From: Candidatus Fermentibacterota bacterium
GTDB lineage: Bacteria; JAFGKV01
Direction of reading: 5' to 3'
DNA length: 47,897 nt
Assembly: GCA_030620115.1 (NCBI GenBank)
Contig: JAUXFG010000006.1
Span: 1 to 47,897 of the forward strand
How positions within the stretch are numbered: the stretch's first letter is position 1; the number at the start of each line of letters is the position of its first letter. Of this stretch, positions 1 through 47,897 are shown piece after piece. The translations under genes and the position numbers were made by a program. The notes beneath the pieces were generated by a model. It saw nothing but the letters and a program-made list of their open reading frames with translations, was not told the origin of the DNA and did no database searches.

Positions 1-526
1 GTTTTGTCCTCTGTTTTGGCAATTCAAAATGAGACGGTATTAGGAGATGATGAGACATCTCCGGATTCTGCGACACGGGCGCGGGTGGGTGACATTGCCG
101 GCTGCTGTGAAGGATGTAGAATTTCCGGAAACAGGTACAGAACCTCTGAAACACGATACTAGGCGTTTTGTAGTGCCGACTCTATCCACCGGCTGGCGGA
201 TTCGTAAAATCGATGGTGGGTTGTGCGTTGTGGAATGCGTTGCATAAGGCCTTGCGCTCGGTCTGTCATCTCGGGTGAAATGAGAGAGATTCTTCGCTCC
301 CTATGGTCACACAGAATGAGAGTGGCGCGACATATGTGCGGTCGTGTAAGGATTTATCACCTGTCTACACGGTCGGAATGGCCGGCTTCACTTCCACGCG
401 AAGTCGCGCAAATGATATGGGATGTTGGTTTCCTCGGCTGTCGTCTATGTCAAGATATCTTGATGTTCAACTTGACCGATCTGTCGGTCATGGATTCAGT
501 GTCGACCACGCGGGAGATTGATTGTG
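1..526. other. Intergenic region without a convincing gene
   Basis: No reading frame here has a plausible protein composition, and none resembles a known family. Positions 285-320 hold a degraded copy of the GATTCTTCG / CAGAATGA repeat seen again near 2.55, 23.3 and 47.8 kb. The last bases (GGGAG at 512-516) form the ribosome binding site of the next gene. The window may begin downstream of a gene that lies outside it. Confidence 0.5.
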
Positions 527-1282
527 ATGAAATCTAGCATAGTGCTCTTTCTTCTCTCGATATCTTCTTCCCTTTGGGGTCAAAACTTGAGCGGCGATCA
601 AATCATCGCCAAGGTCAATGATCTTCTCAATCCAGACACCTGCTATGGGAAGATGAAGATGACGATTCAAACGACTTCGGGCCAGGAGCGGGTATTCGAG
701 TATGAGTCGTGGAGCAAGAACGGAGGCGAAGAGAACTTGCTCCGTTACCTTGCTCCCAGGCGAGTCAGGGGGCAGGCCACGCTTATGCTCAACTATGCGG
801 ATGATATCTGGATGTTCTTCCCCCGAACCCAGCGAGTGCGCAAGCTCGCCACGCACGCCAAGAAACAGAAGATGGAAGGCAGCGATTTCTCGTACGAAGA
901 CATGGGTTCATGTGACGCCTTTGTTCAAGATTTTACCTCCAAACGCCTTCAAGATGAGAGAATCGAGGGTCACGATTGTTACAAAGTTGAGCTGACAAAG
1001 AAAAAGGATAGCGACTCTGCATATTCCCGCATGATCATTTGGGTTGACAGCGAGGATTTCGTACCAATTGTCATCGACTATTACAAGGAGGATAACACTC
1101 AAGAAGTCCTGAAACGGCTGATTCAAAGCGACATCCAGACAATCGATGGAATCCCAACTGCTATGAGGATGGTTATGTACGACAAACGTGACAATACACA
1201 GACCAGCGTGGAATTCACTGAGATCAAATACAATGTAGCATTGGAGAACTCGATGTTCACCGAAAGGGCATTGAGGAGATGA
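527..1282 (+). CDS. LolA-like outer membrane lipoprotein-sorting family protein
   Basis: The 251-residue protein has a signal peptide (MKSSIVLFLLSISSSLWG, then cleavage) and a single periplasmic domain of the LolA-like 'outer membrane lipoprotein-sorting' type. The family's features are visible: an early MKMTI strand, a long run ending in DIWMFFPRTQRVRKL, the FSYEDM motif, and a late VEFTEIKYN strand. Proteins of this class are typically encoded beside MMPL/RND exporters and are thought to carry a lipid across the periplasm; the substrate is unknown. I chose ATG 527 over TTG 518 because GGGAG at 512-516 is too close to the TTG. The stop overlaps the next start in an ATGA, which implies translational coupling to the barrel gene. 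Confidence 0.85.
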   Translation: MKSSIVLFLLSISSSLWGQNLSGDQIIAKVNDLLNPDTCYGKMKMTIQTTSGQERVFEYESWSKNGGEENLLRYLAPRRVRGQATLMLNYADDIWMFFPRTQRVRKLATHAKKQKMEGSDFSYEDMGSCDAFVQDFTSKRLQDERIEGHDCYKVELTKKKDSDSAYSRMIIWVDSEDFVPIVIDYYKEDNTQEVLKRLIQSDIQTIDGIPTAMRMVMYDKRDNTQTSVEFTEIKYNVALENSMFTERALRR

Positions 1283-2466
1283 AAAAGCCACTGATTGCTC
1301 TGCTTATTGTTTCCAATTGGCTCGGATCTGCTTCTGGACAGATTGATGATCTATTTGGCTACTTTGAGTCACAGGTCATGGGAACATGCATCAATAGCTC
1401 CTTCGTTCAATTGCACTCCAATAAGCTACGCGTAGATCTTGAGAGAGAAATTAGCGAGAACGTTTCCTTCGGTGCGAATGTCGATTGGATCACCTACCAT
1501 GGCAAGACGACATGGAATATGCTGGAATATCTGCCTTCGATTGTTGCCGATGCGGTGCCGCTGGAGATGAAAGAGCTCTATGTCTTTCCTTTTGATGATC
1601 GGATCTTCTTGGATAATGCCTATGTCCGGTTGGCGTTCAGATATGCTGACCTCACCATAGGGAAGCAGCAGCTCTCCTTTGGCGCCGGATACGCCTCGAA
1701 TCCTGTTGATGTGTTCAATATGAAGGATCTACTGGATCCAACCTATGAACAACCAGGCCACAATGCCATCAGAGTAGATCTTCCTCTGCGATCGACCTAC
1801 GGGGCCACTGCCCTTTATGTGGTCGGTGGCGAATGGAAGAACTCGGATAAGATGATCTCTCTCAAGGGAAAGATTTCTCGTTTCGACTATTCTCTTCTTG
1901 GTATCGAGAAGAACTGGATGCTGCACGATTTCACTCAACTCGATTCCACGAGTCAGTACTTTGCACTCTCATCAGAAAAACGGCATCTCTTGGGGGTTTC
2001 TATGGTTGGAGAACTGCTGGGCATCGGCATCTGGAGCGAATATGCCTACAACAATATGGAGAGGAGCAAGGATTACTACGAAATGGTCATTGGGAGTGAC
2101 TATACCTTCGATTCCCAGACCTATATCATGTGTGAGTACTGCCGGAACACTCGGGGCAAGACTGATTACGAACAGTACACGCTGAATGACTGGATGCGAC
2201 TTTTCTCCGCGGAACAGAAAACCGTGAGTAGAGATCAGCTCTATGCGTGCGTACGGCGTCCGGTCACTGATCTGATCAATATGGGGCTTTCTACCATTAC
2301 ATGTTTATCTGACGGGAGTCTGGCCTTGGTTCCCACGGTGGACTATAGCCCTTTTGAAGACACGGAGCTCCATCTTTGTCTCAGCTACTATCTTGGGAAT
2401 GAAGGAAAAGCCTACGCCAGTAATCTTGGCAGCGGTGGACAGATTCGGATTAGGATCTATTTCTAG
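1279..2466 (+). CDS. Predicted outer-membrane beta-barrel protein
   Basis: This 395-residue protein has a signal peptide (MKKPLIALLIVSNWLG...ASG) and then alternating polar/hydrophobic stretches with many aromatic residues. It ends in IRIRIYF, with the C-terminal phenylalanine typical of outer-membrane barrels. It resembles DUF1302/alginate-export-like porins in style, but I cannot name a family with certainty. It starts within the stop codon of the LolA-like gene (ATGA) and lies upstream of an MMPL/RND exporter. The obvious inference is that it is the outer-membrane partner of that exporter. Confidence in the barrel is good; the functional link is inference. Confidence 0.75.
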   Translation: MKKPLIALLIVSNWLGSASGQIDDLFGYFESQVMGTCINSSFVQLHSNKLRVDLEREISENVSFGANVDWITYHGKTTWNMLEYLPSIVADAVPLEMKELYVFPFDDRIFLDNAYVRLAFRYADLTIGKQQLSFGAGYASNPVDVFNMKDLLDPTYEQPGHNAIRVDLPLRSTYGATALYVVGGEWKNSDKMISLKGKISRFDYSLLGIEKNWMLHDFTQLDSTSQYFALSSEKRHLLGVSMVGELLGIGIWSEYAYNNMERSKDYYEMVIGSDYTFDSQTYIMCEYCRNTRGKTDYEQYTLNDWMRLFSAEQKTVSRDQLYACVRRPVTDLINMGLSTITCLSDGSLALVPTVDYSPFEDTELHLCLSYYLGNEGKAYASNLGSGGQIRIRIYF

Positions 2467-2770
2467 GCACTGCAACGCAACTCAGGATTTGCTGCGCACT
2501 TGTGCTAATGGAATGATGGGAGATGAAGAAATGGGAAATGTGGGGACGAAGAGAGATTCTTCGCTTCTTTTCATCGCTCAGAATGGCACTTGTTTTGTCT
2601 CGCGCAGTAATAACTTCTTATGAGTCCGTGCGATATTGGAGAAATCCCCCTCAATCCCCCTTTGCAAAAGGGGGAGAAAGCTGGATGCACGGACCTATTG
2701 TGAAGTTACGCGAAGTAATGAGAACCACTTGATCCGGACTCAATGTGATCGAACTGGAGGTTGAGACAAT
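2467..2770. other. Intergenic gap with two repeat elements
   Basis: No gene is seen in these 304 bases. They contain a GATTCTTCG...CTCAGAATG repeat at about 2556-2587 and the inverted-repeat element at 2611-2708. The ribosome binding site GGAGG at 2756-2760 serves the exporter gene. Confidence 0.6.
2611..2708. repeat. Inverted-repeat element, copy 1 (GTCCGTGC...GCACGGAC)
   Basis: The element has imperfect terminal arms of about 21 bases (TAACTTC...GTCCGTGC at 2611-2631 and GCACGGAC...GAAGTTA at 2687-2708). Its core reads AATCCCCCTCAATCCCCC followed by a G-run. A second copy with nearly perfect arms lies at 12015-12115. It looks like a small non-coding mobile or folded-RNA repeat. Confidence 0.8.
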
Positions 2771-5623
2771 ATGCGAGACGCGATGCTGAAGCGCTTGGCT
2801 AGATGGCATACTGATTCCCCTTGGCGCATGATAATCATCGTTTCTGCGCTTACTCTTCTGTTCGGCGGCCTGTCCACACGGCTCACGCAGACCATGCGGT
2901 GGTCCGATCTCTTGCCATCAGGCAACAAGCACACCATCGCGTACAACAAAGTGCTCAAGGAATTCGTCACCGCCTCCAGCATTGTGGTAGTGGTTCAAGG
3001 CGAGGAGAAACGGATCAAGGAGTTCACTGAAACGATAGTGCCCAGAATCATGTCGGCAAAGGACACAACCAGGAACGTGCGAATCAACAAGCAGATGACA
3101 AGGCTTGAGAACAAGATGAGAGATCTGCGCGAGAAGGGAGGCAACGAGGCCAAGATCTCGACCCTGGCTGCGCAGATCGAATCACTTCGCGGTCAGATCG
3201 ACAAGGAGTTGGTGCAGCGCATCGACTACAAGATGGAGACCGACTTCCTCCGTGATCACGGCCTGATGCTTTTGAAGGCAAAGGACCTGAAGAACATGAA
3301 GGAGGTGTTCACCGACCCGAATCTGGCGGGCTTGCTCTACAATATCAACAATAGCTTGGAGAAAGAATATGTAGGCAGTTCGGAATCGATCTCCACCAGG
3401 GAAAAGGAGGACCAGGCCGTCGGCTTCCTTGACGGCATCGAGAACTGGGTCATTCTTTTGAACCGGTACCTCAAGGGTGAATCGATTACAGAAGATGAAG
3501 CCCATGACGCCGTGGACAGACTCCTTTTCGGAGAATCCTACTTCCTCTCGTATGACAAGAACACACTCATCCTGAATGTCATCCCCAACTTCACGGTATT
3601 CGACATCGATCGGCTGGTTTCAGGGACCAAGACAATTCAGACCATTGTCGATGACGTGCTTGAAGATTTCCCGGGCGTCGAGTCGGGCCTGACAGGTATG
3701 ATTCCTTTGTGCCACGATGAAATGGTCTACGCGGAAAAGAGCTTGGGCTACACCAGTGTCATTGCATTGGCAGCCATCCTGATCCTCTTGATGATTTCTT
3801 TCAGAATGTGGATAGCGCCCATGTTGGCAATCCTGAACCTCGTGGTCGGCACGATATGGGCCACGGGCGTGGCGGCTGTGGTGGTGGGGCAGCTCAATAT
3901 AATGACCTCCATGTTCGCCGTAGTCCTTCTTGGTCTTGGTGTTGATTTCTCCATTCACCTCATCTCCGGATTTACGGAAAATCGCGCGACAGGCAAACCC
4001 ATTTCCGAAGCCACGCGGGAAACCTTCCTGAAAAGCGGCAGAGGTATTCTCACCGGCGCCCTTACCACGGCATGTGCGTTCCTCACCATGACCATCAGCA
4101 GCTCGCGCGGTATGAAGGAAATGGGACTCGTGACTGGCGCCGGTCTGTTGGCAATTCTCGCAGCCACATTCCTATTCTTGCCTTCACTGCTCGTGCTGCG
4201 CGAACGCAAGCTCGACTCCAAGCGCCGGAAAGAACAGAAGACCGGACCAGCCGTCCGACATGACATCTCCTTTGGCTTTCTTGGCCGCATTGCCCAAGCG
4301 CTGAGCCGAGGTTATGCCTTCACCATTGCAGCATCTGTCATTGTCACTGCTCTTCTCTTGTGGTTCGGCGTACATATAACCTTTGACCAGAACTACATGA
4401 ACATCGAGGCCAAGGGGTTGACCTCAATAGCCTTGCAGGATACGGTTCTGGAGAAATTCGACCTGAGTATGGACTATGCCCTGGTTCTCGCTGATGATGT
4501 GAACGAATCCCGAGAAGTTGCCAGGAAGTACCGTGAGATCGGTTCAGTCGCCACCACGGAGGATATCTCGATCTACCTCCCCTCCCCCGAACAACAGCAA
4601 GAAAGAGTGCCCTATCTTGAGGAAATCAAGATGACCATGACCTCCGCCCCTGTTCGCACGGCGCTTCGGAGCGACGAGCTACCAATCCTCTGGGATGAGA
4701 TTCGACGACTGAAGCTGAATGTCATGGAAATGCAAGACATGGCCTTCCTTGGCGGCCAGGACAAAGTAGATAATAAATGCAAGGAGATCGTAGGCGATCC
4801 CGAACAGTCGCCATCCACTCTTATCATCGATGAACTGCTCTACCTGCTGAGAGGGAACTCCGATTCGGTCATGATGGCTCTGTCCGATTTCCAAGCCCAA
4901 TACGCTTCGTACTTCAAGGAATCAGTTCTCAGGATGTGCTCTACCGATCCCCTCAGCCTTGAAGATCTCCCTGTGTCCATACTCGATCGATACAGCAACA
5001 AGGATCGCTCGCACTTCTTGATCACTGTATTCCCTGAAGCCAGCATATGGCAACGAGCTGAGTTCTTGGAACGCTTTGCAAATGATTTGGAACGGGTGAG
5101 CGACAAGGCAACCGGTTTTCCCCCGGTGTTTCATGCACTTATCGAGATCATTGGTCGCGATGGTCGCAACTCAGCCCTGCTCACACTGGTTATTGTCTTC
5201 CTTCTCCTCTGGTTGGACTTTCGGCGGCCCGGTTATGCCCTCATCGCCGCCATTCCCCTTGCCATTGGTGCGGTATGGATGATAGGTATCATGAAGTTAG
5301 TGGGGATGCAACTCACGGTGGTCAATGTGATGGGCCTACCCATGATCCTCGGAATCGGCATCGATGATGGGGTACATATCATCCATCGGTGGGCCGTAGA
5401 AGGAGAAGGAAAGGTCAAGTTGATCTTCGCCAGCACTGGCAAGGCCATCTTGCTCACGTCGCTGACCACCATGCTCGCCTTTGGAGCGCTTCTCTTTTCA
5501 GTGTGGCGGGGATTTGCACAACTAGGTGGGGCCTTGTCCATCGGTGTAGGCGCCTGCTTCCTGACCACAATTGTGCTTCTTTCAGGCATCATTGGCATGG
5601 TGGAGAAAAATCGAGACGAGTGA
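2771..5623 (+). CDS. RND superfamily exporter, MMPL family
   Basis: At 950 residues this has the full two-fold RND/MMPL layout: TM1 near residues 17-35, a large periplasmic domain, a block of five or so membrane segments around residues 315-475, then a second repeat of the same plan. The two GxGxD signatures are seen: GLGVDFSIH after the first block and GIGIDDGVHIIHRW in the second. The first periplasmic loop includes a charged stretch likely to form a coiled coil (about residues 105-155). Such inner-membrane exporters use the proton gradient to move lipids or hydrophobic compounds. It follows a LolA-like protein and a barrel, so a trans-envelope lipid path is likely. GGAGG lies 10 bases upstream of the ATG. 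Confidence 0.92.
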   Translation: MRDAMLKRLARWHTDSPWRMIIIVSALTLLFGGLSTRLTQTMRWSDLLPSGNKHTIAYNKVLKEFVTASSIVVVVQGEEKRIKEFTETIVPRIMSAKDTTRNVRINKQMTRLENKMRDLREKGGNEAKISTLAAQIESLRGQIDKELVQRIDYKMETDFLRDHGLMLLKAKDLKNMKEVFTDPNLAGLLYNINNSLEKEYVGSSESISTREKEDQAVGFLDGIENWVILLNRYLKGESITEDEAHDAVDRLLFGESYFLSYDKNTLILNVIPNFTVFDIDRLVSGTKTIQTIVDDVLEDFPGVESGLTGMIPLCHDEMVYAEKSLGYTSVIALAAILILLMISFRMWIAPMLAILNLVVGTIWATGVAAVVVGQLNIMTSMFAVVLLGLGVDFSIHLISGFTENRATGKPISEATRETFLKSGRGILTGALTTACAFLTMTISSSRGMKEMGLVTGAGLLAILAATFLFLPSLLVLRERKLDSKRRKEQKTGPAVRHDISFGFLGRIAQALSRGYAFTIAASVIVTALLLWFGVHITFDQNYMNIEAKGLTSIALQDTVLEKFDLSMDYALVLADDVNESREVARKYREIGSVATTEDISIYLPSPEQQQERVPYLEEIKMTMTSAPVRTALRSDELPILWDEIRRLKLNVMEMQDMAFLGGQDKVDNKCKEIVGDPEQSPSTLIIDELLYLLRGNSDSVMMALSDFQAQYASYFKESVLRMCSTDPLSLEDLPVSILDRYSNKDRSHFLITVFPEASIWQRAEFLERFANDLERVSDKATGFPPVFHALIEIIGRDGRNSALLTLVIVFLLLWLDFRRPGYALIAAIPLAIGAVWMIGIMKLVGMQLTVVNVMGLPMILGIGIDDGVHIIHRWAVEGEGKVKLIFASTGKAILLTSLTTMLAFGALLFSVWRGFAQLGGALSIGVGACFLTTIVLLSGIIGMVEKNRDE

Positions 5624-5656
5624 TTAGAGTTGCTTCACGCGACCGGCAGGTGTCAT

Positions 5657-6382
5657 ATGGTTGAAGTCTACGCGGTAAAAACAATAGGAGACGATCAGTA
5701 CCGGGAAATCCACGATGACCTATTGTCGATCCTTCCACCGAATCGTCAGACGCGGATTCTGAAATTTCGCAAGCTCATGGATGCGCAGCGTTCTCTTCTC
5801 GGAGAGGTAATGGTACGCAGGATCATCAGCGAGAAATTAAAGATCCCTGCCGGGGAAATCGCCTTCGAACTCGGCCCCCACGGCAAACCCTCACTCCACG
5901 GTTTGAATGATCTCCACTTCAGCATATCCCACTCTGGAGAATGGATCGTGAGTGCGCTTTCCCGCTCGCCGGTGGGCATCGACATCGAGAAGATAGGGCC
6001 TCCGAAACTCGACGTGGCAAGACGATTCTTTTCTGAGCACGAATACGCTGCGCTAAGGGCTCGACCCGAAAAGGAACGAGACTCGTTCTTCTACAAACTC
6101 TGGACGCTGAAAGAGAGCTACGCAAAGCTTCTCGGAACAGGTATTTCGACTCCTCTGTCATCCTTCACGATTGAAATCAACGACGGTGCAGCATGCATGG
6201 CCCAGAACCCGCGGTCTCTACCAGTCTACTTCCGGCAATATGTCATCGAAGAAACCTACAGGATGGCCGTGTGCGCCTACGAGTCGGAGTATGTCCGTCA
6301 AGTGACCTATCTGAGCATCGATGAGCTTCTTGGCCACGCATCAATGGCCCCGCGAACCGAAAATCACCACATGGGGGTATGA
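5657..6382 (+). CDS. 4'-phosphopantetheinyl transferase, Sfp type
   Basis: The protein transfers phosphopantetheine from CoA to a serine of acyl or peptidyl carrier proteins. The Sfp/AcpT motifs are all present: HGKP and FSISHSG (CoA binding), GIDIEK (Mg binding), and W(T)LKESYAK with the catalytic Glu-Ser-Lys segment. Length is 241 residues from ATG 5657, typical for Sfp. A longer reading is open from 5630, but GGCAGG at 5646-5651 supports 5657. It follows the MMPL exporter by 33 bases, so it is probably in the same transcript. A link to lipid or polyketide synthesis is suggested, but no synthase lies in this window. Confidence 0.93.
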   Translation: MVEVYAVKTIGDDQYREIHDDLLSILPPNRQTRILKFRKLMDAQRSLLGEVMVRRIISEKLKIPAGEIAFELGPHGKPSLHGLNDLHFSISHSGEWIVSALSRSPVGIDIEKIGPPKLDVARRFFSEHEYAALRARPEKERDSFFYKLWTLKESYAKLLGTGISTPLSSFTIEINDGAACMAQNPRSLPVYFRQYVIEETYRMAVCAYESEYVRQVTYLSIDELLGHASMAPRTENHHMGV

Positions 6383-6470
6383 ATGGCTGTATCGCCTAAG
6401 AGCTGACCACAGGAATCCTGATCAACCGGAAGTCTTGCACCACCAATTCCAGCAATCATAAGGCAGTGAT

Positions 6471-8930
6471 ATGAAACACACGCGTAGAATCAGAACAGTG
6501 GCTCTTCTTTTGATCATTGTAGCCGCCCAGACCTTCGGCCAGTCCGGTCTCCCCACCTATTACTCCCAGAGCGATATGTCCCTTGTGTCCCCGGGGGCAC
6601 TGAGATTCGGGCTCTATGGATATCTCAACCCCGCAATGCTCAGCTCCCTGCATCAGCCCGACATGATGTTCACCTTCCGGGACAACCACCAGAGTCTCGA
6701 TGATATCAAGCGATGGGGGTTGTTTTGCGGGAGTCCTCACCTTGGGTTTGGCATGATTCACCATAAGGTGAACAACAACATCACGGTCACCAACTATCGG
6801 CATTCAATCTCCATTGGGGATGAGTCCTTGAGCCTGGGATTGAGCTATGGCTGGTCTTCCGGCGATACTCATGTCTTGGAGAGGCCGCAGTCATTCACAT
6901 TCGGTACCCTAATCCGTCCCAATCGATTCGTATCCCTGGGGCTGGCAGGAACGATGGCCACCAAGGGCGGCCGTCGTGAAGGCTTCGCCGATCTCGCACT
7001 CCGGCCTCTGGGCAATGAGCTGGTCACCCTGTTCGGCGATTTCGCGCTGCAAGATTATGAGAAGCTCGACCAGGGCGCCTGGAGTGTGGGCACCATAGTC
7101 GAGGCCCTGCCGGGCGTGCGCTTCTATGGACGTCATTTCGACGATGAGCGCTACTCTCTTGGCGCGCAGTTGAGCTTCGGAAATGGCGGTGTATCCTCCC
7201 AATCCCGCTACGAGTCCGGGGGGAACCTCAGCCACACTATGTATAGCGTCCGGATCGGCGCAGCGGATCGAACGCTTCTGCGAGATCTGAAGAAGAACAG
7301 GGACTATCTGAAGCTCAATCTATTCGGGATAATCAAATATCAGCGCTATCGATTCTTCGACACCGGCGTGACGCTTGCGCGAACATTAGCCGATATCGAT
7401 GCCGCAAAGAGAGACGATTCCGTGGCTGGAATTGCCATCAATATCTCCGGCATAAAGGGGAGCCCCTCCATGATATGGGAAATCCGCGACAAGCTCATGG
7501 ATTTCCGGTCATCCGGCAAGCATGTGGTGATCTATGGCGACAATCTCAAGGAATGGAGCTACTACCTCGCTTCGGTCGCTGATTGCCTGGTGCTTGACCC
7601 CGTGGGCAGTGTATTCTTGAAGGGAGTGGTGCTTGGGCGAACCTATGTAAAGGGCACACTGAAGAAACTCGGCATTGGCTTGGATGAGTGGCGCCTATTC
7701 AAGTATAAATCCGCTCTTGAATCATTCTCGCGGGATCAGATGTCCGACGGCGACAGGGAACAGCTCCAGGAGCTGACAGATGGCTTCTATGATATTCTGA
7801 GAGATGGTATCTGCTCGAGCCGAAGGATAACACCTGCCGAATTCGATGGATGGGTGAACGATCACACATTCTTCCTCCCCCCAGATGCCCTGGAGAAGGG
7901 GCTTGTGGACACGCTGGGACGATGGGATGACATCGAGAAGCTTGTGGCGCGGTTCGAAGGGAAAAGGAAACGACTGATATCGAGCCGAGATCTCGCTCCC
8001 TATCAGCTGCCTCACGATGATCGATGGGGTGAGAATCCGAAGATCGCGCTCATCTATGCCCTTGGGGTCTGCGCCATGGATCAGGGTATCCATGCACGCA
8101 CACTGATCAAAGACGTGGAGCGCGTAACAAGGGATCCCGACATCAAGGCAGTCGTGCTTCGCGTCGATTCACCCGGCGGCGATGCATTAGCCTCTGATAT
8201 CATCGCCGAGGCAGTACGGAAATGCAGGAAGAGAAAGCCAGTGATCATTTCCCAAGGATTTGTCGCTGCTTCGGGCGGCTACTGGCTCTCCATGTACGGA
8301 GACGAGATTATCGCCGCCCCCACCACCATTACGGGCTCTATTGGGGTCATCGGTGGGTGGTTCTATGACGATGGCCTCAAGCAAGAGCTTGGGATGTCAA
8401 CCGATCTCGTCAAGGCGGGGGATCATGCAGACCTCGGATTCGGTTTCAGGCTCCCGTTCCTTAGTCTTGGCCTGCCTGACAGGAACCTCGACGAGTACGA
8501 GCGGAGGAGAGCCGAGACAGCAATCAAATCATTGTATGATAGTTTTCTCGCAAAGGTGGCCGAGGGTCGCCAGATGGATGTTGAGGAGGTTGCGGCCGTT
8601 GCCCAAGGACGGGTATGGACGGGTATGGATGGTCACGAGCACGGTCTGGTGGATATCATTGGCGGTCTTGATACCGCAATTCAACACGCCAAGGAGCGCG
8701 CAGGCATTGCCATAGACCAGGATATCACCATTGTCGAGCTGCCTAAGAGAGGTCTTTTAAATCCGCGTGTTCTGGGAAAATCCCCACTCGGATTCTTGGG
8801 CTTCGATGTGCGACCAGAAATCCCCGTGGGCGACCCCTTGTGGGAACACATTCGGTTCCGATTGGAGCATAACGGGCGGCCTCTCCCGCTTCTTCCGCTC
8901 GACGAGATCGGGTATGTTTTCCCCCATTGA
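6471..8930 (+). CDS. SppA-type S49 peptidase fused to an N-terminal barrel-like domain
   Basis: This is an 819-residue protein. Residues 1-23 are a signal peptide. Residues about 40-265 alternate short beta-strand-like segments rich in Gly and aromatics, as in outer-membrane barrels. Residues about 285-500 and 520-745 are the two S49 domains of the tandem (67K) SppA. The catalytic lysine of the first domain is K413 (YKSALESF) and the serine nucleophile of the second is S601 (AASGGYW), so a Lys/Ser dyad is intact. The N-terminal extension replaces the usual membrane anchor, since E. coli SppA is about 618 residues. SppA digests cleaved signal peptides at the inner membrane; here a place at the outer membrane is inferred from the extension only. 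Confidence 0.88.
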   Translation: MKHTRRIRTVALLLIIVAAQTFGQSGLPTYYSQSDMSLVSPGALRFGLYGYLNPAMLSSLHQPDMMFTFRDNHQSLDDIKRWGLFCGSPHLGFGMIHHKVNNNITVTNYRHSISIGDESLSLGLSYGWSSGDTHVLERPQSFTFGTLIRPNRFVSLGLAGTMATKGGRREGFADLALRPLGNELVTLFGDFALQDYEKLDQGAWSVGTIVEALPGVRFYGRHFDDERYSLGAQLSFGNGGVSSQSRYESGGNLSHTMYSVRIGAADRTLLRDLKKNRDYLKLNLFGIIKYQRYRFFDTGVTLARTLADIDAAKRDDSVAGIAINISGIKGSPSMIWEIRDKLMDFRSSGKHVVIYGDNLKEWSYYLASVADCLVLDPVGSVFLKGVVLGRTYVKGTLKKLGIGLDEWRLFKYKSALESFSRDQMSDGDREQLQELTDGFYDILRDGICSSRRITPAEFDGWVNDHTFFLPPDALEKGLVDTLGRWDDIEKLVARFEGKRKRLISSRDLAPYQLPHDDRWGENPKIALIYALGVCAMDQGIHARTLIKDVERVTRDPDIKAVVLRVDSPGGDALASDIIAEAVRKCRKRKPVIISQGFVAASGGYWLSMYGDEIIAAPTTITGSIGVIGGWFYDDGLKQELGMSTDLVKAGDHADLGFGFRLPFLSLGLPDRNLDEYERRRAETAIKSLYDSFLAKVAEGRQMDVEEVAAVAQGRVWTGMDGHEHGLVDIIGGLDTAIQHAKERAGIAIDQDITIVELPKRGLLNPRVLGKSPLGFLGFDVRPEIPVGDPLWEHIRFRLEHNGRPLPLLPLDEIGYVFPH

Positions 8931-9074
8931 GAATCCTTATCCTTTCTTGGAACAAGACTTGAGCAACCCATCCATTGATTAGCCCCATGCACATGATCAC
9001 TGACAAGATCACAGTTGATATCTTGTCGCAAGGGATGCATCTTCTTGATTGCGATTTTGCCGGCGGAGGATGAA

Positions 9075-10049
9075 ATGACTAGATTCATTGTCGTTGCCAC
9101 TGCACACGGCGTACAGACATTGAAGCGATCGGAAAACGAGTACAGCCGGATGGCGTTGGGCCTCTTGGGGCATCATGTCACCAGTATGGTTGTTGATGGT
9201 GGAATCCTCGTGGCGGGAACGCTGGATGGTGTCTTCAGATCCATTGATCACGGAGTGACCTGGAGAATCGCCGGCGCGGGTCTAAAGACTCGATGCATCC
9301 GCTGGATGACTCGGCTTCCCCATGAGCCGTATCGCATTCTGGCCGGCACGGAGCCGGCAAGCATTTTCTTTTCCGATGACCGCGGCATCGGCTGGCACGA
9401 GTGCCCCGAGGTGCCCGAGATCCGCGACAGCATGGGGTGGTATCTTCCATATTCGCCTAATGCCGGGTGTGTCCGTGATTTTGCATCCCATGAGTCGCGT
9501 TGCTACGCGGCCATTGAAGTGGGTGGACTGCTTCGATCCGACAGCAGCGGCAGGACCTGGGGGCTCGTCGCTGGATGCACGGGCGAGCCTGTGGCCCAGC
9601 CCGCCACTTCCAACATCCATCCAGATGTGCATTCCGTGGAGGTACATCCCACCTCGCCAAATCTTGTTCTGGCGCCTACCGGCGGTGGTCTCTATCGCTC
9701 CGATAATGCAGGGGCATCGTGGCAATGCCTCTATCGGTGTTACTGCCGCGCGGTATGGCTTGACCCCCATGATCCAGATCACCTTCTGCTCGGGCCGGCA
9801 GACTCCGTGAGCCACAATGGCCGTATCGAAGAGTCGGTTGACGGAGGCAAGTCGTGGCATACGGCCACCGCGGGGCTTCCAGCCAGATGGCCGTTGCACA
9901 TGGTCGAGCGCTTTGTGCAACTCGGAGATGAGCTCCTGGCAATCCTCTCCAACGGTCATATCATCAGTTCATCGGCCACAAGGATTGCCTGGCATCCAAT
10001 CCTGGAAGACGTTGGGCACATCACCATTATCCGGTCCCTGGGTGGTTGA
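9075..10049 (+). CDS. Sialidase/BNR-type beta-propeller protein, function unknown
   Basis: The 324-residue protein carries repeated 'Asp-box'-like units such as FRSIDHGVTW, FFSDDRGIGW, RSDSSGRTW, RSDNAGASW and ESVDGGKSW, spaced about 40-60 residues apart. These are the signature of BNR/YCF48-type beta-propellers. I see no signal peptide from the chosen ATG 9075, which has GGAGGATG directly upstream. A longer reading from 9015 would add a hydrophobic stretch, but it lacks that ribosome site. There are no sialidase catalytic arginines that I can assign, so it is probably a scaffold or a binding protein, not an enzyme. Neighbours give no firm clue. Confidence 0.8.
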   Translation: MTRFIVVATAHGVQTLKRSENEYSRMALGLLGHHVTSMVVDGGILVAGTLDGVFRSIDHGVTWRIAGAGLKTRCIRWMTRLPHEPYRILAGTEPASIFFSDDRGIGWHECPEVPEIRDSMGWYLPYSPNAGCVRDFASHESRCYAAIEVGGLLRSDSSGRTWGLVAGCTGEPVAQPATSNIHPDVHSVEVHPTSPNLVLAPTGGGLYRSDNAGASWQCLYRCYCRAVWLDPHDPDHLLLGPADSVSHNGRIEESVDGGKSWHTATAGLPARWPLHMVERFVQLGDELLAILSNGHIISSSATRIAWHPILEDVGHITIIRSLGG

Positions 10050-10066
10050 CCCGGACTTCTCACCGG
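10050..10066 (+). repeat. Gene-end repeat CCCGGACTTCTCACCG, copy 1
   Basis: The 16-base string starts directly after the stop codon of the propeller gene and recurs at 15300-15315, shortly after the stop of the CysN-like gene. A related string (GCCCGAACTTCT) follows the hydrolase stop at 12003. The position suggests a repeat that sits at transcript ends. Confidence 0.5.
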
Positions 10067-10097
10067 CTTCCGGCTGCAACCGCCGATATCCGTGCAT

Positions 10098-10113
10098 TCC
10101 GCCAGCTGGCGGA
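10098..10113. repeat. Perfect 16-base palindrome
   Basis: TCCGCCAGCTGGCGGA is its own reverse complement. A related GC-rich inverted pair (GCGGAC...CCGCCGGCGG) lies about 90 bases further on. The palindrome sits between convergent genes and could serve as a folded RNA end or repeat. Confidence 0.6.
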
Positions 10114-10150
10114 CTCCATCAGCCTCCTCCACGTATCGCAGGCGATAGTT

Positions 10151-10177
10151 GGAGGGCCATGCTCCGTCATGGCCGCC
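10151..10177. repeat. Hairpin repeat GGAGGGCCAYGCTCCGTC, copy 1
   Basis: Seen twice in the window, here and at 12173-12199, with two base differences that keep the stem (GGCCATG / CATGGCC here, GGCCACG / CGTGGCC there). Compensating changes indicate that the fold is conserved. Confidence 0.65.
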
Positions 10178-10305
10178 GTTGGTACTGATACAGCGGACGC
10201 GATCCGCCGGCGGTCGGACGTCCCTCCATCATACAAACTGAACCAAGGGAGGAAATCCATCAGATCTATCACGATTGTCACCTATTCTCATATCCCAAGC
10301 GAACC

Positions 10306-10944
10306 CTACGCTATCCCGTGCTCCCGTTTGTATTGAATCCAGTTTCGTTTGAGATCAACGAATTGCTCGAAAGTCTCCCTCAGCAGGAACGGGTTCGTGC
10401 GCCTCTCGTGGCCAATGGTCGAACTTGGCTTCACTCCATAGTCGTGGCCTGGCCAAACCTCCGTCTCGTCGGGCAAGACCAGAAGCTTCTGAAGAAGCGA
10501 GTCGTACTCAGCTCGTGCGTCGGCTCCGTAACCAGTGCCACCGACTTTCCCCACGAATAGCGTATCACCGGTAATCAGCTTCCCAGGCATTGCTGGTTGC
10601 GTGGCCAGCACACAAATGCTATCAGTTGTATGGCCAGGGGTAAGAATGAATGTGATCTCTATGCTGCCGAGAGAACGCACTTCGCCATCCTTGATACTAC
10701 CAGAGCGCCCAGCAATAAACTCTGCTCCGGTCCTGGCCAGGATGATGGAGTTGCCGTTCGAGTGATCATAGTGACTGTGGGTGTTGAGAAGATAGACCAC
10801 AGTCAAGTCCTGCGCTGACGCCCGGTCCAGCACGAGCTCCGGGCGGTACGATGGATCTATCACTGCCGCATGCCCCGTCTCCTCATCGCCCAAGAGGTAT
10901 GCGAAGTTCCTGTCTCCACCAACATCTATCTGCTCGAAGATCAT
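10306..10944 (-). CDS. Metallo-beta-lactamase-fold hydrolase, glyoxalase II-like
   Basis: The 212-residue protein contains all metal ligands of the fold: HTHSHYDH (H56, H58, D60, H61), PGHT (H105), TGDTLF (D127) and PGHDYG (H167). This pattern fits the glyoxalase II / persulfide dioxygenase branch, which hydrolyses thioesters such as S-lactoylglutathione or acts on persulfides. The substrate cannot be fixed from sequence. The start is ATG with GGGAGGAA eight bases upstream. It is convergent with the propeller gene and divergent from the alpha/beta hydrolase gene, so it is probably transcribed alone. Confidence 0.92.
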   Translation of the reverse strand: MIFEQIDVGGDRNFAYLLGDEETGHAAVIDPSYRPELVLDRASAQDLTVVYLLNTHSHYDHSNGNSIILARTGAEFIAGRSGSIKDGEVRSLGSIEITFILTPGHTTDSICVLATQPAMPGKLITGDTLFVGKVGGTGYGADARAEYDSLLQKLLVLPDETEVWPGHDYGVKPSSTIGHERRTNPFLLRETFEQFVDLKRNWIQYKREHGIA

Positions 10945-11178
10945 GAAGTATTTCCTCCCAATTATGTCCGCTCAGTGATCGCCGTCTTAGCTACTCGCCA
11001 ATATGTTTCGGGATCGAAATGCCATACGCTAGGAATATAGCTCCCCGCCCTGCTTGCGGCGCTATCATAGATTATTCCATCTCATGGCTCTTCTAATCAT
11101 CTCTTGCCAACAGCACACCCGTGACGGACATTCCGTCCAATACTACTGACCAAGTGTTCCCTCTTCCCGAGGCACTCC

Positions 11179-12003
11179 ATGTGGAACTTGATCAAGATCA
11201 CCCTTCTCGTCGGCCTCGGCGCCTATGGCGGCCTCTTGATGCTCATGCGGATTCTGGAGCCAAGGCTCATCTATTTCCCCAGGAAGGAACTGGTGGCAAC
11301 TCCATACGATGAGGGGCTTGCCTTCCAGTCGGTATCATTCACCACATCTGATGGAGTGCAACTCTTCGGATGGTTCATCCCTGCCGGCGATCCCAACAGC
11401 ACAGTCTTGTTCTGCCATGGCAATGGCGGCAACATCTCCCACCGTATCGAATCGATTCGTTTGTTCCACCGTTTGGGCCTCAGCACCTTCATCTTCGATT
11501 ACCGTGGCTATGGTCTCAGCGAGGGACAACCCACCGAGCAAGGAACATACTTGGATGCCGAGGCTGCATGGCAGTACCTCATACAAACAGAAGGATACGC
11601 ACCATCTGACATTGTGCTTTTTGGGCGTTCGTTGGGAGGAGCCATCGCGGCGCGGCTTGCCCATCGCCATGCAGCCGCAGGTCTGATCGTAGAATCAGCA
11701 TTCACGTCGGTTCGGGATATCGGTTCCCAGATGTATCCCTATCTCCCCGTGCGGCTCCTCTCCAGATTTGATTACAATACCAAGACGTGGATAGAAAAGA
11801 CCAACTGCCCCATACTCATTGTGCATAGCCCAGATGATGAAATGATTCCTTTTTCCCACGGACAACGACTCTTCGATGCCGCACCTGCCCCGAAACAGTT
11901 CCTGGAGATTTCTGGATCACACAACAGCGGATACCTCGATTCAGGCCCTGTCTACGAAGAGGGGCTCAACTCTTTCATCTCGGCTATTCTTCATGATGGT
12001 TAG
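11179..12003 (+). CDS. Alpha/beta hydrolase with N-terminal membrane anchor
   Basis: This 274-residue protein begins with one membrane segment (residues about 4-24), so the hydrolase domain is likely on the periplasmic face. The oxyanion region FCHGNGGN lies at about residues 78-85, the nucleophile elbow GRSLGG gives S151, the acid is D220 (SPDDEM), and the histidine is H248 (GSHNSG). This fits the Bem46/ABHD13-like group of serine hydrolases; the substrate is unknown. GAGG six bases before the ATG is the ribosome site. A repeat element begins right after the stop codon. Confidence 0.88.
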   Translation: MWNLIKITLLVGLGAYGGLLMLMRILEPRLIYFPRKELVATPYDEGLAFQSVSFTTSDGVQLFGWFIPAGDPNSTVLFCHGNGGNISHRIESIRLFHRLGLSTFIFDYRGYGLSEGQPTEQGTYLDAEAAWQYLIQTEGYAPSDIVLFGRSLGGAIAARLAHRHAAAGLIVESAFTSVRDIGSQMYPYLPVRLLSRFDYNTKTWIEKTNCPILIVHSPDDEMIPFSHGQRLFDAAPAPKQFLEISGSHNSGYLDSGPVYEEGLNSFISAILHDG

Positions 12004-12014
12004 CCCGAACTTCT

Positions 12015-12115
12015 GTAACTTCTCAATTAGTCCGTGCGTTATTGCGAAAATCCCCCTCAATCCCCCTTTGCAAAAGAGGGAGAAGGCTCGATGCACGGAC
12101 CAATTGAGAAATTAC
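12015..12115. repeat. Inverted-repeat element, copy 2
   Basis: The arms at 12015-12037 and 12093-12115 are 23 bases each and pair with only two mismatches. The core matches copy 1 at 2611-2708 (AATCCCCCTCAATCCCCC and TTTGCAAAAG). Both copies lie just after a gene end. The two arms and core can fold as one long stem-loop. Confidence 0.85.
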
Positions 12116-12172
12116 CGCAAAACATCATGAAGATTGTTATGATATCGCATCACAACCGTGAATTCATCCGCT

Positions 12173-12199
12173 GGAGGGCCACGCTCCGTCGTGGCCGCC
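12173..12199. repeat. Hairpin repeat GGAGGGCCAYGCTCCGTC, copy 2
   Basis: Second copy of the repeat at 10151-10177; stem GGCCACG / CGTGGCC. It lies in the 286-base gap upstream of the glutaminyl cyclase gene, next to the larger inverted-repeat element. Confidence 0.65.
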
Positions 12200-12289
12200 T
12201 ATGCCGTACTTGACGCAGAGCGTGAGCGGAGCATGTTTATGTACATGTGATGACTGCCAGGACAGATTCTATGTTGCGAGGATCCACTG

Positions 12290-13123
12290 TTGAGATTGCT
12301 GCTTCTTGGTTTTTTAGCGGTCATCGGAGCATTCCTGCTCTCCTCATGGCATCGATCTCAGAGAGATGACGGCAAAACCCTCGAACATACAGACAGTTCT
12401 TCTTCTACATCGAGTTCACAAGGCATTCCGATCTTCACATTCAGAGTGGTGAACAGCTATCCTCACGACCCCAAGGCCTTCACCCAGGGGCTTGCCTTTT
12501 CCGAAGGCTTTCTCTATGAGGGAACCGGACTTCGTGGTCACTCATCATTGCGCAAGGTGGAGCTTGAGACAGGCGTCGTACTCGAAGAAAGGATACTTCC
12601 TCCGAGTTATTTCGGCGAAGGCATCACGTGCTTCGAGAACACAATCATTCAGCTCACCTGGCGATCGAACATCGGACTCATCTATGACAGGAATAGTTTC
12701 GATCTGCTCAACGAGTTTCGATACTCATCCGAGGGATGGGGAATCACCTCTGACGGGAGTCGGCTCATCATGAGCGATGGCTCCTCCACACTGCGCGTGT
12801 TGGATCCAATAACCTTCCGGAACATGGGCAGCATTGAAGTGTCCCATTCGCACGGGCTCCTGAAAGGATTGAATGAACTGGAATACGTGCACGGTGGGAT
12901 CCTCGCCAATGTCTGGCCCACGGACATCATCGCCCGAATCTCCCCGGAGACCGGAAGAGTCTCTGGATGGATCAACCTGCGAGGCCTCCTAGACCCTCAG
13001 GATCGATTCGATGGTGTTGACGTGCTGAACGGAATCGCCTATGACCGCAAGAGGGATCGGCTATTCGTCACAGGAAAACTCTGGCCGAAGCTCTTTGAGA
13101 TAGAGCTGATCCCCACGTCATGA
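12290..13123 (+). CDS. Glutaminyl-peptide cyclotransferase, plant/bacterial type
   Basis: The enzyme converts N-terminal glutamine of exported peptides to pyroglutamate. The 277-residue protein has a signal peptide or anchor (residues about 2-20), a Ser-rich linker (about 32-43), and then the five-bladed propeller of this family. Typical motifs are seen: YPHDPKAFTQGLAF, FLYEGTGLRGHSSLRKVEL, FGEGIT, LTWRS, EGWGIT, LNELEYV, ANVWPTD, LNGIAYD and FVTGKLWP. The start is TTG 12290 with GAGGA seven bases upstream; no ATG is available. It is probably periplasmic. It lies downstream of repeats and is probably a separate transcript. Confidence 0.9.
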   Translation: MRLLLLGFLAVIGAFLLSSWHRSQRDDGKTLEHTDSSSSTSSSQGIPIFTFRVVNSYPHDPKAFTQGLAFSEGFLYEGTGLRGHSSLRKVELETGVVLEERILPPSYFGEGITCFENTIIQLTWRSNIGLIYDRNSFDLLNEFRYSSEGWGITSDGSRLIMSDGSSTLRVLDPITFRNMGSIEVSHSHGLLKGLNELEYVHGGILANVWPTDIIARISPETGRVSGWINLRGLLDPQDRFDGVDVLNGIAYDRKRDRLFVTGKLWPKLFEIELIPTS

Positions 13124-13283
13124 TCGGGATGAGCTGACAGCCGATATTCGAGCCGCTTTATTGGGACGATTCGCAACGTGTATGAAGGTATATTGCAAAT
13201 AAGTCCGAGAGTAACCTCGGGCCCGGATATTCCATGAGTCGAGCTCGTTGCACATACGAGCTGGCAAGGTTGATGGGAGCATC

Positions 13284-14045
13284 ATGATCGGACTGACCTC
13301 GGCAGCCCTAACCGATGTGGGGAAGTGCAGATCCCACAATGAAGACGCATTCTATGCCGACAGAAAGGATGGTCTCTTCATCATCGCGGATGGGATGGGA
13401 GGCCACCTTGGTGGCGAGGTGGCAAGTGCGATGGCCATCAAGGAGATCAGCGGCTCTCTGAGACGAGCAGGCCCTTCGGTGTCCATGGATCACTTGAGAC
13501 AAGCAGTAGAAGTTGCAAACGAAGCTATCTTCCAAAGATCAATGAAGGATCCCGCCCTCTATCGGATGGGGACCACCATCGTTATCGCCATCATCGTGAA
13601 CGATGGCGTTCTCTTGGCTCACGTGGGCGACAGCCGTGCCTATCATCTCACGCATTCCGGGCTTGTGAGGGTGACGGATGATCACTCCTTGGTCTTCCGG
13701 CTCTTAGCCGAGGGAAAGATCACCCCCGAAGAAGCAAAGCAACATCCTCACCGAAGCGCACTGCTTCGGGCAGTAGGCGTGGACAAGACGGTTCAGGTCG
13801 ACTGCCGGGAACTCAAGCGTCTCGATACGATGCTTCTCCTCTGTACCGACGGTCTTACGGAGATGATGGACGATCAGGAGATCGAGAAAACACTCAGAGC
13901 ACAACCGGATCCACAGAAGGCATGTGATGCGTTGGTGAACGAGGCAAACCGAAAGGGCGGTAAGGACAATATCACTGTCATCGTCGTGCGGCGTGATGAT
14001 GACGCCTCCGTGACGGGGATAAAGCCGGATATCGGCGCACAGTAG
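13284..14045 (+). CDS. PP2C-family serine/threonine phosphatase
   Basis: The 253-residue protein has the PP2C signature aspartates: RSHNEDAF, IADGMGGHLGGE, LAHVGDSRAYHL, CTDGLTEMM and KDNITVIVV. These bind two Mn/Mg ions that activate water for phosphoserine/threonine hydrolysis. It is a minimal cytosolic domain without a membrane anchor, as in the Stp/PrpC partners of Hanks-type kinases; no kinase is in this window. I chose ATG 13284 with GGGAG seven bases upstream; a longer reading from TTG 13248 has no such site. The CysN-like GTPase starts three bases after its stop, so they form an operon. Confidence 0.93.
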   Translation: MIGLTSAALTDVGKCRSHNEDAFYADRKDGLFIIADGMGGHLGGEVASAMAIKEISGSLRRAGPSVSMDHLRQAVEVANEAIFQRSMKDPALYRMGTTIVIAIIVNDGVLLAHVGDSRAYHLTHSGLVRVTDDHSLVFRLLAEGKITPEEAKQHPHRSALLRAVGVDKTVQVDCRELKRLDTMLLLCTDGLTEMMDDQEIEKTLRAQPDPQKACDALVNEANRKGGKDNITVIVVRRDDDASVTGIKPDIGAQ

Positions 14046-14048
14046 ATC

Positions 14049-15293
14049 ATGGCTCGGGAATTGTTGCGCATCGTCATAGTCGGTCACGTGGACCACGGCA
14101 AGTCCACCTTGATTGGGCGACTGTTTTTCGACACCGGCTCTCTCCCCCGCGAGAAGATGCAGGAAATACAAGAAATCTCCCAGGAACTGGGGCATGACCA
14201 GGTGGAGTTCGCCTTCCTCATGGATCATCTGCAGGAAGAACGGGATCAGGGGATTACAATCGATACGGCACAGGCCTTCTTCAAATCTGAGAAACGAGAC
14301 TACGTGATCATAGATGCGCCCGGCCACCGCCAGTTCCTGAAAAACATGATTACTGGAGCAAGCCAGGCCGAAGCGGCCCTATTGGTTGTCGATGCAGAGG
14401 AAGGTGTTCGAGAGCAGACCACGCGGCACGCATACCTGCTCAGCCTCCTTGGGCTTCGCCAACTCATAGTCGCCGTGAACAAGATGGACAAGGTGAACTT
14501 CTCACAGGAACGTTTTCTGCAAGTCAGCGCGGATCTGGAAGTGTTCCTCAAGAACATCCGATCCGAATCGGTGTTCTTGATTCCCATCTCATCCACCCTG
14601 GGCGACAATATCGCCAAGGACTCCATCTCCATGCCGTGGTATGTGGGCCCGACTATCCTGGAAGCCCTCGACCAATGTCAACCAATGATACCGGCAGAGC
14701 GCCCGCTCCGCTTGCCTGTGCAGGACAACTATCACCTCTCTTCGGGGAAATCCGTGGTGGTGGGTAAAATTGAGGCAGGGACTCTCTTGCCCGGCCAGGA
14801 GCTTCTTCTGCTCCCGGAAAGGACCAGAATCAAAGTGGCGACCTTGGAGAGGTTTCTGGAACAACCTCTCATACTTCAGACAGGAGAGTCGGGCGGCCTG
14901 ACTCTCACGACAGAGATTCCCATTTCCAGAGGCCAGGTTCTCGCTGATCCAGCACACCCTCCTGGTCTGTACTCAACCATTCCGGCAAATGTATTCTGGA
15001 TGGCGAGGTCGCCTCTTTTCGTCGGAGAGGAGCTGACCTTTCGATGTGCGACCCAGGAGACACCTTGCCGGGTCAAGAGAATCAGCACACGTCTGGATAG
15101 CTCGACCCTGGAAGTCATTGAGGAGGATGCAAAGGTCCTTGAAGAGACCGAGGTCGGCAAGCTCCTCCTCGAAACAACCCACCCTATGGTTGTGGAAGAA
15201 CATAGCTTCCTGCCTGAACTGGGGCGGTTCGTACTCGAACGCGGCTATGATGTGGTTGCCGGTGGAATCGTAACCGGGCTCGACAAGGCTTGA
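14049..15293 (+). CDS. CysN-like translational-GTPase family protein (sulfate adenylyltransferase large subunit-like)
   Basis: The 414-residue protein carries GTPase motifs G1 GHVDHGKST (residues 12-20), G3 DAPGH and G4 NKMD. The CysN-specific [10 protein letters not shown] and [12 protein letters not shown] follow the pattern of the ATP sulfurylase large subunit, which drives sulfate adenylation. Domains II and III of the EF-Tu type follow. The CysD partner and other assimilation genes are not nearby; the partner here is a PP2C phosphatase three bases upstream. It may be a true CysN with CysD elsewhere or an orphan paralogue with another role. Family assignment is firm; function is less so. 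Confidence 0.82.
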
Positions 15294-15299
15294 ACCTAG

Positions 15300-15315
15300 C
15301 CCGGACTTCTCACCG
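15300..15315 (+). repeat. Gene-end repeat CCCGGACTTCTCACCG, copy 2
   Basis: Identical to the 16 bases after the stop codon of the propeller gene at 10050. It sits between the CysN-like gene and the convergent clpB. Confidence 0.5.
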
Positions 15316-15335
15316 ACTTTCGCTCACCAACTCAT

Positions 15336-17975
15336 CTACGACTTCGGCATCACCGCCCTCTTCTGACTTCGGGTCACCTGGAACACGATCTCTCCATCTG
15401 CTTCGTCAACGATCACTTGATCGCCATCCCCGATCTCTCCTGCAATCACCTGCCTCGCCAGCGGAGTCTCCAGGAGGTATTGGATCGATCTCTTCATGGG
15501 GCGTGCCCCATAGACTGGATCATAGCCCCGCTCCGCAATGAGTCTCCGGGCGCCAGGCAAAAGCTCGATCGAAACACCCCGGTCTCTCAACCGCTCACCG
15601 AGCTGGAACATCTGTATGTCCACAATGCGCTCTATCTCATGGAGCGAGAGAGGTTTGAACAGCACGATCTCGTCCACGCGGTTCAGAAACTCGGGCCGGA
15701 ATGCCAGTCGTAGTTCTTTCAGGACACGTTCCCGTATCTCCGGAACGATCTCTCCCGCGGCGTTCACTCCCTCCAGGAGCAGGGGGCTGGCAATGTTGGA
15801 TGTCATGATGATTACCGTGTTCTTGAAGTTCACGGTCTTTCCCTGGTTGTCGGTAAGCCGGCCATCATCAAGGATCTGAAGAAGTGCATTAAACACGTCG
15901 GGATGGGCCTTCTCGATCTCATCGAAGAGCACCACCGCGTAAGGACGGCGCCGAACAGCCTCGGTGAGCTGGCCACCCTCATCATAACCCACATAACCCG
16001 GCGGAGCGCCAATCAGCCTGGAAACACTATGCTTCTCCATGTATTCGGACATGTCCAAGCGGACCATATTGTCCTCGCTATCGAAGAGTGTCTCTGCGAG
16101 GGCTCTCGCCAGCTCTGTCTTGCCGACACCTGTTGGTCCCAAGAAGATGAACGAACCTATGGGTCGTTTCGGATCCTTGAGACCCGCCCGGGCACGCAAG
16201 ACCGCATCTGCCACTGCATTGACCGCTTCATCCTGACCAATGAGCCGCTGGTGAAGCTCTTCGGGGAGCCTCAATAGCTTCTCTCGCTCCCCCTCCATGA
16301 GCTTGGTTACCGGGATTCCGGTCCACCGGCTGACCACCTCGGAGACCTCCTGCGGGGTCACTTCCTCCCTCAGGAGCTGCCCACCCTTATGTTTCTCGGT
16401 GAGCTCCTGTTCTAGGGTACGCAGATTCGCTTCGAGTTGAGGAAGCTTGCCATGTTTCAGCTCCGCGGCCCTGTTCAGGTCGTAGTTCCGTTCTGCCTCC
16501 TCCACATCCCTGCGTGTGGTCTCGATCTCCTGCTTGAGTTCGCGTATCCGGCCAATGCTCTCCTTTTCGGCCTCCCATTGCAGTCGCAGACTATCAGCAT
16601 CGGCCTTGAGTGAACCCAACTCCTCCCGGATCGCGCTGAGTCGCTCCTTGCTTGCCTTATCCTTCTCCTTCTTCAAGGCCTCCTGCTCGATCTCCAGCTG
16701 CATGATTCGGCGCATCTTGGAGTCTAGCTCCTCGGGCATGGAGTCGATCTCCGTACGAACCATTGCCGTTGCCTCGTCGATGAGATCTATGGCTTTGTCA
16801 GGCAAGAAGCGATCCGATATATACCGGTTGCTCAAAACTGCCGCAGATACGAGGGAAGAATCCTGGATCCGTACGCCATGGTGTACCTCGAAGCGCTCCT
16901 TGAGACCGCGTAGAATCGAAATTGTCTCTTCTACTGAGGGAGCCTCCACCAGGATCGGCTGGAACCGGCGCTCCAGCGCCGCATCCTTCTCCACATGCTT
17001 CCTGTACTCGTCCAGGGTAGTGGCCCCGATGCAGTGAAGCTCGCCCCTGGCAAGCATAGGCTTGAGCATATTCCCGGCATCCATGGATCCCTCGGCGCGC
17101 CCCGCGCCCACAATGGTATGAAGCTCATCGATGAAAAGCAGAATCCTGCCTTCGGATGCCTGAATCTCCTTGAGGACGGCCTTCAGGCGCTCTTCGAACT
17201 CACCACGGTACTTTGCCCCGGCAACCAGAGACCCCATGTCCAGGGCGTAGACTATCTTGTCCTTGAGACTTTCGGGCACATCACCACGAACGATTCGCTG
17301 CGCGAGGCCTTCCACGATGGCCGTTTTCCCTACACCCGGCTCACCAATGAGCACGGGGTTGTTCTTGGTCCGCCGGGAGAGAATACGAACAACCCGCCGT
17401 ATCTCCTCATCTCTGCCGACTATGGGATCGAGCTTGCCATTTCGTGCTTCCTCCACTAGATCCCGCCCGAACTTCTTCAGTGCTTCATAGGTGGCCTCAG
17501 GATCAGCACTGGTGACACGCTGCCGACCACGCACGTCACTGAGCGCGTGCAGAAACTTGTCGCGATCAATCTGGTGAGCAGCCAGGACCTTGCCTAGAGG
17601 TGTTGATTTGCCCTCCTCGAAACTGGCCGCAATGATATGCTCAACACTCGTATACTCGTCCTTCATCTTCTTGGCCCACCCCTGAGCCCGGACAAGAAGC
17701 TTGCCTAATCGTTGTGTAATATGGATCTGGCCCGGCGCCACACCGGGACCGCTCACGCGTGGAATCCTTTGCATTTCTACAGCAAGATCTCTTTGGATCG
17801 CCTCAGGATCTCGATCCATCTTGCGCAGAAGTCGAGGCAGAAGCCCCTGCTCTTGCGCCAACAGCGCCGCAAATGTGTGCTCGACATCAATCTGTTGGTG
17901 GCCCAACTCAACGGCAATTCTCTGGGCATCAGCGAGCGCCTCCTGGCTCTTCTGAGTAAATCGACTCATATCCAT
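15336..17975 (-). CDS. clpB: ATP-dependent disaggregase ClpB
   Basis: ClpB threads aggregated proteins through a hexameric pore and works with DnaK. All parts are seen: Clp-N repeats (about residues 6-145), first AAA+ domain with GEPGVGKT near residue 211, the long coiled-coil middle domain (about 405-530), and second AAA+ domain with GPTGVGKT. The length of 879 residues is normal. Three in-frame ATGs occur within 12 bases; GAGGGGG ends directly at the first (17981), so the second (17975) has the best spacing, at six bases. No CIRCE element is visible upstream. The gene is convergent with the CysN-like gene. Confidence 0.97.
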
Positions 17976-18361
17976 GTCCATCCCCCTCTTGGCTACCAGG
18001 TATTATGAAAAAGAGCTCTGAAAGCTCGAAACTCCATGCGGTGGGGATTGCCCCACTCTTCTGTTCAGTGCAAGAGACGTACCAGTCGAAACTGCGCTAA
18101 TGGCAGCCCCTTCGTCACTCTCGCGGTGCGCTACCAAGCCAGGCTGACATCCTTCCTGCCACATTGGCCGGATGAGCAGGTGCACCACTTCTGGCGATCG
18201 TCCCGGACCCAATCCACAATGAGATCCCCAATCCCCGTTGGTGGATCGATGGTGACATGCCGTGTTGAACTCCTTTATTCAAAGGGAAAAGGAGGTCCTG
18301 CCGTATCGCGGCGGACCTATCATTCATCACTGTCGCTCACAACCGGGAGGTGAGATCCGTC
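17976..18361. other. Divergent intergenic region between clpB and the Nudix gene
   Basis: No gene is supported in this 386-base gap. It contains a short hairpin GTGGGG-ATTG-CCCCAC (about 18041-18056) and, at about 18270-18318, two adjacent inverted pairs (CTCCTTT...AAAGG and AGGTCC...GGACCT). The string GGGAAAAGGAGGT here recurs as GGGGAAAAGGAGGT near 31355. Promoters for both genes should lie here, but no strong -35/-10 pair stands out. Confidence 0.45.
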
Positions 18362-18802
18362 ATGAGAATACGTGTATGTGCGGTGGCGGTGGAGTCCAAC
18401 AGCATCCTTACCATTCGCTTCACCTATTCGGGGAAAGCCGTGTTTGCCCTTCCGGGGAGCGGCGTACAGAGGGGAGAACCTATCCTCGAAACCTTGGCTA
18501 GGGCATGGAAGAGCGAGTTGGGACTCCACATCGAGCCGGGCGAACTCCTTCTGGTAGGCGACGCCCCTGGCGACAAGCGCCATCCGCGTACGCTGCATCT
18601 CGTATTCGAGGCAGGCACAGTCAGTGGCAAACCACGAATCATACGCGGGAACTCGGGAGGTGACGAGGTTGAGTGGATCCCACTGGACAATCTGAACACC
18701 GTCCCCCTCTATCCCGACATCGGCCCCCGGCTCCTCGATATTCTCAGGGGTTCGAAAGGAACCTCCTTCATGCCCAACTGCATGGAGAGGGGCTTCTGGT
18801 AG
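18362..18802 (+). CDS. Nudix-fold protein with a degenerate Nudix box
   Basis: The 146-residue protein has the Nudix layout: two strands (MRIRVCAVAV), FALPGSGVQRGE, a helix, then SELGL. In the canonical box REUXEE the segment here reads RAWKSE, so the first Glu is Ala and one of the two metal-binding Glu residues is Ser. Hydrolase activity may be reduced or lost. The start is ATG 18362, with a perfect GGAGGTGA at 18346-18353; a GTG at 18350 lies inside that site. A secreted-protein pair follows after 119 bases. The substrate of a Nudix protein cannot be read from sequence. Confidence 0.75.
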   Translation: MRIRVCAVAVESNSILTIRFTYSGKAVFALPGSGVQRGEPILETLARAWKSELGLHIEPGELLLVGDAPGDKRHPRTLHLVFEAGTVSGKPRIIRGNSGGDEVEWIPLDNLNTVPLYPDIGPRLLDILRGSKGTSFMPNCMERGFW

Positions 18803-18921
18803 AGAGCTATCCGGTTCATTCTGTGGATTCATATGCGCGTTACTCTTGACGAATCGTCATGAACATTGTTCCTATAAGCACTTGGGGAGTGTTTTCCGCT
18901 GACACGAAAGGAGGTACACCT

Positions 18922-19548
18922 ATGTATCGTGATATGGCGAGAAAACCTTGCCTGTGGCTCGCCATGGGCTTGGCCCTGGTCCTCTTGGTGGCAGTGTGGC
19001 CCCAAACCGCTCCAGCCCAAACGCTCGAGATGAATACTTCAGTGGTTTCCGCGGGCGGAGCGCCAGGAACAGGTGGGGTTTTTCGACTCAATGGAACCGT
19101 GGGGCAGGGCTCGGGTATTGGCCGCCTCTCCGGCGGGCAGTTCAATGAGCACATGGGCTTCTGGTATGCCATTCTGCCCGAAGTGACACCTGGGAGCATT
19201 GATACGCTCACCATCGCGCTGACCACCAGCACCAGTGCGCTGCTTACCTGGACAAGCGATCGGTACGCAGACGAGTATCGAGTGTTCAGGGACAGCTTCG
19301 CGTACTTCGATGCCACCGGGGCGCCGTGGACAGTGGTAAATCCACCTGACACGATCCTGACGGTGACCAATGGCATTGGAAACACCTCAACCAACTACTC
19401 TTATCGAGTGCGAGCCTGGAGCACCGGCGGCTCCGGACCTGCGTCCAACACCGTCGGAGAGCACGATTTCTCAAGCACTGGCACGCTGCTCAAGCCAAAT
19501 AGACCCCATGCCGGGGTACATAGAGATGGAGAAAGGAGCACACGATGA
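18922..19548 (+). CDS. Secreted fibronectin type III-like domain protein
   Basis: This is a 208-residue protein. A signal peptide occupies residues about 8-34. Next comes a segment with SAGGAPGTGG, LNGTVGQ, LSGGQF and MGFWY, a pattern common in secreted proteins of FCB and related bacteria. A fibronectin III-like domain follows (about 90-180), with TLTIAL, LLTWTS, YRVFRD and YSYRVRAWS. The start is ATG 18922 behind AAAGGAGGT. Its stop lies in an ATGA shared with the next gene, so both are translated together. The basic tail after VGEHDF looks unlike folded protein. It is probably a cell-surface or secreted structural protein; no enzyme motif is seen. Confidence 0.75.
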   Translation: MYRDMARKPCLWLAMGLALVLLVAVWPQTAPAQTLEMNTSVVSAGGAPGTGGVFRLNGTVGQGSGIGRLSGGQFNEHMGFWYAILPEVTPGSIDTLTIALTTSTSALLTWTSDRYADEYRVFRDSFAYFDATGAPWTVVNPPDTILTVTNGIGNTSTNYSYRVRAWSTGGSGPASNTVGEHDFSSTGTLLKPNRPHAGVHRDGERSTR

Positions 19549-20810
19549 AAACATCTCTCGTCGTTATCGCACTCTTTTCCTTGCTACTCGTGGCCCATGC
19601 CACCCCGCGGCAGGAGATAAACTACCAGGGGCAACTCACGTACTCCAATGGCGACCCTATCGACAGCACTGTTGCCATCACCTTTGATATCTATGTTTCG
19701 GGAAGCGGCGGCACGAGCCTCTGGTCCGAAACCCATGGGAGCGTGACTGTTCAGGATGGTGTTTTCGATGTAGTTCTCGGATCGAGCAATGCCCTTCCGG
19801 ACACCATGTTTGCCAATAACGATAGTCTCTACATCCAAAGCACTTTGGGCAGCACAATCATAAGCCCCAGGACCCGGCTCACCAGCGTTCCATGGGCATT
19901 CGATGCCGCGACCCTTGACGGCGTGGACGGAAGCGGGTACTCCTCCAATCCGCATGATCATCTTGGAGAGACATGGAACAACATTGGGGGATCACTTGGT
20001 CTCGCCATTTCGGGCGGCGGTCAGGGTTTTGTCGTCATAGTGGACAGCACTGCGTTCCGCGGCAAGGCGAGCACCGCCGACCAGCCAGTCATCCTAGGTG
20101 AGAATACAGGCGGAACAACCCAGGGCAGCATCGGAACCATGGACCGGGGCGGCATCACCAGACCTGCCAGTAATGTTGGTGCCGAGGGGTCGCATATGTC
20201 CACTCTGGCGCAAGGTTCCCTTGGTACCGATCGCGAAGGCGTATTCGGAGCGGACACTGACAACGGCGTAGAAGGAGCGATAGCCTGCATGGCAGAGCCG
20301 CAACTCGGCGGCATGGGCATGCCGATACCCGCCGGCGTCTACGGATACGCGGCCAGACCAGGCGCGACCGGCGGCGAATTCTACAATGACGCGTTGCCCA
20401 GCGTGCTGGGCGCAGGGGATGACTGGGCACTCATCATCGGTCAGGGCCATCTGTCTGCTGCAGGCATGAACCCGGGGCTCAACCCAACAACACCCAGCCC
20501 AGGCCTCGGGCCAGCCAATGTAGCGTCCATTGTTCTTGGTGGGCCCGTTCCATGGATCAACGGTCCAAGCCCGGTAACTCTACTCGGGGCCAGTTGGGTC
20601 TTCATTCCCGATCCAAACATCACCAACACCAGCTTGATCTGGGTCTTCCCCTCTGTAGTAGGATATCCGGCAGCAGCCGCGAACGGACCTCCGGTAGGGA
20701 CTTGGTTCCTCGATACGGTGGGAAACATCCCCCTCATGGGTCAGGGATTCATTGTGGGGAGCACTGCGGTGGAGGGACCTGTCGACTTCATCTACTGGGT
20801 GGTAAACTGA
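19545..20810 (+). CDS. Secreted protein with N-terminal NYQGQL domain, function unknown
   Basis: The 421-residue protein has a signal peptide (MKTSLVVIALFSLLLVAHA) followed by INYQGQLTYSNGDPI, a domain found at the start of many secreted proteins and tail-fibre-like proteins. That domain spans about residues 20-125 and ends in RLTSVPWAFDAATLDG. The middle (about 150-300) is Gly-rich with repeats of the type GVxG and GxEG, possibly a beta-helix. A Pro-rich segment (about 305-325) leads to a C-terminal beta-rich domain ending in YWVVN. It is coupled by ATGA to the fibronectin-like gene. A strong hairpin follows the stop, so these two genes form a unit. Confidence 0.8.
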   Translation: MKTSLVVIALFSLLLVAHATPRQEINYQGQLTYSNGDPIDSTVAITFDIYVSGSGGTSLWSETHGSVTVQDGVFDVVLGSSNALPDTMFANNDSLYIQSTLGSTIISPRTRLTSVPWAFDAATLDGVDGSGYSSNPHDHLGETWNNIGGSLGLAISGGGQGFVVIVDSTAFRGKASTADQPVILGENTGGTTQGSIGTMDRGGITRPASNVGAEGSHMSTLAQGSLGTDREGVFGADTDNGVEGAIACMAEPQLGGMGMPIPAGVYGYAARPGATGGEFYNDALPSVLGAGDDWALIIGQGHLSAAGMNPGLNPTTPSPGLGPANVASIVLGGPVPWINGPSPVTLLGASWVFIPDPNITNTSLIWVFPSVVGYPAAAANGPPVGTWFLDTVGNIPLMGQGFIVGSTAVEGPVDFIYWVVN

Positions 20811-20816
20811 TACCTT

Positions 20817-20850
20817 CCTGGGCCGGGGGCATTGCCGCTCCCGGCCCAGG
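20817..20850 (+). terminator. Hairpin after the secreted-protein pair
   Basis: CCTGGGCCGGG (20817-20827) pairs perfectly with CCCGGCCCAGG (20840-20850), leaving a 12-base loop. The sequence TCCCCTTCTTT follows, a weak T-rich tail. It begins six bases after the stop codon, consistent with an intrinsic terminator. Confidence 0.75.
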
Positions 20851-21018
20851 TCCCCTTCTTTGATGCCCGAAATCGTGACAGGTTGGCCCCGACATAGGAA
20901 AGGGAGAGAAGTTCGAGATGTTTCATTCCCTCGTTTTGCGGTCTCGGCCCAATGCTACGGCTCATGATAGCAATACAATATCCCGTAGAGAGATCCCGGA
21001 CCCGTCGCCTCACACTCA

Positions 21019-21093
21019 GTCATTGCGAGGAGCACTGCGACGAAGCAATCTCATCCCCTCAACTGAGATCGCCGCGCTACCGCTCGCGATGAC
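21019..21093. repeat. GTCATTGCGAGG palindromic repeat, copy 1
   Basis: The unit starts with GTCATTGCGAGGAGCACTGC, continues with GACGAAGCAATCTCAT and GAGATCGCCGCGC, and ends with CGCGATGAC. The two halves are inverted relative to each other, so it can fold into a long hairpin. A similar unit follows after 14 bases, and a third lies at 42912-42985. Confidence 0.85.
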
Positions 21094-21107
21094 CAGCTCC
21101 TCCACCT

Positions 21108-21236
21108 GTCATTGCGAGGAGCACTGCGACGAAGCAATCTCATCCGCCCATCGAGATCGCCGCGCGGAGTTTATGCTTCCTCCGGCCCGTAGGGCCCACG
21201 CCCCGGAGGAAGCGAAGTCGAAGTGCCCGCGATGAC
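21108..21236. repeat. GTCATTGCGAGG palindromic repeat, copy 2, with nested insertion
   Basis: This copy matches copy 1 up to GAGATCGCCGCGC (ending at 21165) and again at CGCGATGAC (21228-21236). Between them, 62 bases replace the seven-base loop TACCGCT. The inserted DNA carries its own hairpin, CTTCCTCCGG (21176-21185) pairing with CCGGAGGAAG (21203-21212). Confidence 0.8.
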
Positions 21237-21351
21237 CCCCCCGGGGCCCCAGTCATTGCAAGATGAGTTCCGAAAGTGCAAGCCACTTCCCGACCTGTCC
21301 TGTAACATCACAGAAGTCTGGGGGAGGTCTGGGGAGAGTTCGTGAAGACAG

Positions 21352-22101
21352 TTACGCGACGGGACGAGAAGTCTTGCGGAGGATCATGGTGAAGCCATTC
21401 TTCGTATACTTCCTCAGTCCCATCCAATAAACAAATCGCTTGATAAGAAACAGCAGGAGATCAAGGAGCCCAGAGGCAGCTCCCCATCCTTCCTCGGGGT
21501 CGACAATCGCATATCGATACACGATCTCCACCAGCGAATATCGGTCAGAGATCACCGCTGCGGTTCTGCTTCCGTAACTCCGTGAGAGATAGCTCAGGAA
21601 CATGTGTGGATTATACGGTCTGACGTGGCTCAGATCGGAGTAGAACTCACTCCAGAGGAGCGGTGCACTCAGCACAAAGAAACCATGGGGTTTGAGCACT
21701 CTATCAATCTCCCCCAGCAGCTTGTAGAGCGTTGTGCTTTCCAAATGCTCGACCAAGTGACTGCAGTGAACATAGCTCACGGCGCCATCATCAAAGGGCA
21801 GCCTCTCGGGCGCCCTGTATCGCAGCACCTGCTTGAACCTGGTTCTCAATTTGGCAACGGAGCTCTCATTGGCCTCGAGGAGAATCAGATTTCGATAGCC
21901 CCGCTTCCGCCGCGCATACTCAGCGAATAGCCCCTCGCCCGATCCAATATCAATGCCAATCTCCACATCATCGCGAGGAAGGTACTTGATTGCCAAGACA
22001 AAAAAGGGTTTCCGATCCAGGGTGCTATAGCGGCGTCTTTGGGAGTGGAGGCGTCGCCATGTACGATACCAATCGAATAAGCCTTTTCCCGAATTGCTCA
22101 T
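21352..22101 (-). CDS. Class I SAM-dependent methyltransferase
   Basis: The 249-residue protein has the SAM-binding motif IGIDIGSGEG, an acidic strand end (LILLEAN), the post-II segment ERLPFDDGAVSYVHCSHLVEHLE and the LGEIDRVLKPHGFFVLSAP stretch of the methyltransferase-11 family. The substrate is unknown. The frame is open far upstream, but the start is taken as ATG 22101, which overlaps the stop of the radical SAM gene in an ATGA. That coupling suggests that both act together or at least at fixed ratio. A hydrophobic segment near residues 215-235 (SGLLDLLLFLIKRFVYW) could touch the membrane. Confidence 0.85.
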   Translation of the reverse strand: MSNSGKGLFDWYRTWRRLHSQRRRYSTLDRKPFFVLAIKYLPRDDVEIGIDIGSGEGLFAEYARRKRGYRNLILLEANESSVAKLRTRFKQVLRYRAPERLPFDDGAVSYVHCSHLVEHLESTTLYKLLGEIDRVLKPHGFFVLSAPLLWSEFYSDLSHVRPYNPHMFLSYLSRSYGSRTAAVISDRYSLVEIVYRYAIVDPEEGWGAASGLLDLLLFLIKRFVYWMGLRKYTKNGFTMILRKTSRPVA

Positions 22102-23114
22102 GACACCATTTCCACGCCCGCAATCGGCGTGCCGCACTGAGGACAGACGCTCCCTGGTGCAATGTTGTTCTTCAGTACCCAAAACGCGTCCCGCCGAATC
22201 AGAAGCGCTCCACACTGATGGCATACTGTATTGGTCTCTCCTCCTATATTCCCCATATAGATGTATCGGAGCCCGGCTTCGCGCCCGATGGCCAGTGCTC
22301 GCTCCATGGCGCCCCTCGGCGTTATTGAGCCTTTTCCCAGTCGGTATGATGGGTGAAAGCGACTGATGTGCCATGGTGTGTCGGGGCCTAATTCACCGAC
22401 GATGAATGCCACTGCCTCTCTGAGCTCAGCATCGTCATCGTTGATTCCCGGGATGAGCAGTGTGGTAATCTCGATCCAAATTCCCAGCTCTTTCATCTTC
22501 CTCAGACTCTCCAGAACGGGAGCAAGCCGTGCGCCGGTATACTTCTGATATGTCTCGTCTCGAAAAGCCTTGAGATCCACATTGGCAGCGTCGAGGTATG
22601 GGCTGATTAACACCAGCGCCTCCGAGCTCATGTACCCATTCGTGACGAATACATTCTTCAACCCGGCCTCATGCGCCAATCGCGCGGTGTCCAAGGCATA
22701 TTCGAAGAATATGGTGGGCTCCGTATACGTGTAGGCTATGCTCCGGCACCCGGATGAGTGAGCCTTTGTCACGGTCTGTTCCGGGCTCTGTTCGTCACCA
22801 AGAATCACTCCGCGCTCCAGGGGCATCTGAGAAATCTCCCAGTTCTGACACCATGTACATCTGAGATTGCATCCTACCGTGGCAATGGAGTATGATGAGG
22901 ACCCCGGCTGGATATGATACAGTGGCTTTTTCTCTATGGGGTCTGTGTGGGCGGCAATAAGACGGCCGTAGACGAGGGAGTAGAGCCGGCCCTTCTGGTT
23001 TTTACGGACGAGACACCGCCCAGTCTTCCCTTCCCCTATCTGACATGAATGTGCACAGAGGCGGCACGTCACCCGATCCCCTGATCTCCTCTCATAGAGT
23101 AGCGCCTCCTTCAT
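22098..23114 (-). CDS. amrS: AmmeMemoRadiSam-system radical SAM enzyme (AmrS-like)
   Basis: The 338-residue protein has the radical SAM triad in CNLRCTWCQNW (C82, C86, C89) that holds the 4Fe-4S cluster. An N-terminal Cys cluster (C17, C20, C24, C34) and a C-terminal pair of CxxC motifs (CHQCG, CPQCG) give a likely zinc ribbon, which is seen in many members. Family landmarks include LVYGRLIAAHTDPIEKKPLYHI and the AYTYTEPTIFFEY strand. The reaction is not established. The partner MEMO/AMMECR1 proteins are not visible nearby. SD GAGGAGGAG precedes the ATG. The methyltransferase gene is translationally coupled downstream. Confidence 0.92.
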   Translation of the reverse strand: MKEALLYERRSGDRVTCRLCAHSCQIGEGKTGRCLVRKNQKGRLYSLVYGRLIAAHTDPIEKKPLYHIQPGSSSYSIATVGCNLRCTWCQNWEISQMPLERGVILGDEQSPEQTVTKAHSSGCRSIAYTYTEPTIFFEYALDTARLAHEAGLKNVFVTNGYMSSEALVLISPYLDAANVDLKAFRDETYQKYTGARLAPVLESLRKMKELGIWIEITTLLIPGINDDDAELREAVAFIVGELGPDTPWHISRFHPSYRLGKGSITPRGAMERALAIGREAGLRYIYMGNIGGETNTVCHQCGALLIRRDAFWVLKNNIAPGSVCPQCGTPIAGVEMVS

Positions 23115-23517
23115 AGCTCTCCTCCTCTGCCCATATTCCTTACCAAGTATTACCTTCTGATCTCTTCCACTTCGGCGTTGGGTCCAGTGAGCTTGTCGTG
23201 AAGATCGTCCAAGTGATGTTCAATTCCTCAACTCCCCAATCTCTCATTTTACATTTCCTCCTCCCCCCGCAGATTCTTCGGTCGCTCCGCTCCCTCAGAA
23301 TGACACGCACTTCCACATCCTTCTGCCTCAAACCCCTGTCATTCTGAGCGATCGCAAGGAGCGAAGAATCTCTCTCCTTCTGCACACTAGATGGACGGGT
23401 TCGCCGTTGAAACTTGGGGTCAATGCCGCCACCCACCCAGTCGGCGGGACCATTCATGGTAGAAACTCGGCTCGGGCTCGACAAAGCTCCCGACGAAGTT
23501 CGAGACAAAACTTCGGG
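23115..23517. other. Repeat-rich gap between larC and amrS
   Basis: The 403 bases lack a credible gene. They hold a large inverted pair at 23265-23375: CAGATTCTTCGGTCGCTCC...CTCAGAATGAC on one side and GTCATTCTGAGCGATCGC...GGAGCGAAGAATCTC on the other. The bases directly after larC (about 23465-23517) repeat the phrases CTCGGGCTCGACAAAG and ACTTCGGGCTAA. The missing C-terminal part of larC would be expected here and is not found in any frame. Confidence 0.6.
23265..23375. repeat. Inverted GATTCTTCG / GTCATTCTGAG repeat
   Basis: Left arm and right arm share GATTCTTCG, GCTCC and CTCAGAATGAC in opposite orientation around a spacer of about 30 bases. The same layout starts at 47811 and is cut off by the window end. 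Single degraded arms are at 285-320 and 2556-2587. Confidence 0.8.
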
Positions 23518-24459
23518 CTAACCCTCCGAGTGCGGCTTTTCAGTCAACAAGACTCTCAGGGCATTTGGCGGCGAGGTCACTTTGGCGCCCAAACCGATGC
23601 CGATTCTGCCAAAACTCTGTGGCCACCTGGTCTTGTCGATGAATTCCGGACTGAGGGCCGCCAGGATAGCCGCCCCGGTGGGCGTGAGCTGCTCGAAGTC
23701 CATGGGGCCTGACGTCCACGGTATCTCGTATTCCTCCAGGATCGCGGCGGTGGCCGGCGCAGGGACCCCCAGCACGCCGTGAGAGCATCGTATTTCCCCT
23801 CGCCCTGCACGAACTGGTCGTAGACAGAACACAACATCGAGGTCAACATCCAATCGCTGCAGCCCCCACGCAGCACCGGCAACGTCCATGATGATATCCT
23901 GGGCTTCGTGAAGATGGATCTCTTGGTGGTGAGCATCCATGATTGCTTCAGAACCGGGTTCTAGGCCGGGGCCAATGGCCTCGGTGTGATTCTCACCTGA
24001 CGCAGACGAGGTGTGCGCTCCCCCAAGCTCAAACCCGCGGTGTGCGCGTTCCTCGGCATCCGCCAAGATCGATAAGGCTCTCCGGGCAAATGCCGCATAG
24101 GGGCCGACAACTCCCCCGCTTGTCAATGCCTTGTGCAAACCCTTCCGTGCGGAAGTCAGGGATAAGCTATGGGGGGCTCCAGTGAGAAAAACCGAAATCG
24201 AATGGGCTTCCTCGCCATCCACGTACTTCGTCCCAAACTCGACCTTCGCGCCTCCAAGCGGCTCTGCTGCGTGCTGCATGAGGCGCTGGAGATCCTGTTG
24301 TGGCAGACCGAGTCCCCGCAACGCCGCAACAAACATATCTCCTGCCAGTCCCATTGCCGCGTCGATATAGAGCGCGGATCTTCCCGTAATCGTATCGATT
24401 CCGTCTAGATTATCCTGCATTGCCAATCTCGTCTCCGGATTCGCCACATCTCCACTCAT
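23518..24459 (-). CDS. larC: LarC-like nickel insertion protein, lacking the C-terminal domain
   Basis: LarC makes the nickel-pincer nucleotide cofactor (pyridinium bisthiocarboxylate mononucleotide) by inserting nickel. This 313-residue protein has the LarC N-terminal domain: YIDAAMGLAGDMF, the His-rich stretch IMDAHHQEIHLHEA, and SHGVLGVPAPATAAIL, then GAKVTSPPNALRVLL. It then stops; full LarC is about 400-420 residues with a second domain containing a conserved TNIDD-type motif. In some lactobacilli two halves are joined by frameshift, but no second half is visible downstream. HLHEAQDII lacks two residues of the usual HEVGAVDSI. ATG 24459 was chosen because it forms TGATG with an upstream reading frame. 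TTG 24558 is the alternative. Confidence 0.8.
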   Translation of the reverse strand: MSGDVANPETRLAMQDNLDGIDTITGRSALYIDAAMGLAGDMFVAALRGLGLPQQDLQRLMQHAAEPLGGAKVEFGTKYVDGEEAHSISVFLTGAPHSLSLTSARKGLHKALTSGGVVGPYAAFARRALSILADAEERAHRGFELGGAHTSSASGENHTEAIGPGLEPGSEAIMDAHHQEIHLHEAQDIIMDVAGAAWGLQRLDVDLDVVFCLRPVRAGRGEIRCSHGVLGVPAPATAAILEEYEIPWTSGPMDFEQLTPTGAAILAALSPEFIDKTRWPQSFGRIGIGLGAKVTSPPNALRVLLTEKPHSEG

Positions 24460-24749
24460 CAGCAGATCGTGCGGCTTACGCGCCAAGCGGTGATTGAGAT
24501 CATCTGATTCGGCTTCCACCGGGGAGTACTCTGTGCAAGGATTCCGTTGACCATACAAAAACTCGCCCCGGCGCCGTAGTACCCTTGTAGCACAAGAGCA
24601 TCTGCGCCGGAACGAGGATGTCGAGGAGACTCTACCCCATCTCTCACATAGATGGCACGAGAAAAAAACTCTCGATCCACCTCGCCTAACTGCGAGAGGG
24701 ATAGCTCCATGGAGAGGGAGATCCGCAGGCTATTCTCCGGACGACTCAT
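24459..24749 (-). CDS. Doubtful small gene between the TPR gene and larC
   Basis: A 96-codon frame ends in TGATG, sharing one base with the larC start, which is a typical coupling signal. It would overlap the end of the TPR gene by 20 bases. The composition is rich in Ser and Arg, and I recognise no family. The start is uncertain: ATG 24749 follows CAGGGAG at short spacing, and ATG 24710 has no ribosome site. It may be no more than a leader frame. Confidence 0.3.
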   Translation of the reverse strand: MSRPENSLRISLSMELSLSQLGEVDREFFSRAIYVRDGVESPRHPRSGADALVLQGYYGAGASFCMVNGILAQSTPRWKPNQMISITAWRVSRTIC

Positions 24750-25773
24750 CTCCCTGGAGCTCGGTGGCCTTGTCAAAGGCTTCCTGAGCAGCCTTCGTAT
24801 CTCCCAGCTTCACCAGCGCAAGAGAAAGGTTCTGCCATCCAGCCGCATCATTCTCGTCAAGCTCGACGACTTTCTGGAACGCCGTCTTCGCCAGCTCCCA
24901 GTTCTCCATCTTCAGGGCCATGATGCCGAGGTTATGCTGAGCGTCCTTATCTTCCGGCGCTGCTTCGGCGGCCTTGCGGAAGCATTCCTCAGCTTTGGCG
25001 GTATCCCCGAGCCTGTCGTGGATGACCCCCATATTGAACCAGGCATCAACATTCCCGGGGTCTAACTTGATGATGATCTCATATATGGCCAGTGCTTCCT
25101 CGAACTTGCCCAAGGCCTCCAGACATGCTGCTTTGAATGAGAGCAACTCAATATTTTCTGGGTCCCCGTTCAAGAGCGCATCATTGTGCTCCATGGCCAG
25201 GGTATAGTTGCTGTCCTGATGTGCCAATCTGGACAGAAGGCTATGTGCTTCCTCCCATTCTTTCTCCCCTTCTTCACTCAATGCCAGAACATCTCCCCAC
25301 GCGCGTTTGCCGTCTTCGTACCTATCGGCTTTGAGAAGGGCGATGGCTAGATTATGACGGGCGAGCAGATACTCCGGAAAAATCTGCGTGGCGATCTCGT
25401 ATTCGTCCACCGCCTTGCCAAACTCCTCAGCCCCATGGAACTGGGTGCCGCGAGTCACGTGCTTCCCGGAAAGACTCAGCTGCGTATCTTTGATCTTCTG
25501 GAGCAGCTTCTTCTTGGTGACGAGCTCCTTAGCCTTGGTGAAGTTTTCCCCGGACTTCAGATAGTCCCCCTCCATCTCATACGCCTCTCCCAGATAGGCA
25601 TATGCCTCTCCGTTCTGGGGATTGTGCTCGACCTCGAGCAGGAGCTGTTCCTTGGCATTCTTCCAGTTGTTCTGCTGCATGTAGACCTTGGCGCTGGTCA
25701 TGTACTTCGATTGACATGCCGAGAAAACCAGAGTGAATAGAAGGAGCACAACGAAACCTCGGACAAGCTTCAT
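24730..25773 (-). CDS. TPR-repeat lipoprotein
   Basis: The 347-residue protein has a lipoprotein signal (LLLFTLVFSACQ, with the lipobox cysteine at residue 20). About seven tetratricopeptide repeats follow, for example NGEAYAYLGEAYEMEGDYLKS, DAWFNMGVIHDRLGDTAKAEE and DAQHNLGIMALKMENWELAK. It is probably membrane-anchored in the periplasm and acts as a protein-binding scaffold. SD GGAGGTACTC before the ATG is strong. It lies 108 bases downstream of the DUF5683 gene on the same strand. The repeat type does not identify a partner. Confidence 0.88.
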   Translation of the reverse strand: MKLVRGFVVLLLFTLVFSACQSKYMTSAKVYMQQNNWKNAKEQLLLEVEHNPQNGEAYAYLGEAYEMEGDYLKSGENFTKAKELVTKKKLLQKIKDTQLSLSGKHVTRGTQFHGAEEFGKAVDEYEIATQIFPEYLLARHNLAIALLKADRYEDGKRAWGDVLALSEEGEKEWEEAHSLLSRLAHQDSNYTLAMEHNDALLNGDPENIELLSFKAACLEALGKFEEALAIYEIIIKLDPGNVDAWFNMGVIHDRLGDTAKAEECFRKAAEAAPEDKDAQHNLGIMALKMENWELAKTAFQKVVELDENDAAGWQNLSLALVKLGDTKAAQEAFDKATELQGDESSGE

Positions 25774-25881
25774 GAGTACCTCCGTACTGGGGAAGAGACA
25801 ACACCATCCTCTACAGTGAGGAAGGTCAGCAATTTCGGCGATTAGATATGTATAGGCAATAGTCTGTCAAGGGAAAACCCT

Positions 25882-26331
25882 TCACCACCGAAAACCAAGG
25901 CCAACTCCCCATCTCGCCTCGGCAGCGTGATCATCAAGAAGATCCTTTCCAATGGCGTCCAACTCATCCATTTCCCGGTCAAAGGAAGCCAGGTACCCAT
26001 CAACGTACGCATCGCCGAGATTAAAAAGCCAAAAGATGATTGACCAACGATTGAGCTCCCGGCGGGCCGAAGAAGATCGGGATGACGCGGTGGCGTGGCC
26101 ATAGACAAAAGCGGCCGTGCCAAGAAGGTAGGCAGCACCTTTCCAGGGTTTGCCTGCATGCCACTGCCCCCAACCCGGGAGGAGAGCAGAGCGCCAAAGA
26201 CACGCATTGGCCAGTGAGGCCGGCTTGGGTCGCGTCCATGAGTCCTCAGCAGCAAAACCGTGTGCGACAGTGATCAATAGCAGAAGAGCGCATACGGGAA
26301 TACGACAACCCCTTAGTTCCCTCCTGGTCAA
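25882..26331 (-). CDS. DUF5683-like membrane protein
   Basis: The 149-residue protein has a signal segment (IPVCALLLLITVAHGFA), the characteristic ALLPGWGQWHAGKPWKGA loop and NLGDAYVDGYLASFD near the C-terminus. These match DUF5683, a small membrane family common in Bacteroidota and relatives with no known function. A second hydrophobic stretch lies between them. The start is TTG 26331, which overlaps the RidA stop in TTGA; AGGAGG lies just inside the frame, so a later start cannot be excluded. The gene is coupled to ridA, and the TPR gene follows. Confidence 0.8.
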   Translation of the reverse strand: MTRRELRGCRIPVCALLLLITVAHGFAAEDSWTRPKPASLANACLWRSALLPGWGQWHAGKPWKGAAYLLGTAAFVYGHATASSRSSSARRELNRWSIIFWLFNLGDAYVDGYLASFDREMDELDAIGKDLLDDHAAEARWGVGLGFRW

Positions 26332-26708
26332 TATCGTGATGCCACGGCGTCTATCTCGACCCGCGCTCCTCCCGGCAGGGCAACCACTTGAACCGCTGCT
26401 CTGGCTGGCTTGTGTCCCTCAAAGAACTTCTCGTATGCTCTGTTGAATTGGGCATAGTCGGCAAGATCCGCAAGATATGCGGTGACTTTTGCGACACTCC
26501 GCATCCCCGCTCCCGCTGCTTCCAGAACATGGGCAATATTTGCAAGCGCTTGGCGCGTCTCTGGCCCAATCCCACCCGCGACCAAAGCCCCCGTCGCGGG
26601 ATCGATGCCGATCTGCCCCGCCGTGAAGATGAAATCCCCGGATACCACTGCCTGGCTATAGGGACCAAGGGCCTCCGGGGCTTGATCCGTGGCAACTGTC
26701 CTGTTCAT
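26328..26708 (-). CDS. ridA: RidA family enamine/imine deaminase
   Basis: RidA hydrolyses reactive enamine/imine intermediates made by PLP enzymes. The 126-residue protein is full length. It has ALGPYSQAV near the N-terminus, IFTAGQIGIDP, and the C-terminal ARAAVQVVALPGGARVEID, with the conserved arginine that binds the substrate carboxylate and the glutamate of the active site. SD GAGGAG is five bases from the ATG. Its stop overlaps the TTG start of the DUF5683 gene. Confidence 0.94.
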   Translation of the reverse strand: MNRTVATDQAPEALGPYSQAVVSGDFIFTAGQIGIDPATGALVAGGIGPETRQALANIAHVLEAAGAGMRSVAKVTAYLADLADYAQFNRAYEKFFEGHKPARAAVQVVALPGGARVEIDAVASRY

Positions 26709-26787
26709 TACGCTCCTCGAAACCTCACCCTTCTCTCTTCGTCCTACAGGCTACGCAACGACGGGCTGCGCGTGATTAGAGTTCCGT

Positions 26788-27069
26788 CTAAAGGATATAC
26801 CCGCGCCGCTCCGCCTGCTCCACACGTGTTTTGCGAAAAAGAATGTCCCATTCCTCACTGTCTTCATCAATGGGCCGACTATAAGAACGTAGAATCCTCC
26901 TGGTCTCACGGTCTATCTCATCCTCGGTTCTCAGATCATCGATCAACCATCCCGCCATTCTTTGCACAAGAAGGTTCTCATTCTCCGGCGGGGCTATTGC
27001 CTCTGCTTCCAAGAGCCTCTCCACCATGTCGCCTACTATGACGAATACTCTCTCTTCACTGAGTCTCAC
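26788..27069 (-). CDS. DUF507 family protein, copy 2
   Basis: The 93-residue protein begins MRLSEERV, carries the ED-rich helix DLRTEDEIDRET and ends with ERRGYIL. These mark DUF507, a small cytosolic family without a known function. The start is GTG 27069. A paralogue with the same length and start lies 56 bases upstream on the same strand; both are probably cotranscribed. Identity between the two copies is low, so the duplication is old. Confidence 0.85.
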   Translation of the reverse strand: MRLSEERVFVIVGDMVERLLEAEAIAPPENENLLVQRMAGWLIDDLRTEDEIDRETRRILRSYSRPIDEDSEEWDILFRKTRVEQAERRGYIL

Positions 27070-27125
27070 TGCTCACCCCCGTGTGGTCCACGGCTTGGTA
27101 GGGTACCATTCCCAACAACGTTTGG

Positions 27126-27407
27126 TCAGAGCACAAAACCCTGTCGCTTCGCCAGCTCTGCCTTGACTTTCATGAAGGCCGTACGTTGATCAATGCCCTC
27201 CCTGATCATGATTGCAGAATGCTTCAGGAGAAGATCTCTGACATCCGAATCCAAGGCCGCCTCCTCTTCCAGATTCCGCCTAATCGCCCTGGTAACCACG
27301 GTTTCTAGTAGCTCGTCGTCAGCTAAGATCTCAACCGGGGTCTCCTCTCGGAACTTCTTGACAACAAGCTGAGCCAGCCTCTCCACCTTTTGTCTCGACA
27401 ACCTCAT
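27126..27407 (-). CDS. DUF507 family protein, copy 1
   Basis: The 93-residue protein begins MRLSRQKVERLAQL and ends AKRQGFVL, with the family's central helix RNLEEEAALDSDV. It is a paralogue of the gene just downstream. SD GGAGGAG is five bases before the ATG. Function is unknown; tandem DUF507 pairs are seen in other bacteria, so both probably act together. Confidence 0.87.
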   Translation of the reverse strand: MRLSRQKVERLAQLVVKKFREETPVEILADDELLETVVTRAIRRNLEEEAALDSDVRDLLLKHSAIMIREGIDQRTAFMKVKAELAKRQGFVL

Positions 27408-27640
27408 CTGGTCTCCTCCAATCAGCCACGGGCAGGCCTTGTTGCGCGGCGATCAGCTTCATTCCCGTGCATGCGCCTTCATCATGATTCCCGGCCGCCG
27501 GTGCCGCCCGTTCGTATTAGGGGTGTCTCCGCCTTTGTCGATCGCTGCATCCATCAGCAGTAGTGCCGAGCGCGCGGGCGCCCTCGATACATGACCATAG
27601 TCACGAGCCGAAACACCTCGTTCTCACATTCGTCGGGGGA

Positions 27641-27862
27641 TTATCCTCCCTCTTTCGGAGGCTCTCCTGCCTTGTATCTCTGATCTTTTACGGCGCGAAT
27701 GGCTTCAAGCAGCTCTTCCGGCTTGATCACTTTCTTTTTCACGAGAAGGGCAACCAGCGCTTCCATACTCATGGTGTTGCTGAGACAAAGCTCCTCGAAT
27801 CCGACCTTTCTTTGTACACCATCCTTGACCAGTATCACACCTTTGAAACTCTGTTCTTCCAA
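27641..27862 (-). CDS. Small protein of unknown function
   Basis: The 73-residue protein has a short beta-rich start (SFKGVILVKDGVQRKVGFEEL) and a helix typical of small regulators (MEALVALLVKKKVIKPEELLEAI). I do not recognise the family. The frame is open from TTG 27880, but GGGAGG five bases before TTG 27862 favours the shorter start. It lies upstream of the DUF507 genes on the same strand, 233 bases away, with no gene between them. Composition looks like real protein. Confidence 0.65.
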   Translation of the reverse strand: MEEQSFKGVILVKDGVQRKVGFEELCLSNTMSMEALVALLVKKKVIKPEELLEAIRAVKDQRYKAGEPPKEGG

Positions 27863-28033
27863 TCGATCCTCCCTCTCCAAAAAACCCGCATATCCGTCGC
27901 GTTATGATACCTCTCTGCATCCTCGCTGTCAATCGAACGTTCGGAACTCATAGCGCCTCTTGACAAGCCCCAATAGAAGCGTACCATTGTGTTAGATAGA
28001 TGCAACGAGCATTCAGGAGGGGGAACGGGATAC

Positions 28034-29209
28034 GTGAGTCCTCAACCAAGCAGAAATCAGAGACTGAAACGACTCCATGAGCGCATGTTCAATGTGCCGC
28101 CTGCATGCATTGCTTTCGCGCCGGGGAGGCTCATGATCTTGGGCGACGGCGAGTATACCGATGATGGTCTCTCCATGGCCTGCGCCATCGGGAGGTACAC
28201 ATGGGTGGCCGCCTCTCCACGAGAGGATCGCCGCCTCGTTGCACACTCGGAGTGGGCGCGACAAACAATCCGCATCTCGCCACGCCCGCCAACCCCAACC
28301 GGTCACGGGTTTTGGGGTGATCACGTCGTGGGGGTGTGGTCAGGGTTGACCGCCGGCCGGGTACGGAATCGCGGTGTCTCTTTGACCATTACGGGAGATC
28401 TTCCACCCGGTATTGGCCTCGGCAGTTCGGCGTCGCTCCAGATGGCGGTGGCATTCGTCATGAGAGAGCTGTGGGATCTTCCCCTCGATAACCGAGATCT
28501 CGCCATGGTAGCCCACCGTTCCGAGAATCTCTTTGTGGGTGTGCATAGCGGGCTCGTTGATCAGATGGTAGCAGTGTCCGGCCGAATGAAAAAAATCTTG
28601 TGTCTTGACTGCAACACCTTCGAGACAAATCATATGGAGATCCCCTCTTACATCGATCTCGTGGTGTGTGATTCCGGGGTACATCGCGCCCTGGCTCGAG
28701 CACCGTTCAATGAACGGCGTGGTGAGCTTGATGAGGGGCTTCATTTCTTCAAGAATCGCTATCCTGGTCTCACCGGCTTTCGCCAGGTCAGTGCGGAGAT
28801 GTTGGTTCAGGGCGCCGAGGAGCTCTCACCGACTGCTCTCAAACGAGTCCGGCATGTGGTAACCGAGAATGACAGGGTCCGACGAGCCATCATTGCCCTG
28901 CGATGGGGTGACATCGAGACGTTGGGAGGTCTCATGCTCGCCTCTTACCGCTCACTGAAAGATGCATTCGACTCATCCACTCCCGAGTTGGACGAAATCA
29001 TCCATCTAAGCGGGGGTATCCACGGCGTCATCGGCTCCCGCCCTTCAGGACCCGGCTTTGGGGGCTGTACAATCCATCTCGTCGAGCACAAACATGCCGC
29101 GGCATTGGTGAAGCGCCTTCGGCGAGGGTACAAAACACCTGCCATGAGAACTCCTCAGGTATTTACTCTCTCTCCGGTTTCCGGCGCAGCTGTGGCGTGT
29201 TTTTCTTAG
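28034..29209 (+). CDS. GHMP family sugar kinase, galactokinase-like
   Basis: The 391-residue protein has the three GHMP motifs: PGRLMILGDGEYTDDG near the N-terminus, PPGIGLGSSASLQMAV (ATP-binding loop) and SGPGFGGCTIHLV near the C-terminus. It also has HRSENLFVGVHSGLVDQMVAVSG, the galactokinase segment with the catalytic Asp. The galactokinase signature normally reads GEHTDYNGG; here the His and several residues differ, so another sugar is possible. The start is GTG 28034 after AGGAGGGGG, with a longer option from 27989. Its end overlaps the convergent RluD gene by four bases. No other sugar-pathway gene is adjacent. Confidence 0.83.
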   Translation: MSPQPSRNQRLKRLHERMFNVPPACIAFAPGRLMILGDGEYTDDGLSMACAIGRYTWVAASPREDRRLVAHSEWARQTIRISPRPPTPTGHGFWGDHVVGVWSGLTAGRVRNRGVSLTITGDLPPGIGLGSSASLQMAVAFVMRELWDLPLDNRDLAMVAHRSENLFVGVHSGLVDQMVAVSGRMKKILCLDCNTFETNHMEIPSYIDLVVCDSGVHRALARAPFNERRGELDEGLHFFKNRYPGLTGFRQVSAEMLVQGAEELSPTALKRVRHVVTENDRVRRAIIALRWGDIETLGGLMLASYRSLKDAFDSSTPELDEIIHLSGGIHGVIGSRPSGPGFGGCTIHLVEHKHAAALVKRLRRGYKTPAMRTPQVFTLSPVSGAAVACFS

Positions 29210-30180
29210 GCTTGGCGACTCAAAAACTCAGTCAGCGCGCGATAGTCGGCAGGTGGGGGCACTAAGAAGCTCATTAGCTCATCCGTCTTGGGGTGACGGA
29301 AGGCTAGCTTCCACGAGTGGAGCGCGGGTCTGGAAATCATTGAGAGAGCCTCCTTTGCCTGAGCCCCCAGCCCCGGAGGCACTCTTCTCGTCGCCCGTCG
29401 CCTCCCTCCATAGTCGGCATCGCCAAAGACCGGATGCCCGAGATAGGAAAGATGCACCCTAATCTGATGCGTGCGGCCCGTGAGGAGGACAATCTCCAGT
29501 TCGCTCGCAAAGGTCCATTGATGGACCACTTCGAGGATGCTTCGCGCATCCTTGCCGCGCGGAGTCACCGCCATCCTTTTCCTGTACCGATGATGCCTGC
29601 CTATGGGGAGCCGTACTTCCTGGTTATTGGGATGAGGAATTCCCCAGACAATCGCCCTGTACCATTTTCTCACCAGCCGCCCCTGGATCTGGGCTGCCAA
29701 CGCGAGATACGTCGGCTCATCACGTGCCACCATGATGAGTCCGGAGGTCCCCTTGTCGAGTCTGTGGACGATTCCTGGCCGCTCAGGCCCTCCGGGCGCA
29801 TTGATACGCCCCCAGCGATGGATAAGTGCATTCACCAGCGTCCCATGCCTGCGAGGTCCGGCGGGGTGAACGACCATACCTGCGGGTTTGTTGATCACTG
29901 CCAGGTATTCATCCTCATGGATCATGTCGAGAAGTATTGGCTCCCCGGGAATAGACACCGTCGGCGATGCCGGTGGACTCACCACCACACGCTGACCGAG
30001 TTTCACCTTCGCTGCCGTCTTGCAGGATCCTCCGTCCACCGTCACGAACCCATCCTTGACCCACTGCTTCACGGTGGTCCTACTCGTATCTGTCATCATA
30101 CGCGATAGGAATACATCGAGCCGCAGATCCTGGTGATCCTCATCAACGTCGAAAACCAATGGATTTCGGTGAACCGCCAC
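29206..30180 (-). CDS. rluD: RluA/RluD-family 23S rRNA pseudouridine synthase
   Basis: The 324-residue protein has an S4 RNA-binding domain (about residues 18-70) and the catalytic domain with HRLDKGTSGL, where D142 is the nucleophile. LAVINKPAGMVVHP and LLTGRTHQIRVHLSYLGHPVFGD are also typical. Such enzymes convert uridines of 23S rRNA to pseudouridine; the exact site cannot be told, so the symbol is a best guess. The start is GTG without a clear ribosome site. The next gene on the plus strand starts 14 bases away, so the two share a short divergent region. Confidence 0.9.
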   Translation of the reverse strand: MAVHRNPLVFDVDEDHQDLRLDVFLSRMMTDTSRTTVKQWVKDGFVTVDGGSCKTAAKVKLGQRVVVSPPASPTVSIPGEPILLDMIHEDEYLAVINKPAGMVVHPAGPRRHGTLVNALIHRWGRINAPGGPERPGIVHRLDKGTSGLIMVARDEPTYLALAAQIQGRLVRKWYRAIVWGIPHPNNQEVRLPIGRHHRYRKRMAVTPRGKDARSILEVVHQWTFASELEIVLLTGRTHQIRVHLSYLGHPVFGDADYGGRRRATRRVPPGLGAQAKEALSMISRPALHSWKLAFRHPKTDELMSFLVPPPADYRALTEFLSRQA

Positions 30181-30193
30181 TTATATTCCAATC

Positions 30194-30757
30194 ATGAGAA
30201 TTCCAATAAAGACTGCGCAGAGGCAACCCGAAGGAATCATGGTGCGGGTCCACCCCACAGAAATCCGTCTCGCAAGGCTATTCACGATTCTCGGGATCGT
30301 GGGTGGAACAGTGATCTGCGGAGCCTTGGCTGTGCTGATTCTTCTGATAGCTGATCCAGGAGATCTTCTTGCCCTCCCCGAAGGAAGAAAAGCTCTTCTC
30401 TCTCTCGGAGCCATGGGAGCAGTTACTGCCGCCTTCATCGCATGCGCTGCCTACTACCTGAAGCGCCTGCCGCACATAGGCCTCACGCTGGACAGTGATT
30501 CACTGACGTGCACATCTGCATTCAAGTCCGTCCGGATCCCCGTTCACGAAATTGGCGAAATACGCATATCCTTCACGGGACGGATCCCCACCACATCCGT
30601 GACCTGGCGCAAGGGGACTCTTACGATTCGCGCCACGTTGACCGACCCCAAGAACCCAGGTTCATATCGAACGATCCACAAGGCCCCTGCCCAAGGGCTG
30701 CGGTATCTGGAGCATGTGCTGCTGCAGCGCAACCCAGGGATTAGATTCGTGCGCTAG
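30194..30757 (+). CDS. Two-span membrane protein with a PH-like soluble part
   Basis: This 187-residue protein has two membrane segments (about residues 30-52 and 70-92). A beta-rich domain follows, with LTLDSDSLTCTS, VRIPVHEIGEIRISF and TLTIRATLTD, similar to bacterial PH-like domains. The function is not known. ATG 30194 lacks a ribosome site, while ATG 30239 has GAAGGA upstream, so the true protein may be 172 residues. Its end overlaps the convergent lspA by 17 bases. Confidence 0.7.
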   Translation: MRIPIKTAQRQPEGIMVRVHPTEIRLARLFTILGIVGGTVICGALAVLILLIADPGDLLALPEGRKALLSLGAMGAVTAAFIACAAYYLKRLPHIGLTLDSDSLTCTSAFKSVRIPVHEIGEIRISFTGRIPTTSVTWRKGTLTIRATLTDPKNPGSYRTIHKAPAQGLRYLEHVLLQRNPGIRFVR

Positions 30758-31274
30758 CGCACGTCTTCTCTGTTTCGGTCTCTGACGATGCATGCCTTTT
30801 CCGGCCGCCACGTTTTCTCTCGGTGAGCAAGAGAAGGACTATCCCTACCACCACCGCGGCATCAGCAACATTGAATACAGGCCATCGGTGGGAGGAATCA
30901 ATGCCCACATCCAGGAAATCCACGACTTCCGTTCTGATCAGTCGATCAATGAGATTGCCCACCGCCCCTCCCAGGAGAATTCCCATGGAGGCGGTTCGCC
31001 AGGTGCTGACCCGGCTCTCCGACACGAGAATATACGCGATAAGCCCTGATCCAATAACCGTAATCGCCATCAAAGGCCAGCCGGTGAGTGGACCTGATGA
31101 AATGCCGAATGCGATACCTGGATTCCTTGTGTAGGTAAGCCGGACCACGTTGCCAAGGATCTGTATGCTTTCATGATATGCCATGCTGCTCATCACCCAG
31201 ATCTTGGTGATCTGATCAAAAAGCGTCAGCGACGCTGCAAGACCCATCCCAATCAGTATCCGTTTTGCCCGCAT
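30741..31274 (-). CDS. lspA: Lipoprotein signal peptidase II
   Basis: LspA cleaves the signal peptide of prolipoproteins in the inner membrane, after diacylglycerol is added. The 177-residue protein has four membrane segments and both catalytic aspartates: D119 in EVVDFLDVG and D138 in FNVADAAVVVG; GNLIDR is also seen. Normal length. The longer open frame was cut to ATG 31274, with GAGGG seven bases upstream. It is the last gene of the minus-strand run and overlaps the convergent PH-like gene by 17 bases. It would process the TPR lipoprotein, among others. Confidence 0.95.
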   Translation of the reverse strand: MRAKRILIGMGLAASLTLFDQITKIWVMSSMAYHESIQILGNVVRLTYTRNPGIAFGISSGPLTGWPLMAITVIGSGLIAYILVSESRVSTWRTASMGILLGGAVGNLIDRLIRTEVVDFLDVGIDSSHRWPVFNVADAAVVVGIVLLLLTERKRGGRKRHASSETETEKTCASARI

Positions 31275-31387
31275 CGTGATCCCTCTTGTCTCCTGGTAAA
31301 GGTAGGTCGGCTGCAATGGCCGCGGTCGAACCCTCTCCGCGTTTCTCTCGGAGGGGAAAAGGAGGTATCCGGAGGGCACGGGGATGG

Positions 31388-31852
31388 CTACTTTCCCCTC
31401 CGCCCTTCTGTTTCCTCATAGAACTCGAGCAGGCTGAGCTGGCGTTCGGCCAAGCTGCGGAGTTTGCTGAGGTAGTCGAGTCTCCTCAGTTCGAGGTCCT
31501 CAACCTCACGGGCTATCCTTGCCATGGTTCCCTGAATAGTGGTCACCTTCTTTTTCGCTTCTTCCTCCGCCCGCTCCAATATCAATTCCGCTTCTTTCTC
31601 GGCCGCCCGCCGAATCATCTCGGCATTCTTGCGCGTCTCGACCAATGTCTCATGCAGTGCATTCTCCACGGTCTGATACTTCTTCAGTTCCATTTGCATG
31701 CTCTCGCGCTCACGTTTGAGCTCCTCATATTTCCTATGGAGATTGAGCACCTTCTGCCCAACTACATCGAGGTAGCTATCGACCTCATCGGGGTTGTATC
31801 CACGAAAGCTCTTGGAGAACTCGTGTTCGGTGATTTCCAACGGTGTATCCAC
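31388..31852 (-). CDS. DivIVA-domain coiled-coil protein
   Basis: The 154-residue protein starts with the DivIVA lipid-binding motif (TPLEITEHEFSKSFRGY then NPDEVDSYLD) and continues as a long coiled coil (about residues 30-140) rich in Glu, Lys and Arg. DivIVA proteins mark curved membrane and organise division or polar growth. In Gram-negatives with this protein its job is less clear. SD AGGAGG lies five bases before GTG 31852. The yggS remnant lies 25 bases upstream; in Gram-positive and some other genomes yggS and divIVA lie in one division cluster, so the neighbourhood is old. Confidence 0.9.
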   Translation of the reverse strand: MDTPLEITEHEFSKSFRGYNPDEVDSYLDVVGQKVLNLHRKYEELKRERESMQMELKKYQTVENALHETLVETRKNAEMIRRAAEKEAELILERAEEEAKKKVTTIQGTMARIAREVEDLELRRLDYLSKLRSLAERQLSLLEFYEETEGRRGK

Positions 31853-31877
31853 CAACTCCTCCTTGATCTACCTATCT

Positions 31878-32243
31878 CTAATGACCGAACAGGGCCGTGC
31901 CTATCCGCACCATGGTTGCGCCCTCTTCCACTGCCACCTCGTAATCAGCAGTCATTCCCATGGAGAGATGACACAAGCCTTGGCATTCTCGCCTCAGCTC
32001 GTCCCTGAGCTGTCTCAGGCGATGAAAAATGGGGCGACTATCCTCAGGATCAGCAACAAACGGGCCAATGGTCATAAGGCCCACCAATCGAACACCAACC
32101 ACCGCACTCAGTTGCCCAATCACCGCATAGCGTTGGGCTATCTCTTCGCTGGACAGCATCTCTCTACGAAATCCTTTCGTGCATTGGAAAGCATCACCAC
32201 GCATTGGGAGGTCAATATAGCAATGTGACTCATCCGCTCAAAG
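31878..32243 (-). pseudogene. yggS: yggS remnant: C-terminal half of a PLP homeostasis protein
   Basis: The frame carries only the C-terminal half of the YggS/PROSC family: TKGF, VRLVGLMTIGPF, LSMGMTADYEVAVEEGATMVRIGTALFG. The N-terminal half, with the PLP lysine and the HxIGxLQxNK motif, is absent. Upstream, in frame, the remnant reads back to a stop codon near 32244, and then the epimerase gene begins. A 5' deletion of about 110-120 codons is likely. The remaining 108-codon frame starting at 32204 could still be translated but could not bind PLP. Confidence 0.82.
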
Positions 32244-32277
32244 CGCATCCTATGGGTTCAGGAATACCGGCAGTCCA

Positions 32278-33246
32278 TCAAATAAGCTCTGCCTGTCTAT
32301 ACCATGCAATAGTCCACTCCATGCCCTCTCTTACATCAACTGAAGGGGCATATCCCAACAATTGCCGGGCCTTCTGGATGGAAAACGCGCGGTTCTTTGT
32401 GAAGAAGTCCATCCGTCTCCGAAAGATGGGCGGCTTCAAACCCAACGGTGGGAATACCGCCTCCGCCATGGCCGCTGCTGCCATGAAGGGCCATACAGGG
32501 AGATGCAGGCGTGGAGGTGAAACGCCCAAGAGCTCCGCTACAATGTGTGCCCATTCATTCAGAGTCGGCGCCGATGGCCCCCCCAAGATAAACACCTGGC
32601 CTATGGCTTCGCTCCTCTTTCCGCAGAGCACAATACCGTCTACCAGATCATCGATATAGGTCAAATGGTAGCGCGGTGTGCCGTCACCGATCAAAAAGGA
32701 CCGCCCCTTGGCAATCAATCTGATAAACTTCAATAGTCTCAGATCCCCGGGTCCATAGATCCCCGTAGGACGAAAAACGACGATCTCCATGTCGGATCCG
32801 TGCTGTGCAAGAAACTTCTCAGTAGCGACCTTGCTCTCCTGATAAAGATCACCCGGAGAAAAGGGCGCTTCCTCGTCTGCAGGAGGCCCGATGATCTCAC
32901 CATGAACCCCCACAGTACTGCAATGCACGAATCTCCTCACCCTGTTGGCCGCCGCAGCCTGAAATAGATTGATGGAACCATGGTAGTTCACCGCTGCGTA
33001 GTCCTTTTCCTTCAGGGATGGGTCCCGATAGGCCGCCGCAATGTGATAGACCGTATGAACGCCCTCCGTGGCCTCACGGCAGGCATGCACATCCCGGAGA
33101 TCGCCTATGACTGACTCGAGGTGCGCGAACCGCTCGCCCGGCTCTCGCCGGACAAGAAGACGGACGTTTTCCCCGGATGAGACCAATCGTTGGACGAGGT
33201 GTGATCCGGTGAATCCAGTCGCGCCAGTGACTAGGCTAGTCCGCAT
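32278..33246 (-). CDS. NAD-dependent epimerase/dehydratase (extended SDR)
   Basis: The 322-residue protein has the Rossmann motif GATGFTGSHL at residues 8-17, the catalytic pair YQESK (Tyr/Lys), and the GDLRDV adenine-binding strand. A substrate-domain segment FRPTGIYGPGD is also typical. It belongs to the extended SDR group that includes hopanoid- and sterol-related dehydrogenases and nucleotide-sugar epimerases; the substrate is not determined. The start is ATG with GGTGAGAG before it. The deletion in yggS lies directly downstream. Confidence 0.9.
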   Translation of the reverse strand: MRTSLVTGATGFTGSHLVQRLVSSGENVRLLVRREPGERFAHLESVIGDLRDVHACREATEGVHTVYHIAAAYRDPSLKEKDYAAVNYHGSINLFQAAAANRVRRFVHCSTVGVHGEIIGPPADEEAPFSPGDLYQESKVATEKFLAQHGSDMEIVVFRPTGIYGPGDLRLLKFIRLIAKGRSFLIGDGTPRYHLTYIDDLVDGIVLCGKRSEAIGQVFILGGPSAPTLNEWAHIVAELLGVSPPRLHLPVWPFMAAAAMAEAVFPPLGLKPPIFRRRMDFFTKNRAFSIQKARQLLGYAPSVDVREGMEWTIAWYRQAELI

Positions 33247-33382
33247 CTCTCACCAGCTCTCATCGCCTGCACTGAGCCTTGCCGAAGTGCGAAATCGCGA
33301 AGATGACGATGAATGCAGAGCTATTATGCATGACTGGTGAGAATACAGGCCGGGACCGGGGGACAACGTGCGGTGGTGAGTG

Positions 33383-34060
33383 CTAACCAGAGCCCGAAAT
33401 CAGGGCAATCATCGGTTTGACCCATCCTTCGACAAGAAAAGTCAGCCGACCGATAAGAAGGGAGATACGAGCCATGATCGTGTAGCCAAAACTCGCACCA
33501 AAGCAGATCATGATGAAGTAAACACCAATCCTGCTCACCGGCTTCAGGATCCCCGTATGAGGCTTTGAGAAGTAGAAGTAGATGAGCACGCTTAGGACAC
33601 CTACAATGATCAGCAGGTTCTCGAATGTTACCGAAGAAAGGGAACTCAGGGGCAACATCGTATCTCTGACTTGCGGGAGCACATCTCCATGGAGGCGCTG
33701 CATGAGCTCCACGCCGACGAAATAGCCGATGTACACGGCAAGCGCCCATCTGCCAAGAAAAGACACTTTGGGGATGTAACGGCAATAGAGCATGATCCCA
33801 AGGATTCCGCCGATGGCAAGATACCAGTTTGGCCCCGGATCGGCGAGAAGACGCTCAACAAGATTCGGCCATATTGTCCTATAGAACACGAGGCCGATCT
33901 CATACCCCAGCGAGACGCCGACAAAAATGCTCTCGGCAAGCCTATACACGGGATTGTCCTTGTATAGGAAGCTATAGATGGCCAGCGTCAGGAACGCGGC
34001 CAGCCAGATGCCGGCAAAACTACTGAGAGCCAAGTCTTCCTCCAGCCCTTTTGCGCTCAC
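33383..34060 (-). CDS. Multi-pass membrane protein of the four-gene cluster (gene A)
   Basis: The 225-residue protein has about seven hydrophobic segments, including SSFAGIWLAAFLTLAIYSFL, LAIGGILGIMLYC, WALAVYIGYFVGVEL, LLIIVGVLSVLIYFYF and VYFIMICFGASFGYTIMA. I recognise no family. The start is GTG 34060, which puts it 41 bases inside the end of gene B; no other start lies nearby. It is the last gene of the cluster. It probably sits in the inner membrane with the other three products. Confidence 0.75.
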   Translation of the reverse strand: MSAKGLEEDLALSSFAGIWLAAFLTLAIYSFLYKDNPVYRLAESIFVGVSLGYEIGLVFYRTIWPNLVERLLADPGPNWYLAIGGILGIMLYCRYIPKVSFLGRWALAVYIGYFVGVELMQRLHGDVLPQVRDTMLPLSSLSSVTFENLLIIVGVLSVLIYFYFSKPHTGILKPVSRIGVYFIMICFGASFGYTIMARISLLIGRLTFLVEGWVKPMIALISGSG

Positions 34061-34898
34061 TCCGGGAGAAAAGATAGACCAAATTCCCCATGAGTATGAA
34101 GGCGATGATGATCAGGTGTACGATGGATTGCACGTCCATTCCCTTTATTGCTACGTTGGACCGGGATTTGAGCTCCGGGTAGGCGTTGCCCAGAAGCACC
34201 TCGTATTCCGCGCCGCCCTTCATTCCACCCATCAAGCCCACCATCTGCCCGGCCTTGAGATAGGCATAGTACTTGGGCGCCGAAACAGCCGTGGCCCCCA
34301 CGCCCACCGGCTGGCCGAACTGCGCGTTGACCAGGATTGCCCACCACTCGCCGATAATCCCCGTTGACAGGCTCACGGAGATCTCGATATCAGAATAGTT
34401 CCATACATCCTGCAGAAGAGGAATCTCGGAGTATTCTACCCCCCGAGTGTCTTTGGGAAAAACAATGGAGATATCCTCCGCCATCCGGCGAAGGACCGCA
34501 AGACCGCCATCTTTATAGCCCAGATAGACGTAATCTTCCCCCTCGACCACGGGAAATTCCTCCGCGACTTTGTAAAGGGCCTGCTTCGCCTGATTGTCAC
34601 CACCCAGGGGAAAAAGGGATATCACTACCACCCGGAGCCCTTTGACAAAGCAATGTCTCAAGACCGCATCCGCCATGGGATCAAGCTCCGGCGCGGAACT
34701 GGGGCCATAGTCAAAGGAGACCATGACCACCTGGCCAGGCTCAAATGACTCCATCCGGTCAAAGAGCTGTTCAACAGCGGGCGTTGTCTTCACCGGCAAC
34801 CCCATGGGCATCAAGATGGGAATCAAGGCCCCCACCGCCACCAAGATATAGACCCAGCGCTTATCGATCCCGCCTATCTTCTGCGCATCATCCATCAT
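34020..34898 (-). CDS. Membrane-anchored protein with a large soluble domain (gene B)
   Basis: The 292-residue protein has one membrane segment near the N-terminus (about 14-34), a soluble region of about 220 residues and a second membrane segment near the C-terminus (about 258-278, VHLIIIAFILMGNLVYLF). The soluble part alternates strands and helices (QVVMVSFDYGPSS, RVVVISLFPLGG, VYLGYKDGG, VGVGATAVSAPKYYAY), like a Rossmann-type fold. No catalytic motif is recognised. ATG 34898 overlaps the stop of gene C in TGATG. Both membrane segments point to an anchored periplasmic or cytosolic domain; topology is uncertain. Confidence 0.75.
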   Translation of the reverse strand: MMDDAQKIGGIDKRWVYILVAVGALIPILMPMGLPVKTTPAVEQLFDRMESFEPGQVVMVSFDYGPSSAPELDPMADAVLRHCFVKGLRVVVISLFPLGGDNQAKQALYKVAEEFPVVEGEDYVYLGYKDGGLAVLRRMAEDISIVFPKDTRGVEYSEIPLLQDVWNYSDIEISVSLSTGIIGEWWAILVNAQFGQPVGVGATAVSAPKYYAYLKAGQMVGLMGGMKGGAEYEVLLGNAYPELKSRSNVAIKGMDVQSIVHLIIIAFILMGNLVYLFSRSERKRAGGRLGSQ

Positions 34899-35545
34899 CA
34901 GTCTCCGGCACCGCCCATGTAGGGCCGCTCGATGCCAAGAATTACCCGGATCGCCATAGAAGCCGCTCCCAGAGCCGCTCCGATCAGGATTCCCCGTTGC
35001 GCGGCCAGGTTCGGATTGTTCATGATCCACTCAGATATCTCGAGGCTGTGCGGGAGTATATACTGGCCGATGGGAACCCGACCAAGCATGACGATGACCG
35101 CGGCGATCATGAGAACCGCGGCCTCGACATTCTTTATCCTGAATGCCCGGAATGCCGCCGAAGCGATCATGAACGCCAGAAGGCTGAACATCGTAGCCTG
35201 CAGCGGCGTAAACGCATATGTGAACAGCCAATCAAAGGCCGGTCTATCTCCGATTACCGCTCCACTTTTGAGCATTGACTCGAATAAACCCAAAAAGGCC
35301 ATGAGCCCTAACGAGGTGAGGCTGACGATCGAATTCCTCCAGTCCTTCTGTTTTCTCTGGATCTTTTTCGTATGATGCTGCGCAAAACTCACCACACCCA
35401 ACACCAGGGCGAAAGCGGTGACAATGATCAGCAACTCATCCAGCTTCTCGTTCAAGTCCACCACGAGCGGATGACCAATGAAAAAGGCAACTACCACGAA
35501 GGCGCCGGTGAGAAAACAAAGGACTATCGGCACCTGACGTTTCAT
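34898..35545 (-). CDS. Multi-pass membrane protein (gene C)
   Basis: The 215-residue protein has about six membrane segments, for example VPIVLCFLTGAFVVVAFFIG, LLIIVTAFALVLGVVSFAQ, IVSLTSLGLMAFLGLFES, FSLLAFMIASAAF and VLMIAAVIVMLGRV. A cytosolic or periplasmic basic loop (HHTKKIQRKQKDWR) follows the second segment. No family is recognised. ATG 35545 lies five bases past the stop of gene D, with AGAGGT upstream. It is coupled to gene B by TGATG. Confidence 0.75.
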   Translation of the reverse strand: MKRQVPIVLCFLTGAFVVVAFFIGHPLVVDLNEKLDELLIIVTAFALVLGVVSFAQHHTKKIQRKQKDWRNSIVSLTSLGLMAFLGLFESMLKSGAVIGDRPAFDWLFTYAFTPLQATMFSLLAFMIASAAFRAFRIKNVEAAVLMIAAVIVMLGRVPIGQYILPHSLEISEWIMNNPNLAAQRGILIGAALGAASMAIRVILGIERPYMGGAGD

Positions 35546-35549
35546 GCTT

Positions 35550-36710
35550 CTACCTCTGCGCGAAGAAGTCGACGAACCCGTGCTGCCCAAACGAAGCCAG
35601 CACCACGCCTAGAAGAATGAGACCCACAAGTACTACTTTTGCGAGATCCTGACCTTTGATCGACCCCATCATCAGCGGTTCCTTGGAGAGATAAGCGCTG
35701 GCCGCATAGAGCTCCTCGCCAATAAGCGTGTAGTCGCAGGCAACCACAAAAAACGGGAGCTGCGCAAGCTCTGCAGTACCGGCCACCTGAATTGCTCCCG
35801 CGGCGTTGCCGGCCTCTGCCATGATGAGCGACTCGGCATAGAATGAGCCAATGAGGAAATTCGTGGCGGGCTTCTCCCGCGTCATGAGGCCTTGCACGGC
35901 CGCCGTAAAGGCGAACTGATCATAGGAGACATAGTTCACCATGTCCTCTTGGAAATAGTCAGGTCGGCCCGCCTTCAGATAGGCCTCTTTGACCACTTCC
36001 TTGGCAGTGGCCAAGACCAGGGGATCTTTGTTGGGAACCTCCAGATCGGTCCCATATGAGGCCGTCTTTTCAGCAACGTATCCCAAGATGGACATGGAGG
36101 CCACGGTTTGGATATTGTCCACCGACATGATGCCGGGAATATACAGTACTTTCCGTCCCATCTCAGTGGCCCGCCCAATCGCCTCATCAACCGCATCAAG
36201 GCCTGCGATCTTGCGGATGAAGAGACTGGCGCCGCGCTTTGCCATGAGAATGTAGCCAATTATCATAGCGGCGTAGAAAAGGAATAGGAGCAGCGCGTTC
36301 AGCCGTTCCCGCCGGAAGAATTGATACTCCTGCACTGCGTGGGGAGCCGTGGCCCGCACCGTAGCGGAAACCACATTGGAATCTGCCATCCTGACGCGGT
36401 AGAGGTACTCGACACCACTCTCCACGGTAGTATCGACAAAGCTCCTCGCACCTGCCTCTTGCGTGCTGAGTGGAAGAAAAATCGAATCATGGGATGCACG
36501 TTCGAGCATCACGGGAATGCCTTGCGACGGCTCCCATGCCAGCGCGATCCCCATGGGTTCTTGTGAGCTATCGGCCGCAAGGAAGAAATCATGGGAAGGA
36601 GGCGCCAGCGAGTCTGTCTGCGCGGAATCAGGATCAGCAAGAATCGGCTCTTGTGCTCCCGCAGCTCCGGTGAGGAGGACTATCAACAGGCAGAAAAGAG
36701 GTTTCTTCAT
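35550..36710 (-). CDS. DUF6754-like protein with N-terminal beta-sandwich (gene D)
   Basis: The 386-residue protein has a signal peptide (KPLFCLLIVLLTGAAGAQ), a beta-sandwich-like segment (about 30-120), a membrane span (LLLFLFYAAMIIGYILMA), a large cytosolic-side domain and a C-terminal membrane span. The large domain has VDNIQTVASMSILGYVA, SFYAESLIMAEAGNAAGAIQ and CDYTLIGEELYAASAYLS, which I associate with DUF6754, an uncharacterised family; this name is from memory and should be checked by HMM search. ATG 36710 with GAGGG eight bases upstream is preferred over ATG 36725. It is the first gene of the cluster, 178 bases downstream of rplI. Confidence 0.78.
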   Translation of the reverse strand: MKKPLFCLLIVLLTGAAGAQEPILADPDSAQTDSLAPPSHDFFLAADSSQEPMGIALAWEPSQGIPVMLERASHDSIFLPLSTQEAGARSFVDTTVESGVEYLYRVRMADSNVVSATVRATAPHAVQEYQFFRRERLNALLLFLFYAAMIIGYILMAKRGASLFIRKIAGLDAVDEAIGRATEMGRKVLYIPGIMSVDNIQTVASMSILGYVAEKTASYGTDLEVPNKDPLVLATAKEVVKEAYLKAGRPDYFQEDMVNYVSYDQFAFTAAVQGLMTREKPATNFLIGSFYAESLIMAEAGNAAGAIQVAGTAELAQLPFFVVACDYTLIGEELYAASAYLSKEPLMMGSIKGQDLAKVVLVGLILLGVVLASFGQHGFVDFFAQR

Positions 36711-36847
36711 TCGTAGCGCCCTCATGATGACTATTCTATGATGCATTAAGTGGACCAAGATGCGAGAGTCCACACCAATGTCAACACTGTTGTGCGATTA
36801 TGATCCGGTTTGCCCCTGGGCGGTCCCTCGAGCCTGGGCACAGACTT

Positions 36848-36889
36848 AGGGCTCGCGCAGAAATAATTTCACATTCTTGCGCGAACCCT
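36848..36889 (-). terminator. Hairpin after rplI
   Basis: AGGGCTCGCGCA (36848-36859) and TGCGCGAACCCT (36878-36889) pair over 12 bases with one G-T wobble. It starts at the rplI stop codon. There is no T-run, so termination may be partial, which would give the membrane cluster a share of the ribosomal transcript. Confidence 0.55.
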
Positions 36890-37332
36890 TACTCCTTCAC
36901 GACCCAGACTTTCACCTTGGCTGAAACCTCGGGGTGGAGCTTGATCTCAATGGTAAAAATCCCCAGAGAGTTCAAGGCTTCATCAAGAAGTATCTTCTTC
37001 TTATCGATATCGAATCCTCTCTCCTTCAGCAGCGCTGAGATGTCGCCCCTGGTCACACGCCCAAAAATGCGATCTTCTTCCCCAACCTTGACCCTCGCCG
37101 TGAGAGAAACACGTCGCAACTGATTGGACACATGTTGCGCCTCACGCTTGGCCTTGCTTTCCCGAAGTTTGGCCTGTTTCTCCTGTTCTACAAGGCGATG
37201 TTTCGCGGCTTCAGTAGCGGGGAGCGCATCTCCTCTCGGAATCAACAGATTTCGGGCATGCCCCACGGCGACGCGGACCACATCCCCACGCTTGCCAAGG
37301 GAGGGAACATCCCTCATGAGAATCAATTCCAT
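36889..37332 (-). CDS. rplI: Ribosomal protein L9
   Basis: L9 binds 23S rRNA near L1 and limits frame slippage. The 147-residue protein begins MELILMRDVPSLGKRGDVVRV with GHARNLLIPRG, then a long connecting helix (about 45-75) and the C-terminal domain ending VKVWVVKE. Full length. It is the last ribosomal gene of the rpsF-ssb-ssb-rplI unit, 18 bases after the second ssb. Confidence 0.97.
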   Translation of the reverse strand: MELILMRDVPSLGKRGDVVRVAVGHARNLLIPRGDALPATEAAKHRLVEQEKQAKLRESKAKREAQHVSNQLRRVSLTARVKVGEEDRIFGRVTRGDISALLKERGFDIDKKKILLDEALNSLGIFTIEIKLHPEVSAKVKVWVVKE

Positions 37333-37350
37333 GTTACTACTCCTCCGTCA

Positions 37351-37797
37351 TTAGAAGGGCATATCATCGTCGCCCTCAACCGCGTCAGCCCCAGCGTCAG
37401 CCCCATCTGTATCAGGAGTCGAAGGCGGAGCGCTATACTCCCTTTGCGCCTCCGGACGCGATAACATCTGAAACCTCTGCGCATGAATCTCGATGACACT
37501 ATGTCTCTGGCCGTCGGAGCTCTCCCAGGTACGCGAGTGCAGTCGTCCTTCCACAAGCACGGCGGTGCCCTTATGTAAGATCTCCGCGATCTTCTCCGCC
37601 AATTTCTGCCACGCTACCACCTTGAAAAAGCTGGTCTCCTCCCGATTCTCGCCGGATGAATCCCGAAAGCGGCGATTAACCGCGATACCAAACGTGGCAA
37701 CAGCGGCGCCTGAAGGCGTATACCGCATTTCCGGATCCCGAGTCAGTCGCCCGACGAACTGTACGAAATTCAGAGTTGGGAGTCTCAAATCAGCCAT
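37351..37797 (-). CDS. ssb: Single-stranded DNA-binding protein, copy 2
   Basis: The 148-residue protein has an OB fold (about residues 8-110) with LTRDPEMRYTPSG, VEGRLHSRTWE and KVVAWQKLAEK, a flexible linker and the acidic tip DDDMPF that docks partner proteins. It is 18 bases upstream of rplI, where rpsR is usually found. A second ssb of the same length precedes it by 95 bases. They are clearly diverged and probably do not arise from a recent duplication. Confidence 0.95.
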   Translation of the reverse strand: MADLRLPTLNFVQFVGRLTRDPEMRYTPSGAAVATFGIAVNRRFRDSSGENREETSFFKVVAWQKLAEKIAEILHKGTAVLVEGRLHSRTWESSDGQRHSVIEIHAQRFQMLSRPEAQREYSAPPSTPDTDGADAGADAVEGDDDMPF

Positions 37798-37892
37798 GCC
37801 TGCCCACTCCTCTCCTGTGCGTATTGTGTATTGATTGTCGTGCTTTCCCGCACTCCAATCTCGAGAAACATCGGGACATATTCCTCGTCCCT

Positions 37893-38339
37893 TCAGAATG
37901 GCAGATCGTCTACCAAGGCTTCGGCATCATCGCCGGAAGGAGTCTCCGGGGTGGTCCCACCATCGCTCGCCGGGAAGTCCTGACGAGGCTCTTCCGCCCT
38001 ATTCAAGAACTGAATGCGATATGCCCGTATCTCGACAATTGTCCGCCGCGTCCCATCATCGGTATCCCATGATCGACTCTGGAGCTCTCCCTCGATCAGG
38101 ACAGCACTCCCGCGATGAAGTCGCTCACCGACCAATTCCGCCAATCGCTGCCACGCAACCACGTTGATATAGCAAACATCCTCGCGCCTTTCGCCATCCT
38201 GGGAACGATACCATCGATTCGATGCAATCCTGAAATTCGCCACAGGTGTCCCCGACGCGGTGTACCTCAACTCTGGATCGCGGGTCAGATTGCCCGCCAT
38301 GAAAACCCGGTTCAGATCCGGCAGACGAAACTCAGACAT
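37893..38339 (-). CDS. ssb: Single-stranded DNA-binding protein, copy 1
   Basis: The 148-residue protein has the OB fold with LTRDPELRYTASGTPVANF and VVAWQRLAELVGERLHRGSAVLIEGEL, and the acidic tip VDDLPF. It lies 34 bases after rpsF, the classic place for ssb. Which of the two copies is the main replication protein cannot be decided from sequence; this one holds the classic position next to rpsF. Confidence 0.95.
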   Translation of the reverse strand: MSEFRLPDLNRVFMAGNLTRDPELRYTASGTPVANFRIASNRWYRSQDGERREDVCYINVVAWQRLAELVGERLHRGSAVLIEGELQSRSWDTDDGTRRTIVEIRAYRIQFLNRAEEPRQDFPASDGGTTPETPSGDDAEALVDDLPF

Positions 38340-38373
38340 CCCTCTTCCCTCCCTAATTCATGCATCGGAAATA

Positions 38374-38841
38374 CTACAATTCATGTGAGCTATCCGCATC
38401 GGCGCTCGCGTCTTCCGTCGGTGTTTCCTGTATCTCAACAAGAGACTCAGCCAGCAGATCCGGCTTCTCTGACGTCACCTCCCCAACATCTTCCATCTCC
38501 ACTTCATCCTCCGAAAGCCTGCTCAATGGGGAGAGTTCGCCCTCAGCTGACGGATTGCTGCGAGCAACGGTGAGATGGCGCAGGATGGGTTCCTGGAGCC
38601 CATAGTGCCGCTCGAGCTGTTCGACTATCTCCCCGGAGCCCTCGAACTCCACGAGATAATAGATACCCTCTTTCCGATGTTTGATCGAATAGGCGAGCTT
38701 CCGTCTTCCCCAATGCTCAACCTTCAAGATCTTCCCATCTTTTTTCTCTATCACTGTTTTTACACGAGAAAGGTGTTTCTCTGCTTCTTCCTCCTCAACG
38801 GAAGGTTCAACAACAAAAACCGTTTCATAATAATGAGGCAC
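38374..38841 (-). CDS. rpsF: Ribosomal protein S6 with acidic C-terminal extension
   Basis: S6 binds S18 on the 30S platform. The N-terminal 95 residues are normal (MPHYYETVFVVEPS, GRRKLAYSIKHRKEGIYYLVEFEGSG, LRHLTVAR). About 60 further residues are rich in Asp, Glu and Ser and end in DADSSHEL; such tails are seen in many S6 proteins. Start is GTG with AAGGAGGAG upstream. The binding partner gene rpsR is not in this cluster. Confidence 0.95.
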   Translation of the reverse strand: MPHYYETVFVVEPSVEEEEAEKHLSRVKTVIEKKDGKILKVEHWGRRKLAYSIKHRKEGIYYLVEFEGSGEIVEQLERHYGLQEPILRHLTVARSNPSAEGELSPLSRLSEDEVEMEDVGEVTSEKPDLLAESLVEIQETPTEDASADADSSHEL

Positions 38842-38889
38842 CCTAATCTCCTCCTTAGCCCGGGCTAGCGTTCGCGTTTGACACGGGAA

Positions 38890-40914
38890 CTACCTAACAA
38901 ACACTGGTGCAAAAACCAGAGCAACAACACACATCAATTTGATCAGAATGTTGATCGAAGGCCCAACCGTATCCTTCAAGGGATCTCCCACGGTGTCCCC
39001 CACCACCGCATTCCGATGAGCCTCAGATCCCTTCCCTCCGAAGTGGCCATCCTCGATGTACTTCTTGGCATTATCCATGGCTCCGCCTGAATTCGCGGTT
39101 TGAATCCCCAGCATCAATCCGGTCACGAGTGCCCCCACCAAGAGCGCTCCCAGACCCTCAGGGCCCAGCGGGGAAAATCCGGCAATCACGGGAGCCCCAA
39201 GCGCCAGGAAGCCAGGAAGCATCATGCCCTTGAGAGCGCCTGCGGTGCTGATATCCACGCATCGGGCATAATCCGGGCGTGCTTTTCCTTCCATCAATCC
39301 GGGTATCTCCCGAAATTGACGACGAACCTCATCAATCATCCTGTTGGCCGCATCGGAAACCGCACCAAAAAGAAGCGAAGAAAAGAAAAATGGAAGCATA
39401 CCGCCGATGAGCAAGCCTGCCATGACCTTGGGATCGGTCAGACTGACCTCCGAAGGAGCAATGCCCGCGGTCGTCATATACGCCGAGAGCAGTCCGATCG
39501 CGGCAAATGCGGCCGATCCGATGGCGAATCCCTTTCCTATGGCCGCCGTGGTGTTACCCACGGCATCGAGACCGTCGGTCACGTTGCGCACAGCTGGATC
39601 GAGATGCGCCATTTCCGCGATCCCCCCGGCGTTATCAGCGATGGGGCCATACGAGTCCACAGTCACCACCATGCCGGTGGTTGCCAGCATTCCCAATGCC
39701 GCCAATGCCACGCCATAGATCCCTGCCGCCTGGTGAGCCACAATCACTGCAGCGGCAAGCACAAGAACGGGAATCGCCGTGGACTTCATCCCAATGGCGA
39801 GCCCCTCCACTATGGTGACAGCCGCCCCTCCCTGGCTTTTCTCCGCCATCTTTCGCACTGGTGGATACTTGCTGCTTGTGAATAACTCACTCACGAAACC
39901 CACCACCATGCCCGAAACAAGGCCTGCAAGGATTGCCCAAAAAGGTCCCAGCACGCTATGATTCTGAAAGGGAATGCCCCACTTCCAGACAACGATGAAG
40001 CTCCCAATCGCCGTGAGCCCGGCACTGATATACGTCCCTGCCATGAGTGCGGCCTGCGGGTCCTTGCGGCCAATCCCCCGCACCACGAAAATACTGATGA
40101 TGGATGAGACTATCCCAATGGAAGCTATGCCGAGGGGGAGCCACATGAGGAATCCCGCCACTCTCGCCGTGGTGGCCAACACGGCTGCGATGGCCATGGA
40201 AGCGATGATCGACTCCACATAGGATTCCAACAAGTCAGCGCCAAGGCCTGCAACATCGCCTACATTGTCTCCCACATTATCGGCAATCACCGCAGGATTG
40301 CGCGGGTCATCTTCCGGGATACCGGCCTCGACCTTGCCCACAAGGTCTGCACCCATATCAGCACCTTTGGTGAAGATGCCTCCTCCGGAACGGGCGAACA
40401 ATGCAATGAGACTTGCGCCCATGGCATAGCCGGTTATGATCATAGCCTTCTCTTGCGTCACATCCCCACCGACGAACAAGAAAAGCACAAGACAGAGGCC
40501 GAGGAGAGCGAGCCCCACGACGCTGAGACCCATCACCGCCCCCCCCGAGACAGCTACATCAAGGGCCGGCTTGACACCGCTCTTGGCCGCCTGAGCGGTC
40601 CGCGCATTGGCGCGTGTGGCCACCCACATCCCGATGTATCCCGCAGCCCCCGACACAACGGCGCCGAGGACAAAACTGACAGCCGTCTCCCATCGAAGAA
40701 CCAACGCCAAGACTATGGCCACAGGCACCAAAACAAGAAAAACCGTTCGGTACTCCCTATCCAGAAATGCGGCGGCACCTTCCTGAATGGCTCTACTCAG
40801 TCTCCGCATCTCCTCATCACCCGGCGATTTCCTCAAGACTGATCGAGCCAAGACAATAACGGCCAAGAGCGCTGCCAGACTACTCACGAGGCTGATCAAC
40901 CAAACGCTATTCAA
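38890..40914 (-). CDS. hppA: Membrane-bound ion-pumping pyrophosphatase
   Basis: The enzyme couples pyrophosphate hydrolysis to pumping of H+ or Na+. The 674-residue protein has about 16 membrane segments and the signature [18 protein letters not shown] then [28 protein letters not shown] has Ala where the K+-independent enzymes have Lys, so a K+-dependent enzyme is indicated; K+-dependent members include both Na+ and H+ pumps. The start is TTG, overlapping the pth stop in TTGA. It is unusual to see it between pth and rpsF. Confidence 0.95.
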
Positions 40915-41555
40915 TCCTCACCTCCAGGATGTGGGTCAGTCTCGCCCACGACACTTGCTCCTCCGCACTCAAGCGCAGGTTGGTTGTATTCGGTCATGGC
41001 CGCGGGAAGGCCATCTTCAATCACCATTCGGATAGCGTGAGCAGCCCTCTCTGCGGCACGCTCATACAAAGGAATCTCCGATGCTTCCAACGCCTCAAGT
41101 ACATAGTCACGGAGCTCTTCCCCTGGATGACGGCCGCTCCCCACGCCAATGCGAAGCCGGGGAAATCCCTGAGTTCCCAAAAAATCAATAATCGATTCCA
41201 ATCCTCGGTGCCCACCAGAGGAACCACCGGCTCGGAGCCTCAATCTTCCATCCAGCAGGGCCACATCGTCGCATACCACAAGAAGACGTTCGTACGCAAC
41301 GCGCCATCGGGCAATAGCGGCGTGCACCGGTGAACCACTCAGATTCATCCACGTTCGTGGCTTGGCAAGAATAGCCTCGGATCCGCCCAGAACAACCGTG
41401 GTCGAAAGCAGCTGTTTCCGCCGCATCCAGGGATCGGCACAGAGCAGCCTCGCCGCCCTATCCACCGCCCAATAGCCCAAATTGTGACGCGTCAGGTGGT
41501 ATTGTATGCCGGGGTTGCCAAGGCCGACCACCAACCACCTCCTGCGGGAGACCAA
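40911..41555 (-). CDS. pth: Peptidyl-tRNA hydrolase
   Basis: Pth frees tRNA from peptidyl-tRNA that drops off the ribosome. The 214-residue protein has VVGLGNPGIQYHLTRHNLGYW with the catalytic H24, KPRTWMNLSG and VCDDVALLDGRLRLR. Start is TTG 41555 behind GGGGGGAG. It follows rplY by 20 bases, the usual rplY-pth order. Its stop is shared with the TTG start of hppA. Confidence 0.95.
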   Translation of the reverse strand: MVSRRRWLVVGLGNPGIQYHLTRHNLGYWAVDRAARLLCADPWMRRKQLLSTTVVLGGSEAILAKPRTWMNLSGSPVHAAIARWRVAYERLLVVCDDVALLDGRLRLRAGGSSGGHRGLESIIDFLGTQGFPRLRIGVGSGRHPGEELRDYVLEALEASEIPLYERAAERAAHAIRMVIEDGLPAAMTEYNQPALECGGASVVGETDPHPGGED

Positions 41556-41575
41556 ATGAGCTCCCCCCGGGGCCG

Positions 41576-42208
41576 CTAGCTTGCGGCCTCATCAGAAGTC
41601 TCTGGTATGACCTCTTCCTCCGGCTCGGCCGGCTCCTCCTCCTCTTCGACTGCTCGTCCTATCGTGGCCACCGCCAATGAACCATCGGTGACGATGTCTC
41701 CTTCATCCCAGGTCACGTCAGCCACATGCAACGTTTCGCCGACACGAAGATTCGTTACATCAACGGTGATCGTCTCGGGTATCTTGCTTGGGACGCATTT
41801 GACAATGATCTTCCTGAGAAGTTGCTCAAGCCACCCGCCCTCATCCTTCACGCCCACGGGAATGCCGTCAAGAGAGAGCGGAACCTGTACCTCGATCTGT
41901 TCGCCGGCGAGCACCATTTGAAAGTCAACATGAAGGGCGGCGTCCGTCACTGGGTGAATCTGAACATCACGAACCAAAACTATCTCGTTCTTGCGGTCTG
42001 ATCCCTCCCAGGAGAGCTCCACGAGTCTGCCGATCCTCAGCCCGTCATGAACTGCCAGGCGCCAAGCCTTTTCCTCAAAAACCACACAAAGTGGGTCAGT
42101 GCTCCTACCATACATGATCCCCGGTATTTGGCCGGCCTGTCTCAGCTTGCGCGCTTCACCCTTACCTGAACCTTGTCTGCATACAACAGAGAGCGTTGTC
42201 TTATCCAT
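41576..42208 (-). CDS. rplY: Ribosomal protein L25 (general stress protein CTC type)
   Basis: The 210-residue protein has the 5S rRNA-binding L25 domain (about 1-95; GSGKGEARKLRQAGQIPGI, DVQIHPVTDAALHVDF) and the C-terminal CTC domain, ending in a Glu-rich tail (EEEEPAEPEEEVIPE). ATG is preceded by GAGGAA. It is the first gene of the long minus-strand run, with tRNA-Leu and tRNA-Ser upstream in the same direction. Confidence 0.96.
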   Translation of the reverse strand: MDKTTLSVVCRQGSGKGEARKLRQAGQIPGIMYGRSTDPLCVVFEEKAWRLAVHDGLRIGRLVELSWEGSDRKNEIVLVRDVQIHPVTDAALHVDFQMVLAGEQIEVQVPLSLDGIPVGVKDEGGWLEQLLRKIIVKCVPSKIPETITVDVTNLRVGETLHVADVTWDEGDIVTDGSLAVATIGRAVEEEEEPAEPEEEVIPETSDEAAS

Positions 42209-42399
42209 TCAAATTCCTCATTCCCTTGTCGCCCCTTTTATCCTGATTACTAAAGAATCCATAAGCACTGTGGGGGCGAAGAAAAACCGACGATTAGCCA
42301 CGTCAAGTTCAATCCGTGATCCCACCCAGGGGCCAATCAACATCAGTGCATCGTCCAATCACGGCCTGATTCGAGTATCGACCCTCGGGGTTGTCATTC

Positions 42400-42485
42400 T
42401 GGTACCGGGAGCGGGAGTCGAACCCGCATGGGCGCGGCCCGCAGGATTTTAAGTCCCGTGCGTCTACCAGTTCCGCCATCCCGGC
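42400..42485 (-). tRNA. tRNA-Leu (anticodon UAA)
   Basis: The minus strand folds into an 86-base cloverleaf including an encoded CCA. The acceptor starts GCCGGGA, the anticodon loop is CTTAAAA, the variable arm is long as in type II tRNAs, and the T arm has GGTTCGACTCC. Confidence 0.95.
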
Positions 42486-42555
42486 CCCATGTTGATCGCC
42501 ACGCGAGCAGCCTCCGAATAGAGCACGAAAGGGACCCATCAGGACCCCATGTGTG

Positions 42556-42646
42556 TGGCGGAGAGAGAGGGATTCGAACCCTCGGAGCCCTTCCGGGCTC
42601 ACGCGATTTCCAGTCGCGCCGATTCAACCAGCTCTCGCATCTCTCC
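42556..42646 (-). tRNA. tRNA-Ser (anticodon GGA)
   Basis: A 91-base cloverleaf with encoded CCA. The acceptor starts GGAGAGA, the anticodon loop is CTGGAAA, the long variable arm GCCCGGAAGGGC is typical of serine, and the T arm has GGTTCGAATCC. Confidence 0.95.
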
Positions 42647-42829
42647 GAATGATACGCATGGCGTGGAGCATTTAATCCCCCTGGGACCGATTGCGCAATA
42701 CCGAAACAGATCATCCCGCATTCCTCGCCTCGCACTGTCGTGATACTGTTAGTCCTGTGTATTCCTCGAGACTCAAACACATCCCCTCGGTAGGGCATCG
42801 GATTTGCCGTGCCTGCATGGGAAGCACTG

Positions 42830-42865
42830 AATACTCCACTAAATCCATGGATTTAGTGGAGTATT
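42830..42865. repeat. Perfect 36-base palindrome
   Basis: The 18 bases AATACTCCACTAAATCCA are followed at once by their exact reverse complement, with CCATGG at the centre and no loop. Such a long loop-free palindrome is rare in chromosomes. It could be a repeat core, a protein-binding site or a trace of an excised element. Confidence 0.9.
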
Positions 42866-42911
42866 TGAATTGTGGGAATGCGGGATTTCGCGATGACCAA
42901 CCCCTCCACCT

Positions 42912-42985
42912 GTCATTGCGAGAAGCACTGCGACGAAGCAATCTTATCCGCCATCTGAGATCGCCGCGCTACCGCTCGCGATGAC
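42912..42985. repeat. GTCATTGCGAGG palindromic repeat, copy 3
   Basis: This copy closely matches the copies at 21019 and 21108, including GAGATCGCCGCGCTACCGCT and CGCGATGAC at the end. It is preceded by the tail of another unit, so this locus held a tandem series that has decayed. Confidence 0.8.
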
Positions 42986-43047
42986 CAACCCCTCCACCTG
43001 TTATTCAACATCGAATGAGGGGAAAGGAGCTGATAGCTCATATTGGA

Positions 43048-43066
43048 CATGACAACACATGTCATG
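43048..43066. promoter_or_regulatory. Possible operator inverted repeat
   Basis: CATGACA-N5-TGTCATG lies about 110 bases before the deaminase start; a second inverted pair CCGCCT...AGGCGG lies at 43094-43112. Dyad size and place would suit a dimeric repressor. No regulator is linked in the window. Confidence 0.3.
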
Positions 43067-43174
43067 CATTTTGCGATTTACATTCGCGCTCTTCCGCCTT
43101 GAATTGAGGCGGGAGCCATTCTCCATCACTGACGGCACTGAGAAGACGCCTCACCTAAGAAAGGAGGCAACGCA

Positions 43175-44545
43175 TTGAACACTACTCTCATTGAGCATGC
43201 CGATGTGCTCATTTCCATGCGGGATTCTTGTTCCGGGATTCATGACGCATACATCGTACTGCGAGACGGCAAGGTGCATGAGCTCGGGGCAGGCGCCCCA
43301 CCCGATATCCCTGTGGAGAGCAAAATTGACGCCCGTGGCTGTATCGTGATGCCCGGGCTCATCAACATGCATCACCATTTCTATCAGACCCTCACCCGCG
43401 CCTATCCCACGGCTGTTGATTCCTGCCTCTTCCCCTGGCTGGTGGCGCTCTACCCGATATGGGAGGGCATCACCACAGACTCGGTTCGCCTGGGAACCAG
43501 CCTCGCCATGGCAGAGCTCCTCCTCTCTGGCTGCAGCACCACGGTGGATCATCACTATGTATTTCCCAAAGCCACGGATCCGCGCCTCATCGATATACAG
43601 ATAGAGGTCGCCCGCGAGCTTGGCATGCGATTCGTGGCCACCAGGGGAAGCATGAGCCGCGGAGAAAGCGCCGGTGGTCTCCCGCCTGACAGTGTGGTGC
43701 AGGATGAGGGGATAATCCTCGAGGACTGTGAGCGCCTCATCAAACAGTACCATGATCCTGATCCGTTCGCCATGATCCAGATAGCCCTGGCACCCTGCTC
43801 ACCATTCTCTGTGTCTCCCCGTCTCTTGCGGCAATCGGCTGATCTGTCCAAGAAAACGGGTGTGCTTCTGCACACACACCTTGCAGAGACCACGGATGAA
43901 GTTGACTACTGCCGGCGCCATTATGGCTGCACCCCCGTGGAGCTTCTTAAAAAAACAGGCTGGCTCTGCGACAGGACGTGGCTGGCCCACGGCATCCACT
44001 TCTCCTCCAAGGAGATAGCGCTTCTCGGAGCACACGGCGTGGGCATTGCGCACTGCCCAACCTCGAATATGCGTCTTGCCAGCGGGATCGCTCCCGTGCC
44101 GGCTCTGCTGGAAGCCGGGTGCCCTGTTGGTCTCGCGGTCGACGGTTCTGCATCCAATGACTCGTCCCACATGTTGCTCGAGATTCGCCAATGTCTTCTC
44201 CTCGGTCGATTGGGAGCAGGCGCTGACGCATTCTCCGTCAAAATGGCCCTGCAATGCGCCACAATTGGTGGCGCGGCGTGCCTAAGGCGGGAAGAAGCTC
44301 TCGGACGTCTCCTGCCGGGAGCCGCGGCGGATGTGGCGATCTTCGACATCTCCGACATCGGACACAGCGGTGCGGTGGATCCCGTGGCCGGCCTGGTCTT
44401 ATGTGCCCCCGCTCGGGTGAAGCACCTGTTCGTCGGCGGGAAACACATCGTTCAAGACGGCGCATTGCCGGGCGTGGACCTCACGGAGCTCATTTGCCGC
44501 CATAGGATCGAATCAGCCCGGCTGGCCACCAGGCTCACCCATTGA
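43175..44545 (+). CDS. 8-oxoguanine-deaminase-like amidohydrolase
   Basis: The 456-residue protein belongs to the metal amidohydrolases of the ATZ/TRZ type, which deaminate nucleobases or triazines. Metal ligands are NMHHHFYQT, HTHLAE, LAHGIHFS and VDGSASND. The sequences HHHFYQTLTRAYP, FPWLVALYPIW and VDGSASNDSS match the 8-oxoguanine deaminase pattern, in which oxidised guanine is turned to urate. The substrate is predicted, not shown. Start is TTG 43175, seven bases after AAGGAGG. It is followed after 79 bases by the sugar isomerase gene. Confidence 0.88.
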   Translation: MNTTLIEHADVLISMRDSCSGIHDAYIVLRDGKVHELGAGAPPDIPVESKIDARGCIVMPGLINMHHHFYQTLTRAYPTAVDSCLFPWLVALYPIWEGITTDSVRLGTSLAMAELLLSGCSTTVDHHYVFPKATDPRLIDIQIEVARELGMRFVATRGSMSRGESAGGLPPDSVVQDEGIILEDCERLIKQYHDPDPFAMIQIALAPCSPFSVSPRLLRQSADLSKKTGVLLHTHLAETTDEVDYCRRHYGCTPVELLKKTGWLCDRTWLAHGIHFSSKEIALLGAHGVGIAHCPTSNMRLASGIAPVPALLEAGCPVGLAVDGSASNDSSHMLLEIRQCLLLGRLGAGADAFSVKMALQCATIGGAACLRREEALGRLLPGAAADVAIFDISDIGHSGAVDPVAGLVLCAPARVKHLFVGGKHIVQDGALPGVDLTELICRHRIESARLATRLTH

Positions 44546-44624
44546 TTTTGGCTGGGAAATGCGTCCAGCTGATACGCAAATCGAGCACGGCTTGCCCGGC
44601 TCAAGAGAGGAGACAGCAAACATC

Positions 44625-45671
44625 ATGGATACACCCCCCACTAGAGAATCATGGTTTCATATCGATCCGGAAGAGCGGATGCTTGACTGGGTCGCCGGGC
44701 TCTCGGATCAGATCTCCAGGGCTATTTCATACTGGCCGAATCGTCCGGATCCACGCAAAGAAATCCAGGGCGTCGTTTTGGCGGCCATGGGTGGTTCGGC
44801 CATGGCAGGGGAAGTGGTGTTTTCCACACAACCCCTCGATATTCCTGTATACATAAACCGCAACGAACATCTTCCGGATTGGGTAGGCAAGAACTGGCTC
44901 TGTTTTGCCTCTTCCTATTCCGGGAACACACGGGAAACGCTTTCCTGCTATGATGAAGCAGTGGCCAGGGGATGTCGTGTTTTAACTATGTCATCTGGCG
45001 GCGAACTGGCTCGAAAGGCGGCGACCCAAGACGGGCCCCACAGGGAACTCGACCCGGGTCAGCCACCGCGCACCGCCATGGGACAGGCGGTGGTGGGAAT
45101 CCTTGGGCTGCTCTGGTCAGAGGGCTTGATCCCCGACACACGGGACCAGCTCCGCTCAACATCGGATTTGCTGAAAAACCTCTACCTCGAGGGGCTTGGA
45201 GCCGAAGAGCCATGGGGCACGACCATGGGTCGAGTGGCGCTTCAGCTGGAAAGAAGAACGACAGCTATTATCTCGGCGGGGCCGACCTCTCCCGCATCAC
45301 TGCGGTGGGCGCAACAGTTGAACGAGAATGCCAAGTCAGCCGCCTTCGCCGCCACGATACCGGAAATGCTCCATAACCTGATAGAGGGCATCGATGACTT
45401 CTCTGCCAGAGGCGGTGTGCTGGTGTTGTTACGCGACGATAGCCATACTCGTACCGAAGCCGCCGCCTTCGATCATCTATCGGAGAGTGTCCAGGACAAG
45501 GGGGGCGTGGTACTCACTGTCCACAGCAGGGGCCGGGGTCTCTTGGAACGCATATTTTCCTTGATGTACTTCGGGGATCAAGTTTCTTATCACGTTGCTT
45601 TGCTCCATGGGGTCGATCCGACGCCGGTGGAGCGGATTGGCAGGCTGAAGGAAGCTCTCGCGAGTCGGTAG
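44625..45671 (+). CDS. Bifunctional phosphoglucose/phosphomannose isomerase (SIS domains)
   Basis: The enzyme interconverts fructose-6-phosphate with glucose-6- or mannose-6-phosphate. The 348-residue protein has two SIS domains: LAAMGGSAMAGE and SYSGNTRETLS in the first, SAGPTSPASLRWAQQLNENAK in the second, followed by PEMLHNLIEG with the catalytic His region. Small size and these motifs match the bifunctional PGI/PMI family. ATG 44625 lies behind AGAGGAG; the open frame continues to 44559. GHMP kinase at 28 kb and this gene are the only sugar-phosphate enzymes in the window. Confidence 0.88.
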   Translation: MDTPPTRESWFHIDPEERMLDWVAGLSDQISRAISYWPNRPDPRKEIQGVVLAAMGGSAMAGEVVFSTQPLDIPVYINRNEHLPDWVGKNWLCFASSYSGNTRETLSCYDEAVARGCRVLTMSSGGELARKAATQDGPHRELDPGQPPRTAMGQAVVGILGLLWSEGLIPDTRDQLRSTSDLLKNLYLEGLGAEEPWGTTMGRVALQLERRTTAIISAGPTSPASLRWAQQLNENAKSAAFAATIPEMLHNLIEGIDDFSARGGVLVLLRDDSHTRTEAAAFDHLSESVQDKGGVVLTVHSRGRGLLERIFSLMYFGDQVSYHVALLHGVDPTPVERIGRLKEALASR

Positions 45672-45853
45672 TCCTGGATCACCCGGCAGTCAATCGTTTC
45701 GCCGCCAGGTACTGCATAGAAAAGAGGCTGGGAAACGTCGTTGACTAGATCGTCGGGGATGTGGGGCAATCCGCTCTCCGGACACACCTGACCATCGGCC
45801 ACAACCCAAACATAGAAACCGCCTCGCTCTATTCCTACGCCCATTGCAGTCAA
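45590..45853 (-). CDS. Doubtful small gene opposite the isomerase end
   Basis: The 87-codon frame has a protein-like composition in its first 60 residues (GGFYVWVVADGQ, SGLPHIPDDLV, PLFYAVPGGETID), but the final 27 codons are antisense to the isomerase gene. The start would be TTG 45853 or ATG 45844, without a good ribosome site. No family is recognised. It could be a real small gene, a fragment of one, or chance. Confidence 0.35.
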   Translation of the reverse strand: MTAMGVGIERGGFYVWVVADGQVCPESGLPHIPDDLVNDVSQPLFYAVPGGETIDCRVIQDYRLARASFSLPIRSTGVGSTPWSKAT

Positions 45854-45901
45854 TGCCCGACAGGACCGGGCACTTCATGATACAAGATAAAGGAGGAGCG
45901 C

Positions 45902-47053
45902 ATGGTTGCGACAAAAGAAGACCATCTGTTTACCTCGGAATCAGTGACTGAAGGCCATCCCGATAAGGTGGCGGATCAGATTTCCGATGCGATTCTTGAC
46001 GCATTATACCAGCAAGATCCCTACTCCAGAGTCGCCTGTGAAACATTGGTTACCACCGGGCTCGCTTTCGTGGCCGGAGAGGTCACCACCAAGGCCTACT
46101 GCGACATACCAAAGGTCATCAGGGGTGTCATCAAGGATATCGGCTATACGGACGCGACATTCGGTTTCGACTATCTCACCTGCGCGGTGATCACTTCCAT
46201 CGACGAGCAGTCAGGCGATATCGCCATGGGCGTTGATAGGGATGGCGCCGGAGACCAAGGCATGATGTTCGGGTACGCCACGGATGAGACACCCGAGTTC
46301 ATGCCTACGCCCATTGCCTTGGCGCACAAGCTGACCAAGCGCCTTTCTGAAACCCGGAAAGATGGGACATTGGATTTCCTCCGGCCGGACGGAAAAAGCC
46401 AGGTGACGGTGGACTACCGGAATGGCGCCCCCGTGGCAGTGAAAGCAATCGTAATCTCTACCCAGCACGCGGCTGACATCTCCGTGGAAGAGATGCGGAA
46501 GCCTATCCTTGAGCATGTGATCCGCCCGGTCATTCCCGCAACGCTTCTGGACGAGGATGACTGCACGATCTACATCAATCCCACCGGCCGATTCGTACTC
46601 GGTGGGCCCCATGCGGACTGCGGCCTCACAGGGAGAAAAATCATAGTCGATACCTACGGTGGCGTAGGCAGTCATGGAGGCGGCGCCTTCAGCGGCAAGG
46701 ATCCCAGCAAGGTTGATCGCTCTGCCAGCTACATGGCACGGCATATCGCCAAGAACATCGTGGCTGCCGGGCTGGCAAGACAGTGCGAAATCCAGCTCGC
46801 CTACGCCATCGGCATTGCTGATCCCGTCTCCGTCATGGTCAACACGAACGAAACCGGGATCATCACCGATACTGAACTTGTGAGAATAGTTCGTGACGTA
46901 TTCCCGCTTACACCAAAGGGGATCATCAAATACCTCGATCTCAGGAGACCAATCTTTCAGAAGACCGCAGCCTACGGCCATTTCGGCAGGGAGTTGCCTG
47001 AGTTCACCTGGGAGAAGACCAATAAGGTCGACGAGTTGAAGAAGCGGGCATAG
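45902..47053 (+). CDS. metK: S-adenosylmethionine synthetase
   Basis: MetK makes SAM from methionine and ATP. The 383-residue protein has [51 protein letters not shown] and [16 protein letters not shown], the conserved ATP and Mg sites. Full length. SD AAAGGAGGAG is five bases before the ATG. I looked for a SAM riboswitch in the 230 bases upstream and found only a short GCCCG...CGGGC hairpin. A strong terminator follows. Confidence 0.98.
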
Positions 47054-47062
47054 ATCTAACTC

Positions 47063-47099
47063 AAAAGCCGGCCCGAACACATACTCGGGCCGGCTTTTT
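47063..47099 (+). terminator. Intrinsic terminator after metK
   Basis: AAAAGCCGGCCCGA (47063-47076) pairs perfectly with TCGGGCCGGCTTTT (47085-47098) around an 8-base loop and runs into a T-tract. Because of the A-tract on the other arm it may also work for the opposite strand, behind tRNA-Ser(CGA). Confidence 0.93.
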
Positions 47100-47148
47100 C
47101 ATATCCTGTTCTTGCCTAACGGATTCAGATACTTGCGAAGGCGAAGTC

Positions 47149-47236
47149 TGGCGGAGGGGGTGGGATTCGAACCCACGGATCCCGAAGGATCAACGGTTTT
47201 CGAGACCGCCCCGTTCAACCGCTCCGGCACCCCTCC
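47149..47236 (-). tRNA. tRNA-Ser (anticodon CGA)
   Basis: An 88-base type II cloverleaf with encoded CCA on the minus strand. The acceptor starts GGAGGGG, the anticodon loop is CTCGAAA, the variable arm is GATCCTTCGGGATC and the T arm has GGTTCGAATCC. The 5' half lies inside the 3' end of the tadA reading frame. Confidence 0.95.
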
Positions 47237-47711
47237 GTACATCACGCTCTCGTAGAGAAACAAAGAAGCGCTCCAAGAGATCTCGGCTCTCCTGAGCCAT
47301 GACCTCTCCTCGCACCGTCAATCGGCCCGCCAATCGTGCATCCGCGAGAAGATCCTGTCTCGATCCGCATGCGCCAGCCTCCGGATCGATCGCTCCATAC
47401 ACGAGCCTTCGAATCCTGGAGAGCAGAATCGCTCCAGTACACATGGTGCATGGCTCCAGTGTCACATACAGTGACGCCTGCGGCATCCTCCAGCTTTGGA
47501 GCGTGGATCCAGCCGCCCCTATCGCAATGATCTCCGCATGCGCCGTGGGATCACTCAGCTCCTCCGTCATATTGTGCCCACGTCCGATGATGTGGTCATC
47601 CACCACCACCACGGCTCCTACCGGCACCTCACCATGCTCCATCCCGCGGACTGCTTCCTTGAGAGCTTCCTCCATCCATCGCCGATCCAGTTCGCGCACG
47701 AAATCAGACAT
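47190..47711 (-). CDS. tadA: tRNA-specific adenosine deaminase
   Basis: TadA turns wobble adenosine 34 of tRNA-Arg(ACG) to inosine. The zinc site is complete: HAE (TAHAEIIAI) and PCTMC (TLEPCTMCTG); GEVPVGAVVV is also typical. From ATG 47711 (MSDFVRELDRRWMEEAL) it has 173 residues; ATG 47726 and 47756 are in frame upstream and have better ribosome-like bases, so the start is open. The last 15 or so codons read through the 5' half of tRNA-Ser(CGA) on the same strand, a 47-base overlap. The normal TadA fold ends near LLERFF, so the overlap adds only a tail. Confidence 0.92.
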   Translation of the reverse strand: MSDFVRELDRRWMEEALKEAVRGMEHGEVPVGAVVVVDDHIIGRGHNMTEELSDPTAHAEIIAIGAAGSTLQSWRMPQASLYVTLEPCTMCTGAILLSRIRRLVYGAIDPEAGACGSRQDLLADARLAGRLTVRGEVMAQESRDLLERFFVSLRERDVRRGAGAVERGGLENR

Positions 47712-47810
47712 GGCAAGGCCAACCATCGGAGATCCTACAACTCCTTGGCAGACCATGCCTTCTGCCCCGACTCACACTCCTACCATCTCCGCATTCCCCC
47801 CCCTCTCCCA

Positions 47811-47897
47811 GATTCTTCGGTCACGTCGCTCCCTCAGAATGACACACACAGTACCTCGCCTTCTACGCACCGCCACTGTCATTCTGAGCGACTGCAA
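47811..47897. repeat. Inverted GATTCTTCG / GTCATTCTGAG repeat, cut by window end
   Basis: The layout is the same as at 23265-23375: CAGATTCTTCGGTC...CTCAGAATGACAC, a spacer, then GTCATTCTGAGCGA. The right arm is incomplete because the window ends. Confidence 0.75.

Follow-up and report, generated by a model that had tools for sequence, protein, structure and literature searches.

A conserved four-gene DUF6754 membrane module that co-occurs with a GlmL-type ATPase and a barrel-sandwich protein across bacteria

Four closely packed genes, here called D, C, B and A, recur in the same order in bacteria from dozens of families and almost certainly belong to a real multi-gene system that also includes the proteins MutL and F0. 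The genes lie in a 47,897-nucleotide contig (JAUXFG010000006.1; the whole of this stretch is called the window) of the 4.1-Mb draft genome of a Candidatus Fermentibacterota bacterium (GCA_030620115.1). A preliminary description, made from the sequence of the window, had proposed an undescribed, conserved four-protein membrane unit, a proposal that our results bear out: C, B and A follow D in this order for 101 of the 112 DUF6754 genes sampled, and we found no description of the unit. To our knowledge, the DUF6754 family entry names a domain without assigning it a function. Searches for DUF6754, PF13941 and GlmL in the literature outside subscription papers and preprints returned nothing relevant, and no database entry was found that links C-B-A, MutL and F0 to DUF6754. 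With DUF6754 present in 88 of 326 genera, the system looks like a common, unstudied machine of about a quarter of the sampled bacterial genera.

The features of the locus are collected in Table 1. The preliminary description had given the packing of the four genes exactly, with 4 nt between D and C, a TGATG shared by C and B, and a B-A overlap of 41 nt. The last value, which holds when A is read from its GTG, calls for refinement. An alternative TTG at 34033 is preceded by GGAGG and coincides with the start position of most homologues; it is likely to be the start of A, and the true overlap is therefore probably 14 nt. The four proteins are 71–80% identical to those of the orthologous module in a sister genome (L049), and dN/dS values of about 0.05–0.15 in this comparison (NG86; approximate, with dS saturated) indicate that all four genes are under purifying selection. 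A DUF6754 gene from a Candidatus Fermentibacteria MAG is likewise 80% identical to D of the window.

Table 1. Coordinates of the D-C-B-A module and neighboring features in the window.
Feature	Position	Strand	Description
Gene D	35550..36710	-	386 aa; signal-peptide-like start, FN3 ectodomain, TM, DUF6754 domain (inferred cytosolic), TM
FN3 domain of D	36345..36593	-	Residues about 40-122; profile and fold matches
DUF6754 (PF20539) domain of D with flanking TM helices	35565..36326	-	E=3e-115
Gene C	34898..35545	-	215 aa; six-span membrane protein; without Pfam family
Gene B	34020..34898	-	292 aa; TM, Rossmannoid domain, TM; without Pfam family
Rossmannoid domain of B	34179..34781	-	Residues 40-240; predicted extracytoplasmic
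Gene A	33383..34060	-	225 aa from GTG, with a more likely start at the TTG at 34033; seven-span; without Pfam family
Hairpin just 3' of the rplI stop	36848..36889	-	Strong; terminator-like, no good T run; between rplI and D

The distribution of the module was assessed in a sample of bacterial genomes that seems to have been drawn by first taking a single genome from each phylum. Of its 386 genomes, 102 carry DUF6754, and these represent 67 of the roughly 258 families sampled. Well-known control genomes, 14 in number, all lack the domain. Around the 112 sampled DUF6754 genes, the median gaps within D-C-B-A are 9, -1 and -1 nt. Conservation of this order is far beyond chance, and the alternative that the four genes lie scattered in relatives of the window's genome is thus contradicted. 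Variations on the theme exist: two or three modules stand in tandem at eight loci (L043, L044, L088, L090, L101, L108, L118, L124), and a solo D or additional B genes occur in some genomes (L009, L041, L119, L120). The fixed-ratio complex that the preliminary description had read from the packing is at most a possibility. At the other extreme, a genome of 0.9 Mb (G199, 98% complete) retains the module at locus L142. A plasmid or mobile origin was rejected, as there was no plasmid match and orthology was vertical. Assignment to a defence system was also rejected: PADLOC gave no match for D, C, B, A, MutL or F0, and only a chance-level one for F7.

The four genes, presented in the preliminary description as a four-gene cluster, are indeed a unit, but only the membrane half of one, as MutL and F0 co-occur with them almost perfectly. 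At about 30 loci, which for the most part represent separate families, MutL and F0 lie beside D, in most cases directly upstream. The usual order is F7-MutL-F0-D-C-B-A, where F7 (about 80–180 aa) precedes MutL (about 605 aa) and F0 (about 375 aa); 20 loci also encode a small membrane protein with a PH-like appearance. Of the 102 genomes with DUF6754, 97 have F0, whereas the 284 without DUF6754 all lack it (Fisher p about 6e-86; a marginal 19-bit match in G210 was left out of the count); a strong MutL, defined by a score over 600 bits or by a split into pieces, occurs in 92 positives as opposed to two negatives (p about 2e-74). Both p values are inflated by genome relatedness, but the near-perfect match of F0 and MutL to DUF6754 stands without them. 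Several genomes moreover encode single proteins of about 950–1050 aa in which MutL is fused to F0, including that of the window, which has a 985-aa fusion (L157:9132-12089, G000 contig C160) besides a separate pair; similar fusions occur in G001, G002, G083, G117, G242, G254, G341, G353 and G381. A core of six to eight genes that co-occurs this closely in 67 of about 258 families suggests a basic function that model organisms lack, as do its retention in a 0.9-Mb genome and its expansion to six or more copies elsewhere.

MutL is a member of Pfam family PF13941 (E=1.1e-128 for the L040 protein, 1.8e-93 for a fused protein) and keeps the ASKHA phosphate motifs DCGSTTTK and DIGGATTD. The GlmL/MutL family (PF13941, TIGR01319, NF040745) comprises accessory ATPases of methylaspartate mutase and ornithine degradation. 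The MutL of the system shares this ASKHA family, but differs from its described members in several respects. The MutL of the window's genome scores below the cut-offs of NF040745 (237.1 versus 475 bits), NF040744 (220.5 versus 600 bits) and TIGR01319 (183.6 versus 204 bits); the system's proteins measure about 600 aa, compared with about 455 aa for GlmL; and their loci hold membrane modules. No recurring mutase gene was noticed on inspection of the neighbor clusters. F0 begins with a barrel-sandwich domain that matches RnfC_N in 21 and NQRA_N in 4 of 30 members; its middle domain is conserved, and its C-terminus is probably KOW-like.

The preliminary description had classified the four membrane-module proteins correctly, as a signal peptide/beta-sandwich (now FN3)/TM/DUF6754 protein, a six-span protein, a soluble domain between two TM segments, and a seven-span protein. 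D matches PF20539 over the full domain (E=2.8e-115, 384 bits against a cut-off of 27, profile positions 3–256 of 257), preceded by a signal-peptide-like start, an FN3 domain supported by profile and fold matches, and a TM helix, and followed by a last TM helix. The length of the ectodomain and the number of FN3 copies vary, from several FN3-like repeats in the 943-aa D of L040 to none in the 258-aa D of L061, which leaves no room for FN3. The charges of the flanking regions would place the DUF6754 domain on the cytosolic side. B was predicted by AF2 (pLDDT 95) as a six-stranded Rossmannoid domain between two TM helices, in agreement with hydropathy; its flanks are rich in K/R in 97% of members, and charge patterns predict that the domain faces the outside of the membrane. 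Foldseek returned no close PDB fold for the B model, and its matches were too weak for a SLOG/LOG-like reading of the GGxKGxxE motif, which we do not claim.

Rossmannoid folds usually bind ligands at the C-terminal edges of their strands. At or near such edges lie the conserved D63, E71, G127, D150, T203 and GGxKGxAEYE of B, and the conserved residues of D are near these edges as well in a confident predicted model. In the predicted models, helices and strands are arranged in the same order in the DUF6754 domain of D and the Rossmannoid domain of B. Profile comparison of the two domains gave no significant similarity (hhalign E=0.28), and the lower value of 0.018 covers a TM stretch only. B and D are therefore not put forward as proven homologues, and the idea of paired domains is suggestive only.

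C, B and A lack any Pfam, NCBIfam, PADLOC or PDB match that identifies them, and no Pfam family was consistently recognized among the 51–60 members examined of each. The preliminary description had noted that none of the products matches a known transport or secretion system; no transporter family was recognized in 51 A and 55 C proteins, which have seven and six hydrophobic spans, respectively. A TauE match of C was dismissed, as it occurred in one of 55 members and below the cut-off, and homology of A and C was not significant (hhalign E=0.078).

The explanation that we consider best, and put forward tentatively, is that D-C-B-A forms a membrane module and MutL-F0, usually with F7 and sometimes with the PH-like membrane protein, the cytosolic half of a machine cycling at the expense of ATP. 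A and C, with their 7+6 spans, would form the membrane core or path. The Rossmannoid domains of D and B, with their conserved ligand-type edges, would face the inside and the outside of the membrane, respectively, and both may bind a ligand there. MutL would hydrolyze ATP and F0 would couple it to D/C, driving conformational cycling of whichever D-C-B-A module MutL docks on, so that a small molecule would be moved, or loaded, across the inner membrane. Contact between D-C-B-A, MutL and F0 is suggested by gene neighborhood and co-occurrence. Transport driven by ATP is a possible job for the system, though we would not give it an even chance; no consistent substrate clue emerged across D-C-B-A neighborhoods. 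If the explanation is right, four protein families would gain their first assigned function, and an actin-fold/GlmL-type ATPase would prove to be coupled to a membrane in a novel manner. The locus structure makes the system directly testable.

Copy numbers provide a further hint. Genomes carry one or few MutL-F0 pairs, as opposed to one to six or more D-C-B-A modules, which suggests a shared cytosolic part that serves several membrane parts. ECF transporters, in which a shared energizer serves several substrate modules, offer an analogy, with no homology seen: both combine one or few cytosolic energy units with several membrane modules per genome. The core locus, however, contains no recurring ABC ATPase, EcfT or S component. 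We cautiously entertain a new class of machinery with interchangeable, possibly transporter-like D-C-B-A inner-membrane modules, which would have Rossmannoid domains on opposite faces and be energized by a GlmL-type ASKHA ATPase together with a barrel-sandwich adaptor. On the comparisons made here, the system looks like one that fits no known kind, a statement that in itself claims no function.

A sensory or signaling complex is a rather unlikely alternative. Here, the FN3 ectodomains of D and the outer domain of B would sense a stimulus, C and A would transmit it, and DUF6754 with MutL-F0 would signal inside. The variable length of the FN3 ectodomain and the many diverged paralogs per genome agree with such a role, as do neighboring genes: a HAMP-HisKA kinase beside the module in L014, a Ser/Thr kinase and a metallo-beta-lactamase fold protein in L045, and a PAS-HisKA kinase after F0 in Fermentibacteria loci. 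These kinase neighbors vary by lineage, however, and the ectodomain is dispensable, as seen in the D proteins of 258–292 aa from L061, L137, L060 and L142. Nor would a receptor need a conserved ATPase or the 13 membrane spans that A and C have between them.

Still less probable is a role for MutL, an ASKHA (actin-fold superfamily) ATPase by its Pfam MutL and NCBIfam GlmL matches, in organizing inner-membrane proteins into an assembly platform or envelope scaffold, in the manner of PilM/GspL in pilus and secretion platforms. Those systems likewise place an actin-fold protein beside inner-membrane proteins, and tandem D-C-B-A arrays could make hetero-oligomers. No sequence relation to PilM/GspL was seen, however, and inspection of the recurring neighbor clusters brought up no pilin, secretin, prepilin peptidase or secretion ATPase. 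Nearly all positives among 183 genomes have Omp85, but so do 173 of the 183 overall, and this correlation therefore carries no weight.

Genomic linkage raises the question of a membrane enzyme or chaperone tied to glycine, lipoate or one-carbon metabolism, which we regard as improbable. In the window's genome, the separate F7-MutL-F0 genes lie on another contig (C105; L156) directly after gcvT, gcvH, gcvP and a lipoate-ligase gene, and MutL-F0 is found directly behind a glycine-cleavage operon and lipoate ligase gene in L158 too. Overall, gcvT/H/P and/or lplA adjoin 11 of 41 MutL/F0 loci versus 2 of 59 loci with D-C-B-A only, the latter two matches being probably aminotransferases. The linked loci come from families f1, f70, f104, f131, f174 and f253, to which coordinates add G068 (f67) and G137 (f136), about eight families in all; lplA lies within the gene run in the window's genome, L108, L124 and L144. 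Most D-C-B-A-only modules are nevertheless away from gcv genes, and GcvH occurs in 160 of 183 genomes, whether or not they have the system, so that the two distributions do not match.

A redox-driven ion pump of the Rnf/Nqr type, with F0 as RnfC/NqrA (PF13375, PF05896) and the 6–7-span proteins A and C in the membrane, is very unlikely and was rejected, since the likeness of F0 is limited to the barrel-sandwich fold, its alignment has no conserved cysteines, no RnfA/D/E or NqrB/D/E-type subunits were found (no consistent match to Rnf-Nqr (PF02508) or related families in 51 A and 55 C proteins, with a single chance-level PF02508 match among the latter), and an ATPase has no place in Rnf/Nqr.

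The genome of the window illustrates the expansion of the membrane module, with seven DUF6754 genes in six full D-C-B-A modules and one solo D, next to one separate MutL-F0 pair and the fused protein. In a tree, the seven DUF6754 copies fall into separate clades, and all except L012 have an orthologue in the sister genomes G001 and/or G002; the copies are therefore old, distinct and retained. A solo DUF6754 gene without C, B and A (L009:9146-10321, also L041 and L042) is orthologous in three genomes of the family, and in L009 and L041 it is preceded by two large hydrophobic proteins that resemble GT-C glycosyltransferases. L014, with L062 and L063, represents a D-C-B-A clade that has diverged strongly; its flanking genes encode an SH3-domain protein and a giant membrane histidine kinase.

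Basal expression of the module from its position behind rplI, as suggested in the preliminary description, finds little support: the two genes are separated by 178 nt containing a 12-bp hairpin (-29.4 kcal/mol, z -6.2), and rplI adjoins the module only in the window and the sister genome. The hairpin has no clear T run and was not called by a T-run terminator scan. Beyond it, inspection by eye located tandem single-strand-binding-protein genes (37351-37797 and 37893-38339) between an apparent rpsF and rplI, and a putative membrane-bound pyrophosphatase (proton/sodium pump; 38890-40914). Downstream of the module (29206-31855) lie genes for an RluA/RluD-type pseudouridine synthase and lspA, followed by a protein that appears DivIVA-like by eye.
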